Below are positions 1 to 38,004 of a stretch of 38,004 bases of DNA, piece after piece. Location of the stretch: positions 1-38,004 of the forward strand of contig QEXY01000033.1 in NCBI GenBank assembly GCA_003130875.1. Reading direction: 5' to 3'. The stretch comes from Ardenticatenia bacterium (GTDB lineage Bacteria > Chloroflexota > Anaerolineae > 4572-78 > NAK82). Position 1 is the first letter of the stretch. Each line of letters starts with the position of its first letter. The notes beneath the pieces were generated by a model. That model had not been told where the DNA came from. It saw only the letters and a list, made by a program, of their open reading frames with translations, and made no database searches. Made by a program: the position numbers and the translations under genes.

Positions 1-75
1 AGGCGAATGCATCTGGGAATGTTACATTAGGTTATTATACTCAGAGCGTCATCGGGTAGTCAAATCTGCGTGCTA

Positions 76-93
76 GAGGGTGTTGAAAAAGTC
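76..93 (+). repeat. Orphan terminal repeat matching the MITE end
   Basis: The 18 bases GAGGGTGTTGAAAAAGTC are identical to the left end of the MITE at 169-258 and in the same orientation. No matching right end of its own is visible, so it is either a remnant of another copy or the end of a longer related element that now lacks its partner. Confidence 0.6.
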
Positions 94-168
94 TTTCAGC
101 TTTTGATGTCCATCTGCGGGTAGCACTATGCCGCATGGGTGCCTGTTCGCTCAAAATTAGGGTTTGTT

Positions 169-258
169 GAGGGTGTTGAAAAAGTCCCTTGACCGCTCAG
201 ATTTTCATAGGAAAATGGGCCAATAAAGCGGGTAACTAAAGAGTTTTTCAACACCCTC
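169..258 (+). mobile_element. MITE copy 1 (90 bp) with 7-bp target duplication
   Basis: A 90-bp non-coding element bounded by inverted repeats: GAGGGTGTTGAAAAA at the left and its complement TTTTTCAACACCCTC at the right. It is flanked by the direct repeat GTTTGTT at 162-168 and 259-265. A near-identical copy lies inverted at 15005-15094 with a different flank (GTTTATT). Size, terminal repeats and distinct direct flanks fit a miniature inverted-repeat transposable element moved by a transposase encoded elsewhere. The family is not identified. Confidence 0.85.
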
Positions 259-625
259 GTTTGTTAGCTATTGACTCCTGCCCGATTCTGATATATCATA
301 AAAAATGGCTGTGATATCGATACCATAAGGTGTCTACCTGAGCAAACGGCAGACCGGTGGGGGATAAGATGCCCAGCAGATGTCCAATTGCACAGGTGAG
401 GCATGGTGATGTTGGCGTCTCGCTGCGGTGGGGAGATTGCCATCGGCGCGCTGATTTTATTGCCCACTTCAATCCCCCTGTGTTTTTGACGACTGGTATG
501 GATCATGTGAAAGGAGGTGATGACATTTAGCCCAAGTAGTGCCATACGCCTCGATTTAAGTGATCGTGCATGGTGAACAATGGGATGTTCGGAGTGAGTC
601 GCGCGGGTTAGCAGCAGAACAGGTT

Positions 626-645
626 TGTCATTCGGTGGAATGACA
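626..645. promoter_or_regulatory. Operator-like palindrome upstream of sugar ABC operon
   Basis: TGTCATTC and GAATGACA form a perfect 8-bp inverted repeat around GGTG, 50 bp upstream of the binding-protein start. A possible -35 (TTGTCA, 625-630) overlaps it. That position suits a repressor site, but the regulator is not in the window and the matching -10 is weak. Confidence 0.4.
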
Positions 646-694
646 TCAGGATTCGGCAAGTGAAACGCTTTTTACTAAAAAGGAGGAGAGCACC

Positions 695-2209
695 ATGAGA
701 ATCCGATGGTTTGTTGCCCTTGTGTGGCTCACCATATGTGCTATGCTGGCGGTGCCGGTCACACCTGTGGTGGCCAGTGGCCCTGAGACAGCCGTCGCAC
801 AGGAGAAGCCCTTCGAAGGTATCGAGGTCAACATCCTCACCTTCACCGGTCCTCAGATCGCCGAGCCCTTGCAGCGGCGTGGTCCTGAGTTCACCGCCCT
901 CACCGGCGCCAAGATCAACGTGATTGTGGTGCCCTTCAGTGACCTGTATCAGAAAATCCTGACCGATATGGCCACGGGCACGAACAGCTTCGATGCGTTT
1001 GTCTTCGCGCCACAGTGGATGGTGGACTACATCATCCCGGGCTATCTGGAGGACTTGACCGAGCGCGTGCAAAACGACAAGGACATCCAGTGGGAGGACA
1101 TCGCCCCCTTCTTCCGTGAGTTCAGCGCCACCTACGCCGGCCGTATTTACACCATCCCCCTGGACGGCGACTTCCATATGGTCTACTATCGCAAAGACCT
1201 TTTGGAGAAAGAGGGGATGAAGCCGCCTGCCACGTGGGAGGATTATCTGGCGATCGCCAAGGCGTTCCACGGCAAGGACCTCAACGGCGACGGTGACCCG
1301 GACTATGGTTCGTGCATTTCCAAGAAGCGCGGCGCCCAGGCATACTGGTTCATCTTCTCCATCGCGGGTGGTTTCATCCAGAGCTTGGGCACCAGCCAGG
1401 GCGCCTTCTTCGACACCGAGACGATGAAGCCCCTGGTGAACAACGAGGCATTTGCCGCCGCGCTGGACATCTACAACGAGACGACCAAGTATGGGCCGCC
1501 CGACGAGCTGAACCTGGATGTGGGCGATACGCGTAGCCTTTTCACCTCGGGGCGCTGTGCCCTCTCGATGGACTGGGGTGACATCGGCACGCTGGCCATT
1601 GATCCGGCGACCTCGGTGGTGCAGGATAAGGTCGGCTCGGTCATCCTGCCTGGCTCCACCAAGGTGCTCGACCGCAAGACGGGCAAGCTGGTGCCGTGCG
1701 ATGAGAAGATCTGCCCCTATGCGGTCAACGGCGTGAACCATGCTCCTTATGCCGCTTATGGAGGCTGGTCGGGTGGGATCAACGCCGCGGCCAAGCCCAA
1801 GGTGAAGGATGCCGCCTATGCCTTCTTCTCCTATATGTCGCAGCCGGCGCAGTCGAACGTCGATGTGACAATTGGCAAGACGGGCTTCAACCCCTACCGC
1901 ATCTCGCAGTTCCTCAACCGCGAGCTGTGGGTGAAGGCCGGTATGAGCCCCAAGGCGGCCAGCGACTACCTGGGCGCCATCGAGGACAGCCTCAACAGCC
2001 CCAACATGATCCTGGACCTGCGCATCCCGCAGAACCAGCGCTATCAGCAGGTAGTCCTCGACAAGGCGGTGAGCCAGTTCCTCTCGGGCGAGATCACCAA
2101 AGAGCAGTGCATGAAGCAGATCTATGACGGCTGGGAGGAGATCACCGAAGAGCTGGGTCGCGAGCAGCAGCTGGAGGCCTATCGCGGCACGCTGGGCATC
2201 ACCAAGTAG
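695..2209 (+). CDS. Extracellular sugar-binding protein (family 1 SBP)
   Basis: Solute-binding component of a carbohydrate ABC importer, 504 residues. The N-terminus has a charged start, a hydrophobic core at about 5-22 and Ala-rich cleavage sites (VVAS, AVAQ), i.e. a Sec signal without a lipobox cysteine. The mature protein has the family 1 fold signature: a beta-strand opening after residue 45, the conserved HMVYYRKDLLEKEGMKPPATW hinge-region pattern at about 160-180, and the GRCALSMDWGD segment near 285. It is longer than most family members (about 420-450). A strong ribosome site (AAGGAGGAG) precedes the ATG. Two permease genes follow. The substrate cannot be read from sequence; the dehydrogenase in the operon hints at a sugar or polyol. 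Confidence 0.88.
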   Translation: MRIRWFVALVWLTICAMLAVPVTPVVASGPETAVAQEKPFEGIEVNILTFTGPQIAEPLQRRGPEFTALTGAKINVIVVPFSDLYQKILTDMATGTNSFDAFVFAPQWMVDYIIPGYLEDLTERVQNDKDIQWEDIAPFFREFSATYAGRIYTIPLDGDFHMVYYRKDLLEKEGMKPPATWEDYLAIAKAFHGKDLNGDGDPDYGSCISKKRGAQAYWFIFSIAGGFIQSLGTSQGAFFDTETMKPLVNNEAFAAALDIYNETTKYGPPDELNLDVGDTRSLFTSGRCALSMDWGDIGTLAIDPATSVVQDKVGSVILPGSTKVLDRKTGKLVPCDEKICPYAVNGVNHAPYAAYGGWSGGINAAAKPKVKDAAYAFFSYMSQPAQSNVDVTIGKTGFNPYRISQFLNRELWVKAGMSPKAASDYLGAIEDSLNSPNMILDLRIPQNQRYQQVVLDKAVSQFLSGEITKEQCMKQIYDGWEEITEELGREQQLEAYRGTLGITK

Positions 2210-2241
2210 GGGTTATCCGCTACGGTGGAAGGTTTTCGGAC

Positions 2242-2275
2242 GTCTCAAGGTCCGGGTGCCACCGGACCTTGAGAC
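2242..2275 (+). terminator. Strong hairpin between binding protein and permeases
   Basis: A perfect 14-bp stem (GTCTCAAGGTCCGG with its complement) and a 6-nt loop (GTGCCA) lie between the binding-protein stop and the first permease. No long T-run follows, only ACTTTTGG. It is probably a leaky terminator or 3'-end stabiliser that lets the binding protein be made in excess over the membrane subunits, as known for mal-type operons. Confidence 0.6.
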
Positions 2276-2303
2276 ACTTTTGGATGTACTGTGAGATGGG
2301 TAT

Positions 2304-3473
2304 ATGACCACAGAACGCGTTTCGCGATCCGTTTTGGCGGACTCGGGACTTGGGGTTGAGACTCCGACTATCTCGGCGGCGCGCCCGGTAGGGTCGCGCA
2401 TCGAACGCTGGGCGGGCAACGTGTTCATTCTACCTGCCGTGTTGGTGGTGTTGTTCTTATCCATCTTCCCATTGTTCCTCTCCCTGTCGCTCTCCCTGTC
2501 CCGCCTCAAGTTTGTCAAAGGGGGGTTCGAGATCAACTTCGTCGGACTGGCGAACTATCACAAGCTGTTGTTCGGCAGTGAACAAGACCATTTTGTGGGG
2601 GTGATTGCCAGTCCATCGCCTCTCGGGTGGGCCTTCTTTCTGGGGATTGTGGCGTTTCTGGTGTGGTGGTTGGTGCGGTACATTCGCACCGGCGGATACG
2701 GAGTGGTCAGCCTGGTCGGGCGGGTGCTGACCGCGGTGCTGCTCAGCTTGCTCGCCTGGTTGCTGGCGCATACGCTCAGCCCTGGAGGAAGGCCGGGCAC
2801 TGTGGTGGTCACCCTGCTCTATGTCTTTATCGGCATTGCAGTGCAATATGCCCTGGGGTTATTGCTGGCGGTCTTGACCACGCAGCGCCTGCCCGCGCGG
2901 CGTTTCTTCCGCGTCGTCTTCCTGTTGCCGATGATGATCACGCCGGTGGGCATTGCCTACACCTTCCGCATGATGACCGATACCGATAAAGGACCCTTCC
3001 AGCCCATCTGGCAGGCATTGGGGCTGGGGTTGTATTCCTGGGTCAACGATCCGTGGGGTGCACGTGCCGCGGTCATCATCAGCGATATCTGGCAGTGGAC
3101 GCCTTTCATGTTCATCGTGCTGCTCGCTGCTCTGGAGGGTCAATCGGTGGAGCTGATGGAAGCCGCTTTGGTCGACGGGGCGAACCGCTGGCAGGTCTTC
3201 TGGCATATCACCCTGCCTCAAATCCTGCCGGTCAGCACGACGCTGATCCTCATCCGCATGATCGAGGCGTTCAAGATCGTAGACTTGCCCAACGTGCTCA
3301 CGAACGGCGGGCCTGGCACCGCCACCGAGTCGATGACTCTGCACGCCTTCATCGCTTGGCGCACGCTGGATTTGGGTGGCTCCGCTGCGATCGCGTATAT
3401 GCTCTTGTTCATGGTCACTTTCCTCAGCATGAGCTATGTCAACATTCTGCGTCGTCGGGTTGTGGAGGCGTAA
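2304..3473 (+). CDS. ABC sugar permease, MalF/UgpA type
   Basis: Inner-membrane subunit of the carbohydrate importer, 389 residues. The binding-protein-dependent transport domain occupies the C-terminal half, with the EAA loop (EAALVDGANRWQVFWHITLP) near residue 295 that docks the ATPase. The family is usually about 290-310 residues. The excess lies in a hydrophobic insertion at about 95-170 that adds two predicted membrane spans between the usual NYxxLL segment and the core domain. The ATG at 2304 has only a weak ribosome site (GAGATGGG). The next permease follows after 3 bp. No ATPase gene is in the operon, so a shared MsmK/UgpC-type ATPase from elsewhere is inferred. Confidence 0.87.
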   Translation: MTTERVSRSVLADSGLGVETPTISAARPVGSRIERWAGNVFILPAVLVVLFLSIFPLFLSLSLSLSRLKFVKGGFEINFVGLANYHKLLFGSEQDHFVGVIASPSPLGWAFFLGIVAFLVWWLVRYIRTGGYGVVSLVGRVLTAVLLSLLAWLLAHTLSPGGRPGTVVVTLLYVFIGIAVQYALGLLLAVLTTQRLPARRFFRVVFLLPMMITPVGIAYTFRMMTDTDKGPFQPIWQALGLGLYSWVNDPWGARAAVIISDIWQWTPFMFIVLLAALEGQSVELMEAALVDGANRWQVFWHITLPQILPVSTTLILIRMIEAFKIVDLPNVLTNGGPGTATESMTLHAFIAWRTLDLGGSAAIAYMLLFMVTFLSMSYVNILRRRVVEA

Positions 3474-3476
3474 GCT

Positions 3477-4511
3477 ATGGTGATCCGCAACATCTTCCGG
3501 CGCCGTTCTCCCGTTGCCCTGTCCTTCTTGGAGATGGCCATCTCCTATCTGATCCTGATCATCTGGACGGGTGTGGTGCTCTTTCCGCTCTATTGGTTGC
3601 TTGTCACCTCGTTCAAGTTGCCCATTGACGTCAACATGGGGCCTTTTTACCTGCCGTTTATCGATTTCCAACCCTCGTTGCACGCCTGGGAGTACATCCT
3701 GGTGGGCGACTTGGCCAATGACACGCGGCGCAACTACTTCAACACCGTGGTGGTGGCACCGACCAGTGCCATCTTAGCACTCTTGCTGGGCACTGCGGCT
3801 GCCTATGGCTTGACCCGCTTTGAGTATCGGCCGCGTTTGGGGATCATCCTTTCCTTCCTGGGTGCGCTGGTCGTGGTCGTTTTCGCGATCGTGCTGGGCG
3901 CACCATGGCAGATCGCCATTCCGGCAGGAGTGGCCTTGTTTATCATTCTGCTGCAGACGGTAGCGCGTCGCTTTCAGCGCACTTTGAAAAACAGCGATAT
4001 TGCGTTCTGGCTCATCTCTCAGCGTATGTTGCCGCCCGTCGCTGTGGTGATCCCTATCTATGTGCTCTTCCAGCGCCTGGGGCTGTTGGACACCCACGCT
4101 GCGCTGATCATCACCTATCTGGCGGTCAACCTGCCCATTGTGGTCTGGCTAATGCGCGATTACTTCCAGACCATTCCCGTCGAGCTGGAGGAGTGCGCAG
4201 CCATTGACGGCGCTTCGCGCTATCGCATTTTCTGGTCGATCGTGCTGCCGCTTGCAGTGCCCGGCCTGGTGGCCACCTTCCTGTTCGTGTTGGTGTTCGC
4301 CTGGAATGAGTATCTGCTGGCCCTCTTCCTCTCCGGTGCCAAGTCGCAGACCCTGCCGCTCACAGTCGCGGCGCAGAACGCTACCCGTGGACCCCAGTGG
4401 TGGTATATGTCCGTGCTGATCCTGATCATGATCGTGCCCGTCATCGCCATCGCGATTGCTCTGGAGCGTTATATCGCGCGCGGGCTATTGGTCGGTGCGA
4501 TCAAGGGCTGA
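3477..4511 (+). CDS. ABC sugar permease, MalG/UgpE type
   Basis: Second membrane subunit of the carbohydrate importer, 344 residues. It has an N-terminal span at about 18-45, the periplasmic segment, the transport core, and the EAA loop (ELEECAAIDGASRYRIFWSI) near residue 237. Like its partner it is longer than the usual 275-300 residues: about 60 extra residues at 118-178 form two added hydrophobic spans between the AAAYGLTRFEYR segment and the RMLPP motif. The parallel insertion in both subunits suggests they co-evolved. The start lies 3 bp after the upstream stop. Confidence 0.87.
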   Translation: MVIRNIFRRRSPVALSFLEMAISYLILIIWTGVVLFPLYWLLVTSFKLPIDVNMGPFYLPFIDFQPSLHAWEYILVGDLANDTRRNYFNTVVVAPTSAILALLLGTAAAYGLTRFEYRPRLGIILSFLGALVVVVFAIVLGAPWQIAIPAGVALFIILLQTVARRFQRTLKNSDIAFWLISQRMLPPVAVVIPIYVLFQRLGLLDTHAALIITYLAVNLPIVVWLMRDYFQTIPVELEECAAIDGASRYRIFWSIVLPLAVPGLVATFLFVLVFAWNEYLLALFLSGAKSQTLPLTVAAQNATRGPQWWYMSVLILIMIVPVIAIAIALERYIARGLLVGAIKG

Positions 4512-4555
4512 AACTGCACATCCAGAACCGTGCAAGGCCGAGGAGACGGTTGCCT

Positions 4556-5593
4556 ATGAAGACCATGCGTTCCTTGTGGGGCAAAGCCCCTTTCCAGTTT
4601 GAGCTGCGTGAACTCCCTGTCCCTGACCCGGCGCCGGATGAGGTGTTGGTGCGTGTGACGGCATGTGGCATTTGTGGCACCGACCTGCACTTCCTGCGCC
4701 ACAATGCGGAATGGACGCCGTTGGGCCACGAGGTGGTCGGGGTCATCGCCGCAACCGGCGCACGGGTGGAACGCTGGCGCGAGGGCGATGCGGTCATCGT
4801 GGAGAACCACACAGCATGTGGCGTGTGCGCGCCCTGCAAGAATGGCCGCTCCTTGTACTGCCAGAATCTGACCAGCTATATGGATGACCGCGCCGGCTTC
4901 GCCGACTACCTGCGTGTGCGTCAGGACATGGTGCAGTCCTACGATGCGCAGGCACTGGCGCCCCAGCAAGCGGCCTTGGCTGAGCCACTGACTGTGGCGT
5001 TGGATTTGTTGCAACGCGCCGACCCCGATCTGAACGATGAGGTGGTCGTCTTCGGTCCTGGTCCGATCGGGCTGATGGTGACGAGGCTGGCGAAGCTGCG
5101 CGGCGCGCGGCGTGTCTTCTTGGTGGGCTCCACCCGTTCCACACCACGGGGTCAGTATCGCCTGCAGCTGGGCCTTCAGATGGGCGCCGATGTGGTGCTC
5201 AGCCAGGCGGAAGACGACGTCGTCGCGGTGATCAAGGGGGCGGTGCCCCAGGGGGTGCAGCGCGTCCTGGTGACGGCGCCGCCGCGCACATTGCCTCTGG
5301 CGTTCGAGATTGCCTGTTTCGGCGGCATCATCGGACTCATCGGCATCGAGTTCGGCGCGGGCGCGGCAGTGACCTTCGACGTCAACGCCTTTCACTTCAA
5401 AAAGCTCCAGTTGCGCGCCTCGCACGCCATTCCCAATCACTATTTCCCCATCGCGCTGGATCTGCTGGCACGGCGCGTGGTCGACGCGGATTTATTGCGC
5501 AGCCACACCTTCCCGCTGGATGACTTCGAGAGGGCATTTCGCACGCTGGCAGACTCCCAACAGGCCACCGCCAAGGTGGTGTTGACGATGTGA
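4556..5593 (+). CDS. Zinc-dependent alcohol/polyol dehydrogenase (MDR)
   Basis: Medium-chain dehydrogenase/reductase of 345 residues, of the sorbitol/threonine dehydrogenase type. Catalytic-zinc ligands fit C40 (in ACGICGTD), H58 and E59 (GHE). The structural zinc site is C88, C91, C94 and C102 in the CGVCAPCKNG segment. The Rossmann motif GPGPIG lies near residue 165. The open frame extends upstream into the permease gene, but the ATG at 4556 follows a GAGGAGA ribosome site and matches the family's N-terminus. Position as last gene of the importer operon implies oxidation of the imported sugar or polyol; the exact substrate is unknown. Confidence 0.88.
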   Translation: MKTMRSLWGKAPFQFELRELPVPDPAPDEVLVRVTACGICGTDLHFLRHNAEWTPLGHEVVGVIAATGARVERWREGDAVIVENHTACGVCAPCKNGRSLYCQNLTSYMDDRAGFADYLRVRQDMVQSYDAQALAPQQAALAEPLTVALDLLQRADPDLNDEVVVFGPGPIGLMVTRLAKLRGARRVFLVGSTRSTPRGQYRLQLGLQMGADVVLSQAEDDVVAVIKGAVPQGVQRVLVTAPPRTLPLAFEIACFGGIIGLIGIEFGAGAAVTFDVNAFHFKKLQLRASHAIPNHYFPIALDLLARRVVDADLLRSHTFPLDDFERAFRTLADSQQATAKVVLTM

Positions 5594-5632
5594 ATGCGGA
5601 CGTCTGTACCGCAGCAGGGAGTTGAAAGCCTT

Positions 5633-5658
5633 CGGGGCAGATAAATCGCTCTGCCCCG
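5633..5658. terminator. Bidirectional terminator between convergent genes
   Basis: A perfect 9-bp stem (CGGGGCAGA with TCTGCCCCG) and an 8-nt AT-rich loop sit between the convergent ends of the dehydrogenase and the aminotransferase. T-runs are absent on both sides, so efficiency is uncertain. Confidence 0.55.
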
Positions 5659-5688
5659 ATGTTGTGCTGCGAGGAAACTGCGACAGGA

Positions 5689-6804
5689 TCAGCGTCCCAG
5701 GATTGCCTTCAGGGCGTTGAGGAGCAGTGTCACATTCTCCGAGCGCGATGAGTAGCCCATCAGTCCAATGCGCCAGATTTTGCCGGCCAGCTCGCCGAAG
5801 CCGCCAGAGATCTCGATGTTGTACTCTTTGATCAGGCGGCTGCGCACCTCTATGTCCGTCACGCCCTCGGGGATGCGCACCGTGGTGAGCATCGGTAGTC
5901 GATGGGACAGCGGGACGTGCAGCGCCAGATCCATCTCCTCAAGCCCATTCCATAGCATTTCGGCATGGCGTCGATGGCGGGCGAAGCGTGCTTCGAGTCC
6001 CTCTTCGCGCACCATCTGGAGTGCCTCATACAAGGCGTAGTTCATCGAGATGGGCGCAGTGTGGTGATATGTGCGCGCGTTGCCCCAATACTTTTCGATG
6101 GAGGAGAGGTCGAGATACCAGTTGGCAACCGGAGTCTTGCGGTTGCGCAACACCTCGATGGCGCGTTCGCTCACCGTGATAGGACCCAGACCCGGCGGTG
6201 CCCCCAGGCACTTCTGGGTGCCGCTGTAGGCGACATCGATGCCCCATTCATCCACCTTCACCGGCACGCCGCCCAACGAGGTGACACAGTCAACCACCAA
6301 CAGGGCGTCGTAGCGATGGACGATCTCGGCGAGGCCCTCGATCGGCTGCAGGGCACCAGTGGAGGTCTCAGCGTGGACGAGGGCCACCAGCTTGGCTGGT
6401 CCTTTCTTGAGCTCCGCTTCGATCTCCTCGAAGGAGAAGATGTCGCCCCATGCTTTGTCCAGCCGACGCACCGTAGCGCCGTAGCGCGCTGCCATATCGC
6501 ACATACGTGTGCCGAAGTAGCCGTTGACGCAGACGACCACACTGTCACCTGGCTCGATGAAGTTGCACAGAGCACATTCCATGGCAGCGCTGCCAGTGCC
6601 CGAAACCGGGATGGTCATTTTGTTTTGGGTTTGGAACACGTAGCGCAGCCCCTCCTGGATCTCGCTCATCAGGGCCAGGAACTGGGGATCCAGGTGACCC
6701 AACACGGGCTGGCTCATCGCGCGGCGCACGCGCGGATGCACCATGCTCGGTCCAGGACCCAGCAGGATGCGTTCGGGGACTTGAAGCGTTAATTCGTCTG
6801 GCAT
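5689..6804 (-). CDS. Alanine/serine-glyoxylate aminotransferase (class V)
   Basis: PLP-dependent class V aminotransferase, 371 residues, of the AGXT/serine-glyoxylate type, converting glyoxylate to glycine with alanine or serine as amino donor. The N-terminal LGPGPSMVHPRV motif is the family signature. The PLP lysine fits K198 in SGTQKCLGAPPG, and D172 in VVDCVTSLGG fits the pyridine-nitrogen aspartate. A good AGGAG site precedes the ATG. It is the third gene of a minus-strand operon after glycolate oxidase genes, 73 bp downstream of glcDE, so it probably uses glyoxylate made by that enzyme. Amino-donor preference cannot be read here. Confidence 0.9.
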   Translation of the reverse strand: MPDELTLQVPERILLGPGPSMVHPRVRRAMSQPVLGHLDPQFLALMSEIQEGLRYVFQTQNKMTIPVSGTGSAAMECALCNFIEPGDSVVVCVNGYFGTRMCDMAARYGATVRRLDKAWGDIFSFEEIEAELKKGPAKLVALVHAETSTGALQPIEGLAEIVHRYDALLVVDCVTSLGGVPVKVDEWGIDVAYSGTQKCLGAPPGLGPITVSERAIEVLRNRKTPVANWYLDLSSIEKYWGNARTYHHTAPISMNYALYEALQMVREEGLEARFARHRRHAEMLWNGLEEMDLALHVPLSHRLPMLTTVRIPEGVTDIEVRSRLIKEYNIEISGGFGELAGKIWRIGLMGYSSRSENVTLLLNALKAILGR

Positions 6805-6877
6805 ACCATCATCTCCTGAAATGGTTAAGATGTGTTGATATCGAGCTCAAGATGAGCGTTCCACCTTCCTAAGCGCA

Positions 6878-9499
6878 TCAGCGCAGGAACAGCAGGCCAG
6901 GGTTCAAGCGGTGATGCGCATCCCAGCGCGCCTTCAGCCGACGCATCAGTTCCCAGCCCTCCGGTGCGCGGCTGCATCCGGCGGCGCCATCGGCGCTCAG
7001 GCATGGCGCCGTCGCGCGGATGGCGTAGCCGCCCATCTCGATTGCGATGGGTTCCATGTACGGCAAGTAGGCGACGCCGCCCGGCACATAGAGCAATCCC
7101 GTGGCGACATCGGCACAATAAGGACGTTCGTCCAAGTGGGGAGATAGGCGCTTCAGCAGTTGGGGCAGGTCTTTACGCCCGACGCCCACCCGTATCAGTT
7201 CGGCTGGCGTTCCCAAAGTGGCATCAGCCAGATGGTCCGCCCAGAGGGCATTGCCGTGCCATTGGGTGCTCTCCCATACGTCGGAGACCCCGATGGATTG
7301 CAATGCGGTATGCGCCTGGCGCAGCTCGGCGCGCACATCCTCCGGCACTCCCTCAGCGGTGTAGACCACCACATAGGGCGACTCGATGCGCGTACCCTCT
7401 ACCTCGATGGGAGAGGGGTGGTGGCAGATGAGCAGGGCAGAAGCGATCAGACAGATCGGAAGCAGCGCGCCGGCGCATCGCAATGCCTGAGAGAGGTCGT
7501 CGCACGGCATCAGCAAGCTGGCACGCGCGCGCGGCAGCGGATACAAGCGCAAGCTTGCCTCGGTGATCACACCTAGGGTGCCATACGATCCCACAAATAA
7601 ACGGTGCAGGTCGTATCCCGCTACATTCTTGACGACGGGGCGCCCGATGCGAATGATGCGCCCATCCGGCAGCACCATCGTCGCGGCAAGCACCAGGTCG
7701 CGGATGGTACCATAGCGCATGCGCAAGGGTGCGTTGAAGTTACTGGCCATGATGCCGCCCAGCGTGGCGTCCGGCCAGGGGGAGACCAGGGGCACCCACA
7801 TCCCATCGCGTTCCAGCTCCGCTTGCAGCTCGGCCAACGGAGTGCCCGCCCGCACGGTCACGTAGAGGTCTTCCAGGGCGTAGGTGCTGATGCCGCGCAG
7901 TGCGTGTGTGGCAAGCACCGCCGCGCCGTCCTCTTGGGGCGGAGTGAACTTGCTGGCGGCGCCGCGGATATAAACAGCGCGTCCTTCTGCCATCCAAGCC
8001 CGCAGCGCTCCTGCCACTTCTTCTGCTGAGGTGGGCACGCAAGGCGAATCGGGCACACTCGCGGTGAGCACTTCGGCAGAAGGTGCGACGGTCGGCAGTG
8101 GGGGCAGCACCTTGCCCGGGTTGAACAGACCGTCGGGATCGAACACGTGCTTGACGTCCCACATTGCCGAGAGTGCCGCGTGGTCGTACATCAGCGCCAT
8201 ATAAGCGCGTTTCTCGATCCCCACACCATGTTCGCCGGTGATGCTGCCGCCCAGCTCCAGGCACAGCTGCATGATCTGGCGCCCCGCCTCGTGCACCCGT
8301 TCGAGCAGCTCGTGGTCATCGGGGTCTTCGATCAGCACCAGGGGATGCAAATTGCCATCGCCAGCATGGAAGACGTTAGCTACACGCAGGTTGAGCGCGT
8401 TGCAGATGCGGTCCACTCCTGCCAGAGCGGCGCCCAGCCGGCTGCGCGGCACCGTCCCATCCAGTACATAATAGGAAGGCGCCAGGCGGGCAATGGCGCC
8501 GAAGGCGCTCTTGCGCCCATACCACAGCTTCTCGCGCTCTTCGGGGGTCTGCGTGATGCGCAATTCGCGCGCGTTCTGGCGACGGAGCACGTCCACCACC
8601 TCGTCCATTTGGGCGTCCAAGCTCTCCGGATAGCCATCCACCTCGATGATCAGCGCGGCGCCCGCTTCCACCGGCAGGCCGACGTGCACATAATCCTCGA
8701 TAATGCGCATCATCTTTTGATCCATCATTTCCATCGTGGCCGGCATCAAGCCCTGCGCGATCACGGCGGACACCGCGTTGCCTGCCTCTTCCACCGAATC
8801 GAATGCGGCCATCATCGTCTTGACCGCGGGCGGGTTGCGCATCAAGCGCAACGTGGCGGCGCTGATCAAACCCAAAGTGCCTTCGCTGCCGGTGAACAGG
8901 CTGATGAAGTCGTAGCCGGGATAGTCTGCCGCGGCGCCGCCCAACCGCAGCACCTGCCCATCATGCAGCACCACTTCCAGGCCATTGACATAGTTCGTGG
9001 TCACGCCATACTTGAAGCAGTGTGGTCCACCGGAATTCTCGGCGATATTGCCGCCGATCGTCGCCGCGCGCCCGCTGGATGGGTCGGGCGGGAAGTAGAG
9101 CCCGAGCTTCTTGACCGTCTCATCCAGCATCTGGTTGGTGACACCGGGCTGAGTGATCACCAGGCCGCCCTCGCGGTCGAGCGCCAGGATCTGCTTCATA
9201 CGGGCAAAGCTGACGATCACACCGCCATCCTCGGCGACGGCACCACCGGAAAGCCCGGTGCCGGCACCCCGCGCGACCAGTGGTATGCGATGTTCCGCGG
9301 CCCAGCGCATCACGCGCACCACCTCGTCCCGAGAGTGGGGTAGGACCACCGCCTGAGGCCTTCCGCGCACCAGCGTGCCGTCGCGTTCATAGGGGATCAG
9401 CTCGACCGGATGGGTGATGACCTGCCCGTCGCTCAGCAGCCGGGCGAGGGTATCAAAAGGCGAAGCAGAAATTGCTGTGGGCGTCACGGTGGTTTTCAT
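6878..9499 (-). CDS. glcD: Fused glycolate oxidase subunits GlcD-GlcE
   Basis: An 873-residue fusion of two FAD-linked oxidase subunits that are separate in E. coli. Residues 1-460 are GlcD: FAD-binding motif VARGAGTGLSGGAV, the C-terminal domain motifs HAGDGNLHPL and GEHGVG, ending at FNPGKVLPPLP. From about 485 a second FAD-binding domain is GlcE-like, with the hallmark VVKNVAGYDLHRLFVGS. The complex oxidises glycolate (or a similar 2-hydroxy acid) to glyoxylate and passes electrons through GlcF. The ATG at 9499 overlaps the glcF stop in an ATGA junction, implying translational coupling. The frame stays open upstream to 9865, but that part lies inside glcF and is not homologous. Confidence 0.9.
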   Translation of the reverse strand: MKTTVTPTAISASPFDTLARLLSDGQVITHPVELIPYERDGTLVRGRPQAVVLPHSRDEVVRVMRWAAEHRIPLVARGAGTGLSGGAVAEDGGVIVSFARMKQILALDREGGLVITQPGVTNQMLDETVKKLGLYFPPDPSSGRAATIGGNIAENSGGPHCFKYGVTTNYVNGLEVVLHDGQVLRLGGAAADYPGYDFISLFTGSEGTLGLISAATLRLMRNPPAVKTMMAAFDSVEEAGNAVSAVIAQGLMPATMEMMDQKMMRIIEDYVHVGLPVEAGAALIIEVDGYPESLDAQMDEVVDVLRRQNARELRITQTPEEREKLWYGRKSAFGAIARLAPSYYVLDGTVPRSRLGAALAGVDRICNALNLRVANVFHAGDGNLHPLVLIEDPDDHELLERVHEAGRQIMQLCLELGGSITGEHGVGIEKRAYMALMYDHAALSAMWDVKHVFDPDGLFNPGKVLPPLPTVAPSAEVLTASVPDSPCVPTSAEEVAGALRAWMAEGRAVYIRGAASKFTPPQEDGAAVLATHALRGISTYALEDLYVTVRAGTPLAELQAELERDGMWVPLVSPWPDATLGGIMASNFNAPLRMRYGTIRDLVLAATMVLPDGRIIRIGRPVVKNVAGYDLHRLFVGSYGTLGVITEASLRLYPLPRARASLLMPCDDLSQALRCAGALLPICLIASALLICHHPSPIEVEGTRIESPYVVVYTAEGVPEDVRAELRQAHTALQSIGVSDVWESTQWHGNALWADHLADATLGTPAELIRVGVGRKDLPQLLKRLSPHLDERPYCADVATGLLYVPGGVAYLPYMEPIAIEMGGYAIRATAPCLSADGAAGCSRAPEGWELMRRLKARWDAHHRLNPGLLFLR

Positions 9500-10854
9500 C
9501 GAGTCTCTTCCCTTTGAGAAACAGGGAACGTAGCAAAGGTTCCATCGCCGATGCGGTATGAGAGATCGAGCACCTCGACCAGATGCATCACCTTGGCTGG
9601 GAGGCCGGCGCGACGCACGCCGGCGAGCAGCTGCATGTGACAACCTGTGTTCGTCGTCACGATCAAATCGGCGCCAGTGGCGGCGATGTCGGCCATCTTG
9701 GCGTCCAGGATGGCGTTGGCGGCATCCACCTGGGCGATGTTGTACACGCCCGCGCTGCCACAACAGCGATCCGGTGCCTGAAGTTCCACCAGCTGTAAAC
9801 CGGGGATGGATTTGAGCAGCTTGCGCGGTTGGCTTACCACCTTCTGGCCGTGGCGCAGGTGGCACGAATCGGCATAGGTGGCACGTGCCTTGACCTCGCC
9901 CCGTGGAGGTACATTCAGGTGCTCGGCGAGAAACTCGCTGACATCCTTGACCAGCGCCGCGAAGCGCTGAGCGCGTTTGGCATATGCGGGATCATCCGCC
10001 AGCAGGTGGGGATATTCTTTCAGGATGGTGCCGCATCCTCCTGCATTGCAGATCACCGCTTCATATTGGCCGTCCTGACTCAGGAAGACATCGATGTTGC
10101 GCCGTGCCAGTTGGCGGGCCGTCTCCAGGTCGCCCATGTGCAGATGGGGGGCGCCGCAGCAGGTCTGCTCAGTCGGTGCATAGACCGTGTAACCGTTGCG
10201 CTGGAGCACCCGCAGGGTGGCCTGGTTGACCTGGGAAAGAAATGCTTCCTGGATGCAGCCGGTGAAGAAAAGCAGACGTCCATGGGGCGTTCCCAGTGCG
10301 GGCGCCGGTCGGCGATAATCGTGGTAACGGGGCACGATGGCCGGCAGGATGTCCTCCATCGCGCGGAGTGTCTTGGGCAGCCAGTGGCGGAAGGCACGCA
10401 CCACCCGCTGCAGCCGGCTGACCTGATAGAGCCAGAGCAGCCGCGCAAGCAGCTTCAACAGCCATAATCGAGGCAATACCAGCTGCATGCCGATCCAGCG
10501 CAGCAAGCGTTCCCCCAAGCTGGGCGTGCGGTTATGTTCCACCACCAGGCGGGCGACCTCCACCAGGGCGCCATATTGCACACCGGACGGACATGCTGTC
10601 TCGCACGCGCGACAGGCGAGACACAGCATGATGTGTGGCGCGAAGGCGCGGCGGAAGTCTTCCACGTTCATTCTGCCCTCAGCGGCGGCGCGCATCAACG
10701 CAATGCGACCGCGTGGGCCATCTGTCTCCACCCCGAAGATGGCATAGGTGGGACAGGCAGACAGGCACAAGCCGCAATGCACGCATTGGGAAAGTTTCCG
10801 TCGATATTCGGGAGATCGAAGCAGGTCTAGGTCACGGATCATCGTGTCAGCCAT
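9496..10854 (-). CDS. glcF: Glycolate oxidase iron-sulfur subunit GlcF
   Basis: Electron-transfer subunit of glycolate oxidase, 452 residues. Two 4Fe-4S clusters are bound by C24, C27, C30, C34 and C78, C81, C84, C88. Two cysteine-rich CCG domains follow (TGCIQEAF with CCGAPHLHMGD, then SCHLRHGQ with CCGSAGVYN). An upstream in-frame ATG at 10902 exists, but it has AGG only 2-3 nt away. The ATG at 10854 has a GGATGGA site and the usual family N-terminus, so it is preferred. It is the first gene of the operon with glcDE and the aminotransferase, served by the promoter at 10958-10986. Confidence 0.9.
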   Translation of the reverse strand: MADTMIRDLDLLRSPEYRRKLSQCVHCGLCLSACPTYAIFGVETDGPRGRIALMRAAAEGRMNVEDFRRAFAPHIMLCLACRACETACPSGVQYGALVEVARLVVEHNRTPSLGERLLRWIGMQLVLPRLWLLKLLARLLWLYQVSRLQRVVRAFRHWLPKTLRAMEDILPAIVPRYHDYRRPAPALGTPHGRLLFFTGCIQEAFLSQVNQATLRVLQRNGYTVYAPTEQTCCGAPHLHMGDLETARQLARRNIDVFLSQDGQYEAVICNAGGCGTILKEYPHLLADDPAYAKRAQRFAALVKDVSEFLAEHLNVPPRGEVKARATYADSCHLRHGQKVVSQPRKLLKSIPGLQLVELQAPDRCCGSAGVYNIAQVDAANAILDAKMADIAATGADLIVTTNTGCHMQLLAGVRRAGLPAKVMHLVEVLDLSYRIGDGTFATFPVSQREETR

Positions 10855-10957
10855 CAAATTCCATCCGTATGGTACATAAGGAAGTGCTAATCTGCCACCC
10901 ATAACCTTTTAACCTGACAAAACCACGATAGCACCGGGCGGTGCGTATTGGCAGGCT

Positions 10958-10986
10958 ATTATACGCCAAGGCGGGGAGGTAAACAA
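10958..10986 (-). promoter_or_regulatory. Sigma-70-like promoter of glycolate operon
   Basis: On the minus strand, TTGTTT (10986-10981), a 17-bp spacer and a perfect TATAAT (10963-10958) stand about 100 bp upstream of the glcF start. No other gene start lies between. Confidence 0.65.
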
Positions 10987-11024
10987 ATGGCCATTGGGAA
11001 AGCCTATCCGGAAGGCGAAGCGCA

Positions 11025-11504
11025 CTATGGAGCGTCTGTCGGATTGGGATCGCGCTCTTCCAGCCCCATCCGTTTCAGGCGACGGCCGATGCGTTCCCAG
11101 TGGCTGCCGGGCCAATAGATGCGACCGCATCCCGGGCAGCGACGAAAATGTTTGTGGGTGCGGTAGACGTAAACCGGCACACAGTCCATCACCGCATCCG
11201 GCGAGACATTTTGGAGCAGTGTGTTGCACTCGGAACAACGAGGCAACGACATCCCCTGAGGCAGAGGAAAGGCGCGCACCACTTGGGCCAGCTGCTCATC
11301 CAACACCTGGCTCTCGATCAGCATAGCAGAGATACCCCGTCGGACTGCCAGCGTGCTGTCGCGCGTGAGCAGGACGCGCCCTTCGGCACGGGCGATGCGC
11401 ACGAGCTCCCGGTCGTCCCGGTCGTTGGCATAATCGGTGTCGTAACCCAGCCAGCGCAGCCAGCGGGCCAAGCTGCCCAGCATCACATCCACGACAAAGC
11501 GCAC
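11025..11504 (-). CDS. Mut7-C RNase domain protein
   Basis: A 159-residue Mut7-C protein: an N-terminal PIN-like nuclease domain (FVVDVMLGSLARWLRWLGYDTDY, with acidic residues D and RDDREL, then LLTRDSTL) and a C-terminal zinc ribbon (CSEC and CPGC near residues 90 and 130, with GRIYWPGSHW). An ATG exists at 11522 without a ribosome site. The GTG at 11504 has AGAAGG 8 nt upstream and matches the usual family start (M-[RK]-F-x-V-D), so it is chosen. Many Mut7-C proteins carry an N-terminal ubiquitin-like domain; this one does not. It lies 57 bp downstream of a JAMM peptidase gene. The RNA target is unknown. Confidence 0.8.
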   Translation of the reverse strand: MRFVVDVMLGSLARWLRWLGYDTDYANDRDDRELVRIARAEGRVLLTRDSTLAVRRGISAMLIESQVLDEQLAQVVRAFPLPQGMSLPRCSECNTLLQNVSPDAVMDCVPVYVYRTHKHFRRCPGCGRIYWPGSHWERIGRRLKRMGLEERDPNPTDAP

Positions 11505-11561
11505 CGGAGCGCCTTCTTCCATAGTTTCTATTGTAGCACATTCAAAGGAGAGATAACCAGC

Positions 11562-11984
11562 CTATGCCGTCTCGGTCACTTCCAGAGGCACTTCGAGGAA
11601 GCGGTGGGGCGCGTCATCGGCCAGCCGCCACACGGTCACCGTCGCCGGATGGCGCTCGATGACGGACACGATCAGATAGTAGTGGCCGCTCCACGCCCGC
11701 TTTAGATCCTCTCGGGAAGGGATTGCCGGCCAGTCGGGATGAGAGTGATAGAAGCCGATGACCGCCATCCCTGTATGCTCCGCCGCTTCCACGGTGCGGA
11801 CAAAATCGACGGCGTCCATTTCGAAGCGCGCGGGTTGACCATGGAGCACGTTGTTGCCCCGCTCGACGCGATGCACGACACCGCCCTGGTGTTCCATCCC
11901 CACCAAGAAGCCGAAGCACTCGTAGGGATAGGCTTCGATCGCGTGGGAAAATATCTGGTGTAAGCACGACCCGCTGATACGCAT
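11562..11984 (-). CDS. JAMM/MPN zinc isopeptidase-like protein
   Basis: A 140-residue stand-alone JAB1/MPN metallopeptidase domain. The JAMM residues are complete: E22 in the PYECFGFLVG motif, H80 and H82 in FYHSHPDWPA, and D93 ten residues further on (HxHx10D). Bacterial and archaeal relatives cleave ubiquitin-like proteins (MoaD/ThiS/SAMP) from their conjugates or precursor tails. The frame is open to a GTG at 12050, but the ATG at 11984 with GTAGG upstream matches the domain boundary. The downstream partner is a Mut7-C RNase. Confidence 0.85.
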   Translation of the reverse strand: MRISGSCLHQIFSHAIEAYPYECFGFLVGMEHQGGVVHRVERGNNVLHGQPARFEMDAVDFVRTVEAAEHTGMAVIGFYHSHPDWPAIPSREDLKRAWSGHYYLIVSVIERHPATVTVWRLADDAPHRFLEVPLEVTETA

Positions 11985-12319
11985 AGCCAGCCTACAATAG
12001 CATCCCCCTGCACAGCTGTCAAGAGGTGGTGAGGAAGTTGAAAGAGTCACTCAGACTGGATCGTCGACCTTACTTGGCATCCTTCGATCACTTTTCGAGC
12101 ACTTCAAGCGCAACTGCGTAATGTCTGGTCATCCTTGTTTTTTTGCCACATTGTCCATATTATTCGTTATGCGTCTTAGCCTAGCCTGAATTTCCGTAAA
12201 TTTTTTCAGCACCTTCACCTCGAGAGGCTGGAAAAGGTAGAGACTATTGGAAATCTCTAAGGGGGATCAAAAGCGGTAACGAGCTGGTCAAACTGCCACA
12301 CAAGAAGCCGAACACGGAT
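11985..12319. other. Divergent intergenic region
   Basis: Separates the minus-strand JAMM gene from the plus-strand response regulator. It contains the predicted promoter at 12135-12163 and an AT-rich stretch to about 12210. No ORF or RNA gene is recognised. Confidence 0.5.
12135..12163 (+). promoter_or_regulatory. Predicted promoter of the two-component operon
   Basis: TTGTTT (12135-12140), 17-bp spacer, TATTAT (12158-12163). The leader to the regulator start would be about 150 nt. The -35 is the same TTGTTT used by the glycolate operon promoter. Confidence 0.45.
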
Positions 12320-13000
12320 ATGAGCGCTCGCAAAATACTAGTGATTGATGACGAACAGAACATTGTAGAACTTGTGGCCGCTTATCTGCGCAAGGAGGGC
12401 TACCAAGTCTACACTGCCACAGACGGTACCTCTGGGTTGAAGGCAGCGCGCTCTATCAGGCCGGATCTGATCGTGTTGGATATCATGCTGCCCGGGATGG
12501 ATGGGCTGGATGTCTTGACACAGCTACGCCGCGAGTCGAGTGTCTATGTCATTCTGTTGACTGCCAGATCCGATGAGACAGACAAGATCGTCGGTCTCAC
12601 CGTAGGTGCTGACGATTATGTTACAAAGCCATTCAGCCCGCGAGAGCTGGTCGCGCGTGTCAAAGCGGCGCTGCGCCGCATTCAGTCCAGTGCAGGTGCT
12701 GATTCGGGGATGCTGGTCTTTCGACACCTGCGCATAGATCCTGCCAGCCGGCAAGTCTGGGTGGACGAACAGCCGGTGAGTCTAACCACGATTGAGTTTG
12801 ACCTGTTGCGCACACTGGCTGAACATTATGGCATGGTGCTCAGCCGTGAACAGCTGTTGGAACAGGTGTGGGGCTATGATTTCTACGGGGAAGAGCGCGT
12901 GGTGGATGTTCATATCGGTCACATTCGCCGGAAGTTGGGAGATGAGCGCTTCATCGTTACCGTGCGCGGAGTAGGTTATCGCTTCGAGGACGAAAAGTGA
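12320..13000 (+). CDS. OmpR/PhoB-family response regulator
   Basis: DNA-binding response regulator, 226 residues. The receiver domain (about 4-118) has the acidic pair D10/D11, phospho-acceptor D54 in LIVLDIMLPGMDG and the conserved K in VTKPFSPRE. The C-terminal winged helix (about 130-224) has the recognition-helix region RVVDVHIGHIRRKLGD and the GVGYRF hairpin. The ribosome site before the ATG is weak (CGGAT). The stop overlaps the kinase start by 4 bp. OmpR-family regulators bind direct repeats at 10-11 bp spacing, and just such repeats occur at 14205-14248 and 15226-15269 downstream. Confidence 0.92.
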   Translation: MSARKILVIDDEQNIVELVAAYLRKEGYQVYTATDGTSGLKAARSIRPDLIVLDIMLPGMDGLDVLTQLRRESSVYVILLTARSDETDKIVGLTVGADDYVTKPFSPRELVARVKAALRRIQSSAGADSGMLVFRHLRIDPASRQVWVDEQPVSLTTIEFDLLRTLAEHYGMVLSREQLLEQVWGYDFYGEERVVDVHIGHIRRKLGDERFIVTVRGVGYRFEDEK

Positions 13001-14136
13001 TCCGGGCAGTCCACTATGTGCGCCGCCATCTGGTCTGGAAACTGCTTGTTTCCTATCTTATTGTCATTCTTGTTGGCATCATCGTGCTCATCTCGGCTGT
13101 TGAGTACTTTATGCCTAGTGCTTTTGAACGCCACCTGGCCGCGATGGCAACCGCAATGCAGACAGTTTCACCAGCCTTAGCGGAAGACCTCTTCACCAAC
13201 TTTCGTCGGGCGATGAATGAATCCTTGATATTCTCGTTGGTTGCTGCCTTCCTCGTGGCGGTGATTGCGAGCACTGTGATCAGCCGCCGCATTGTGATGC
13301 CGGTGCGCCGTATGATGATGGCCAGCCAGCGGATTGCCGAGGGCCATTATCACGAGCGGGTGGAACTGCCCGGCACGCATGATCCGGACAATCTGGATGA
13401 ACTGGGTTGCCTGGCGATTAGCTTCAACCAGATGGCGACACAGTTGGAGCGGATCGAGACCACCCGGCGTGAGTTGATCGGCGATGTGGCCCATGAGCTG
13501 CGTACGCCGCTGACCACCATTAAGGGCTATCTGGAAGGTTTGATGGATGGAGTCATCCCAGCCGACATCTCCACGTTCCAGCGCATATATCACGAGACTG
13601 AACGCTTGCAGCGACTGATCCAAGACCTGCAGGATCTCAGCCGCGTCGAAAGTGGTGCAATTGAAATGCACCCCCAACCGATCTCTGTAACACAGCTCAT
13701 CAACACGGCAGTCGCACGTCTGAGCCACCAGTTTGAAGAAAAAGGGGTGCAGCTGGCTACCAGTTTGCCTGAGCATCTGCCCGCTGTGTGGGCTGACGAA
13801 GCGCGTATTGGCCAGGTGCTGCTCAACCTGCTCGGCAATGCATTGCAATATACCCCTCCAGGTGGCCACGTACTGGTTTCCGCTCAACAGCGCGGAGCTG
13901 AGGTGCACATCACTGTGACCGATACTGGCATCGGTATCAGTGCGGAACATTTGCCGCTCATCTTCACGCGTTTTTACCGTGTGGATCGTTCTCGGTCACG
14001 TGCCAGCGGTGGCAGCGGTATTGGCCTGACCATCGCCCGACACCTGGTGGAAGCCCACGGTGGCCGCATTTGGGCTGAGAGTGCCGGACCCGGTAAGGGG
14101 AGCACCTTTACGTTTACTCTGCCTGTTGCCTCTTAG
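12997..14136 (+). CDS. Sensor histidine kinase (BaeS-like)
   Basis: Membrane sensor kinase, 379 residues, starting with GTG inside a GTGA overlap with the regulator. Two spans at about 14-34 and 77-95 enclose a short extracytoplasmic loop of about 45 residues. A HAMP domain follows (about 96-150), then HisKA with H166 in GDVAHELRTPLTTIKGYLEG, and HATPase with the N box (LLNLLGNALQYTPPGG), G1 (DTGIGI), F (FTRFYRVD) and G2 (GGSGIGLTIA). The loop is too small for a large ligand-binding fold, so the signal may be a metal, membrane stress or a protein contact. It is expected to phosphorylate the adjoining regulator. Confidence 0.92.
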   Translation: MIRAVHYVRRHLVWKLLVSYLIVILVGIIVLISAVEYFMPSAFERHLAAMATAMQTVSPALAEDLFTNFRRAMNESLIFSLVAAFLVAVIASTVISRRIVMPVRRMMMASQRIAEGHYHERVELPGTHDPDNLDELGCLAISFNQMATQLERIETTRRELIGDVAHELRTPLTTIKGYLEGLMDGVIPADISTFQRIYHETERLQRLIQDLQDLSRVESGAIEMHPQPISVTQLINTAVARLSHQFEEKGVQLATSLPEHLPAVWADEARIGQVLLNLLGNALQYTPPGGHVLVSAQQRGAEVHITVTDTGIGISAEHLPLIFTRFYRVDRSRSRASGGSGIGLTIARHLVEAHGGRIWAESAGPGKGSTFTFTLPVAS

Positions 14137-14184
14137 AGCCAGTGTAAGCGGAGTGTGCCGTTTGGCTGACCGATACACTGGCTC
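14136..14184 (+). terminator. Hairpin after the kinase gene
   Basis: A perfect 11-bp stem, GAGCCAGTGTA (14136-14146) with TACACTGGCTC (14174-14184), and a 27-nt loop. It starts within the kinase stop codon. No T-run follows, so a transcript boundary or processing site is inferred rather than shown. Confidence 0.45.
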
Positions 14185-14204
14185 GAAATTTCATTGTTTC
14201 CATC

Positions 14205-14259
14205 CTTTACCGAATCTTTAAGACCCCTTCACTCTATCTTCAACCCCCTCGTTGATAAT
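14205..14259 (+). promoter_or_regulatory. Four 11-bp direct repeats plus -10, SHOCT promoter
   Basis: CTTTAC, CTTTAA, CTTCAC and CTTCAA begin at 14205, 14216, 14227 and 14238, an exact 11-bp period, followed by GATAAT at 14254-14259. There is no -35 consensus; the repeats occupy its place, as in PhoB-type activated promoters. The -10 starts 16 bp after the start of the last repeat. The same arrangement precedes the selenoprotein gene. The adjacent OmpR-type regulator is the obvious candidate binder (inference). Confidence 0.7.
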
Positions 14260-14324
14260 ACTTATGAGATAAGGGCCAGCTCTAAATTTTGGCCTCGTTT
14301 CGATTTGGAGGGGAGAGCAAAACG

Positions 14325-14597
14325 ATGATGGGCTTTTGGGGCAGTTTGTGTAATGGATTCGTTGGTTACAATCCGGTTGGGGTTGCCTTCGGCTGGCTTA
14401 TGACCATTGCTCTTGTCGGAGGACTGGTGTTGTTGGCAATCTGGTTGGTGCGACAGATAGGCGGGCATGCGCCAGCAGGCGCATCCGGAAACCCCTTCTC
14501 TTCTGGCGGGTCGGCCATGGAGGCACTTCAGCTGCGTTATGCCAGGGGGGAGATCACGCGCGAGCAATACTTGCAGATGCACGATGATCTGGCTTGA
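14325..14597 (+). CDS. Small SHOCT-domain membrane protein, copy 1
   Basis: A 90-residue protein with one membrane span (about 20-44) and a C-terminal SHOCT helix pair (ALQLRYARGEITREQYLQMHDDL). SHOCT domains are short oligomerisation or adaptor modules at the ends of small membrane proteins. The ATG at 14325 follows a strong GGAGGGGAG site; the TTG 36 bp upstream is inside the leader and is rejected. It is paired with a second SHOCT gene 15 bp downstream. A 37-base stretch of the domain is nearly identical in DNA to the second copy (2 mismatches), indicating recent duplication or gene conversion. Confidence 0.8.
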   Translation: MMGFWGSLCNGFVGYNPVGVAFGWLMTIALVGGLVLLAIWLVRQIGGHAPAGASGNPFSSGGSAMEALQLRYARGEITREQYLQMHDDLA

Positions 14598-14612
14598 GAA
14601 GGAGGCAATACG

Positions 14613-14834
14613 ATGATGGGTTTCGGCATGTTCGGGCTGATTTTCATGATCCTGGCATGGGGGGTGTTGATTGCTCTGGCGCTTTGGGTGGTTGGCAACC
14701 TCTTTTCCCAGGTTGGAAGGCGTCCTGCATCAACTGGTGATCATCTGACGGCACGGCAGGTTGTTGAAATGCGTTATGCCAGGGGGGAAATCACGCGGGA
14801 GCAATACGAACTGATGAAGCAGGACCTGAGATGA
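14613..14834 (+). CDS. Small SHOCT-domain membrane protein, copy 2
   Basis: A 73-residue paralogue of the preceding protein: Met/Gly/Phe-rich start, one span at about 5-30, and a SHOCT domain (VEMRYARGEITREQYELMKQDL). A GGAGG site lies 7 nt before the ATG. The two probably form hetero- or homo-oligomers in the membrane; their role in the neighbouring two-component pathway is not known. Confidence 0.8.
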   Translation: MMGFGMFGLIFMILAWGVLIALALWVVGNLFSQVGRRPASTGDHLTARQVVEMRYARGEITREQYELMKQDLR

Positions 14835-14867
14835 TCGCCGCGATGGCATCCGTGCCGTCGCGATCAT
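14831..14867 (+). terminator. Terminator hairpin of SHOCT pair
   Basis: ATGATCG (14831-14837) pairs with CGATCAT (14861-14867), enclosing a second stem GATGGCA/TGCCGTC with loop TCCG. It begins in the stop codon of the second SHOCT gene. No T-run follows. Confidence 0.45.
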
Positions 14868-14871
14868 GTAA

Positions 14872-15000
14872 CCGAGCCGCGACTGTCAGGGAGCGGTAGG
14901 GGCGACCAGCCGATCGCCCCCTACCACGCGCGCGGCTCGGATTGAGGCAAACCTTGTCTCAAAATGATAATGTACCCAGTCAAAGGTGGCAACTTGAGTT
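14872..15000 (+). repeat. 129-bp dispersed repeat, copy A
   Basis: Matches 29634-29761 in inverted orientation at roughly 90% identity by eye, including a 1-bp gap. The first 69 bases form a long hairpin: CCGAGCCGCG pairs with CGCGGCTCGG, with inner arms GTAGGGGCGA and TCGCCCCCTAC. The remainder is unstructured. It may be a dispersed non-autonomous element or a remnant of an insertion sequence; no protein is encoded. Confidence 0.75.
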
Positions 15001-15004
15001 TATT

Positions 15005-15094
15005 GAGAGTGTTGAAAAACTCTTTAGTTACCCGCTTTATTAGCCCATTTTCCTATGAAAATCTGAGCGGTCAAGGGACTTTTTCAACACCCTC
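15005..15094 (-). mobile_element. MITE copy 2 (90 bp) with 7-bp target duplication
   Basis: Reverse complement of the element at 169-258 with only about two differences. It is bounded by direct repeats GTTTATT at 14998-15004 and 15095-15101. It inserted at the very edge of the 129-bp repeat, about 130 bp upstream of the selenoprotein promoter repeats. Confidence 0.85.
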
Positions 15095-15225
15095 GTTTAT
15101 TGTGTCTGCTCGCACCTTGATCAGTCTCAGTTTTTTATCGCCCTATGGAGCTGGAGGGTGGCGTGATCGTCTGATGGCGTCTGTGACAGGAGACCAGCTG
15201 ACCGCATTGGAGTTTCTCGAACATC

Positions 15226-15280
15226 TTTTACCAAACCTTCACAGATACTTCACGACAACTTCACCGTAGGGATCTATAGT
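15226..15280 (+). promoter_or_regulatory. Four 11-bp direct repeats plus -10, selenoprotein promoter
   Basis: TTTTAC, CTTCAC, CTTCAC and CTTCAC begin at 15226, 15237, 15248 and 15259, an exact 11-bp period, followed by TATAGT at 15275-15280. The -10 starts 16 bp after the start of the last repeat, identical to the SHOCT promoter. Three perfect hexamers in phase are very unlikely by chance. It is inferred to be the binding site for the response regulator encoded at 12320-13000. Confidence 0.75.
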
Positions 15281-15304
15281 GTAAGTATGTCGCCGAATAG
15301 GCAC

Positions 15305-15329
15305 GTGTAACACCCTGATGTGTAACACC
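15305..15329 (+). repeat. Tandem GTGTAACACC repeats in the leader
   Basis: The 10-mer GTGTAACACC occurs at 15305-15314 and 15320-15329, a 15-bp period. Each unit contains a small palindrome (GTGT-A-ACAC). They lie in the predicted 5' leader of the selenoprotein mRNA, downstream of the -10. A second regulator's operator or a leader RNA element is possible. Confidence 0.5.
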
Positions 15330-15386
15330 AGTCCCAAGACACAGTTGAACTATTTAAACACTCAAAAGTGTAAAAGGAGGAACATC

Positions 15387-16526
15387 GTGATACCTAGAAA
15401 GTTTATCTTTGGTAGCATAGTATTGTTAGGCCTGGTAGGTGTGGCAGTGCTGCTCATCAGCCTCATAACGTTCCCAGTTCGGGCACAGAGCCCATGGAGT
15501 GGGGGATGGATGGGCCAAGGGCATATGGGAGGCTGGGGGCCATGGAGCAGCTATGCCCAAGCTTACACGGGGACCATCCCTTACGGTTTTGGCCCAATGG
15601 GAATGATGGGCGGTGGAGCAGGTTGCCCGATGATGCCAGGTGGTTGGGCAGGTGTTGATCCCGATGCCAAACCGCTCACTCTGGCACAAGCACGTGAGAA
15701 TGTCCAGAAGTTTCTGGAAGGGATCGGCAACAGCGATCTCGAACTGGCTGAAGTGATGGAATTCACCGGCAACTTCTACGCCGAGGTGCGCGAGAAAAGC
15801 ACTGGCGTCGGCGCCTTTGAGTTGTTGGTGGATCGCTACACCGGTCAAGTCTATCCCGAGCCGGGTCCTAACATGATGTGGAATCTAAAATACGGCCATA
15901 TGGGCGGCTGGGGTATGATGCGTTGGCGTGGAAGTTCTGACGCCACCATGCCGGTGACACCTGAGCAGGCGATTGAGCAGGCACAGAAGTACCTGGACCA
16001 GCTAAACGCCGGACTGAAGGCCGGTGAAGCAGAACCTTTCTATGGCTACTATACGTTGCATATTGAGCGAGACGGCAGGGTGACTGGTATGCTCAGCGTC
16101 AACGGCTATACCGGTGCGGTGTGGTACCATCACTGGCACGGCGACTTCATTGCCATGGAAGAGGAAGACGAGATGCCCTCTTCCAGCATCCGTGGACCAA
16201 AGCTCGTGGTTGATCGTGAGCGGATTGACCTTGGCACCTTGCCTTTCAACAAGCGTGTCACGGCCGAATTTCGGGTGCAGAACGTCGGTGACAGTGATCT
16301 AATCATCCTCGAGAAACCAGCCATTGAGCTCGTTGAAGGTTGTTGACCGCCCAAAGAGGCAACCGTCGGTTCGACGGTGATTGCTCCCGGTCAGGGCACC
16401 GTAATCGCTCTCCAGTTCACTATGCCACCGGGAATGGGTGGACCGCATCGCTTTGATATTCGTCTGCGCACCAATGACCCGCAACAACCTGAGAAAGTGT
16501 TGATCGTCACATCAGATTGGCGCTGA
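15387..16526 (+). CDS. Secreted PepSY/DUF1573 protein, putative selenoprotein
   Basis: A 379-residue extracytoplasmic protein if the in-frame TGA at 16344-16346 is read as selenocysteine (Sec320). The GTG start at 15387 follows a strong AAGGAGG site. A signal sequence or anchor spans about 6-29. A Met/Gly/His/Trp-rich stretch (about 38-85 and 168-182) could bind copper or another soft metal. Two PepSY-like repeats cover about 97-165 and 189-250. From about 272 a DUF1573-type beta domain runs through the TGA: ELVEGC-U-PPKEATVG, then APGQGTVIALQFTMPPGMGGPHRFDI to the stop. Related DUF1573 proteins have CCPP at this place, from recall of the family, so Sec replaces the second of two vicinal cysteines. 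Without readthrough the protein would lose the last 60 residues, which are conserved in character. A nonsense mutation or sequencing error is the alternative. Confidence 0.8.
16359..16384 (+). promoter_or_regulatory. SECIS-like hairpin after the TGA codon
   Basis: Just 3' of the TGA, ACCGTCG (16362-16368) pairs perfectly with CGACGGT (16372-16378) across a GTT loop. Outer arms GCAA and TTGC can extend the stem over a 3-nt bulge. The loop G is 22 nt past the TGA, inside the 16-37 nt window known for bacterial SECIS elements. Opening the closing pair exposes GGUU, like the GGU loop recognised by SelB. The element is coding at the same time, as bacterial SECIS must be. Confidence 0.65.
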
Positions 16527-16528
16527 AT

Positions 16529-16545
16529 TCCACCGCTCCGGTGGA
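16529..16545 (+). terminator. Short hairpin after the selenoprotein stop
   Basis: TCCACCG (16529-16535), loop CTC, CGGTGGA (16539-16545): a perfect 7-bp stem beginning 2 nt after the true stop codon at 16524-16526. That a 3' end structure sits here, not after the TGA at 16346, supports the longer reading frame. Confidence 0.45.
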
Positions 16546-16549
16546 GGAG

Positions 16550-16611
16550 GACCTGTGGCCAGCGGAAGGAGTGCCTGGGATGGTACATGTCGCTCCTCTG
16601 GGCCACAGGTC
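16550..16611 (+). terminator. Long two-stem hairpin downstream of selenoprotein gene
   Basis: GACCTGTGGCC (16550-16560) pairs with GGCCACAGGTC (16601-16611) over 11 bp. Inside, AGGAGTG pairs with CGCTCCT including one G-U pair. CTTTACCCC follows. It could be the operon terminator or a structured RNA; a terminator is favoured because of position. Confidence 0.45.
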
Positions 16612-16940
16612 TTTACCCCATAAGAACAACGTGTTTCACGACCTTCTCACGATCGGTCCAACATTCAGCTGGGTTCCTTGCTTGCCCACGATGCGGAAGC
16701 CCCGCCCGTGAGGTATTGTGCGAAGCACGACCAGGCAATGTACAGGCAAGAGTGCGCTCCTCGTGGTTCGTGGACACCTACCATACGGTGTGCTCAATGC
16801 GGCTGGGGAACACCTCTGACCCCACCAGGCCAGCGGACACGTTTTCCAAGAACTGCAACGCGACGTGCAGCGACTTAGGAGCGATCCAACGAATACTGAA
16901 ACGGATCGCTGGAATCTCTGGGCAGGCGGAGGCCGAAGGA
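16612..16940. other. Intergenic stretch, possible decayed zinc-ribbon gene
   Basis: No gene can be assigned. The plus-strand frame at 16678-16878 (TTG start, no ribosome site) reads YCAKHDQAM..., then a tryptophan-containing linker and RCAQCGWGTPL. This resembles a short zinc-ribbon peptide but lacks any supporting start signal. It may be a remnant. Confidence 0.25.
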
Positions 16941-17195
16941 TTACCGTGAGGAAAGCGTCACAGTGGCAGGCCGGGTCGTGCAGTCGGGAATGTCCTTACA
17001 CGGCGGCGTGTCGCAGCACTCCGGCCGGCGGCGTTGGCCCAAGCGTCCCGCCACCGCAGAGAGGCTCAACAAAGCGGTCAACCCCGCCAGCGCTGCCAGT
17101 GTCACTGTCGGGGAAAGCCAGCTATTCACATCCGGCCAAAGCAGGCTGCCACTCCAAATCACAACTCCCAACAGGAGGATCAGCAATCCCTTCAT
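16941..17195 (-). CDS. Small membrane protein with Cys-rich tail
   Basis: An 84-residue protein of unknown function. Two hydrophobic helices (about 2-20 and 27-50) are followed by a basic stretch (RLGQRRRPE) and a short tail with four cysteines in CCDTPPCKDIPDC. A clear GAGAGGTGG ribosome site precedes the ATG. The positive-inside rule would place the cysteine tail in the cytoplasm, where it might bind metal. It is flanked by the selenoprotein locus and the corrinoid activator, with no evident operon. Confidence 0.55.
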   Translation of the reverse strand: MKGLLILLLGVVIWSGSLLWPDVNSWLSPTVTLAALAGLTALLSLSAVAGRLGQRRRPECCDTPPCKDIPDCTTRPATVTLSSR

Positions 17196-17345
17196 GTGCC
17201 ACCTCTCTTCGATCTTTCACTTTCATGATATAACAGGTGACATTAGGGCACATCGTGGAAGTGGCGGTCTTAACAACGCACAAATCACCCATGCCCTCGC
17301 AGCGGCATCCGCCAAATTGCCTAGGCAACTCCAGCGACCGTTTCA

Positions 17346-17364
17346 GATGAGCCAGAGGCTCATC
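17346..17364 (-). terminator. Hairpin at the end of the RACo-like gene
   Basis: GATGAGCC, loop AGA, GGCTCATC: a perfect 8-bp stem overlapping the stop codon of the RACo-like gene on the minus strand. There is no T-run. Confidence 0.4.
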
Positions 17365-18934
17365 CCTCCGGTGTCAGCGCCATCGCCTGGACGTAGTGCT
17401 GCATGAAGTCGGCATCCTGGTCCAGGTTGATCTGCTCAGCACGGGCTGCCAAGCGCTCAGCCCAGGCAAAACCTTCGTCGGAGAGGAACATGGCAGCGCC
17501 CAAGCCGGCGCCGTTCGGGATGGTCTCCACCACCGCGCGCTGCACGGGAGGCAACATGCCTACCCCCAAAACTGCTTCAATATCCAGCTGGGCGCCGAAA
17601 GAACCGGTGAGGATGACGCGTTGCAGGTCAGAAGGGCGCAATTGCAGCTGTTTTAACAGGATTTCCATCGCCGCGCGCATTGCACCCTTGGCCTTTTGCA
17701 GTTCACGCACGTCTTTCTGAGTGAAGCTCAGGCGGCCATCGGGTGTGAGCACCAGACGACGGCCGTTGCTATCCTGGACGATGCGATCGGCCAGCACGGG
17801 TGGATCGGTTGCGAAGCGTCCGTCCTCACGCAGCACCCCGGCCTGGCGCAGCGTCCACACCATGCTCAGCAATCCAGAGCCGGTCAGCCCTACAGGCTCC
17901 GCACCACCGATCGTGTCGTAGATCAGCTCACCGTCTGCCAGGCGCACTCCGATGATGGCGCCGTCCACAGCGCGAGTGCCACACGAGATGTTCACCCCTT
18001 CGAAGGCGGGTCCGGCAGCGGTGGAAGCGGTGAGGATGCGCTTGCCGTCGGTGACCATCACCTCACCGTTGGTGCCCAGGTCGATCGCAGCGATGGGGCC
18101 AGGCGGATTGTCGAAGCCAAAATAGGCCAGACAGGCCAGTGTGTCCGTGCCCACAAAGCCGCCGATCAACGGGGGCAGTGATACGCGCACGTGTTCCGGA
18201 AAGATGCCTCCCATCAGCGGGCGTGCATCCCGAATGGGTGATTTATCATAGGGTTGGAAGGGCATCATCGCCAAGGTGTGCACGGGCAGCTTGGCCAGCA
18301 GATGGTGCATCGCGACATTGCCCACGATCACCACCCGTTCGATGCGCGCGTACACTTTGGGCGCCAGCTTCAGGGCATCCACTGCCTGGTTGATCGAAGC
18401 GAGCGCCAGGTTGTGCAGGCGCTCCGCGTTCTCCGAATTGCGCAGCACGGCAGCCAGGCGCGAGATCACATCCCCGCCGAAGACGGTCTGTTGATTGAGC
18501 GTGGCGGCACCTGCGCATACCTCGCCGTTGTCCAACATGGTGAGGAAAGCAGCCACCGTGGTCGAGCCCAGGTCAATCGCCAGGCCGAGTGGCACGTGGA
18601 CATCGCGCTTATAGCGATTGCTGGCGCGGAAGCTTTTATTCGAGTAGACCACGATCGGCGCCAGGGTCACCCGCGCGTCCTCGTACACGCGTGCCCGACA
18701 GGCCAATCGGTAACGTAACGCTCGCTCGCCAGGGGTGAGATGTTTCAGTTCGACGTCGTCGAAGGGGCTCAAACCTCCTTCGGCCAACACCTTACACTTG
18801 CCGCATGTGCCACGACCGGCACATGGTTGCTCAAGCGGCAGCCCGGCTGCGATGATCACATCGCCCAACACACTATCCCGCGCGGCAGGCAGCTCGCGTA
18901 CTTCTTCGCCATAGATCACCGTAACTGTAGGCAT
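17360..18934 (-). CDS. RACo-like corrinoid protein reductive activator
   Basis: A 524-residue ferredoxin/ASKHA-fold protein. The N-terminal 2Fe-2S domain has ligands C38, C44, C47 and C79 (PCAGRGTCGKC and RLACRA). The rest is the middle and C-terminal DUF4445 ASKHA ATPase-like region, with LGLAIDLGSTTVAAF (about 125-140), AAIDLGTNGEVMV, and GSGLLSM. Such proteins spend ATP and low-potential electrons to reduce inactive Co(II) corrinoid to Co(I) in methyltransferase systems. The ATG at 18934 is chosen over 18961 because it has GAGG upstream and matches the family N-terminus. The DUF1638 gene upstream on the same strand supports a corrinoid methyl-transfer role, although no methyltransferase or corrinoid protein is in the window. 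Confidence 0.88.
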   Translation of the reverse strand: MPTVTVIYGEEVRELPAARDSVLGDVIIAAGLPLEQPCAGRGTCGKCKVLAEGGLSPFDDVELKHLTPGERALRYRLACRARVYEDARVTLAPIVVYSNKSFRASNRYKRDVHVPLGLAIDLGSTTVAAFLTMLDNGEVCAGAATLNQQTVFGGDVISRLAAVLRNSENAERLHNLALASINQAVDALKLAPKVYARIERVVIVGNVAMHHLLAKLPVHTLAMMPFQPYDKSPIRDARPLMGGIFPEHVRVSLPPLIGGFVGTDTLACLAYFGFDNPPGPIAAIDLGTNGEVMVTDGKRILTASTAAGPAFEGVNISCGTRAVDGAIIGVRLADGELIYDTIGGAEPVGLTGSGLLSMVWTLRQAGVLREDGRFATDPPVLADRIVQDSNGRRLVLTPDGRLSFTQKDVRELQKAKGAMRAAMEILLKQLQLRPSDLQRVILTGSFGAQLDIEAVLGVGMLPPVQRAVVETIPNGAGLGAAMFLSDEGFAWAERLAARAEQINLDQDADFMQHYVQAMALTPEG

Positions 18935-19076
18935 TGCGGAAGTCCTCAACTGGCTATACAATCATTCATTTATCTACTCACAAGACGAAGCTGCCCGGCG
19001 CGGTCTGTGTCCTATGCCACAAGTGTCCCGTGCAACGGCAGCGCAGTTTCCGGTGCGCGTTTGGGCAGGCTGTGGG

Positions 19077-19859
19077 TCAACCGCCCGGTATCTGGAATTG
19101 CTCTTGGGTGATCTCGCCACCCGGGGGCACTACCAGGAACTCCTCGTCCGCCTGATCCAGCGCCGCGGCGACCTCGATCAATCGCCGCATATAGCGATCG
19201 GAGCCCATCATCTCCTCATACCGCATCCCCCACCGCCGACAGAATTGGGCGATCTGTTCCACACGGGGGCGATAGTGTTCCAGTTCTGCCTGCGTGTGCG
19301 CCACAAACACCAATCTGCGATAATTGCGATACAGCTGATCGACCAGCCATTGGGCTGTCTCCGGCCCGTATTGGGCGGCATAGATCTCATACGTGGTCAA
19401 GGGGTCGGCACCATAGCGGGCATCGTTCGTGCCCGTAGGGTTGATGCGCGACACGTCCGCCTCCAGCCATCCGCGTCCCAAATAATACGTGCCTGGCTCC
19501 TTCCGAAACTCTTCCAGGTAGGCTTGACGCGAGCCCAACATAATCGCGATACAGTCGTCCACCCGCGGCACGAGCAGCACGTGCTTGCCCGCCTTGAGGC
19601 CGTGCAGGCCGTTGCCGCACAATCCGTAGGCCAGCACGATCAGGCTGGGTTGCTCAACGCTGTCGATCGCTTCCTGCAGGGTGCGTTGCATGATCTTGGG
19701 TGTCACATGTAATGCCATGTCGAAGAATTGCACCCGACTGGCGAGACCCTGTGGGAGGAGCTCTTGCAACATCTCTTGGAACACCGTACAAGCGAATACC
19801 ACAACGGGCAGGCTATCCTGGGCAGTTGTGCGTTCTCCCATCTGGAATTCCTCTGACAT
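19077..19859 (-). CDS. DUF1638 domain protein
   Basis: A 260-residue cytosolic protein of the DUF1638 family, recognisable by VVVFACTVFQEML near the start, the VLAYGLCGNGLHGL motif and VPRVDDCIAIMLGSR, then a C-terminal half with GTYYLGRGWLEAD and EEFLVVPPGGEI. Members commonly neighbour corrinoid methyltransferase genes and RACo-type activators, as here. The biochemical role is not established. The start is uncertain: 19859 is used, while an in-frame ATG at 19904 would add 15 unconserved residues. A GATAAT element lies just upstream of 19859, which argues for the shorter form. Confidence 0.82.
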   Translation of the reverse strand: MSEEFQMGERTTAQDSLPVVVFACTVFQEMLQELLPQGLASRVQFFDMALHVTPKIMQRTLQEAIDSVEQPSLIVLAYGLCGNGLHGLKAGKHVLLVPRVDDCIAIMLGSRQAYLEEFRKEPGTYYLGRGWLEADVSRINPTGTNDARYGADPLTTYEIYAAQYGPETAQWLVDQLYRNYRRLVFVAHTQAELEHYRPRVEQIAQFCRRWGMRYEEMMGSDRYMRRLIEVAAALDQADEEFLVVPPGGEITQEQFQIPGG

Positions 19860-19930
19860 AATGGTAATACCTGTATTATCATCCAAAACAGGTTTTTCTG
19901 CCACTCTGCGTGGGTTGGGGTGTGTTCTGC

Positions 19931-21451
<1,521 letters not shown>

Positions 21452-21503
21452 TCACATTGGCATATCCGCCCTAGCCGTGCTATGCAAGTTCCACATTGGT
21501 GTG

Positions 21504-23231
21504 TTACATCGATTCAGGTGCCGAGACGCCGATCAAGCGCAATGTGTTGGCCAGCACGATCTTAGCTGCTTGTACCAGCTTCATTCGGGCACGTCCTATG
21601 GCAGCGTGACCGGCATCCTCCGAGACGACGCGGCAATCCTTGTAGAAGGCGTGGAACGCGGTGGCCAGCTCTTGGGCATAGTGGGTCAGATGATGAGGGC
21701 TCAGCGTCTCGGCGCACAGGGCGACTGTCTCCGGCAGGCGCACCATCTGGCGAATGAGCGCGAGCTCGGCAGGATGTGTCAACAGGCGGACATCGCCTCC
21801 TTCCGGCGAGAAGCCGCGCTCCTGAGCATAACGGAAGATGCTGGCAATGCGTGCGTGACCATACTGCACATAGTACACCGGATTCTCGCTGGATTGCTGG
21901 ACCGCTAAGGTCAGATCGAGCTCCATCTGGCTGTCGGCAGCGCGCGTCAGCAGCATGAAGCGGGTCGCGTCGGCGCCGATCTCTTCTATGACTTCGCGCA
22001 GCGTGATGATCTCGCCGGTGCGTTTGCCCATACGCACCAACTCACCCCCGCGCTTGAGCGTTACCAGCTGGTAGAGGATGATGGTGATGCGATCCGGATC
22101 AAGCCCCAGTGCCCGGGTGACCGCTTTCATGCGCGGTACATGACCCTGATGGTCCGCTCCCCACACATAAATCGCCCGATCGAATCCTCGTGTGACCAGC
22201 TTATCCCATACATAGGCGATGTCAGAGGCAAAATAAGTCGGCCGGCCATCGGACCGCACCACCACATTGTCTTTATCCGTGCCATCCTTAGCACCCGCTT
22301 GCGTCGGTTGTTCCCCCTGCACTTCGCCCGAGGATCTGTGCGGCGTTTCGGTGAACCACACCGCTCCATCGCGGTACACCAGCCAGCCGCCTGCGCTCAG
22401 CCGGTTGAAGACGAGGCTGTACGTGCCATCTTCATACAGGCTGCGCTCTGACTTCCAGTTGTCAAAGTGGATGCCTAATGCGGCCGCATCGGCCTGGATG
22501 CTGGCCAGCATGCGCTTCAACCCTTCCTCGCGCAGCGCGGTGATGGCCTGGCTGCGTTCCATGGTGAGGAAGCGATCTCCATATTCCCGCGCCAGCTGAT
22601 GCCCCATTTCAACTAGGTAGCTGCCCGGATAGCCTCCTTCCGGCAACGGCTCGTCCCGACCCAATGCCTGGGCATAACGGGCGTACAAGCTGGCGGCGAA
22701 GAGTTCGACCTGAGTACCTGTGTCATTGACATAGTATTCGCGCTGGACACGCCAACCGGCTGCGGCCAATACGTTGGCTAGTGCATCGCCCAAGACCCCG
22801 TTGCGTCCGGAGCCCACGGTCAGCGGGCCGGTGGGGTTGGCGCTGATATATTCCACCTGGACCGAGCGTCCCTTGCCCAGGTCTACCTGCCCGAAGCGTT
22901 CTCCTTCGGCGAGGATGACCTCCACCTGTTGGCTCAGCCACTGCGGCGCCAGGGTGATATTGATAAACCCCGGATGCGCCGCCTCCACTTTTCCGATGTA
23001 AGGCGCCGATGGCAGATGGGCGAGCACACGTTGCGCGATCGCAAGCGGCGCCATGCGCGCAACGCGTGCCAGGGTCATGCAGATGGGGCTGGCATAGTCT
23101 CCAAATGTTTCATCTCGCGCCCGTGTGACCGGGACTTCTGGTAATTCGAAGGAGGGGAGTTCCCCTTTCTTCTGGGCGATGTGGATCGCTTCGGCGATGA
23201 GCTGGGCGATGTGGTCACGGACTAAAATCAT
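21504..23231 (-). CDS. argS: Arginyl-tRNA synthetase
   Basis: A 575-residue class I synthetase charging tRNA-Arg. The N-terminal additional domain (1-110) is followed by the Rossmann catalytic domain and a C-terminal DALR anticodon-binding domain (QYGHARIASIFRYAQ onward). The HIGH-equivalent is NPTGPLTVGSGRNGVLGD, with T and S replacing both histidines of the canonical HVGH. The KMSKS-equivalent is VRMGKRTGEIITL. The rest of the family signature is intact, so an active enzyme is expected. The ATG at 23231 with GAGGTG upstream is chosen over an upstream ATG at 23312 that adds 27 unconserved residues. Confidence 0.94.
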   Translation of the reverse strand: MILVRDHIAQLIAEAIHIAQKKGELPSFELPEVPVTRARDETFGDYASPICMTLARVARMAPLAIAQRVLAHLPSAPYIGKVEAAHPGFINITLAPQWLSQQVEVILAEGERFGQVDLGKGRSVQVEYISANPTGPLTVGSGRNGVLGDALANVLAAAGWRVQREYYVNDTGTQVELFAASLYARYAQALGRDEPLPEGGYPGSYLVEMGHQLAREYGDRFLTMERSQAITALREEGLKRMLASIQADAAALGIHFDNWKSERSLYEDGTYSLVFNRLSAGGWLVYRDGAVWFTETPHRSSGEVQGEQPTQAGAKDGTDKDNVVVRSDGRPTYFASDIAYVWDKLVTRGFDRAIYVWGADHQGHVPRMKAVTRALGLDPDRITIILYQLVTLKRGGELVRMGKRTGEIITLREVIEEIGADATRFMLLTRAADSQMELDLTLAVQQSSENPVYYVQYGHARIASIFRYAQERGFSPEGGDVRLLTHPAELALIRQMVRLPETVALCAETLSPHHLTHYAQELATAFHAFYKDCRVVSEDAGHAAIGRARMKLVQAAKIVLANTLRLIGVSAPESM

Positions 23232-23288
23232 AAACACCTCAATGGACAGGAGAATCGGTCTTTGCCAGTGCTGGGCGTGTTTGGGAAG

Positions 23289-23306
23289 CGGGATGGTGGC
23301 ATCCCG
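23289..23306. terminator. Hairpin between VIT gene and argS
   Basis: CGGGATG, loop GTGG, CATCCCG: a perfect 7-bp stem in the 108-bp gap. Without a T-run it may only attenuate. Confidence 0.35.
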
Positions 23307-23339
23307 TAACATGTCATCATTTGGGTGGACAGGTGCATC

Positions 23340-24158
23340 TCACACTCCTAATCCCCGGAGCAGGACGCCCACTGCATATGCCACCCCAGCTGCCAGGCCG
23401 CCCACGAGGAGCATTTCCAAGCCGCTGCGCAGCGGATTCAAATGGGTGACCAGCACCTTGGCAGCTCCCAGGCTAAACAGCGCCGCGGCCGAGAGGCCCG
23501 CCGCCACGGGGAATCGCATCTCCTCTGGGATGGTGATGAGCAACCCGGCCAGGTAGATCAACATCGGTACAGCCCCGGCCAGCACGAACGCACCGAAGGT
23601 CGCCAGCGCGCTATAGAAGGGTTTGCGTTCATCCGGCAGCAATCCCAACTCTTCGACCATCATCGCTTTGACCCACAGTTCCGGGTCGCGCGTCTTGATC
23701 TCGACCAGGCGTTTTGCGTCCTCGTCGGTATAGCCTTGCTGGCGATAGATCTCATAGAGCTCGGCGCGTTCTGCCTCTGGCATATGTTCGACTTCCCAGC
23801 GTTCGCGGGCCAGCTCGCGCTGATAATATTCGCGTTCTGCGCGGGCGGACAGATAAGCGCCGGTCGCCATCGAGAAACCATCTGCGAAGAGGTTTGCCAA
23901 GCCGAGGATCAAGACGACGTGCACGCCCAGCTGGGCACCTGCCACGCCGCTCACCACGGCAAACGTTGTCACGATGCCATCCAGGCCGCCGTAGACCATA
24001 TCGCCGATGTATGCATGGCTGGCGGCACCGTGCTCTTCGGCGTGTTCACGCCGCATCGAGCGCGCAATGCGCTCGATGGTATGCGCCTCAAGCGCTGCCT
24101 GTAGGTCGCGCTTGGCGAATGCACGACGCGCATCCTCCACACGCTTCGAGATGCTCAT
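23340..24158 (-). CDS. VIT1/CCC1-family iron/manganese transporter
   Basis: A 272-residue membrane protein of the VIT1/CCC1 family. Residues 40-110 hold the conserved first spans (YGGLDGIVTTFAVVSGVAGA and LANLFADGFSMATGAYLSARAE). A charged cytoplasmic segment rich in Glu/Arg (about 110-185) corresponds to the metal-collecting helical domain. Three C-terminal spans follow (about 190-270). These proteins export or sequester Fe2+ or Mn2+. The start overlaps the polA stop in an ATGA junction, so the two are translationally coupled. An N-terminal extension (1-40) with HTIERIARSMRREHAEEH could add further metal ligands. Confidence 0.88.
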   Translation of the reverse strand: MSISKRVEDARRAFAKRDLQAALEAHTIERIARSMRREHAEEHGAASHAYIGDMVYGGLDGIVTTFAVVSGVAGAQLGVHVVLILGLANLFADGFSMATGAYLSARAEREYYQRELARERWEVEHMPEAERAELYEIYRQQGYTDEDAKRLVEIKTRDPELWVKAMMVEELGLLPDERKPFYSALATFGAFVLAGAVPMLIYLAGLLITIPEEMRFPVAAGLSAAALFSLGAAKVLVTHLNPLRSGLEMLLVGGLAAGVAYAVGVLLRGLGV

Positions 24159-26971
24159 CGGGGCACCATCTCCAACCAGTTCTTGCCTACTTCAACATCC
24201 ACTTTGAGCGGGACGGCGAGTTGAAATGCGCTGCTCATGACCTCACGTACCAGCGGGATTGCCGCCTCGACCTCCTCGTCCGGCACCTCCAATACGAGTT
24301 CGTCGTGTACCTGGAGCACCATCCGGGCGCGCATCGCGCGCTCCTGTAGCACCCGGTGTAGCCGGATCATTGCGATCTTGATGATATCCGCGGCCGTGCC
24401 CTGGATGGGCATGTTAATTGCTTCGCGCTCGGCACGTGCACGTTCAGGACCGCGCATCTTAGCCAGCCCTGGAAAGTAACGCCGCCGCCCCAGCAGGGTC
24501 TGGACATATCCCTGCTCCGCAGCCAGGCGTTTGGTCTGCTCGATGTAGCGTAACACGCCCGGGTATTTCTCGAAGTAGGTTTTGATGAACTTGCTGGCTT
24601 CCTGCTGGCTCATGCCGGTCTGCTGAGCTAATCCAAAGGCGCCCTGACCGTAGCTGAGGCCGAAGTTGACACTTTTGGCGATGCGGCGCTGTTCCTTGGT
24701 CACCTCGGTGATGGGGATGCCCAACACCGCGGCAGCGGTGGCGGCGTGGATATCCTCGTCCCGCATAAAGGCACCCAACAAGCCAGGGTCTTGTGAGATA
24801 TGCGCCATCACCCGCAGTTCGACCTGGGAGTAGTCCGCGGCCAGCAGCTGCCAGCCGGGCTCGGCGACAAAGGCACGGCGCACCTCGCGCCCCACCTCGG
24901 TGCGGATGGGGATGTTCTGCAGGTTGGGGTTGCTGCTCGAAATGCGCCCCGTGACGGTGCCGGTCTGGTTAAATGAGGTGTGGACACGCCCGGTGCGTGG
25001 GTTGATCAGCTGGGGTAACGCATCCACATACGTGCCCTTGAGCTTGGTGAGCTGGCGGTGTTCCAGGATCAGCTCGATCACCGGATGATAGCCGCGCAGC
25101 GATTCCAGCACATCCGCTGCCGTCGAGTAGTATCCGCTCTGATTCTTGCGCAACCCGGTGGTGGGCAGATTGAGCTTGACGAACAATGCGTCAGAGAGCT
25201 GTTGGGTCGAATTGATGTTAAAGCGGTAGCCTACCCATTTGTAGATTTCCTCTTCGATCGCCTGCAGACGCTTATCCAGCTCGCGCGACATCTGGCGCAG
25301 CACCTCGACGTCCAGTCGTACGCCGGTGCGCTCCATAGCGACCAAAACGGGCACCAGCGGCATCTCCACTTCGCGGAAGAGGCTCTCCTGGCCGCGCTGA
25401 CGGAGGTCGTTCTGCAAACCGTCCACCAGACGACGCGTCATATCCACGTCGGCGCAAGCATAGGTCGCGGCACGCTCCAGGGGCACCTGGTCCATCGTGA
25501 TCTGCTTGCGACCGCTGCCGATGAGGTCGGTGATCTCCGTCATGTCGACACCCAGTCGGTTCCACGCCAGGTTTTTCAGTCCTAGCGCGCCAGCCGGGTC
25601 CAGCAACCATGCGGCGACCATGGTATCAAAGAGCGCCCCGCGCGTCTCGACGCCGTGCTGTGCCAGCACGGTGATGTCATACTTGGCATTGTGGGCGATT
25701 TTGAGCAGTTGTTCGTCGGCGAACAGGGGGCGCAGAAGGCGCAATACATCTTCTCGGGGCAGGCACAGCGTCGGCGAGATGAGCGGCACATAGCTGGCAT
25801 GCCCGGGGCCATCGGTCAACGCGATGCCGACCAGATCCGCGGTGATGGCATCGGTCGAGGTCGTCTCCACATCGAAAGTCAGATTCTCCGCTTTTCGCAG
25901 CTGATCGATCAGAGTGGTGAGCTCGGCAAGGGAGCCGATCACCCGATACGTGGGCTTTTCAGCCACGCCTGGCGGCGCAGCTGGCATCTCGACCGCGCTC
26001 GGCGCAGCACCCTCAAACAGTCCCAGCTGGACACTGGCGGGGGAGACAATCGGGGTTGCCGGACGGGCTGGGCGGCCAGGGATACGGTTCAACAAGCTGC
26101 GAAATTCCAGTTCTTGGAATAACCGCAGGACTTCGTTGACATCGAAGTCGCGCGTGCGGCAGGTCTCCAGGTCGAGTCGAATGCCCGGCACATCGGTCTT
26201 GATGCGTGCGAGCGTTCTGGAGAGAAAGGCCAGGTCGCGTCCTGCTTCCAACTTGGCGCGTTGACTGGGCGGCAGCTCATCCAGATGGGCGTACAACTCT
26301 TCGAGTGTGCCATATTTCTGAATGAGCTGGACACCGGTCTTCTCACCGATTCCTTTGACGCCTGGGATGTTATCGCTGGGATCTCCCACCAAGCCCTTTA
26401 GCTCGACCAGCTGCGCCGGGGAGAGACCGTAGCGGGCGTGCACTTCTGCTTCATCGTACAGTTTGCGCTCGCTGAAGGTTCTGCCCGAGATGAGCACTTT
26501 GACGTGTGGCCCGATTAACTGGAAGGCGTCGCGGTCACCCGTCACAATGATCGTTTCAATGCCTCGCTCTGCTGCCTGCTTGGCCAGCGTGCCCAATACG
26601 TCGTCCGCTTCGAAGTTCTCGGCGGTGAAGACCGGGATGTTAAAGGCGCGCACCAATTGCTCGACACGCCGCAGCTGCGGCGTCATGTCCTCTGGCATCT
26701 TCTCACGGGTTGCCTTGTACTCGGCGTACTGTCGATGACGAAAGGATGGTCCTACGTCGAAGGCCACCGCCAGGTAATCGGGTTTGTATTCCTCCCACAG
26801 GCTGAGCAACATGAGCGCGAAGCCATACACCGCATGGGTTGGCTCGCCGGCGCGTGTATGCATGCTTGTGTTCGACAGGGCAAAATAGGCACGGTAGGCC
26901 AGCGCGTGCCCGTCAATCAATGCCAGGATAGGCGGCCGCTCCGGGCGCGTGTCCGCCTTCTCTTCTTTCAT
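24155..26971 (-). CDS. polA: DNA polymerase I
   Basis: A 938-residue family A polymerase for repair and Okazaki-fragment processing. It has a 5'-3' exonuclease domain (about 15-300, LIDGHALAYRAYFA, GDRDAFQL). An intact 3'-5' proofreading domain (about 340-520) has FDVETTSTD, NAKYDITVL and YACADVDMT supplying the exo I-III acidic residues. The polymerase domain has motif A (AADYSQVELRVMAHIS), B (RRIAKSVNFGLSYG) and C (QVHDELVLEVP). The ATG at 26971 has GGGGAG upstream. A longer frame to 27202 is open but unconserved and would pass through the promoter at 27015-27043. It overlaps the VIT gene downstream by 4 bp. Confidence 0.96.
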   Translation of the reverse strand: MKEEKADTRPERPPILALIDGHALAYRAYFALSNTSMHTRAGEPTHAVYGFALMLLSLWEEYKPDYLAVAFDVGPSFRHRQYAEYKATREKMPEDMTPQLRRVEQLVRAFNIPVFTAENFEADDVLGTLAKQAAERGIETIIVTGDRDAFQLIGPHVKVLISGRTFSERKLYDEAEVHARYGLSPAQLVELKGLVGDPSDNIPGVKGIGEKTGVQLIQKYGTLEELYAHLDELPPSQRAKLEAGRDLAFLSRTLARIKTDVPGIRLDLETCRTRDFDVNEVLRLFQELEFRSLLNRIPGRPARPATPIVSPASVQLGLFEGAAPSAVEMPAAPPGVAEKPTYRVIGSLAELTTLIDQLRKAENLTFDVETTSTDAITADLVGIALTDGPGHASYVPLISPTLCLPREDVLRLLRPLFADEQLLKIAHNAKYDITVLAQHGVETRGALFDTMVAAWLLDPAGALGLKNLAWNRLGVDMTEITDLIGSGRKQITMDQVPLERAATYACADVDMTRRLVDGLQNDLRQRGQESLFREVEMPLVPVLVAMERTGVRLDVEVLRQMSRELDKRLQAIEEEIYKWVGYRFNINSTQQLSDALFVKLNLPTTGLRKNQSGYYSTAADVLESLRGYHPVIELILEHRQLTKLKGTYVDALPQLINPRTGRVHTSFNQTGTVTGRISSSNPNLQNIPIRTEVGREVRRAFVAEPGWQLLAADYSQVELRVMAHISQDPGLLGAFMRDEDIHAATAAAVLGIPITEVTKEQRRIAKSVNFGLSYGQGAFGLAQQTGMSQQEASKFIKTYFEKYPGVLRYIEQTKRLAAEQGYVQTLLGRRRYFPGLAKMRGPERARAEREAINMPIQGTAADIIKIAMIRLHRVLQERAMRARMVLQVHDELVLEVPDEEVEAAIPLVREVMSSAFQLAVPLKVDVEVGKNWLEMVPR

Positions 26972-27014
26972 AAGTTCTCCCCTTTCCGCATATTGGCCCT
27001 GTGGGATATGTAGA

Positions 27015-27043
27015 ATTGTACCGCCACGAGAGATGAAAGTCAA
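27015..27043 (-). promoter_or_regulatory. Sigma-70-like promoter of polA
   Basis: On the minus strand, TTGACT (27043-27038), 17-bp spacer, TACAAT (27020-27015), about 44 bp upstream of the polA ATG. Its position rules out the longer polA start at 27202. Confidence 0.7.
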
Positions 27044-27220
27044 TGTATCGCTGATCGGAGAGCAGTTTCGCTCAACCTGGAGCAGAAGATCGCGCGTGCC
27101 ATAGAGAGGAGTCGAAATGCGGGATGGAACGGGATGACACAGTTCGCTACGCCGACCACGAAGCGGGCAGCATGGCAACCCCAGAGTTTCCCGGAGGGTC
27201 ACCTATATCCGTGCCGGGTG

Positions 27221-27907
27221 TCATTCCACCAGTAGGAACGGCCGCATCACCTGCCATTTATCCTGCCACGCGTTCCGAATCAGCTCACCGCGCGGCAAAG
27301 CTAACGACGCGGCAAACTGAACTCGCTCATCGCCTCCCAGATTGTAAAGTGCAAAAGGGATCACCAGGTAGTCCGGCTGAAGGTGATGGCGCGTGTATTC
27401 AGCGAGCTGGCGACAGAGCTGCATGTGCTCATCCAAAGGGATCTGCCGGGCGAGCTGTTCTGCGGTGAAGTGTTGTTCCTCTGTTTTGAAGTGCGGCTGC
27501 CAGCCCTCGGTCAGCCGTTCGACACAGCGATGCAGGTTCGCCAATTCTTCGGTGTGCGTAGCCTTGGATACCAGGCTATTGCCCACCTTTGCAATATGGT
27601 CAACCAATGGCACCATCGCTTTGTGCTGGCGGACCAGCATGGCATAGGGCGCCTCCGGGAGGCGTGTTTGTAAGTGGGGAAACAGGATCGTGTCCTCGGC
27701 GGTATGATGGGCGTGCAGGAAAGAGGTGAAGCTCTGCACATAGCAGGCGAATCCCTCCCGCGTGATAGAGTCGGGGAAGTTTCCCGAACCAAACTTTTCA
27801 CAGCTCTGCCCGATGATCTGAAGGGCACGCGTAACAATCCGATGGGCCAGGATGAGATGGCGTGCCAAGTCAGGTGTATTCTCTTCTCTTAAAGTGCTCA
27901 TCTCCAT
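27221..27907 (-). CDS. Hemerythrin HHE-domain protein
   Basis: A 228-residue four-helix protein of the hemerythrin/HHE family. Candidate di-iron ligands appear in the expected order: H in LILAHRIV (about 21), the FLHAHHTAEDTILFPH motif (about 63-78), H in VRQHKAMVP, and HFKTEEQHF (about 139-147). The C-terminal third, with YTRHHLQPDYLVIPFALYNL, extends beyond a minimal HHE domain. Such proteins bind oxygen, nitric oxide or iron. The ATG at 27907 is used; an ATG two codons later fits the AGGGG ribosome site better. It lies 32 bp after the upstream gene on the same strand, so co-transcription is likely. Confidence 0.82.
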   Translation of the reverse strand: MEMSTLREENTPDLARHLILAHRIVTRALQIIGQSCEKFGSGNFPDSITREGFACYVQSFTSFLHAHHTAEDTILFPHLQTRLPEAPYAMLVRQHKAMVPLVDHIAKVGNSLVSKATHTEELANLHRCVERLTEGWQPHFKTEEQHFTAEQLARQIPLDEHMQLCRQLAEYTRHHLQPDYLVIPFALYNLGGDERVQFAASLALPRGELIRNAWQDKWQVMRPFLLVE

Positions 27908-27939
27908 ATCCCCTATCTTGTCTTACAGTGGTGGCACTC

Positions 27940-29277
27940 TTACTCCATTTTCGTGAGGGTTGTGCGTGTGGCATACAGCTCGACACGCGCTGGCACCTCC
28001 GATGACACAACGGGCACCTCCGCGGTCACCTCACCTTGCGCCGGCGCCGACTCCAGAGGCGCGTAGCCGCCCCCAATAATCTCGCCTGAGGCATTATAGG
28101 CGACTGCTGAGAGGCGCAGGTGGGTGGCGTTTTGTGTATATGGGTTCGTCAGACGGCCAGTTGCATAAGGTTGCACTACGTCATCATGATACACCGCATC
28201 CACGACACGAAACGGCGGAATGCCGGCGGAAAGCTGATATTTGCTGGGCAATATCGCCACTTCCACCTGCCGGATAGGCTCTTCGTGGTCCAGCAGCAGG
28301 TTCCCTCCCACGCCCAGCTTCTCACCCGGCAGTAACACATCCAGACGGCCATCGTCGGTCGCCAACACCTCCCCCATAGCATTGTAGGCGGTCACGTGAT
28401 AGTGAATTTCCCGCACCACCAGCGCCTCGTTAGGATTCTCGAGGAGAAACGCATAACCCAGTTGGGTGCCGCGCTGTCCGAATCCATAGGCACCCCGGGT
28501 TAACGGGCGTCCGCCGGGTGGCAGCCCTTCGTCGGGCCATGTCACAGCGGATTGGCTGGACAAGCTGGGATAGAGCTCGACCCGGGCGATCTCAGCAGCG
28601 CGATTCAACGAAGTGATGACTCCCAGCGAGCCGCTAGCTGGGATGAAAGCCAGATAGCTGAAACCGCCGCCCACAATCCTGTCATCGGCATCATAGGCGA
28701 CAGCGGAGATGCGCAGGTCCGTGATATTGCGCTCAAAGGGATTGTGGATGACGCCGGACACCGTGGCGCTGGGCGCGGCATCGTAACGCACATGCTCCAC
28801 GGAGAGGAAGGGGCTCGACCGCACTTTCGTCAACTCCCCAGCTCCCAATTGCACCACCAGCTTTGCCACCTGTTGTGCACCCGGCACAAACAAAGTGCCG
28901 CCGATGCCCAACGTCTGACCGGGCAGGATAAAGACGATCGGACCATCATCGGAAGCGAGCACATTGTTTGCAGCATCCTGAGCCATAACTCGATAGGCAG
29001 AGCTCTGCAAGGCACGTTCTGGGTCATTATTGCGCACCAGGAACGCATACCCCACGCGCGTGGTGGAAGCGGCCTCGGCACTCTCTTCCTGGCCGAACCC
29101 CTGAGCAATCAACTGCAACGCTCCATTTGCCTGACCGGGAGCGAGCTCGGTGAGTGGAATGGCTTCATGCTCGGCCATAGGACGCAACATAGGTGTGACC
29201 ACGTTTGCGATGGTCAACACCAGGATGAATGCGACCAACAGCCAGAAATACTCTTTACTCAGCAGAGGTTTCTTCAT
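27940..29277 (-). CDS. Membrane-anchored protein with duplicated FxLYD-like domains
   Basis: A 445-residue protein of unknown function. One N-terminal span (about 10-30) anchors a large extracytoplasmic part built as A-B-A-B. The A units begin VGYAFLVRNNDPERAL (about 75) and LGYAFLLENPNEALVV (about 270). Each continues to a conserved LATDDG/LASDDG and LLPGxxLGxGG segment. The B units contain HNPFERNITDLRISAVAYDADDRIVGGG and TNPYTQNATHLRLSAVAYNASGEIIGGG in full register. The B units resemble FxLYD immunoglobulin-like domains. A GAGGG site precedes the ATG. The hemerythrin gene follows. Surface adhesion or scaffolding is a guess. Confidence 0.75.
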   Translation of the reverse strand: MKKPLLSKEYFWLLVAFILVLTIANVVTPMLRPMAEHEAIPLTELAPGQANGALQLIAQGFGQEESAEAASTTRVGYAFLVRNNDPERALQSSAYRVMAQDAANNVLASDDGPIVFILPGQTLGIGGTLFVPGAQQVAKLVVQLGAGELTKVRSSPFLSVEHVRYDAAPSATVSGVIHNPFERNITDLRISAVAYDADDRIVGGGFSYLAFIPASGSLGVITSLNRAAEIARVELYPSLSSQSAVTWPDEGLPPGGRPLTRGAYGFGQRGTQLGYAFLLENPNEALVVREIHYHVTAYNAMGEVLATDDGRLDVLLPGEKLGVGGNLLLDHEEPIRQVEVAILPSKYQLSAGIPPFRVVDAVYHDDVVQPYATGRLTNPYTQNATHLRLSAVAYNASGEIIGGGYAPLESAPAQGEVTAEVPVVSSEVPARVELYATRTTLTKME

Positions 29278-29633
29278 CGCACCCTCATAGCGATGGCGTC
29301 CACCCGCACAGCAGCCTGTTTACATCATACCCCACTTTTCCATCGAAGCGCAACGCAGAAACCGAGACTGTACGTGTTTCATCTATGAGGAGAGGTAGGG
29401 TTCCAACCAGGCCACGTACGCAGGCAAGCAGCTTAAACCGCTACCGGACGGCCGCGGCGCGGATAACCTCCGTAACTTCGAGTTTACCGTTTCAACCCGC
29501 CCCCAAATTTGGAAATCCATCCACCGGCACTGGGCATATCTCATTTAGAGACGAGTTGGAGGATGGCCTGCAGCAGGGGCGGCCGGCCGGTCACCCTTGC
29601 CAACCGGAGAGCGCTGAGACCGCGGAGGTTTTT

Positions 29634-29761
29634 AACTCAAGTTGCCACCTTTGACTGGGTGCATTTCATTCTGAGACATGGTTTGTCGCAATCCGAGCCG
29701 CGTGCGTGGTAAGGGGCGATCGACTGGTCGCCCCTACCGCTCCCTGACGGTCGCGGCTCGG
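29634..29761 (-). repeat. 129-bp dispersed repeat, copy B
   Basis: Inverted copy of 14872-15000 with about ten differences and one 1-bp gap. It begins (on the minus strand) with the same CCGAGCCGCG...CGCGGCTCGG hairpin. There is no MITE at its far end, unlike copy A. Confidence 0.75.
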
Positions 29762-29885
29762 ACTATGCTGTTGCCATTTCGCGTCACTCGCCCTCCGCGG
29801 TGACCACCACAGGTTGGAGCGAAAAGTCACACTTCTTATGCCGGCCTGTAGTCTCAACTTGCCTGGGTAGCAACTCGGTTTTTGC

Positions 29886-29936
29886 ATCTTTGTGGTGTTC
29901 TGCGAGCTCTGCATGCTCGGCGGTGAAAAGAAAGGT
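29886..29936 (-). repeat. CAGAG-type short tandem-like repeat remnant
   Basis: On the minus strand the sequence reads TTTCACCGCCGAGCATGCAGAGCTCGCAGAACACC and on to GATGCAAAAA, a series of GCAGAG/GCAGAA units about 10-11 bases apart (given here in part). Similar CGCAGAG runs are scattered in intergenic DNA of many bacterial phyla; their origin is unknown. Confidence 0.35.
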
Positions 29937-29954
29937 GGCCTGCTGTTCGTACGT

Positions 29955-29982
29955 TTGACAATTCGTTTTGTCATGCTATGAT
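29955..29982 (+). promoter_or_regulatory. Promoter with embedded operator palindrome
   Basis: TTGACA (29955-29960), 16-bp spacer, TATGAT (29977-29982). An inverted repeat TGACAA/TTGTCA (29956-29973, 6-bp centre) overlaps the -35 and spacer, a classic repressor position. Given the importer it serves, a metal- or cofactor-responsive repressor is plausible but not identified. Confidence 0.6.
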
Positions 29983-30054
29983 TATTCAAAATTTGACTAA
30001 ACGTCAGGACACCAGAGACCAAAGTAGCAGCATCACGGTTTGGAGGTGGAATAA

Positions 30055-31392
30055 ATGAAGCTCCGAGTTCTTCTGAGTGTTTGGTTGATAGGCGTTTTCC
30101 TGGGGGTGTGGGCACCTCGCACCGCCATGGCGATCCCCTTGGGACAGGACGTGACATGCGCGACGGAGTACACCGTGCAACCGGGTGATCATCTGGGCGC
30201 CATTGCGCAAAAATATCTGGAGGATAGACAGGCATATCCCGCCATTGTGGTGGCCACTAATCGTGCCCATGCCCGTGATGCCTCGTTCGCGCAGATCGAT
30301 GACCCCGGTCAGCTCGTTGCTGGCTGGAAGCTGTGCATTCCTCAGGTCGCGGACGTGCCCCGGCTGCTGGCAGCCGCTGTGCCGGTTGCCGGTATGGAGG
30401 TCGTGGATGCCCTGGGGCGCATTGTGCGATTCGCCGAGCTGCCGCAACGCGTCGTCCTGGCCGGCAAGGCGGTGCGTTTGACCGCGGACACGCTCTACCT
30501 CTTTCCCGAAGCCAGAGAACGGGTGATAGCCATGGAAGGACGTTCCCCTGAGATGGTCGAGTTTCTCTCCCTGGTCAACCCGAACCTGGCGCAGGTGCAG
30601 TTCCTAGAGCGCAACGCCGGACCGGAGCAGATTGCGGCAAGCCGGCCGGACGTGGTCATCTTGAAGAGCTATCTAGCCGACAAGCTGGGCACGCCTCTGA
30701 CGGAGATAGGCATTCCGGTAGTCTATGTGGACCTCGAAACGCCCGAGCAGTTTTTCGATGATCTGGTCACTCTGGGTCAGCTGTTTGGCAATCCGCAACG
30801 TGCTGCTGAGGTGAGCGACTTTTTCCGACAGCGCATCGCAACGGTGACACAGGCGGTGCAGGACCTCTCTGAGGAACAGAAACCCAGCGTGCTGATCTTG
30901 CAATATAGTGTGCAAGGTGAGCAGATCGCCTTCAGTGTGCCACCGGCCACTTGGATCCAGACAACCATGGCGGAAATGGCGGGTGGTCGACCCGTCTGGC
31001 GTGAGGCAGCGCAAGGTGGCGGCTGGAACATCGTCGGTCTGGAGCAGATTGCCACCTGGGATCCGGATGTGATCAGTGTGGTTTCCTATTTCAGCGATCC
31101 CGAAGCGGCCGTCGAAACACTTCGCGCCGATGAACGCTGGCAGGCACTCAAAGCGGTGCGTTCGGAGCGGCTGTTCGCGTTTCCCACCGATTTTCTCACC
31201 TATAGCTGGGATCAACCCGATCCGCGTTGGATTCTGGGTTTGATGTGGTTGGCGAAGACGTTACATCCAGACCGCTTCAGCACTCTGGACATCCAGGAAG
31301 AAACGTACCTCTTCTTCGAGCAATTGTACGGGCTGGATCAAGCCACCGTTGAGGAAAAAATCATCCCGATATTACGGGGGGTGGCTCGTTGA
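30055..31392 (+). CDS. LysM-fused metal-chelate/cobalamin-type binding protein
   Basis: A 445-residue substrate-binding protein for a FecCD-type ABC importer. A Sec signal peptide (about 1-26, ending TAMA) has no lipobox cysteine. Residues about 40-100 form a LysM-like domain (EYTVQPGDHLGAIAQKY, then NRAHARDASFAQIDDPGQLVAGWKLCIP). The rest is a class III periplasmic-binding (BtuF/FhuD/TroA) fold: RVVLAGKAVRLTADTLYLFPEA, IAASRPDVVILKSY, and GWNIVGLEQIATWDPDVISVV. The substrate may be a siderophore, heme, cobamide or similar. The LysM module may replace the lipid anchor by holding the protein to peptidoglycan (inference). A GGAGGTGG site precedes the ATG. Confidence 0.85.
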   Translation: MKLRVLLSVWLIGVFLGVWAPRTAMAIPLGQDVTCATEYTVQPGDHLGAIAQKYLEDRQAYPAIVVATNRAHARDASFAQIDDPGQLVAGWKLCIPQVADVPRLLAAAVPVAGMEVVDALGRIVRFAELPQRVVLAGKAVRLTADTLYLFPEARERVIAMEGRSPEMVEFLSLVNPNLAQVQFLERNAGPEQIAASRPDVVILKSYLADKLGTPLTEIGIPVVYVDLETPEQFFDDLVTLGQLFGNPQRAAEVSDFFRQRIATVTQAVQDLSEEQKPSVLILQYSVQGEQIAFSVPPATWIQTTMAEMAGGRPVWREAAQGGGWNIVGLEQIATWDPDVISVVSYFSDPEAAVETLRADERWQALKAVRSERLFAFPTDFLTYSWDQPDPRWILGLMWLAKTLHPDRFSTLDIQEETYLFFEQLYGLDQATVEEKIIPILRGVAR

Positions 31393-32408
31393 GTGCCGTT
31401 TATCACGATTATAATCATCGCATAGCCAGGCAGCTGCGCTATCTGGCCGTCGGGTTGCTGTGCCTCTTGCTCCTCTCGGCATTGTGGGGGCGTTACTCAG
31501 GCGTTTCCCTGTTATCACCTGCCGAGCTATGGCACGATCCTCTGGCGCAACGTCTGGTGATGACGCTGCGGTTGCCGCGCGTCCTGATGGCGTGTCTGCT
31601 GGGGATGGGGCTGGCAGCTTCAGGCAGTACGCTGCAAATGATCTTTCGCAACCCGCTGGTGGAACCGGGCTTTTTGGGGGTCTCGCAAGGGGCAGCGTTC
31701 GGTGCCGCTTGTGCCATTATGTTGTTCGGCACAGTGCCCTTTGCCGTCCAGGGCCTGGCGCTCTTTTTCGCCGGCCTGGGTGTCGTGCTTTCTTATTTGT
31801 TGGCACGCCACATCCGCTTTGGGGGATGGGTGTTGCGGCTGGTGCTGAGCGGCATCGCCGTCTCCGCACTTTTCGCTTCCGGGGTGGGGGTGCTCAAATA
31901 TGTGGCCGACCCGCTGACGCAGTTGCCCGAAATCGTCTTCTGGATGTTGGGCGGTCTCTATGCTGTTACATGGTCCAAATTGTTGAGCATTCTGCCGGTC
32001 GTGGTACCCAGCCTGGCGGTGATCTTGTTCATGCGTTGGCGTCTCAATCTGCTTTCGATGGGAGAGCAGACCGCCTTTTCGCTGGGGGCTGCTCCTACAC
32101 GTGAGCGCGCAATCGCTCTGGCCGCGGCAGTGGGCGCCACAGCGGCAGTGGTATCCGTATCCGGTGTGGTCGGCTGGGTGGGGCTGATCGTCCCGCATAT
32201 GGCGCGCCGGATCGCCGGAAGCGATGCCCAAAAGTCGCTGCCCGTGGCGTTGTTGATGGGCGGCATCTTTGCACTCGTGTGTGATAATGTGGCGCGTACC
32301 CTGCTGGCCGGGGAGATCCCCTTGGGCACCCTCACCTCATTGTTCGGAGCCGGCCTTTTCATCCTGCTGATGACCACGGCCAACCCGTGGCTGCGCAGCA
32401 CCACTTGA
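31389..32408 (+). CDS. FecCD-family ABC permease
   Basis: A 339-residue polytopic permease of the FecCD/BtuC family, importing chelated iron, heme or cobalamin. Family signatures include LRLPRVLMACLLGMGLAASGSTLQMIFRNPLVEPGFLGVSQGA (about 57-100), and GVVGWVGLIVPHMARRIAGSDAQKSLPVA with the ATPase-contact loop (about 255-285), then TLFGAG-like SLFGAGLFILLM at the end. The TTG start overlaps the binding-protein stop (TTGA), so translation is coupled. Confidence 0.9.
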   Translation: MSAVYHDYNHRIARQLRYLAVGLLCLLLLSALWGRYSGVSLLSPAELWHDPLAQRLVMTLRLPRVLMACLLGMGLAASGSTLQMIFRNPLVEPGFLGVSQGAAFGAACAIMLFGTVPFAVQGLALFFAGLGVVLSYLLARHIRFGGWVLRLVLSGIAVSALFASGVGVLKYVADPLTQLPEIVFWMLGGLYAVTWSKLLSILPVVVPSLAVILFMRWRLNLLSMGEQTAFSLGAAPTRERAIALAAAVGATAAVVSVSGVVGWVGLIVPHMARRIAGSDAQKSLPVALLMGGIFALVCDNVARTLLAGEIPLGTLTSLFGAGLFILLMTTANPWLRSTT

Positions 32409-32414
32409 GTCCCT

Positions 32415-33194
32415 ATGAATGCCATCATTGCATTGGAAGCTGTCCATTTCACCTATCGCGGCGCATCCCAGCATGTGTTTGCCGATCTTCACCTCTCAAT
32501 CCCAGATGGGGCGTTCGCCGTTATTTTAGGGCCGAATGGCACTGGCAAGACCACTCTGTTGCACCTGATCTTGGGTTACCGGCGTCCTCAGCACGGGAAA
32601 GTCTATTTAGCGGGTGTGCTTCAGGAGCATTACACCCGTCGCGAAATGAGCCGTCTGGTCGGCCTGGTGCCTCAGGACGAAGCGGTCGCGTTCGATTTTA
32701 GTGTGCTGGATTATACCTTGCTGGGGCGTGCGCCCTACATTGGTCCTTTGGACATGCCGACGGACGGCGATGTGCGGATTGCAATGGAAGCGCTTGAGAT
32801 GGTCGGCGTGGCCCATCTGTGCATGCGCTCCATCGCTTCGCTGAGTGGTGGCGAACGTCAATTGGTGATCATCGCCCGAGCGCTCGCCCAGCAGCCGCGC
32901 ATTCTATTGTTGGACGAGCCCACTGCCCATCTCGATCTGAGCAATCGCAACCGCATTCTGCACGTCCTGCGCACGCTCAATCAACGCGGCACCACCGTGG
33001 TGATGACCAGCCATGACCCGGTTGCGGCTGCCGCCGTGGCCAATTTCGTCGTGTTGATGCGCGATGGAAAAGTGATCGAAGCGGGCCAGCCGGAGGAAGT
33101 CTTCACCGCCGAGAAGTTGAGCGCCACCTATGGCGTGCCCGTGCGGGTACTGCGCCTGGAGGAACAAATTCTCGCCTTCAATCCATTGAGCTGA
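32415..33194 (+). CDS. ABC transporter ATPase, FecE/BtuD type
   Basis: A 259-residue ATPase powering the FecCD importer. Walker A is GPNGTGKTT, the Q-loop is LVPQDEAVAFDF, the signature is LSGGERQL, Walker B is ILLLDEPTAHLD and the switch is TSHD. It starts 6 bp after the permease stop and completes the binding protein-permease-ATPase set. Confidence 0.92.
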   Translation: MNAIIALEAVHFTYRGASQHVFADLHLSIPDGAFAVILGPNGTGKTTLLHLILGYRRPQHGKVYLAGVLQEHYTRREMSRLVGLVPQDEAVAFDFSVLDYTLLGRAPYIGPLDMPTDGDVRIAMEALEMVGVAHLCMRSIASLSGGERQLVIIARALAQQPRILLLDEPTAHLDLSNRNRILHVLRTLNQRGTTVVMTSHDPVAAAAVANFVVLMRDGKVIEAGQPEEVFTAEKLSATYGVPVRVLRLEEQILAFNPLS

Positions 33195-33327
33195 GCCGTT
33201 CCCCTGGACCATGTGCAGGGTCGGGCCATAGACGGACTGAAAGACGCTCCGATTGCTTTTGCGCGCTCCACTTTCTGTGAAAATCTGAGTGGCTGGAACG
33301 CGCTTGCACCCCCTTCTGGCAGACGGG

Positions 33328-33357
33328 TTGACATGGACGCGGGTTTCGTGTTACAGT
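33328..33357 (+). promoter_or_regulatory. Promoter before the cNMP/bPH gene
   Basis: TTGACA (33328-33333), 18-bp spacer, TACAGT (33352-33357). A transcript from here starts about 45 bp before the ATG at 33408, making the longer frame from 33213 unlikely. Confidence 0.6.
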
Positions 33358-33407
33358 CAACTCGCTTGCGAGATGCGGTTGTAGTCGGAGGGGATGGGAG
33401 AAGCGAG

Positions 33408-35117
33408 ATGTTCCCGCTGCGCGATCCGACACCTGAGGAACATGTTGAGATCGTACGGGCGTTGGAATCCATGCGACCATCACTGCCGCTCCGTATCAGT
33501 GAAATGGTCCGTTGGGCCAGACATGCCAAAATACTGGAAGTAGCCCCCTACGATGTGATCATCACCCAGGGCAGCATGCCCGATTATCTCTATTTGGTGC
33601 TTTCTGGCCAGTTACGTGCGGTGGGCAGCCTGGATGGTCGAACGCAAGTGCTGAACTATCATAATGCACCTGCGTTTGTCGGCGAGTATGGTATTCTGTA
33701 TCGCACAGCGCGCACTGCATCGGTGGACGCTGTCTCCGAAGCCAAGCTGGCTTGTTGGTCTCTGGAAGATGTCACCCGGTTATTGGATGGCAACGAGGCG
33801 ATGCGCGCTTATCTGAAAAGGGTTCACGCCCTTTATGTCGAATGTGCAAGGCAGCAGTTCCCCGGTAAGCAATGGGATGAAATGGTCGTATTTCGCAGTC
33901 GGAAACATGTAATCCAACTTTTCTCCGCATGGATGCTCCCATTGACTCTGTTCTCAGCGGGTGTTTTCTTGTGCCTTTGGTTGAGCTGGATGGGGGTTGG
34001 GTTTCCTTTCACTATCGGGGGCATTAGCATTATCTTGATAGGACTGGCATTGGGGGTGTACAGCTATTTCGATTGGACGAATGATGAATACATTGTCACC
34101 AGCAAACGGGTGATCCATATCGAGCGCCTGCTCCTCTATGGGGAGAAAAGAGATGAGGCGCCTCTGGTGCGCATCCAGGACATCACGGTGGTCACCGATA
34201 ATTTACTTCAGAGATTGTTGGATTACAGTGATATTCGGATTCAAACTGCCGGTGCCGGCACCATCATTTTCTCGGGGATGCCCCATGCCGGGCGCGTCCG
34301 CGAGATCATTTTCAATGAACGTGCCCGAGAGCATGAGCGTCGTGCCACGGAGGACAGAATGCTGGTTCGATCTGCGTTGCAACGGAGCATCGTAGCAGCC
34401 AGTCGAACTCTCAGGATCAGCCCGAATCTCCAATCTCCATTCCATGGAGTATCACCCGATAAAACGGAGCCCACACCGAATGGGATCTGCACTTCGCGGT
34501 TGCCCCCTCTCATTCATTATTTTTATCCGCGGCAAATGGTTGTCGAAGGGGATAAGATTACTTGGCGCAAGCACTGGATCGTGTTAGCATACAAAATACT
34601 TCCCCCTTTGATCCTGCTGAACGGGTCGTCAGCGGTGCTCATTTTGCTCCTCCTGTATATGCCGCGAACGTGGTATCCTGCGATAATGATCCCGTGTGTG
34701 GTGGCAGCATTCGTCTGGTATCTCTTTCGTTATGATGAGTGGTATCGAGATGTTTATATAATCCAAGGCAATCGCATCATCGACATCGTGAGTAGCGGCT
34801 TCAGGTTGCGCGGAGAAAGGCGTAGGGAGGGAACCTTCGACGCTGTTCAAAACGTAACTTATACCATCCCCGGTTTTTGGCATCAGCTGATCAATATGGG
34901 CAACGTGGTCATCGAGACGGCCGGCACGGAGCAGACATTCGCTTTCAACTCCGTGTTCGACCCCAGCAAAGTGCAACAGGAGGTGTTCGACCGCTGGAAC
35001 GCTTATCATGAGGAACGTCGCCGCCGCGAGCAGGAGGAGCAGAGACGTCATTGGGCGGAGTGGTTCAGCGAATATCATCTGTTGCAATCTCAATTGAAGT
35101 GGACGGGCCATCCATAG
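33408..35117 (+). CDS. Cyclic-nucleotide-binding/tandem bacterial PH membrane protein
   Basis: A 569-residue membrane protein combining three modules. Residues about 25-145 are a cNMP-binding (CAP_ED) beta-roll (IITQGSMPDYLYLVLSGQLRAVG, FVGEYGILYRTARTASVDA). Two repeats follow, each a pair of spans and a bacterial PH domain. The first has spans at about 178-230 then NDEYIVTSKRVIHIERLLLYGE and RIQDITVV. The second has spans at about 385-440 then YRDVYIIQGNRIIDIVSSGF and AVQNVTYTIPGF. An Arg/Glu-rich coil ends the protein. The ATG at 33408 has GGGAG upstream. It precedes purA by 28 bp. Function is unknown; a ligand-gated membrane scaffold is possible. Confidence 0.75.
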   Translation: MFPLRDPTPEEHVEIVRALESMRPSLPLRISEMVRWARHAKILEVAPYDVIITQGSMPDYLYLVLSGQLRAVGSLDGRTQVLNYHNAPAFVGEYGILYRTARTASVDAVSEAKLACWSLEDVTRLLDGNEAMRAYLKRVHALYVECARQQFPGKQWDEMVVFRSRKHVIQLFSAWMLPLTLFSAGVFLCLWLSWMGVGFPFTIGGISIILIGLALGVYSYFDWTNDEYIVTSKRVIHIERLLLYGEKRDEAPLVRIQDITVVTDNLLQRLLDYSDIRIQTAGAGTIIFSGMPHAGRVREIIFNERAREHERRATEDRMLVRSALQRSIVAASRTLRISPNLQSPFHGVSPDKTEPTPNGICTSRLPPLIHYFYPRQMVVEGDKITWRKHWIVLAYKILPPLILLNGSSAVLILLLLYMPRTWYPAIMIPCVVAAFVWYLFRYDEWYRDVYIIQGNRIIDIVSSGFRLRGERRREGTFDAVQNVTYTIPGFWHQLINMGNVVIETAGTEQTFAFNSVFDPSKVQQEVFDRWNAYHEERRRREQEEQRRHWAEWFSEYHLLQSQLKWTGHP

Positions 35118-35145
35118 CGTGTAGAGGAGGTCTAAGAGGGTCTTC

Positions 35146-36447
35146 ATGCCAGTGATTGCTGTGGTAGGAGCGCAGTGGGGAGACGAGGGCAAAGGTCGGG
35201 TGGTGGACTACTTGACTGCCACCGGTGGACGCGACGGTGGTCCCGTGGACATGGTGATCCGTTACCAGGGGGGCGACAACGCCGGACACACGGTGGTCAA
35301 TGCACTCGGCGAGTTCAGGTTGCACTTGGTGCCTTCGGGTATTTTCAGTCCCCCAACGCGCTGTGTCATTGGCACAGGCTGTGTGGTCAATCCCGAGACG
35401 TTGATCGAAGAGATGGACAGCTTGAGCGCCGTGGGTCTGTCGCTGGACAATCTCTATATTTCCAGTCGGGCACATTTGACGCTGCCTCATCATCGCCAGC
35501 TCGATGGCCTCGAGGAGCGCATCCGCGGCGGCAAAGCGTTGGGCACGACCCAAAAAGGCATCGGGCCCACTTACAGTGACAAAGCAGCACGTTGGGGACT
35601 GCGCGTAGGCGACCTTTTGCGCATCGAACAGGTGCGCGATCGTCTGGCCAACCACATTGCATGCAAAAACCAGCTCATCCAAGCTTGGGGTGGCGACCCT
35701 GTCGATCTGGAAGCGTTGCTCGAGCAATGTGTGCGATGGCGCCAGCGCCTTGCCCCGCACATTGTCGATACGTTACCCCTGACCCATGCGGCACTGCAAG
35801 CGGATCATACGATCCTGCTGGAAGGCCAGCTGGGGGTTATGCGTGATCTGGATTGGGGCGCTTATCCCTACGTAACCTCGTCGAACCCGTTGGCTTCATA
35901 TGGGCTTGTGGGCGCCGGCCTGCCGGCTCGGGCGATCGATCGCGTGATCGGGGTGGTCAAAGCGTATGTCACCGCGGTTGGGGCCGGTCCGCTGCCCACG
36001 GAGCTCCATGATGAAGTGGGGGAGGCGTTGCGGTGCATCGGCCAGGAATATGGCGCCACCACGGGTCGTCCTCGTCGTTGTGGTTGGTTGGATGCTGTCG
36101 CGCTCGAATATGCTCACTGGCTCAACGGTTTCACCGAACTGGTGATCACCAAGTTGGATGTGCTCGATCGCTTCGCCGAGATCAAGATCTGCGTGGGCTA
36201 CCGCCTGCCGTCCGGAGAAGAAATCGCCCACATGCCAGATCCGGCCACACTGGATGAGGTCACACCGATCTATGAGACCTGGCTGGGCTGGTGCTGCGAT
36301 ACCAGCGGCGCACGCAGTTGGGAGGATTTGCCTCTGGCAGCGCGTCGCTATGTGCAGCGTATTCAGGAGCTCGTCGGCGTGCCTGTCCGGTGGGTGTCGG
36401 TCGGAAAAGAGCGCGAAGCCATCATCCCGGTCGGTGTGGGCGCGTGA
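35146..36447 (+). CDS. purA: Adenylosuccinate synthetase
   Basis: A 433-residue enzyme joining IMP and aspartate with GTP in AMP synthesis. The GTP/IMP loop [18 protein letters not shown] holds the catalytic aspartate, GGDNAGHTV the catalytic histidine, and [41 protein letters not shown] and [24 protein letters not shown] are further family motifs. The L in EGQLGV stands where many homologues have EGAQGT. A GAGGG site precedes the ATG. The stop overlaps the deoB GTG start. Confidence 0.96.
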
Positions 36448-37631
36448 GCCAGGTTCCCCTTTTTCGCCGTGTCATCCTGATAGTGCTCGACAGCGTCGGA
36501 TGTGGAGACGCCCCTGACGCTGCCGCCTATGGCGATGAGGGATCTAACACGCTGGCCAACACAGCGCGCGCTGTCGGGGGGCTTCGTCTGCCTCATCTGG
36601 GCTGTCTGGGCTTGGGCCATGTCACCTCCATCGCGGGGGTGCCGCCTGATCCGGCTCCGCAAGCATGTTTCGGCCGTCTGACCGAGATCTCTGCCGGCAA
36701 GGATACCACCACCGGTCATTGGGAGCTGGCCGGATTGCCGCTCCTCCAACCTTTTCCGACATACCCGCATGGATTTCCGCCGGATTTGATCGCCGAGTTC
36801 GAGCGACGCATCGGCCGTTGTGTCCTGGGCAATTATCCCGCTTCCGGCACGGCGATTATCGAGGAGCTGGGCGCTCAACATATGCGCACTGGATGTCCCA
36901 TCGTATACACCAGTGCAGATAGTGTCTTCCAGATCGCGGCGCACGAGGAGATCATCCCGGTCGAAGAGCTCTACCGCATGTGTCAGATAGCGCGTGCGCT
37001 GTTAAGGGACGAGCACGCCGTGGCACGGGTTATCGCGCGGCCGTTCGTGGGGCAACCGGGCAGCTTCCGGCGCACAGAACGCCGCAAGGACTTCTCGCTC
37101 CCTCCGCCGGCTGACACCATCCTGGATGTGCTGAAGGCAGCGGGAAAGTCGGTGATCGGCGTGGGCAAAATCGAAGATATCTTCGCGCAGCGCGGCCTCA
37201 CGGACAGCGTGCACACCACGAACAATATGGACAGCGTGGATGCCATACTGAGCCTTCTGCCTCAGTCCGACGAAGGGCTCATCTTTGCTAATTTAGTGGA
37301 CTTTGACATGCTCTATGGGCATCGCAACGACCCCTACGGTTATGCGCGGGCGCTGGAGCAATTTGATGCGCGCTTGCCGGAGATCCAGGGAAGGCTGCGG
37401 GATGGAGACGTCTTGATGCTCACCGCCGATCACGGCAATGATCCCACCACGCCCAGCACGGATCACTCGCGCGAGCGGGTGCCGGTTTTGGTGACGGGGC
37501 CGCGTGTGCGCCGTGGGGTTGCGTTGGGAACCCGCTCCAGCTTCGCCGACGTAGCGGCCACTGTAGCCGAGTTATCAGGGGTGAAATGGGAAGGGGCCGG
37601 ACAGAGCTTTGCGTCATCGCTCATCGCGTGA
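36444..37631 (+). CDS. deoB: Phosphopentomutase
   Basis: A 395-residue alkaline-phosphatase-superfamily mutase interconverting (deoxy)ribose 1- and 5-phosphates in nucleoside salvage. Metal and phospho sites appear in [30 protein letters not shown] (the phospho-threonine region), [25 protein letters not shown] and [25 protein letters not shown]. The GTG at 36444 lies in a GTGA overlap with purA; the longer frame from 36291 lies inside purA. Its last 18 bp overlap the convergent hisI gene. Confidence 0.95.
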
Positions 37632-37949
37632 GGTGAGGGAACGGAAGAAGCAGGTGCGTTGTCCGGTGTGACATGCCGGCCCAGCCGGTGTGACGCGCAC
37701 CAAGAGGGTATCGGCATCACAGTCGCACCGTATTTCCACCACGCGCTGGACGTTGCCACTGGTAGCCCCCTTGTGCCAGAGCTGGCGCCGGCTGCGGCTC
37801 CAAAACCAGGTCTCTCCCGTTTCGAGGGTCAGACGGAGCGCCTCGCGGTTCATGTAGGCAAGCATCAGTACCTCGCTCGTATGGGCGTCCTGCACGATTG
37901 CTGGGATCAACCCGTTTTCATCGAAGGTGAGCGCGTCAACGATGCTCAT
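37614..37949 (-). CDS. hisI: Phosphoribosyl-AMP cyclohydrolase
   Basis: A 111-residue enzyme opening the adenine ring of phosphoribosyl-AMP in histidine synthesis. Zinc and magnesium sites are in [22 protein letters not shown] and [13 protein letters not shown]. It is the stand-alone HisI domain, without the HisE pyrophosphohydrolase. It overlaps the hisF stop by 4 bp and runs convergently into deoB. Confidence 0.95.
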
Positions 37950-38004
37950 CGCCGCACCCAGACCCCGCGTTCTGCCAGGAAGTCTTTCACCTGGGCGATA
38001 GAGA
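37946..38004 (-). CDS. hisF: HisF C-terminus (partial)
   Basis: The last 18 codons of a minus-strand gene whose body lies beyond the window. The tail [18 protein letters not shown] matches the C-terminal helix of imidazole glycerol phosphate synthase subunit HisF. Its TGA overlaps the hisI ATG in an ATGA junction, as expected in a his operon. Confidence 0.7.

Follow-up and report, generated by a model that had tools for sequence, protein, structure and literature searches.

The window, the whole stretch of 38,004 nucleotides of the Ardenticatenia bacterium contig QEXY01000033.1 that was analysed, contains a complete predicted selenoprotein gene at 15387-16526. This gene and the other features described here lie on the + strand unless stated otherwise. 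Translation starts at a GTG codon at 15387, 6 nt downstream of the Shine-Dalgarno-like sequence AAAAGGAGG (15372-15380), and the product consists of a signal/TM segment, a Met/His/Gly-rich region, two PepSY-like repeats and a DUF1573-like Ig domain carrying Cys319-Sec320. The first residue of this vicinal pair, Cys319, is encoded by TGT (16341-16343) and is directly followed by an in-frame TGA (16344-16346), which we read as Sec320 and which interrupts the DUF1573-like Ig domain. A further 59 sense codons lead to a second TGA (16524-16526), which is the real stop of the gene. The frame, its TGT followed by an in-frame TGA and the open frame beyond are as the first-pass annotation of this DNA had described them. 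Downstream of the second stop, a very stable long hairpin (16547-16614, z -3.9) is the likely end of the transcript. It is also found in the nearest relative of the gene (L001), where the counterpart has a z of -3.1 and a different sequence. No Rfam family matched the window.

Upstream of the gene lie a response regulator (12320-13000) and a sensor kinase (12997-14136), homologues of which recur near PepSY genes or near genes of the subfamily described below, here called CUPP. A small membrane SHOCT protein (14613-14834) also recurs at homologous loci. On the 3' side of the selenoprotein gene, on the - strand, are genes for a RACo-type corrinoid activation protein (17360-18961) and a DUF1638 protein (19077-19904), which are perhaps part of a corrinoid methyltransferase module.

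The DUF1573/HYDIN-type Ig-like domain spans residues 271-379 (16197-16523), with half of its strands encoded after the TGA. The read-through product scores 31.4 bits against PF07610 (cut-off 26.1) and 38.9 bits against PF22544 (cut-off 25.5), and both matches extend across the TGA, covering residues 271-373. Some CUPP members fall below the PF07610 gathering score (19.6). The CGC(T) motif of ordinary DUF1573 members is absent, the motif here being C-U-P(P) or C-C-P. The region at 15666-16172 is PepSY-like, with two helix-plus-strands repeats (model pLDDT 83), and scores 22.4 bits against PF03413, just under the gathering score of 24. Most genomes that have a PepSY protein encode it as a separate gene. 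PepSY and CUPP share one frame in the window, in its sister and probably in G405, and they are close but separate genes in several others. Of the earlier description as a PepSY/DUF1573 protein, the DUF1573 assignment holds, the PepSY assignment stays below the Pfam cut-off, and the fusion is a local exception.

We modelled the read-through domain with AlphaFold from an alignment of 29 sequences, which gave a pLDDT of 96.2; an alignment combined over the full length put the domains in wrong positions, and we left it out of the folding. Strands 60-62, 72-79, 87-97 and 104-113 of the domain model are all encoded after the TGA. Structural comparison of the whole domain placed it with Ig/ASH/HYDIN-type folds, with the best match to 2qsv (Z 13.9, RMSD 2.7 over 105 residues). 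This fold is common to many non-catalytic domains and so gives no function. The CU loop of the model follows strand 47-52, and the loop between strands 72-79 and 87-97 carries a conserved M346-x3-M350-x3-H354 motif (MPPGMGGPH, 16422-16448), which takes the form MHxGMxGPH in most members. Met346, Met350 and His354 are candidate soft-metal ligands. Since the Ig strand order places the CD and EF loops together, we infer that the CU and Met/His loops correspond to these two loops and lie at one pole of the modelled sandwich.

To place the gene among its homologues, we made three scans, one of 400 genomes from the phylum, one of 61 relatives and one of 396 genomes from the class. CUPP-type domains were found in many Chloroflexota families across the three scans. 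After removal of duplicates, 63 homologues carried TGA at the Sec column, always with Cys before and Pro after it (C-U-P); the motif search demanded these two neighbours, and no strong homologue departed from them. Conservation of this kind goes far beyond what chance would give. The class scan also yielded eight homologues without a stop, which read GCCPP, GCCPS, GCCPQ or GCCPN and have Cys exactly in the TGA column. This confirmed, for eight relatives, the CCPP motif that the first-pass annotation had given for relatives of this domain and its expectation of a Cys in that column. Over the 71 sequences the near-invariant positions are the first Cys (71/71), the U or C, the following Pro, a PG, and M-x3-M-x3-H, in which each Met and the His are present in 69. 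Most members are standalone proteins of 145-230 residues that are apparently exported or membrane-anchored. A search for the CUPP gene on plasmids gave no match.

Several matches from these searches deserve separate mention. Three archaeal matches (L179, L180 and L181, from MAGs) were rejected as CUPP members, being ordinary CGCT DUF1573 proteins. Their neighbours are another DUF1573 protein and membrane proteins resembling DsbD, a context that suggests a thiol-redox setting for DUF1573 proteins in general. Extra CUPP copies in two single-contig genomes, L128 (G112:C1:4125179-4125534) and G005:C1:3108771-3108989, look like pseudogenes, one being split over two frames and the other retaining part of the domain. 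The record 'Clostridiales bacterium PH28_bin88' (L010 / G449) contains PepSY, DUF1573 and CUPP genes close to those of Leptolinea/Anaerolineae, and its Clostridiales label or its bin may be wrong.

In the protein tree the Cys forms are nested in Sec groups. The Cys label requires 5 changes, at least 4 of which are forced by well-supported branches. Sec is likely to be ancestral in the CUPP subfamily and to have been replaced by Cys at least four to five times. The tree was built from few columns and lacks an outgroup, so this is the likely reading, short of proof. Two genomes (G558 and G655) have one Cys copy near one Sec copy each. Among the five genomes with a Cys form only, three lack selA, one of these being a single-contig genome, and the remaining two possess it. 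The gene neighbours of Cys-form loci match those of Sec-form loci, so the two forms probably do the same job.

Downstream of the TGA we identified a bSECIS hairpin (16362-16378), formed by the 5' arm ACCGTC (16362-16367), the loop GGTTC (16368-16372) and the 3' arm GACGGT (16373-16378). Its stem starts 15 nt 3' of the TGA. The distance from the TGA to the start of the loop is 21 nt in the window gene and in that of its sister, and 18 nt in nearly all other members. Published bSECIS limits are a loop of 3-9 nt, a stem of 4-16 bp, a spacing of 16-37 nt, an MFE of at most -7.5 and a G in the first two loop positions (PMC13188914); the window hairpin lies within them, with a 5-nt loop GGTTC, 6 bp, 21 nt and -10.1 kcal/mol. 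A hairpin of 5-7 bp with a 5-nt, G-containing loop is present at this fixed place in all 63 Sec forms, as against 0-2 bp in all eight Cys forms (Fisher p 9e-11, relatedness ignored). Stem pair 1, the closing pair, which joins two wobble positions, is C-G in 37 sequences, G-C in 3 and A-T in 3, and is thus intact in 43/43. In 44 of 45 sequences the loop codon is either GGT or AGT; elsewhere in the same genes GGT makes up 148 of 749 Gly codons (about 20%) and AGT 63 of 473 Ser codons (about 13%). Comparisons with synonymous recoding gave weak signals, both for the folding energy of the 45-nt segment that follows the TGA (mean z -0.8, as against -0.06 to -0.45 in controls) and for longest-stem length (about 0.13 per sequence). 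It was the tests of fixed position, of covariation and of Sec against Cys forms that were informative about the recoding signal.

The window's own genome contains selA, selB, a tRNA-Sec with anticodon TCA and selD, so that all four genes whose presence had been proposed as a check are there. Its selD itself has an in-frame TGA, in AAGUASK. Across Sec-form genomes, selA was found in 33 of 34 in a first test; in a second test of 38, four lacked it and three had only weak, paralogue-like matches. All of these are draft MAGs, in which a missing selA may reflect incompleteness. The presence of selA is by itself weak evidence, because most of the Chloroflexota sampled without a CUPP gene also have it. 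With the TGA shared by 63 homologues, the hairpin confined to Sec forms, the sel genes and a low dN/dS (below), the earlier selenoprotein prediction is strongly supported. The sequence comparisons make it highly probable that the product is an exported selenoprotein with Sec at UGA 16344-16346, and that it belongs to CUPP, a DUF1573-type subfamily whose members contain Sec. SelB and tRNA-Sec would decode this codon under the direction of the hairpin 15 nt downstream, and the protein would carry Cys319 and Sec320 as a vicinal pair at one pole of its Ig-like beta sandwich.

To get a view of the possible function, we examined the neighbours of CUPP genes at 37 loci. These included a PCYCGC protein (PF13798) at 22 loci, a 4Fe-4S membrane protein at 17, a COX2-like cupredoxin at 15, a sensor kinase at 9, cytochrome c at 9, a heavy-metal (Cu-type) P-ATPase at 8, SHOCT at 6, PepSY at 5, TlpA at 5 and CcdA at 2; these counts give a trend and not a rate, as the 37 include L243 (an ordinary DUF1573 match only), loci of unequal length and some loci from the same genome. 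The cupredoxins have the CuA motif C-x3-C-x3-H-x2-M at 14 of 36 loci, often in two genes, and where tested one CuA-type cupredoxin of the pair was fused to cytochrome c. A recurrent Chloroflexota gene set, comprising PCYCGC, two CuA-type cupredoxins (one with cytochrome c) and the 4Fe-4S membrane protein, is seen at L162, L169, L170, L232, L236, L237 and similar loci. Neither a CuA cupredoxin nor a PCYCGC gene was seen beside the gene in the window, where the neighbours recognised nearby are the two-component system, SHOCT and PepSY parts; the copper link comes from other genomes.

We tentatively favour, at somewhat under an even chance, a role for CUPP as an extracytoplasmic Cu(I)/thiol-redox factor, suggested by the C-U pair, M-x3-M-x3-H and the PCYCGC, CuA-cupredoxin, Fe-S and Cu-ATPase neighbours. 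The Cys-Sec pair together with Met346, Met350 and His354 would make up an extracytoplasmic site with redox activity and a soft-metal, Cu(I)-like character, and this site could bind, reduce or pass on copper, or keep the cysteines of a CuA-type cupredoxin reduced. In this lineage the domain is fused to a Met/His-rich PepSY-like protein, which probably serves as metal sensor or scaffold, and a two-component system is encoded nearby. The soft-metal, copper-like chemistry proposed in the first-pass annotation gains support from the near-invariant M-x3-M-x3-H and the copper-type neighbours; the function itself is still an inferred one. It is conceivable, with less confidence again, that CUPP is the Se-dependent copper-handling part of an undescribed Chloroflexota module made up of PCYCGC, CuA cupredoxins, CUPP and the Fe-S membrane protein. 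If so, the role of the Cys-Sec pair and Met/His residues would be to bind or reduce the copper used in assembling the CuA site, and CUPP would be a selenol-based copper chaperone.

The vicinal Cys-Sec pair could instead belong to a Sec-containing thiol-disulfide or peroxide reductase that binds no metal and runs a selenenylsulfide cycle recharged by CcdA/TlpA-type donors. At L162 the genes for a DsbD-type CcdA and for TlpA adjoin the CUPP gene, which fits such a cycle; across the 37 loci, however, the five TlpA and two CcdA genes are minority neighbours. The domain also lacks a thioredoxin-like fold, and conserved Met and His residues outside the pair would not be expected in a plain oxidoreductase. 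We regard a reductase as possible but doubtful. Less probable still, and in our view unlikely, is a protein that binds mercury, organometals or metalloids, like other proteins with a Cys-Sec pair in the SAO and mercury groups. Met, His, Cys and Sec are all soft ligands, and the published CU motifs in SaoL, SaoC, SaoB, HgcA and MbdU are mostly tied to metals (PMC13188914), but the neighbours sampled are copper- and respiration-like, and none of them was recognised as a mer, sao or hgc gene.

Both of these alternatives retain Sec320, whereas a genuine stop at 16344-16346 would not. A single TGA in an otherwise open frame, and a mechanical ORF call that gives a truncated product of 342 aa, would fit a stop followed by a decaying remnant, a sequencing error or general stop-codon read-through. 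We compared the gene with its nearest relative, an Ardenticatenia MAG with 79-80% identity (L001/L129, apparently one genome reached twice), which has TGA at the same codon, preceded by TGC for Cys vs TGT in the window. The dN/dS of the PepSY part was 0.052; for the domain it was 0.075 upstream of the TGA and 0.083 downstream, and similarity between the two genes stops at the second TGA. The frame decay that had been named as a possible refutation is thus not seen: selection after the TGA is purifying, with a dN/dS as low as that before it. The recurrence of the same TGA in 63 homologues, the hairpin in TGA forms only and the Cys in this column elsewhere also speak against a stop, and the truncated product would lack half the domain. 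Conservation refutes decay and sequencing error, leaving a genuine stop very improbable. Reassignment of TGA in this genome, for example to Trp or Gly, would fit an in-frame TGA taken alone and is rejected as the least probable reading of all, as the gene itself and other members end in TGA, relatives replace the codon with Cys and not with Trp or Gly, and tRNA-Sec(UCA) and selA/B/D are present.

The Sec reading of CUPP adds a widespread subfamily to the known selenoproteome, whose genes a standard reading of stop codons would cut short at the TGA. Sec is common in CUPP and Cys rare, and the Cys forms, which have lost the hairpin, arise repeatedly within the Sec forms. The 2026 review describes Sec-to-Cys replacement as rare in prokaryotes (PMC13188914), so CUPP is a good natural test of it. 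CUPP further provides a vicinal thiol-selenol pair whose role, extracytoplasmic and probably tied to copper, can be put to the test. A text search of the 2022 and 2026 selenoprotein reviews found no mention of Chloroflexota.

We compared CUPP with known selenoproteins and related domains. The first-pass annotation named no known selenoprotein of this family, a point that needs correction: OS_HP2 is a DUF1573 (pfam07610) selenoprotein with the motif UxC/UGC (PMC2398784, PMC9312934, PMC13188914), named in PMC2398784 and attributed by reviews to Zhang and Gladyshev 2007. CUPP is therefore a new Sec subfamily within a superfamily already known, and not its first selenoprotein. OS_HP2 (NF041425, PF07610) shares the DUF1573-type domain, with Sec at the domain's cysteine motif, but that motif is UGC, in contrast to C-U-P in all 63 Sec forms here. 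Against NF041425 (cut-off 100) the window protein scored 20.1 bits and two relatives 28.0 and 37.7; we kept CUPP out of the OS_HP2 subfamily because of these low scores and the different motif. The same domain with another Sec motif is counted as a distinct subfamily in the 2026 review, whose list of 119 families has no CU-type DUF1573 entry (PMC13188914), and the CUPP protein scored above no NCBIfam cut-off. Within the literature searched, CUPP is well supported as a new Sec subfamily; mention in recent discovery papers is possible.

Ordinary Cys DUF1573 proteins with CGCT (e.g. L010, L012, L179) belong to the same family, with a profile-profile probability of 98.5%, and are paralogues of CUPP in some of the same genomes; they differ in having CGCT and no TGA, as against CUPP/CCPP. 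The profile alignment of the two has a gap at the motif, so that U may correspond to either of the first two residues of CGC. PCYCGC proteins (PF13798), for which a Sec form, OS_HP4, is known, are likewise exported and Cys-rich and are frequent CUPP neighbours, but they are unrelated to CUPP in sequence, and the neighbours seen here are Cys forms. Solved HYDIN/ASH-type Ig domains share the fold of the whole domain (2qsv, Z 13.9; VesC 6bqm, Z 11.8; HYDIN 2e6j, Z 10.6), whereas the CU pair belongs to the CUPP motif, and the shared fold implies no shared function. Finally, the published Cys-Sec (CU) selenoproteins, SaoL, SaoC, SaoB, HgcA, MbdU, CopZ-like form 2 and KCU-star (PMC13188914), share the vicinal Cys-Sec pair with CUPP and are mostly tied to metals, but they sit in other domain families, the table in PMC13188914 containing no DUF1573/Ig domain.
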